Shown piece by piece: positions 1 to 13,393 of a DNA stretch of 13,393 bases (within the stretch, counting starts at the first letter, position 1; each line of letters begins with the position of its first letter). Source of the DNA: a bacterium. GTDB lineage: Bacteria > DYJV01 > JALVYZ01. The stretch is taken from positions 1 through 13,393 of the forward strand of contig JALVYZ010000146.1 of assembly GCA_027037705.1 (NCBI GenBank), in the 5' to 3' direction. The notes beneath the pieces were generated by a model, which saw nothing but the letters and a program-made list of their open reading frames with translations, did not search any database and was not told where the DNA came from. Position numbers and translations under genes: made by a program.

Positions 1-1803
1 ACAATGGCAATTATTCAATTATTACTTGGCAATATAGGTGTTGCTGGTGGTGGAGTTAATGCATTAAGAGGAGAATCAAATGTTCAAGGTTCAACTGATC
101 ATTGTTTATTATGGCACATATTACCAGGTTATTTAAAAACTCCAAGGGCATCTCAGCAAACACTTGAAGCTTATAATAAAAAATATACACCAGTTACTCA
201 TGATCCTATGAGTGCAAATTGGTGGGGGAATTATCCAAAATATTCAGCAAGCTTTCTAAGAAGTATGTTTGGATTAAATGCAGATTTAGATAAATGTTAT
301 GAAATGATGCCAAAAGTTGATGATGATAAAAACTATTCCTGGTTGATTATTTTTGAAGAGATGATAAAAGGCAATATAAAGGGATTTTTTGCATGGGGAC
401 AGAATCCAGCATGTTCTGGAGCAAACTCAAATAGAGTAAGAAAGGCTCTTACAAAACTTGACTGGCTTGTTAATGTAAATCTATTTCATAATGAAACAGG
501 TTCATTCTGGAAAGGTCCTGAAATGGATCCTAAAAAGATTAAGACAGAAGTATTTTTACTTCCATGCGCTATGAGTTTTGAAAAAGAGGGAAGTATTACA
601 AATAGTGGAAGATGGATGCAATGGAGATATAAGGCGATAAATCCTCCTGGAGAAGCTAAACCTGATTCTGAAATTATAAATGAATTATATTTTAGAGTTA
701 AAAAACTTTATGAAAAGGAAGGAGGGGTATATCCTGATCCTATTCTAAAATTAACATGGGATTATGGTCCAAAAGATGAAAAAGGATTTGTTAAAAAAAT
801 AGACACACATTTAATTGCAAAAGAAGTGAATGGTTATTTTTTAAAAGATACATATGTTAAAGGAAAATTTTTTAAAGCAGGAACTCTTGTGCCTTCATTT
901 GCATATTTAAAAGATGATGGTTCAACATCGTCAGGCAATTGGTTATATTGTGGAAGTTATACAGAAAAAGGCAATATGGCTGCACGAAGAGTAAGGATTG
1001 ATAGATCAGGTATAGGTTTATATTCAGAATGGTCATGGTGCTGGCCTGTAAATAGAAGGATTTTATACAATAGAGCAAGCGTAGATGTGAATGGTCAACC
1101 ATGGAACCCAGAAAAACCAGTAATCAGATGGACAGGAAGTAAATGGGTTGGTGATGTGCCAGATGGTGGATGGCCTCCATTATCTTATGGTAAAAAATCA
1201 AGATATGCATTTATTATGAAACCTTCTGGATTTGCACATATTTTTGGTCCAGGAAGAAAAGATGGGCCATTCCCAGAGCACTATGAACCTTTAGAATGCC
1301 CAGTTGAAAAAAATCTCCTCAATCCTTATAAATTAAATCCCGTTGCACCAATGTTAAGTAAGCCTGGTGTAGGCGAGGGTAAAGCAGTATTTAAATCTTG
1401 TGATCCAAGATTCCCTATTGTATGTACAACGTACAGAGTAACAGAACATTGGCAAACAGGGGTATTAACAAGATGGCAGCCATGGTTATTAGAAATGCAA
1501 CCTCAACTTTTTGTTGAAATGAGTGAAGAACTTGCAAAAATGAAAAATATTAAGAATGGAGAAAAGGTAAAAGTGGTTTCAGCAAGAGGTGAAGTTGAAG
1601 CTATAGCAATTGTAACAAAGAGATTTAAACCTTATAAAGTTCAGGGAGCAACTGTACATGTAATTGGATTGCCTTGGTGTTTTGGTTGGGTTCATCCTAA
1701 AAATGGTGGAGATTCAGCAAATATTTTAACTCCAAGTATTGGAGATCCAAATACATTAATTCCTGAAACAAAAGCTTTTATGGCAAATGTTGAAAAACTT
1801 TAA
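1..1803 (+). CDS. Formate dehydrogenase catalytic (alpha) subunit, 5'-truncated by window edge
   Basis: This is the C-terminal part of a molybdopterin-dependent formate dehydrogenase large subunit of the FdnG/FdoG type, which oxidises formate to CO2. The reading frame is open from base 1. The ATG at position 4 is internal, because the residues after it (LLLGNIGVAGGGVNALRGES) match the middle of FdnG-type proteins, which are about 1000 residues long. Some 400 residues are therefore missing, including any Tat signal, the N-terminal [4Fe-4S] motif and the Sec/Cys metal ligand. Seen here are the cofactor-domain segment GQNPACSGAN (about residues 133-142) and, from about residue 470 to the end, the molybdopterin-dinucleotide-binding domain, beginning near YRVTEHWQTG. 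The C-terminus ends in a family-typical NVEKL. The gene is followed by a strong AGGAGG and fdhB. Whether the active site uses selenocysteine cannot be judged from this window. Confidence 0.93.
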   Translation, partial: TMAIIQLLLGNIGVAGGGVNALRGESNVQGSTDHCLLWHILPGYLKTPRASQQTLEAYNKKYTPVTHDPMSANWWGNYPKYSASFLRSMFGLNADLDKCYEMMPKVDDDKNYSWLIIFEEMIKGNIKGFFAWGQNPACSGANSNRVRKALTKLDWLVNVNLFHNETGSFWKGPEMDPKKIKTEVFLLPCAMSFEKEGSITNSGRWMQWRYKAINPPGEAKPDSEIINELYFRVKKLYEKEGGVYPDPILKLTWDYGPKDEKGFVKKIDTHLIAKEVNGYFLKDTYVKGKFFKAGTLVPSFAYLKDDGSTSSGNWLYCGSYTEKGNMAARRVRIDRSGIGLYSEWSWCWPVNRRILYNRASVDVNGQPWNPEKPVIRWTGSKWVGDVPDGGWPPLSYGKKSRYAFIMKPSGFAHIFGPGRKDGPFPEHYEPLECPVEKNLLNPYKLNPVAPMLSKPGVGEGKAVFKSCDPRFPIVCTTYRVTEHWQTGVLTRWQPWLLEMQPQLFVEMSEELAKMKNIKNGEKVKVVSARGEVEAIAIVTKRFKPYKVQGATVHVIGLPWCFGWVHPKNGGDSANILTPSIGDPNTLIPETKAFMANVEKL

Positions 1804-1815
1804 TAGGAGGATAAA

Positions 1816-2595
1816 ATGGCTGTAAGAAAAGGAGTTTTAATAGATATAACAAAATGTATAGGTTGCAGGGCTTGTCAGGTAGCGTGCAAAGAATGGAATG
1901 ATTTACCTGCAGAAAAAACTATAAATAGGGGGAGCTATGAAAATCCCCCTTCCTTAAGTGCTCATACTTGGACAAAAATAAATTTTTATGAGGAGTGGGA
2001 TAAAGAAAAAAATAAGATGATATGGCATTTTAAAAGAAGTGGATGTCATCACTGTACAGATTCTAATTGCCTTGAAGGATGTCCTACTGGTGCAATAAAG
2101 AGAAGTCCATCAGGAATGGTCCATATAGACCAGAATATTTGTATAGGATGTAAAAACTGTATTCAGTTATGTCCATTTGGCATTCCTCATCTTAATCATG
2201 AGACAGGAACAACTGTGAAATGTACAGGATGTTACGACAGAGTTGAAAATGGTCTCCCACCAGCATGTGCAAAAGCTTGTCCAACAGGAGCTTTAACATT
2301 TGGTAATTTAAGTGAATTAAGAGCATTAGCAAATGATAGACTTGTGGAGTTAAGAAAACAAGGTAATTACAGAGCATGTATTTATGGAGATACTCAACTT
2401 GGTGGTCTTGGATTTTTCTATATTTTACAGAATGATCCAGAATTTTATGGATTGCCAAAAAATCCTAAAGTTGTCTCAAAATATTTCTGGAATATTTTAT
2501 CAAACTCATTTATTGCAACAATTGCAGCTGCAGTAATTGGTCTTGGGGCTATATTTACTTTTAGAGATAGGACAAATAATAATAGTGAAAAATGA
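1816..2595 (+). CDS. Formate dehydrogenase iron-sulfur (beta) subunit with C-terminal membrane anchor
   Basis: This 259-residue electron-transfer subunit is of the FdnH/DmsB type. It carries electrons from the molybdenum subunit to the membrane subunit. Four ferredoxin-like cysteine groups are visible: C14/C17/C20/C24, C77/C80/C85/C89, C109/C112/C115/C119 and C136/C139/C151/C155, enough for four [4Fe-4S] clusters. A hydrophobic stretch at about residues 226-248 is a single C-terminal transmembrane helix, as in FdnH. By analogy this suggests that the catalytic dimer faces the periplasm. The start is supported by AGGAGG at 1805-1810, just upstream of ATG 1816 and 12 bases after the alpha-subunit stop, so the two are co-transcribed. 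The protein is shorter than E. coli FdnH (about 294 residues), but no cluster is missing. Confidence 0.93.
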   Translation: MAVRKGVLIDITKCIGCRACQVACKEWNDLPAEKTINRGSYENPPSLSAHTWTKINFYEEWDKEKNKMIWHFKRSGCHHCTDSNCLEGCPTGAIKRSPSGMVHIDQNICIGCKNCIQLCPFGIPHLNHETGTTVKCTGCYDRVENGLPPACAKACPTGALTFGNLSELRALANDRLVELRKQGNYRACIYGDTQLGGLGFFYILQNDPEFYGLPKNPKVVSKYFWNILSNSFIATIAAAVIGLGAIFTFRDRTNNNSEK

Positions 2596-2596
2596 A

Positions 2597-2704
2597 AATG
2601 CGTAGAAGCGAAGATGCGATGATGCGAAAAAGCGTAAAAGAAAGAGATTATAAAATTTACGCATCCACGCAATTACTCATTAACGCATATACGCATTTAC
2701 GCAT
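2597..2704. repeat. Two inverted arrays of an 8-bp-period repeat (ATGCG / ACGCAT units)
   Basis: The gap between the FDH beta and membrane subunit genes holds two short tandem arrays in opposite orientation. The left array (2597-2636) has five octamers of the form RAWGCGWW, with GCG starting at 2600, 2608, 2616, 2624 and 2632. The right array (2659-2706) has six octamers of the form ACGCATNN, with CGC starting at 2660, 2668, (2676, mutated to CTC), 2684, 2692 and 2700. The 8-base period is exact in both. Paired about an axis at 2651, positions 2598-2635 match 2667-2704 at 30 of 38 positions (28 Watson-Crick and 2 G-U). A register shifted by one unit gives a perfect 7-bp inner stem (2632-2638 with 2656-2662). 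In the polycistronic transcript this would be a long imperfect hairpin just ahead of the next gene. I do not recognise it as a named element. Confidence 0.85.
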
Positions 2705-2736
2705 AAACAAATATTAAATAAAAGAAGGAGGAAAAT

Positions 2737-3627
2737 ATGGAAGGACAAGTAATTAGTTGGGGTTGGCCAATTATCATATATTTATTTCTTGGTGGTCTTG
2801 CAGGTGGTGCCTACATAATTGCTGCTCTTGCAGATTTATGTGATATAGATGAAGATAAATTGATTGGAAAGATAGGATTTACAGTTGCCTTTATTGGAAT
2901 TGTTATTGGAGCTTTATGTTTAATTAGTGACCTTGGAAGACCTGAAAGGTTTTTAAATATAATTAAAGTATATAAATTCACTTCACCAATGTCTGTTGGA
3001 GTCTGGGGAGTTATTGTGTTTACAGTATTTTCAATTCTTTCAATATTGATGATATTTGGTAAAAGTAAAGATTCAAAAGGAATATGGAAGTTAGGGTATT
3101 ACATTAGTTTAGTAATTCCAAGGAAAGCTGTTAATGCGATTGGATTAACTGTTGGGGTATTTTTAGCAGGATACACTGGAGTGTTATTAACAGAAACTTC
3201 TCGCCCATTCTGGTCTGACACACCTTTTTTAGGGGCTCTATTTTTAGCTTCTGGAGTTTCTACAGCAATAGCATTTATATATTTTTTCTATGGGATGATG
3301 AGAAATGATGAAATTGGTCAAAGAAATAAATATAAGCTTAAACTTGTTGATAATATGGCAATAATTGCTGAAATTGTTATTTTGATTTTTATGTTAATTC
3401 AGTTATCAAATATTGGACATTTGAAATATCTAAAGCATTATACTGCAATGTTCTGGATAGGTGTTGTGGTAGTTGGTCTTATTATCCCTCTTTTATGGAA
3501 TTTTGTTTCCCTTATTGGATATAGAATTCAGGGTAAAAAATTAAAAACAAATTTTATTATTCCAATTTTAATATTAATTGGTGGATTTCTATTAAGATAT
3601 GTGGTAGTAATGGCTGGACAATCATAA
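2737..3627 (+). CDS. NrfD-type (PsrC-like) membrane subunit of the formate dehydrogenase complex
   Basis: This 296-residue polytopic membrane protein has about eight hydrophobic helices. It belongs to the NrfD/polysulfide reductase family, whose members exchange electrons between an FeS partner and the menaquinone/ubiquinone pool without haem. The first helix carries the typical glycine-rich stretch LGGLAGGAYIIAALADL (about residues 18-34), and SDLGRPERF (about 64-72) follows helix 2, as is usual for the family. Its place directly after the alpha and beta genes indicates that it is the membrane anchor and quinone-reactive subunit, used here in place of the four-helix cytochrome b (FdnI) of E. 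coli FDH-N. The start ATG 2737 has a strong AAGGAGG at 2725-2731. The gene lies 141 bases after fdhB, across the octamer repeat arrays, and is followed at once by an intrinsic terminator. Confidence 0.9.
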   Translation: MEGQVISWGWPIIIYLFLGGLAGGAYIIAALADLCDIDEDKLIGKIGFTVAFIGIVIGALCLISDLGRPERFLNIIKVYKFTSPMSVGVWGVIVFTVFSILSILMIFGKSKDSKGIWKLGYYISLVIPRKAVNAIGLTVGVFLAGYTGVLLTETSRPFWSDTPFLGALFLASGVSTAIAFIYFFYGMMRNDEIGQRNKYKLKLVDNMAIIAEIVILIFMLIQLSNIGHLKYLKHYTAMFWIGVVVVGLIIPLLWNFVSLIGYRIQGKKLKTNFIIPILILIGGFLLRYVVVMAGQS

Positions 3628-3632
3628 TAATT

Positions 3633-3660
3633 AAGCCCGCTAAATAAGCGGGCTTTTATT
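3633..3660 (+). terminator. Intrinsic terminator after the NrfD-type subunit gene
   Basis: A perfect 9-bp stem, AAGCCCGCT (3633-3641) with AGCGGGCTT (3647-3655), encloses a 5-base loop and runs into a T-rich tail, TTTTATT. It begins 6 bases after the stop codon at 3627. The fdhE-like gene starts only 20 bases beyond it on the same strand, so it may act as a partial, within-operon terminator. Confidence 0.88.
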
Positions 3661-3679
3661 CTAAAATCTGGAGAATAAA

Positions 3680-4384
3680 ATGGAGATTTATAAAGATATC
3701 TTAAAATTGAGAGAAGATTTTTTTAAGGATTTTGATTTAGACAAAATAAAAAATTTATTGGATGATACTAAATTTGAAAAACTACCTATTATAGACAATA
3801 TTTCAGATGAAAAAATTTCTGAAATTATAAAAATTATAGAACCAAAAAATATAATTCTTAAGCTTATGGAAAAATATGATTTAAAATTAGATGAAAATTT
3901 TTCTGATTTTGAAGAAAAAATAGTTAAAATATTAGATGGTGAGGAAATAGATATTGATGAAGAAAAATTAAATACTTATGAAATTATTTTTAGAGTTTAT
4001 GGGGTCCCTTTTACAGCAATATGGAAAGCTATTAAAGATAAAATAGATTTGTCCAAATTTGATGAAAATTTTTGTCCAATTTGTGGTGGTTCTTTTGATT
4101 ATGCTTATATAGATGAAGAAGGAAAAAAATTTTTAGTATGTGATTTATGTAGATACCCATGGCGTTATACAAGAGTCAAGTGCCCAATATGTGAAAATGA
4201 AGATCAAAATAAATTATCTTATCTGCAATTTGAAGGAGATTATGAATTTGTTAGAATTTATCAATGTGAAAATTGTAGTGAAAGCCACAAAGTATTGTTG
4301 GTTGATAAGATTAAAAAATATCCATCTGTAGAATTAGCAAACATAGAGACAATTCCTCTTGAATTTGCTATTGATGAAAAATAG
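3680..4384 (+). CDS. fdhE: FdhE-like formate dehydrogenase accessory protein
   Basis: This 234-residue protein resembles FdhE, a cytoplasmic rubredoxin-like maturation factor needed for activity of exported formate dehydrogenases. The C-terminal half carries the family's four CxxC pairs: CPIC (132-135), CDLC (154-157), CPIC (168-171) and CENC (196-199). It also has the linking segment RYPWRYTRVKCPIC. The N-terminal half is Glu/Lys/Ile-rich and predicted helical. At 234 residues it is shorter than E. coli FdhE (about 309), mainly at the N-terminus. A GGAG at 3669-3672 precedes ATG 3680. It sits 52 bases after the membrane-subunit gene, across an intrinsic terminator, which fits lower expression of a catalytic accessory factor relative to the structural subunits. 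No promoter of its own is evident in the short gap. Confidence 0.85.
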   Translation: MEIYKDILKLREDFFKDFDLDKIKNLLDDTKFEKLPIIDNISDEKISEIIKIIEPKNIILKLMEKYDLKLDENFSDFEEKIVKILDGEEIDIDEEKLNTYEIIFRVYGVPFTAIWKAIKDKIDLSKFDENFCPICGGSFDYAYIDEEGKKFLVCDLCRYPWRYTRVKCPICENEDQNKLSYLQFEGDYEFVRIYQCENCSESHKVLLVDKIKKYPSVELANIETIPLEFAIDEK

Positions 4385-4467
4385 TAAATTACTCTTTAGT
4401 TAATAAAGTAAGAAGTAAGTAATGATAGTTCAACTTTTAGAGCTTCAAAGTCAGTTAGGAGTAAAAA

Positions 4468-5439
4468 ATGAAAAAAATTATTGTTATTTTTATTTTAATT
4501 ACAAATTCATTACTATTTTCATCTAATTTAAAACTCAATTCTATATTCCCAGATATCCCATTAAATGGAACTTTTCTAAAAAGTTATGAAAAAAAATATC
4601 TTGGTCTTAAAGAAAATATAAAACAATTTACAATTCCTCAAATAAAAGCAAAATATAAAATTATAGAATTTATAAATGTTTACTGTTTTGCATGTCAAAA
4701 ACAGGCACCAGAATTTAATAAATTCTATAATAATTTAAAATGTAAGCCCGAGGTTAAGTTTATTGGAATAGGTCTTGGAAATTCAAATAGAGAGATAAAA
4801 AATTTTAAGGAAAGATTTAAAATAGATTTTCCAATAGTACCAGATAAAAAGTTTAAGGTATACGAAGCAATTGGGGGGACGAGAACTCCTTTTACGTTGA
4901 TATTAAAGGATAATAGAATAATATATGGACATCTTGGTTTAATTTCAGATTATAAAGAACTTTATGCTGTTTTACTTGATAATAAAAGTTTTTATAAAGT
5001 TATTGCAAAAGAGAAACATAAGCCCAAACCTGTATCAGATAATTTAGTCATTGAAAAAATTAAACCAAAATTTAAAAAAATTACTGACATTAAAAAGTAT
5101 AAAAATTATTACAAAGTTTCTGCAGATGGGAAAATATTTTATGTTGTTGTAGTAAGCTCTTCATCTGTTTGTAATATATGTCATCCTGTACAGTTTATTT
5201 ACATTGTAACTCAAAATGGAAAAATTTATGATTTTATTCCAATTCATATTACAAGAAGATTTAACAAAGAATGGAGCCAGGAAGAAGTAGATAAAATGAG
5301 AAGTAGATTAATTGGTAGAAGTATATTAAAAGAATTAACTTTTAACAAAGATGTTGATGCTGTAACATCAGCAACAATCACATCTTCAATGATATTTTAT
5401 TTTATTAATCAAGCAAAAAAGTTTTTACCAATTAAGTAA
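4468..5439 (+). CDS. Exported thioredoxin (TlpA/ResA-like)-FMN-binding domain fusion protein
   Basis: This 323-residue protein has three parts. Residues 1-19 form a Sec-type signal or anchor (MKK, then a hydrophobic core) with no lipobox cysteine. Residues about 55-175 look like a TlpA/ResA redoxin domain, with the redox pair C73-F-A-C76 and the cis-proline region GTRTP (P141). Residues about 200-320 look like an FMN_bind domain of the NqrC/RnfG/NosR kind, ending in DAVTSATITS (297-306). That fits the motif in which ApbE attaches FMN to a threonine, here probably T303. Unusually, the flavin domain holds CNICH at 235-239, a CxxCH that could bind haem c or be a second thiol pair. It lies 83 bases after fdhE with GGAG at about 4457-4460, so it may share the FDH transcript. 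A periplasmic thiol or flavin electron-transfer role is likely, but partner and substrate are unknown. Confidence 0.75.
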   Translation: MKKIIVIFILITNSLLFSSNLKLNSIFPDIPLNGTFLKSYEKKYLGLKENIKQFTIPQIKAKYKIIEFINVYCFACQKQAPEFNKFYNNLKCKPEVKFIGIGLGNSNREIKNFKERFKIDFPIVPDKKFKVYEAIGGTRTPFTLILKDNRIIYGHLGLISDYKELYAVLLDNKSFYKVIAKEKHKPKPVSDNLVIEKIKPKFKKITDIKKYKNYYKVSADGKIFYVVVVSSSSVCNICHPVQFIYIVTQNGKIYDFIPIHITRRFNKEWSQEEVDKMRSRLIGRSILKELTFNKDVDAVTSATITSSMIFYFINQAKKFLPIK

Positions 5440-7167
5440 TTATCTATAATATATTTCATTATAATGGTTCGTGATTGGATATCTTCTATCCTTACCAAAA
5501 GCCCTTTTAGTTATTTTGGGTCCAACAGGAGCTTGTCGTCGTTTATATTCATTAATATATACAAGACGGATTAGTTTTTTTAAGTCTTTTTCATTTAAAA
5601 AGTCAAAATAATTTAAGTCTTTATCTTCTTCAATAAATAATTTTAAAAATTTATCAAGAAGCGGATAAGGAACCAATGAATCCTCATCTTTCTGGTTTGG
5701 TCTTAATTCTGCACTTGGTGCTCTCTCTATTGTTGAATTTGGAATAATTTCTTTTTTATATTTTTTATTTATAAACTTAGCTATTTTATAAACTAACATT
5801 TTAGGAACATCTTTTAATAAAGCAAATCCACCTGCCATATCACCATAAATAGTTGCATATCCAACTGTTAATTCACTTTTGTTTCCTGTGGTTATAACTA
5901 AATATCCAAATTTATTTGAAAAAGCCATTAAAATATTTCCTCTTATTCTTGCCTGTAGATTCTCTTCTGCTACATTGAAAGGCAGATCTTTAAAATAAGG
6001 TTCAAGCTGATTCAAGTAAGTTTGAAATATATTTGCAATAGGAATTTCATAAAATTCAATTCCTAAATTTTCTGCTAAAATCCTTGCATCAGATTTTGTC
6101 TCTGATGATGTAAAATGAGATGGCATTGAGATCCCTACTACATTTTCTTTACCAAGTGATAGCGTGCATATAGTTGCAGTTAATGCAGAGTCTATTCCGC
6201 CACTTATACCTACTATAACTTTTTTAAATCCATTTTTATGAACATAATCTTTAACTGCGAGTTTTAATGCCTCAAATATTTCTTCCTCTTCTGAATGAAT
6301 GTTAACATTACAGATATTTTTTTTAGGTTTATTCATCTTATAAGGCTTATTAACTTTAATTGCAGCAGTTTTTTTAATTTTATTAAATTTTTCTATTTCA
6401 AATTCAGAATATTCATATTCTTTAAATAATTCTTTAACATTAATGTAAACATCTACAATGTCTTCTTCAAAGCTTTTCCCTTTAGCAATAATTTCATCTC
6501 CCTTTAATACAAAACTATTACCATCAAATATTAATTCATCCTGTCCACCAACAAGATTACAATAAACTAATATACAATTATTTTCTTTTGTATATTTTGA
6601 AAATATTTTTATTCTTTCTTCATGTTTGTTAATATGATATGGAGATGCTGAAATATTAAATATAATATCAGAAAGAAAAAGTTTTTTTGATGCTGTAATT
6701 AAATTATCTTCAACCCAGATATCTTCACAAATGTTAAATGAAAAGTTAATTTTATCCCACCATATTGACTTTATGGAATCTCCTTCTTTAAAATACCTTT
6801 TTTCATCAAAAACACTATAATTAGGTAGATTAATTTTATCATATTGAGATATTATTTTCCCATTTAATATAATACTTAGTCTATTTACGACTTCATCATT
6901 TTTATTAAAATCTGGATGTCCAATTAAGATAAAAGAGTCACTGGGAAATTTATTTAAATTCAATTTTAATGTTTTTTTACAATCTTCTATAAAATGTTTT
7001 TTAAAAAGTAAATCTTCAGGGGGATAACCAGAAATGCTTAATTCAGGAAAAACTATAAAATCACTATCTTTACAATTATTTGCAAAATCAATTATCTTTT
7101 TTATATTATTTTTTAAATCACCAATTATTGAATTTATTTGACATATTGAAACTTTTATATAGTCCAT
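5440..7167 (-). CDS. nadE: Glutamine-dependent NAD+ synthetase
   Basis: This 575-residue cytosolic enzyme makes NAD+ from deamido-NAD+, ATP and glutamine, the last step of NAD synthesis. The N-terminal carbon-nitrogen hydrolase (glutaminase) domain spans about residues 1-270, with the catalytic triad visible as E42 (FPELS), K111 (YDKINLP) and C147 (NICEDIW). The C-terminal synthetase domain begins near residue 295 and carries the PP-loop SGGIDS (322-327), GNKSELTVGY and GDMAGGFALLKDV. Length is normal for the two-domain form. Its ATG shares one base with the oorC stop codon (TAATG), so it is the last gene of the oor operon and is probably translationally coupled. Its stop codon directly abuts that of the convergent thioredoxin-FMN gene, and no terminator hairpin is apparent at the junction. 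Confidence 0.96.
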   Translation of the reverse strand: MDYIKVSICQINSIIGDLKNNIKKIIDFANNCKDSDFIVFPELSISGYPPEDLLFKKHFIEDCKKTLKLNLNKFPSDSFILIGHPDFNKNDEVVNRLSIILNGKIISQYDKINLPNYSVFDEKRYFKEGDSIKSIWWDKINFSFNICEDIWVEDNLITASKKLFLSDIIFNISASPYHINKHEERIKIFSKYTKENNCILVYCNLVGGQDELIFDGNSFVLKGDEIIAKGKSFEEDIVDVYINVKELFKEYEYSEFEIEKFNKIKKTAAIKVNKPYKMNKPKKNICNVNIHSEEEEIFEALKLAVKDYVHKNGFKKVIVGISGGIDSALTATICTLSLGKENVVGISMPSHFTSSETKSDARILAENLGIEFYEIPIANIFQTYLNQLEPYFKDLPFNVAEENLQARIRGNILMAFSNKFGYLVITTGNKSELTVGYATIYGDMAGGFALLKDVPKMLVYKIAKFINKKYKKEIIPNSTIERAPSAELRPNQKDEDSLVPYPLLDKFLKLFIEEDKDLNYFDFLNEKDLKKLIRLVYINEYKRRQAPVGPKITKRAFGKDRRYPITNHYNEIYYR

Positions 7168-7742
7168 TATTCATCAGCAGTAAATTCTTCAGGTTCTTTT
7201 CTATTTTTTAATTCTTTTTTGGCTAGTCTGAATCCTAACTGTAGCGCTTTTTTGTTCTGCTCTATAAAAGCTTCAGGAACTCTTTCCAAAACTGCTTTTG
7301 TTAAACTTTTTCTTGTTACAATTTTTGTAATTTCACATAAAATCCCAAGTGCAACAATATTCGCAAAAACAGGTTTCTTTAATTTTTCTATTGTCATTTT
7401 TGTAATTGGTATTTGATATGCACTTGATGATGGAACATTTGTAATAAATGTAGAATCTACAATTAATATTCCTCCAGGTTTTAGATCATTAAAATATTTA
7501 TTGCAGGCTTCCTGGCTCATAGCTAATAATATGTCAGGATTTGATGTTTTAGGATAATAAATTTCCCTATCTGAGATAATAACTTCAGCTTTTGATGCAC
7601 CGCCTCTTGCTTCAGGTCCATAACTTTGAGATTGAACAACATTTTTACCATCTAAAATTGCAGCTTCTGCTAAAATTATTCCTGCTGTAATCAGCCCTTG
7701 TCCACCTGTGCCTGCTAATCTTATCTCTACTCTTTCCTTCAT
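7167..7742 (-). CDS. oorC: 2-oxoacid:ferredoxin oxidoreductase, gamma subunit (OorC-like)
   Basis: This 191-residue subunit is the gamma component of a 2-oxoacid:ferredoxin/acceptor oxidoreductase, which oxidatively decarboxylates a 2-oxoacid to acyl-CoA and CO2. It shows the gamma-family N-terminal signature GTGGQG (11-16) and YGPEARGG (41-48). Length matches OorC/KorC of about 186 residues. The ATG overlaps the oorB stop by 4 bases (ATGA), and its own stop shares a base with the nadE start. Both junctions suggest translational coupling. In this operon architecture the best assignment is 2-oxoglutarate oxidoreductase, but the gamma subunit itself does not define the substrate. Confidence 0.92.
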   Translation of the reverse strand: MKERVEIRLAGTGGQGLITAGIILAEAAILDGKNVVQSQSYGPEARGGASKAEVIISDREIYYPKTSNPDILLAMSQEACNKYFNDLKPGGILIVDSTFITNVPSSSAYQIPITKMTIEKLKKPVFANIVALGILCEITKIVTRKSLTKAVLERVPEAFIEQNKKALQLGFRLAKKELKNRKEPEEFTADE

Positions 7743-8587
7743 TTCTTTGTCCCTCTTTTTGCTTTTTTCATTCTTTGACGAATAATTTCTTCATATTGCT
7801 CACAATATTCAGGTAATTCTTTTTCAACTAAAATACCTGTAGTAATTTTTCCTTCTAATTCTTCAGGTTTCATATTTTTTGCTTTTTCAATTGGGACAGC
7901 AATCTCTTTTTCCCATTTTACCATTGTAACAGGATCTGGCATTTTATTCCTTCTGCCAAAAGTTGTTGGACAATGAGTTATAACTTCCACTACTGAAAAA
8001 CCTTTGTGTAAAAGAGCTTTTTCAATTAAATTTGTAAGTTGTCTTACATGATAGGTAGTTGAACGTGCCACAAATGTAGCACCAGCTGTTTTAACAAGTT
8101 CAGCTAAATCAAATGGTCTCTCTATGTTTCCATGGGTTGCAGTAGTAGCTTTTGCATGATATGGTGTTGTTGGACTGTATTGACCTCCTGTCATTCCATA
8201 AATTGAATTATTATAAATTATTGCTGTCATATCAATGTTTCTTCTACAAGCATGTATTAAATGGTTCCCACCTATAGCAGATGCATCTCCATCTCCCATA
8301 ACAACAATTACATGCAATGAAGGTTTTGCCAATTTTAATCCAGTTGCAAAAGCTACAGCTCTACCATGTGTAGTGTGAAGTGTATTAAAGTCAACATACA
8401 CAGGGGTCCTACCTGAACAGCCAATTCCTGAAATCATTGCGATTTCATCTTTTTTTAATCCAATAGCATCTATAGCAAGTAAAATTGCATGTAAAATTGT
8501 TCCATTTCCACAACCAGGACACCATAGATGAGGAAATTTTTTGTCATGTCTTAAATATTTTTCAAGTAATTGTTTATTGGAAAGCAT
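7739..8587 (-). CDS. oorB: 2-oxoacid:ferredoxin oxidoreductase, beta subunit (thiamine-PP-binding, OorB-like)
   Basis: This 282-residue subunit binds thiamine diphosphate and a [4Fe-4S] cluster and forms the reaction centre with the alpha subunit. Likely cluster ligands are C23 and C26 (WCPGCGNG), C57 (GIGCSGR) and C206 (THCPTTF). The thiamine-PP motif starts at GDG (98-100) and ends near NN (126-127), followed by YGMTGGQ (130-136). Length equals that of OorB of Campylobacter/Helicobacter (about 281). AGGAG overlaps the oorA stop region just ahead of the start (TAAGGAGATAAATATG, read on the minus strand), so ribosomes can pass directly from oorA. The gene overlaps oorC by 4 bases. Confidence 0.94.
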   Translation of the reverse strand: MLSNKQLLEKYLRHDKKFPHLWCPGCGNGTILHAILLAIDAIGLKKDEIAMISGIGCSGRTPVYVDFNTLHTTHGRAVAFATGLKLAKPSLHVIVVMGDGDASAIGGNHLIHACRRNIDMTAIIYNNSIYGMTGGQYSPTTPYHAKATTATHGNIERPFDLAELVKTAGATFVARSTTYHVRQLTNLIEKALLHKGFSVVEVITHCPTTFGRRNKMPDPVTMVKWEKEIAVPIEKAKNMKPEELEGKITTGILVEKELPEYCEQYEEIIRQRMKKAKRGTKK

Positions 8588-8597
8588 ATTTATCTCC

Positions 8598-9740
8598 TTA
8601 AAATTTCTTGATTTCTTTTATTATTTCATCAGGTGTTATTAGCTCACCATATATTTTGTTAAATTTTTTAACAGGTACTTTTCTTTCAGTTACCCTAACT
8701 ACTTCTCTGTAAATTTGACCTAAATTCATTTCAGGCACTAAAAATCCTTTTATTCCAAAATTTAACACTTTATCAAATGCAAATCTTGGAAAAGGGAATA
8801 AAGTGTTTAATTCAAGTAGACCAACCTTTATCCCTTCTTTTCTTAATTCTTCAATTGCAGATAAAGAAGATAATACTACACTGCCATAAGCAACAATACA
8901 AAAATCTGCATCTTCAAGATAATGGTATTTTACCATACATATTTCGTGAAAACCTTTTTCAATTTTTTCAAAAATTCTTCTTAATCCTCTTTCTACTTCA
9001 TCAGGTTTTGATGTTGGAAACCCTTTTTCATCATGAACAAGTCCTGTAACATGATACCTATATCCATCACCAAAAGCAGCCATTGGGGGGACACCAGTTA
9101 AATTATTTTCATATGGTACATACCATTCTGGTGGTACTGTTGGTTTTATTCTTTCTAAAACTTCAATTTCATCCTTTTTAGGTAGTAATACTCTTGCTCT
9201 CATATGAGCGACAACTTCATCTAAAAGTAAAATAACAGGGTTTCTATATTTTTCAGAAAAATTTATAGCTTTAATTGTCAGAAGATAAGCTTGATATACA
9301 TTTGATGCTGAAAGAACAATTATTGGATGATCTCCATGCGTTCCCCATCTTGCTTGCATAACATCTCCTTGGGAGGGAGATGTAGGCAGTCCTGTTGAAG
9401 GTCCTCCTCGCATAACATTTACAATAACAATTGGAATTTCTGCAATACATGCAAATCCAATATTTTCCTGCATTAAAGAGAAACCAGGCCCAGATGTGGC
9501 TGTTAAAGATTTAACTCCACCAATTGATGCACCAATAATTGCAGCAATTGAGCCAATTTCATCTTCCATTTGAATAAATTTGCCGCCTACTTCAGGTAAT
9601 TTATTTGATAAAATTTCAGCAATTTCTGTTGCAGGGGTAATAGGGTATCCTGCAAAAAATCTTACTCCGCCATCTATTGCACCTTGTGCAACTGCTTCGT
9701 TACCTTGCATTAATTTATAATTATTTTTTTTTGAAGGCAT
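8598..9740 (-). CDS. oorA: 2-oxoacid:ferredoxin oxidoreductase, alpha subunit (OorA-like)
   Basis: This 380-residue subunit carries the pyrimidine-binding and transketolase C-terminal-like domains of 2-oxoacid:ferredoxin oxidoreductases. Hallmarks are GYPITPATEI (31-40), an MEDEIGSIAAIIGAS segment that includes the glutamate expected to activate the thiamine ring, and TATSGPGFSLM. The downstream part (AYGSVV onward) fits the C-terminal domain. The separate alpha, beta, gamma and delta chains in the order D-A-B-C, and the lengths, match OorDABC/KorDABC 2-oxoglutarate oxidoreductase. Branched-chain 2-oxoacid enzymes share the fold, so 2-oxoglutarate as substrate is inferred. It starts 3 bases after the oorD stop, and its AGGAG lies inside the end of oorD. 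Confidence 0.93.
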   Translation of the reverse strand: MPSKKNNYKLMQGNEAVAQGAIDGGVRFFAGYPITPATEIAEILSNKLPEVGGKFIQMEDEIGSIAAIIGASIGGVKSLTATSGPGFSLMQENIGFACIAEIPIVIVNVMRGGPSTGLPTSPSQGDVMQARWGTHGDHPIIVLSASNVYQAYLLTIKAINFSEKYRNPVILLLDEVVAHMRARVLLPKKDEIEVLERIKPTVPPEWYVPYENNLTGVPPMAAFGDGYRYHVTGLVHDEKGFPTSKPDEVERGLRRIFEKIEKGFHEICMVKYHYLEDADFCIVAYGSVVLSSLSAIEELRKEGIKVGLLELNTLFPFPRFAFDKVLNFGIKGFLVPEMNLGQIYREVVRVTERKVPVKKFNKIYGELITPDEIIKEIKKF

Positions 9741-9743
9741 TTC

Positions 9744-10010
9744 TTACTCCTCTTCTTTATTTACAGTAATTGCAAAGTCTGGACATCTTAATTCACACTG
9801 CATACACTGTATACATTTTTCTGGATGAACAGGCTCTGATTTCCCATTTTCATCAAAATCTAAAACCCCTTGAGGGCAGAAAGCTATACATATTCCACAT
9901 CCTTTACACCATGCTTTAAAAACTGTTACAGGAGATTTCTTTTCTTTTGTAATTACCCCAGCTGTTCTTGCATTAATAACTTTTTTCTTTTTTGGCTGTG
10001 TATTTTCCAT
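9744..10010 (-). CDS. oorD: 2-oxoacid:ferredoxin oxidoreductase, delta (ferredoxin-like) subunit (OorD-like)
   Basis: This 88-residue protein has two [4Fe-4S] motifs, C35/C38/C41/C45 and C66/C69/C72/C76, each followed by proline (CP) as in bacterial ferredoxins. It is the small electron-transfer subunit of the oxidoreductase and passes electrons to soluble ferredoxin or another acceptor. The first 25 residues are basic and lack cysteines. It is the first gene of the five-gene operon. The start ATG at 10010 has GGAG at 10019-10022 on the minus strand, 8 bases upstream. Confidence 0.92.
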   Translation of the reverse strand: MENTQPKKKKVINARTAGVITKEKKSPVTVFKAWCKGCGICIAFCPQGVLDFDENGKSEPVHPEKCIQCMQCELRCPDFAITVNKEEE

Positions 10011-10120
10011 CTTGTTTTCTCCAGGTAAAATTGTATACCAAATAGCATATCAATTTTTAAATTTCAACAATAATTATTTTTATTTATTTTGGATTTTGAA
10101 ATATGGAATGAAATGCAGGA
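10011..10120 (-). promoter_or_regulatory. Leader of the oor operon with weak candidate extended -10
   Basis: This AT-rich gap lies between the dctP terminator and oorD and must hold the operon promoter if transcription does not read through. On the minus strand the best candidate is TGGTATACA, an extended -10 with the hexamer at 10032-10037. It would give a leader of about 15 bases containing the GGAG at 10019-10022. No good -35 lies at the right distance (a TTGAAA further upstream is misplaced for it), so this is tentative. Confidence 0.3.
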
Positions 10121-10147
10121 AAAGCAGAGAGGGAGCCTCTCTGCTTT
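10121..10147 (-). terminator. Intrinsic terminator of dctP
   Basis: A perfect 12-bp stem, AAAGCAGAGAGG (10121-10132) with CCTCTCTGCTTT (10136-10147), encloses a 3-base loop. It starts 12 bases after the dctP stop when read on the minus strand. The following tract there is TTTTCC, a short U-run, so strength is moderate. It separates dctP from the oor operon. Confidence 0.8.
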
Positions 10148-10159
10148 CTTATTTTAATT

Positions 10160-11251
10160 TTAGAGAGAAAGTGCATGAGCATAAGCATTTTCAGAAATCT
10201 TATGCCATTTCTCGATTTGATTAAAGAATTTCATGTAATCTGTATATACTTTTTTACTGAAACCAGTTTTGTCTTTTTCAACTAATTCTTCAATTGCCTC
10301 TTTTGCATGTTTCTTTAATGATTTTAATACATCATCAGGAAATTTTAATAATTGGACATGATGTTCTTTAACTAATTTTTCAAGATAGTATTCATTTTTA
10401 GCTTCAAATTCAGATAACATCCAGATATTTGAACGAGCTGCTGCAGTTGTAATAATTGCTTGTAAATCTTTTGGTAATTTATCCCAAGCTTTTTTATTAA
10501 TCATTATTTCTAAAACTGTTCCAGGCTCATGCCATCCTGGATAGTAATAATATTTTGCAGCTTTATAAAATCCCATCAAATAATCGTGATATGGACCAAC
10601 CCATTCAGTTGCATCAATAACACCTCTTTCAAGGTTAGTATAAATCTCTCCACCAGCAACTAACACTGCTGTAGCACCAGCTTTTGCAATAACTTTCCCT
10701 CCAAGACCTGGAATTCTCATTTTTAAACCTTTATAATCATCTATGGAGTTAATTTTTTTATTAAACCATCCACCCATCTGGACACCTGTATTCCCAGCTG
10801 GGAATGGAACAAGACCAAAGCTAGCGTATAGCTCTTTCCATAATTTCCATCCATTACCACCATAAAACCATGCATTAACTTCTTGTGCATTCATGCCAAA
10901 TGGAACTGCTGCAAAAAATTGTGCTGCTGGAGCTTTTCCTGCCCAGTAGTATGAAGCAGAATGTCCCATTTCTACATTACCACTTCTAACTGCATCAAAT
11001 ACACCGAGAGCTGGAACTAATTCACCACCTCCATAAACTTGAATTTTCATTCTTCCGTCACTTAATTCTTCAACCCATTTTGCAAATTTGTCAGCTCCCT
11101 CACCTAATACAGGAAAGTGAGGTGGCCATGTAGTTACCATTTTCCAGAAATATTTTTTCTTTGCTATAACATAAGGAGCTTTTGCTGCTGTTGCAGCTGT
11201 TGCTGCAGCAACTCCCACACCAACTTTCTTAATGAAATCTCTTCTTTTCAT
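10160..11251 (-). CDS. TRAP transporter substrate-binding protein, TakP-like (2-oxoacid type), Tat-exported
   Basis: This 363-residue periplasmic receptor belongs to the DctP/TakP family, which hands organic acids to a TRAP membrane carrier. It opens with a twin-arginine signal (KRRDFIKK, then an Ala-rich core to about residue 30). The mature part is typical: GGGELVPALGVFDAVRSGNV (74-93), the Q158 segment GVQMGGWF, R179 in LKMRIPG (the family arginine that usually pairs with the ligand carboxylate), ERGVIDATEWVGP with E216/W217, and YYYYPGWHEPG (235-244). The length and the E-W and GWHEPG features recall TakP, which binds pyruvate and other 2-oxoacids with a metal ion. The ligand is an inference. 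GGGGG at 11257-11261 precedes the start. No DctQ or DctM genes are present, so the receptor is orphaned or its partners lie elsewhere. It is transcribed alone, with a terminator behind it. Confidence 0.9.
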   Translation of the reverse strand: MKRRDFIKKVGVGVAAATAATAAKAPYVIAKKKYFWKMVTTWPPHFPVLGEGADKFAKWVEELSDGRMKIQVYGGGELVPALGVFDAVRSGNVEMGHSASYYWAGKAPAAQFFAAVPFGMNAQEVNAWFYGGNGWKLWKELYASFGLVPFPAGNTGVQMGGWFNKKINSIDDYKGLKMRIPGLGGKVIAKAGATAVLVAGGEIYTNLERGVIDATEWVGPYHDYLMGFYKAAKYYYYPGWHEPGTVLEIMINKKAWDKLPKDLQAIITTAAARSNIWMLSEFEAKNEYYLEKLVKEHHVQLLKFPDDVLKSLKKHAKEAIEELVEKDKTGFSKKVYTDYMKFFNQIEKWHKISENAYAHALSL

Positions 11252-11288
11252 CTTTTCCCCCTTGTAAAGGTTTTTTAAAACAATATTT

Positions 11289-11317
11289 TAATTAGCAGTA
11301 AAAATTTTTGTTGTCAA
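11289..11317 (-). promoter_or_regulatory. Candidate sigma-70 promoter of dctP
   Basis: On the minus strand a perfect -35 TTGACA (11312-11317) is followed after 17 bases by TAATTA (11289-11294), a weak -10. It would start transcription at about 11282, roughly 30 bases before the dctP start codon. The spacing is ideal, but the -10 is poor, as expected for an activator-dependent or tightly regulated promoter. Confidence 0.45.
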
Positions 11318-11344
11318 GTAAAAATACAGTTATTTTACTGTATT
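11297..11344. promoter_or_regulatory. Candidate operator: AGTAAAAAT repeats and inverted repeat overlapping the dctP promoter
   Basis: AGTAAAAAT occurs at 11297-11305 and again exactly 20 bases later at 11317-11325, with an inverted near-copy ATTTTACT at 11332-11339. In addition AATACAGT (11323-11330) and ACTGTATT (11337-11344) form a perfect 8-bp inverted repeat with a 6-base spacer. These sites flank and overlap the dctP -35 box and lie upstream of the divergent thioesterase promoter. That is a natural place for a regulator, but no regulator gene is in the window. Confidence 0.4.
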
Positions 11345-11380
11345 AACTATTTCCCCAAATATAAAATAAATTCTTAGTTG

Positions 11381-11407
11381 TTGACAATGTTTTGTTTTTT
11401 TTATAGT
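11381..11407 (+). promoter_or_regulatory. Candidate promoter of the thioesterase gene
   Basis: TTGACA at 11381-11386 and TATAGT at 11402-11407 are near-perfect -35 and -10 hexamers with a 15-base spacer, which is short. Transcription would start at about 11414, leaving a leader of about 27 bases before ATG 11441. This also argues against the upstream TTG at 11378 as a start codon. Confidence 0.5.
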
Positions 11408-11440
11408 TTTCTGTTGAAAATTTCATTTTGGGAGAATACA

Positions 11441-11851
11441 ATGTCAAAAAAGTTTGAAATTGAAATTCAGGTAAGATTTAAAGATCTTGATCCTATGCAA
11501 CATGTTAATAATTCAGTTTATTTTTCTTACTTCGAAATTGGAAGATTAGAATTTTTTAGAAACATAGTTAAAGATATTGAGTTTAAAAGATATCCATTTA
11601 TATTGGCAAGTGTTGAAGCCAATTTTTTAAAACCTATTACTGTGCATCACCCTAAAGTTATATTAAAAATGTGGGCTGGAGATTTTGGAAATAAAAGTTT
11701 TAAATTTTTTTATGAAATTGAAAGCATAGATGGAGAAACTAAATTCTGTAAAGGGGAAAGTGTTCAAGTTTTTTATGATTATAAAGAGAATAAAACAATC
11801 CCTGTGCCTGAAGATTTCAAAGAATTAATAAGTGATTTTATATTTAACTAA
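11441..11851 (+). CDS. Hotdog-fold acyl-CoA thioesterase (4HBT/YbgC-like)
   Basis: This 136-residue cytosolic protein of the 4-hydroxybenzoyl-CoA thioesterase family is expected to hydrolyse an acyl-CoA or acyl-ACP thioester. The diagnostic N-terminal block VRFKDLDPMQHVNNSVYFSY (11-30) contains the catalytic aspartate D17 and the HVNN motif, followed by FEIGRLEFF. The chosen start, ATG 11441, has GGGAG at 11430-11434 with 6-base spacing. It gives the usual family length and lies downstream of a plausible promoter. An in-frame TTG at 11378 would add 21 hydrophobic residues that do not fit the family. The 3' end overlaps the convergent polymerase gene by 8 bases. The natural substrate cannot be read from the sequence. 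Confidence 0.88.
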   Translation: MSKKFEIEIQVRFKDLDPMQHVNNSVYFSYFEIGRLEFFRNIVKDIEFKRYPFILASVEANFLKPITVHHPKVILKMWAGDFGNKSFKFFYEIESIDGETKFCKGESVQVFYDYKENKTIPVPEDFKELISDFIFN

Positions 11852-13393
11852 TTTTTATCTCTTTTAAAGCTTTATCTAACATTTTTTTATAATATGAAAA
11901 ATCGTAAGAGTCTGCAAATGTAGAAATTTTTGCTCTTTCTTCTGGGAGTGAATTTTTTTCATCTGTTACTACATATAAAATATTTTCTCCTATATGAATG
12001 TTTTTAATCTGTTTCGAAATAATTGCATTTAATGTGTTATGCTTATAGCTTTCAGGAAATTTGGTTATTCTTTTTTTTATTGCAAGCTCTTTTATTTGTA
12101 AATCATTGTCTTTTAATTTTTGAATATACTTTTTGTAAATTTCTTCTAATTTATTAGGAGAATCAAAATGTTTTAAAAGTTCTTCCTGAAATTTTTTTAT
12201 AAAAGGAGGGGTATCTCTTCTGTTACACATTAAGCCTCTTATTTTTACTCTTCCATTGTTGTAAATTCCAAAAAATCTATTCATCACAGGCTTATTTTCA
12301 TTTTGAGTAGCAGGCAGGAATTTGATAAATTTATATATCCCTTTAAGGTTTATTGTAAATTCTGTTTTTTCAGATATTATTTTTGCAAGATTTTTATAAT
12401 CTTCTTCTTTAGCATTTTTTTTCTGTACATAAATTGAATCTGTAATTGCATAAACTAATTTAAAACCAAGCTCTTCAGCAATTTCTTTTGCTTTTAAAAG
12501 AATAAATCTCCCTGCAGCAGTAGTTGCTTCATGTGCTTCAACACAGCCAAATTTTGCATTTTTGTATCCGAGATATCCAAAACATGTTACAAGCATCCAC
12601 TTTATTGCTTCTTGTCTTAAATCTAACTCTTCTATATAATTATTCTGTAGCAGTCCTTTATACTTTTTTCTTTTTTCAAGAAGAGGTTCTATTGTTTCTG
12701 GAATTATCCCTTTTTTCTTTTTACAAAAGTAATAATCTGTAAAGGGGATTTTTATCTTTTCTGAAATATTCTTGCAACATTTACATTTAAATGTATCAAT
12801 TGAAATGTTAAATTTTGAAATAATTGAAGGATACATTGAGAAAAAATCAAGTTCAGCTACATTTTTTAAAATTCCCACAGGAGGAAGAAAGAATAGCCCT
12901 CCTTTATCAACATCAAGTAATTGTAGAGCTGTCTTAAATTTCTCTGGATTTGCTTTGGTTGAAGGAATAAGATAGTTTCTCTTAAAAGCAGTCTTTAATT
13001 CCATTAATGAAATTGAACTTCCAGGACTTATTCTTCCAGCTTCTTGTAGGGGAAATGAAGTTAATCTTGCAACTTCAATAAGACCTTCAAGACCACAATA
13101 TTTTCCAAAAAAGCTGTTTGAAAGATCAATATGTATTATGTTATTAATGTATGTAATAGCATCTCTATAAACAACTTTGCCATATGAAAAAAAAGAAACT
13201 CCTTTCTTAAACGAAAATTTCATCCCTAAATTAATTTTAAATTTTTTTGAAAATCTATAAATTTCAGGAAATATTATACTATCTCCTCCAATTGAAATAA
13301 TTATATCAGGATCATTTTTTAAAATAGTATCTTTCAAATATTCGAGAAAGTTTGAATCTATGCTGTCAAAATAAAGGGTTTTGTCATCTATTG
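11844..13393 (-). CDS. Divergent family B DNA polymerase, N-terminus cut by window edge
   Basis: This is the C-terminal 515 residues of a family B (archaeal/Pol II-like) DNA polymerase. The frame stays open to the window end, so the TTG at 13337 is not the start. Numbering from that codon, motif A is [10 protein letters not shown] (164-173), motif B is [18 protein letters not shown] (241-258), motif C is YAITDS (296-301) and the KxRG-type motif is KIRG near 345, followed by a normal thumb ending [10 protein letters not shown]. Motif C reads ITDS where the family usually has DTDS, so the second Asp is kept and the first is lost. The exonuclease II region reads IGGDSIIFP where active enzymes have YNGDxFDxP, and the stretch from HIDL to the thumb-side junction is shortened, so proofreading is probably lost. 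A Cys-rich insert (C185, C187, C188, C205) follows motif A. It overlaps the thioesterase gene by 8 bases, tail to tail. Confidence 0.82.

Follow-up and report, generated by a model that had tools for sequence, protein, structure and literature searches.

A probably exported thioredoxin fused to a predicted flavin-carrier domain with its own cysteine pair, encoded beside formate dehydrogenase genes

Periplasmic thioredoxins of the ResA/TlpA/CcmG type, of which ResA and CcmG are reducing proteins, normally receive their electrons from CcdA/DsbD. More generally, electrons are taken to enter periplasmic thiol systems mainly through DsbD/CcdA and to leave them through DsbB/VKOR. QSOX holds a thioredoxin CxxC, a flavin-side CxxC and a flavin, carried by an Erv/ALR FAD domain, in one chain. 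In holo-NqrC of V. harveyi, FMN is attached to Thr229 at the start of the last helix and its isoalloxazine ring is clamped between loop 6-7 (Leu149, Trp150) and the ETPGLG loop (PMC4348036), while in SaFMN3-D2 it is Tyr14, in the equivalent first loop, that stacks against the ring (PMC10339131). The formate dehydrogenase FdhAB of D. vulgaris is switched by a surface disulfide, C845-C872, being slow and O2-stable when oxidised and active when reduced, and no thioredoxin partner is named in the accessible parts of these reports (PMC13397495, PMC11134731). Here we describe a gene whose product, a TlpA-FMN protein, is a new combination of known domains; in the limited open literature, we found no description of TlpA-FMN fusions or of a formate dehydrogenase (FDH) with TlpA. 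As it joins an exported thioredoxin to an FMN-carrier domain with a cysteine pair predicted at the flavin, the protein probably moves electrons between flavin and disulfides outside the cell membrane, and perhaps switches the neighbouring FDH on and off.

Gene order and domains of the TlpA-FMN protein

The window, i.e. the whole 13,393-nucleotide stretch of bacterial DNA analysed here, begins with FDH genes on the forward strand, and a gap of 83 bp separates the fdhE-like gene from the TlpA-FMN gene:

1..1803, + strand: C-terminal 600 residues of the FDH alpha subunit, the gene running off the window (TIGR01553, 3.8e-244; D. gigas 1h0h, 3.8e-250)
1816..2595, + strand: FDH iron-sulfur beta subunit (TIGR01582, 5.9e-62)
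2737..3627, + strand: NrfD-type membrane subunit of the FDH (PF03916, 1.7e-41)
3680..4384, + strand: FdhE-like rubredoxin-type FDH accessory protein, short and below the cut-off (TIGR01562, 2.8e-11)
4468..5439, + strand: TlpA-FMN thiol/flavin protein gene, an intact ORF of 323 aa, product probably exported
5440-7167: NadE, convergent with the TlpA-FMN gene

An ATG start preceded by GGAG was read for the ORF at 4468-5439. The preliminary description of this DNA had pointed to an exported chain carrying a CFAC thioredoxin, CNICH and DAVTSATITS near fdhE and the FDH genes, and all of these parts were located. Downstream of NadE lies a four-gene 2-oxoacid:ferredoxin oxidoreductase cluster (gamma, beta, alpha and ferredoxin-type; 7167-10010, - strand), and two homologues of the TlpA-FMN gene (L038 and L040) likewise adjoin genes of this type. 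Reading of the sequence only further suggested a TRAP-type solute-binding protein (10160-11251, - strand) and a fragment of a B-family DNA polymerase cut by the contig end (11844-13391, - strand). Neither a plasmid search nor PHROGs gave a match. Within the TlpA-FMN protein, the following features were recognised:

4468..4527, + strand: predicted Sec-type signal peptide without lipobox, residues 1 to ~20 (called from sequence alone; the model has a helix at 2-16)
4522..4989, + strand: ResA/TlpA-type thioredoxin domain, residues 19-174 (profile, PDB sequence search and fold match)
4684..4695, + strand: thioredoxin active-site pair C73-F-A-C76 (each cysteine in 94 of the 95 members with letters there)
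4885..4890, + strand: T140-P141, the cis-Pro position of the thioredoxin fold (P141 in 96/96)
5032..5436, + strand: C-terminal RnfG/NqrC-fold domain, residues 189-323 (predicted model, pLDDT 92.1; Z of 10.4 to 9eri_G and 8.6 to 4xa7)
5170..5184, + strand: C235-N-I-C238-H239, the second thiol pair, in the loop that precedes strand 241-248 (conservation and predicted model)
5356..5385, + strand: flavinylation-like motif D297-A-V-T-S-A-T303-I-T-S306 (D297 in 96/96, S/T at 303 in 96/96)
5374..5376, + strand: T303, the predicted site of FMN attachment, where the last helix begins; probable equivalent of V. harveyi NqrC Thr229 (PMC4348036)

The N-terminal half is a ResA/TlpA-type thioredoxin. The AhpC-TSA profile matched it well above its cut-off (6e-11, 42.8 bits vs 26), in line with the TlpA/ResA-like domain of the preliminary description, and ResA was the best match both by sequence (3e-8 in the PDB search) and by Foldseek, with a fold match at a Z of ~16.

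The C-terminal half was less readily classified by profile. With the Pfam FMN_bind profile (PF04205), the protein scored 18.5 bits (E=0.0033), below the curated cut-off of 22, and at E<=0.01 this profile matched only three of 26 homologues. A profile search of the C-terminal alignment against the PDB reached RnfG only at E=0.45, while hhalign aligned it colinearly but weakly with E. coli RsxG (P 0.0018). Pfam and NCBIfam profiles were not enough by themselves to judge this domain. Because thioredoxin matches filled the fold search of the full-length model, the C-terminal domain was modelled alone from 17 sequences, giving a mean pLDDT of 92.1 with a drop at its CxxC loop. The best 12 structural matches among the Foldseek candidates were all RnfG or NqrC (Z of 10.4 to 7.9), as were 16 of the 17 best matches, the exception being a Borrelia periplasmic protein. 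Alignments with RnfG/NqrC ran from end to end of the domain with Z scores of 10.4 to 6.7 (9eri_G, 10.4; 7zc6_G, 9.9; 4xhf_A, 8.7). Given these matches, and since T303 opens the last helix as Thr229 does in NqrC, the model identifies the domain as a divergent form of the covalent-FMN carrier fold, one missed by the Pfam profile. The divergence is also seen in detail: the glycine of the [S/T]GA[S/T] motif is a serine in the window protein (Gly in 17/97 members), and the ETPGLG flavin loop of NqrC is absent from it, with a conserved stretch around K263 and N266 in its place. Thus, the FMN_bind domain first proposed for this region fell short in the profile search and was recovered at the level of predicted fold, and together with the AhpC-TSA match the model bears out the proposed thioredoxin-FMN fusion in one chain.

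Cysteine pairs and flavin motif across the homologues

Homologues were collected from a genome-contig scan, the relatives of the window genome, one small phylum and 395 sampled Thermodesulfobacteriota genomes (domain present in 53), and the searches in the phyla of G059, G372 and G215 were of limited size. In total, we obtained 97 members at 87 loci from several phyla, mostly ~30-38% identical to the window protein, and their relationships were drawn from a quick tree in which the joining of the window protein with the L063 member is a long-branch pairing. Both CxxC pairs and the flavin motif were retained across the 97 homologues with few exceptions. At one locus (L135), a paralogue (6287-7438, + strand) lacks the second cysteine of both pairs (CLTS and CDLG) and keeps the FMN motif, beside an intact copy of the gene at 7481-8557. 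Although a single case, this joint loss fits what would be expected if the two pairs work together. The L149 member has lost the first thioredoxin cysteine.

In the predicted model, C235-N-I-C238-H lies between strands 222-231 and 241-248. Residues 1-89 of SaFMN3-D2 correspond to model residues 35-131 in the fold alignment, which puts Tyr14 at approximately model residue 49, within the C-x-x-C. The same loop aligns with loop 6-7 of NqrC, so that in this apo model the cysteines would occupy the place of two elements that both pack against flavin. Hence, the second CxxC is predicted to replace the isoalloxazine-packing loop of the solved relatives, in agreement with the earlier suggestion of a second thiol pair in the flavin domain. 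Its first cysteine is found in all 97 members and its second in 96, whereas the histidine is found in only 86/97, such that of the CxxCH originally highlighted it is the two cysteines that are conserved.

The gene for ApbE, the flavin transferase, directly adjoins the family gene on the same strand at 11 loci, with frames overlapping by 4-11 bp in eight, and Pfam ApbE was confirmed for three of these products. In the quick tree, every apbE-adjacent member belongs to the window protein's clade. ApbE was found in 24 of the 26 genomes with full-length members, the exceptions being the window's own genome and another that is 68% complete. In G024, where only TlpA-only relatives were seen, there was no ApbE. 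Since the two exceptions are incomplete or fragmented, we consider flavinylation likely in the window organism as well.

The surroundings of the family genes vary. Three tandem copies are found at L035:5447-9179 and L036:6251-10020, and at L033, L035, L036, L037 and L039 the family genes precede a conserved aminotransferase gene and a gene for a 146-aa protein without Pfam match. Longer members of ~560-620 aa carry an inserted cysteine-poor domain (L034:6765-8450, L038:1103-2788, L040:1-1433, L044, L046 and L108:9775-11484); their genes frequently stand divergent to that of a normal member, and several of the loci have a small additional thioredoxin gene alongside. Six loci (L062, L064, L065, L147, L148, L149) share a conserved trio of a pentahaem c554-type cytochrome, the family gene and a DAHP synthase. 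Genes for superoxide reductase, rubrerythrin, flavodiiron protein or thioredoxin reductase are found near the family genes at L063, L066, L067, L108 and L121, which suggests a role in oxidative stress there.

A proposed flavin-thiol relay and its possible link to formate dehydrogenase

We propose, with moderate confidence, that the protein is a periplasmic flavin-coupled thioredoxin in which a flavin, a CxxC and a TlpA domain form a thiol relay in one exported chain. ApbE would attach FMN to T303 of the RnfG/NqrC-fold domain. As the loop that sandwiches the isoalloxazine ring appears to be rebuilt as C235-x-x-C238, flavin and dithiol could exchange electrons, and this pair would in turn exchange with the C73/C76 pair of the TlpA domain, which belongs to the same polypeptide and would reduce, or less likely oxidise, client disulfides. 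The FMN would thereby couple one-electron carriers, such as cytochromes or membrane donors, to two-electron thiol chemistry. Regarding the source of electrons, CcdA/DsbD is encoded in the window's own genome, as in most others, but three genomes of one family (97-100% complete) lack it, and in that family the gene stands between those for a pentahaem cytochrome and DAHP synthase. Because DsbD/CcdA is absent from these three tested genomes, the thioredoxin part would not be fed by DsbD in that family, and a cytochrome-flavin electron route is a natural guess.

In FDH operons, the client could be the allosteric disulfide of the alpha subunit, for which both cysteines were found in the window by sequence alignment:

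1297..1299, + strand: FDH alpha C433, aligned with C845 of the redox-switch disulfide of D. vulgaris FdhA
1399..1401, + strand: FDH alpha C467, aligned with C872 of the same disulfide

In the D. vulgaris enzyme, reduction of this disulfide brings activity, and oxidation gives protection against O2. The equivalent of FdhA Met405 lies beyond the window, and E. coli FdnG has neither switch cysteine. Among 60 sampled FDHs (L155-L214), 41 have both cysteines, 18 neither and one a single one, a near all-or-none pattern that supports their acting as a pair across Thermodesulfobacteriota. The window FDH alpha and every family-linked FDH carry both; when linkage to TlpA-only relatives is counted as well, 10/10 linked FDHs have both, vs 36/55 of the unlinked ones (Fisher p=0.03, ignoring descent), which points to a weak link between TlpA-type genes and the switch cysteines. 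The full fusion itself was seen at none of the 60 sampled FDH loci. The disulfide is thus a plausible client, and the idea that the protein protects the FDH has gained a concrete target.

Several other readings have to be weighed against this relay. The CNICH sequence is formally a haem c site, the histidine is found in most members and a cytochrome c assembly protein (PF01578) is encoded in 27/27 genomes, so that a haem-flavin-thiol protein, an option raised in the preliminary description, might be envisaged. However, 11/97 members have E, T, K, D or S instead of H239, through about four independent changes on the quick tree, while both cysteines stay. No distal His or Met ligand is conserved elsewhere in the C-terminal domain, the motif coincides with the flavin-packing loop of RnfG-type domains, and one member without the histidine (CDACE, L068) sits in an apbE operon. 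As the histidine is not kept and no distal ligand is conserved, we rejected haem c binding, which we consider highly improbable; the kept cysteine pairs, the variable histidine and the joint cysteine loss described above fit two cooperating thiol pairs. The flavin itself could be missing in this organism if apbE had been lost, in which case the C-terminal domain would only hold the second thiol pair of a two-stage relay fed by CcdA/DsbD, which its genome encodes. As the main reservation about our reading, ApbE was not found in this genome (92.8% complete, 496 contigs), nor does any other FMN_bind protein pass there. Yet the window protein retains an intact motif, the acceptor is invariably S/T in the members compared, the assembly is 7% incomplete and fragmented, and the window protein belongs to the clade of all the apbE-adjacent members, and we regard an unflavinylated relay as unlikely. 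The relay could also run the other way, as a QSOX-like sulfhydryl oxidase that forms disulfides by passing electrons from clients through TlpA, the flavin-side CxxC and FMN to cytochromes, quinones or O2. Its architecture of thioredoxin, CxxC and flavin mirrors QSOX, reduced SaFMN3, another covalent-FMN protein, reacts with O2 (PMC10339131), the pentahaem cytochromes are possible acceptors, and genes for superoxide reductase, rubrerythrin or flavodiiron protein lie near some loci. Nevertheless, FDH operons would gain little from permanent oxidation, and the hosts are in many cases probably anaerobic. As ResA and CcmG are the nearest matches to the thioredoxin half, we favour the reducing direction and regard an oxidase as unlikely. 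A flavin-linked disulfide reductase or oxidase remains the best reading of the protein first put forward as a possible flavin-driven disulfide reductase, with reduction as the direction we infer.

It may also be that the FDH adjacency is incidental and that the protein acts as a thiol reductase of the periplasm at large, with apocytochrome c or oxidised envelope proteins among its conceivable substrates. The family occurs in more settings than FDH operons: 80/87 loci are not near FDH, and contexts are as diverse as apbE alone, pentahaem cytochrome with DAHP synthase, and superoxide reductase or rubrerythrin. On the other hand, FDH alpha, FdhE or FdhD is encoded within five genes at 7/87 loci vs ~0.6 expected by a rough count, i.e. 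about ten times chance, and the linkage accounts for six changes on the quick tree. FDH operons also contain or adjoin genes for TlpA-only relatives (L161, L187, L196, L203), in the order FDHa-FDHb-TlpA-peroxiredoxin-FdhE at L161 and with FdhE and TlpA overlapping at L187, and the switch cysteines are present in all linked FDHs. We therefore give incidental adjacency real weight while judging it somewhat improbable, and the FDH linkage proposed from this one locus proved real and recurrent but a minority context rather than the rule.

Comparison with known systems

The N-terminal half shares its fold, CxxC, cis-Pro and predicted export with the periplasmic ResA/TlpA/CcmG thioredoxins and differs from them by the flavin-carrier domain joined to it, which brings a thiol pair of its own. 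With RnfG/NqrC (FMN_bind, PF04205), the C-terminal half shares the whole-domain fold, the motif Asp, the predicted Ser/Thr acceptor at the start of the last helix and, in relatives, the apbE operons. Unlike them, the family scores below the profile cut-off, usually has the SGAT glycine replaced, lacks the ETPGLG loop and a membrane complex, and carries a CxxC in the predicted flavin-packing loop. As the domain scores below the Pfam cut-off, surveys based on the FMN_bind profile would miss this family. A coupling of flavinylated with thioredoxin-like proteins outside the cytosol has likewise been envisaged for the ApbE/DsbD/thioredoxin/DUF3570/DUF4266 hybrid clusters, where they are separate proteins with another flavin domain; a TlpA-FMN fusion with CxxC was not found in the accessible part of that study (Meheust et al., 2021; PMC8238504). 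The likeness to QSOX lies in the logic of the mechanism only, since the flavin folds are unrelated (Erv/ALR FAD vs RnfG/NqrC), the cofactor is FAD vs a predicted covalent FMN, and the window protein is bacterial and probably periplasmic.

A bolder and rather doubtful generalisation is that these proteins are widespread oxidoreductases that couple flavin and thiol chemistry in the periplasm: covalent FMN, a flavin-side CxxC and the TlpA thioredoxin would together relay electrons, independently of DsbD, between cytochromes or quinones and extracytoplasmic disulfides, and a protein of this class would be the redox partner of the FDH disulfide switch. If true, a thioredoxin bearing a covalent-flavin domain with its own dithiol would add a third route by which electrons enter or leave periplasmic thiol systems. 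With the FdhAB switch of D. vulgaris (C845-C872), the locus shares both cysteines, in the window FDH alpha as in all family-linked FDHs. The tie of this switch to the TlpA-FMN protein is one that we infer, and it makes the protein a candidate redox partner, of relevance to how CO2-reducing enzymes survive oxygen.
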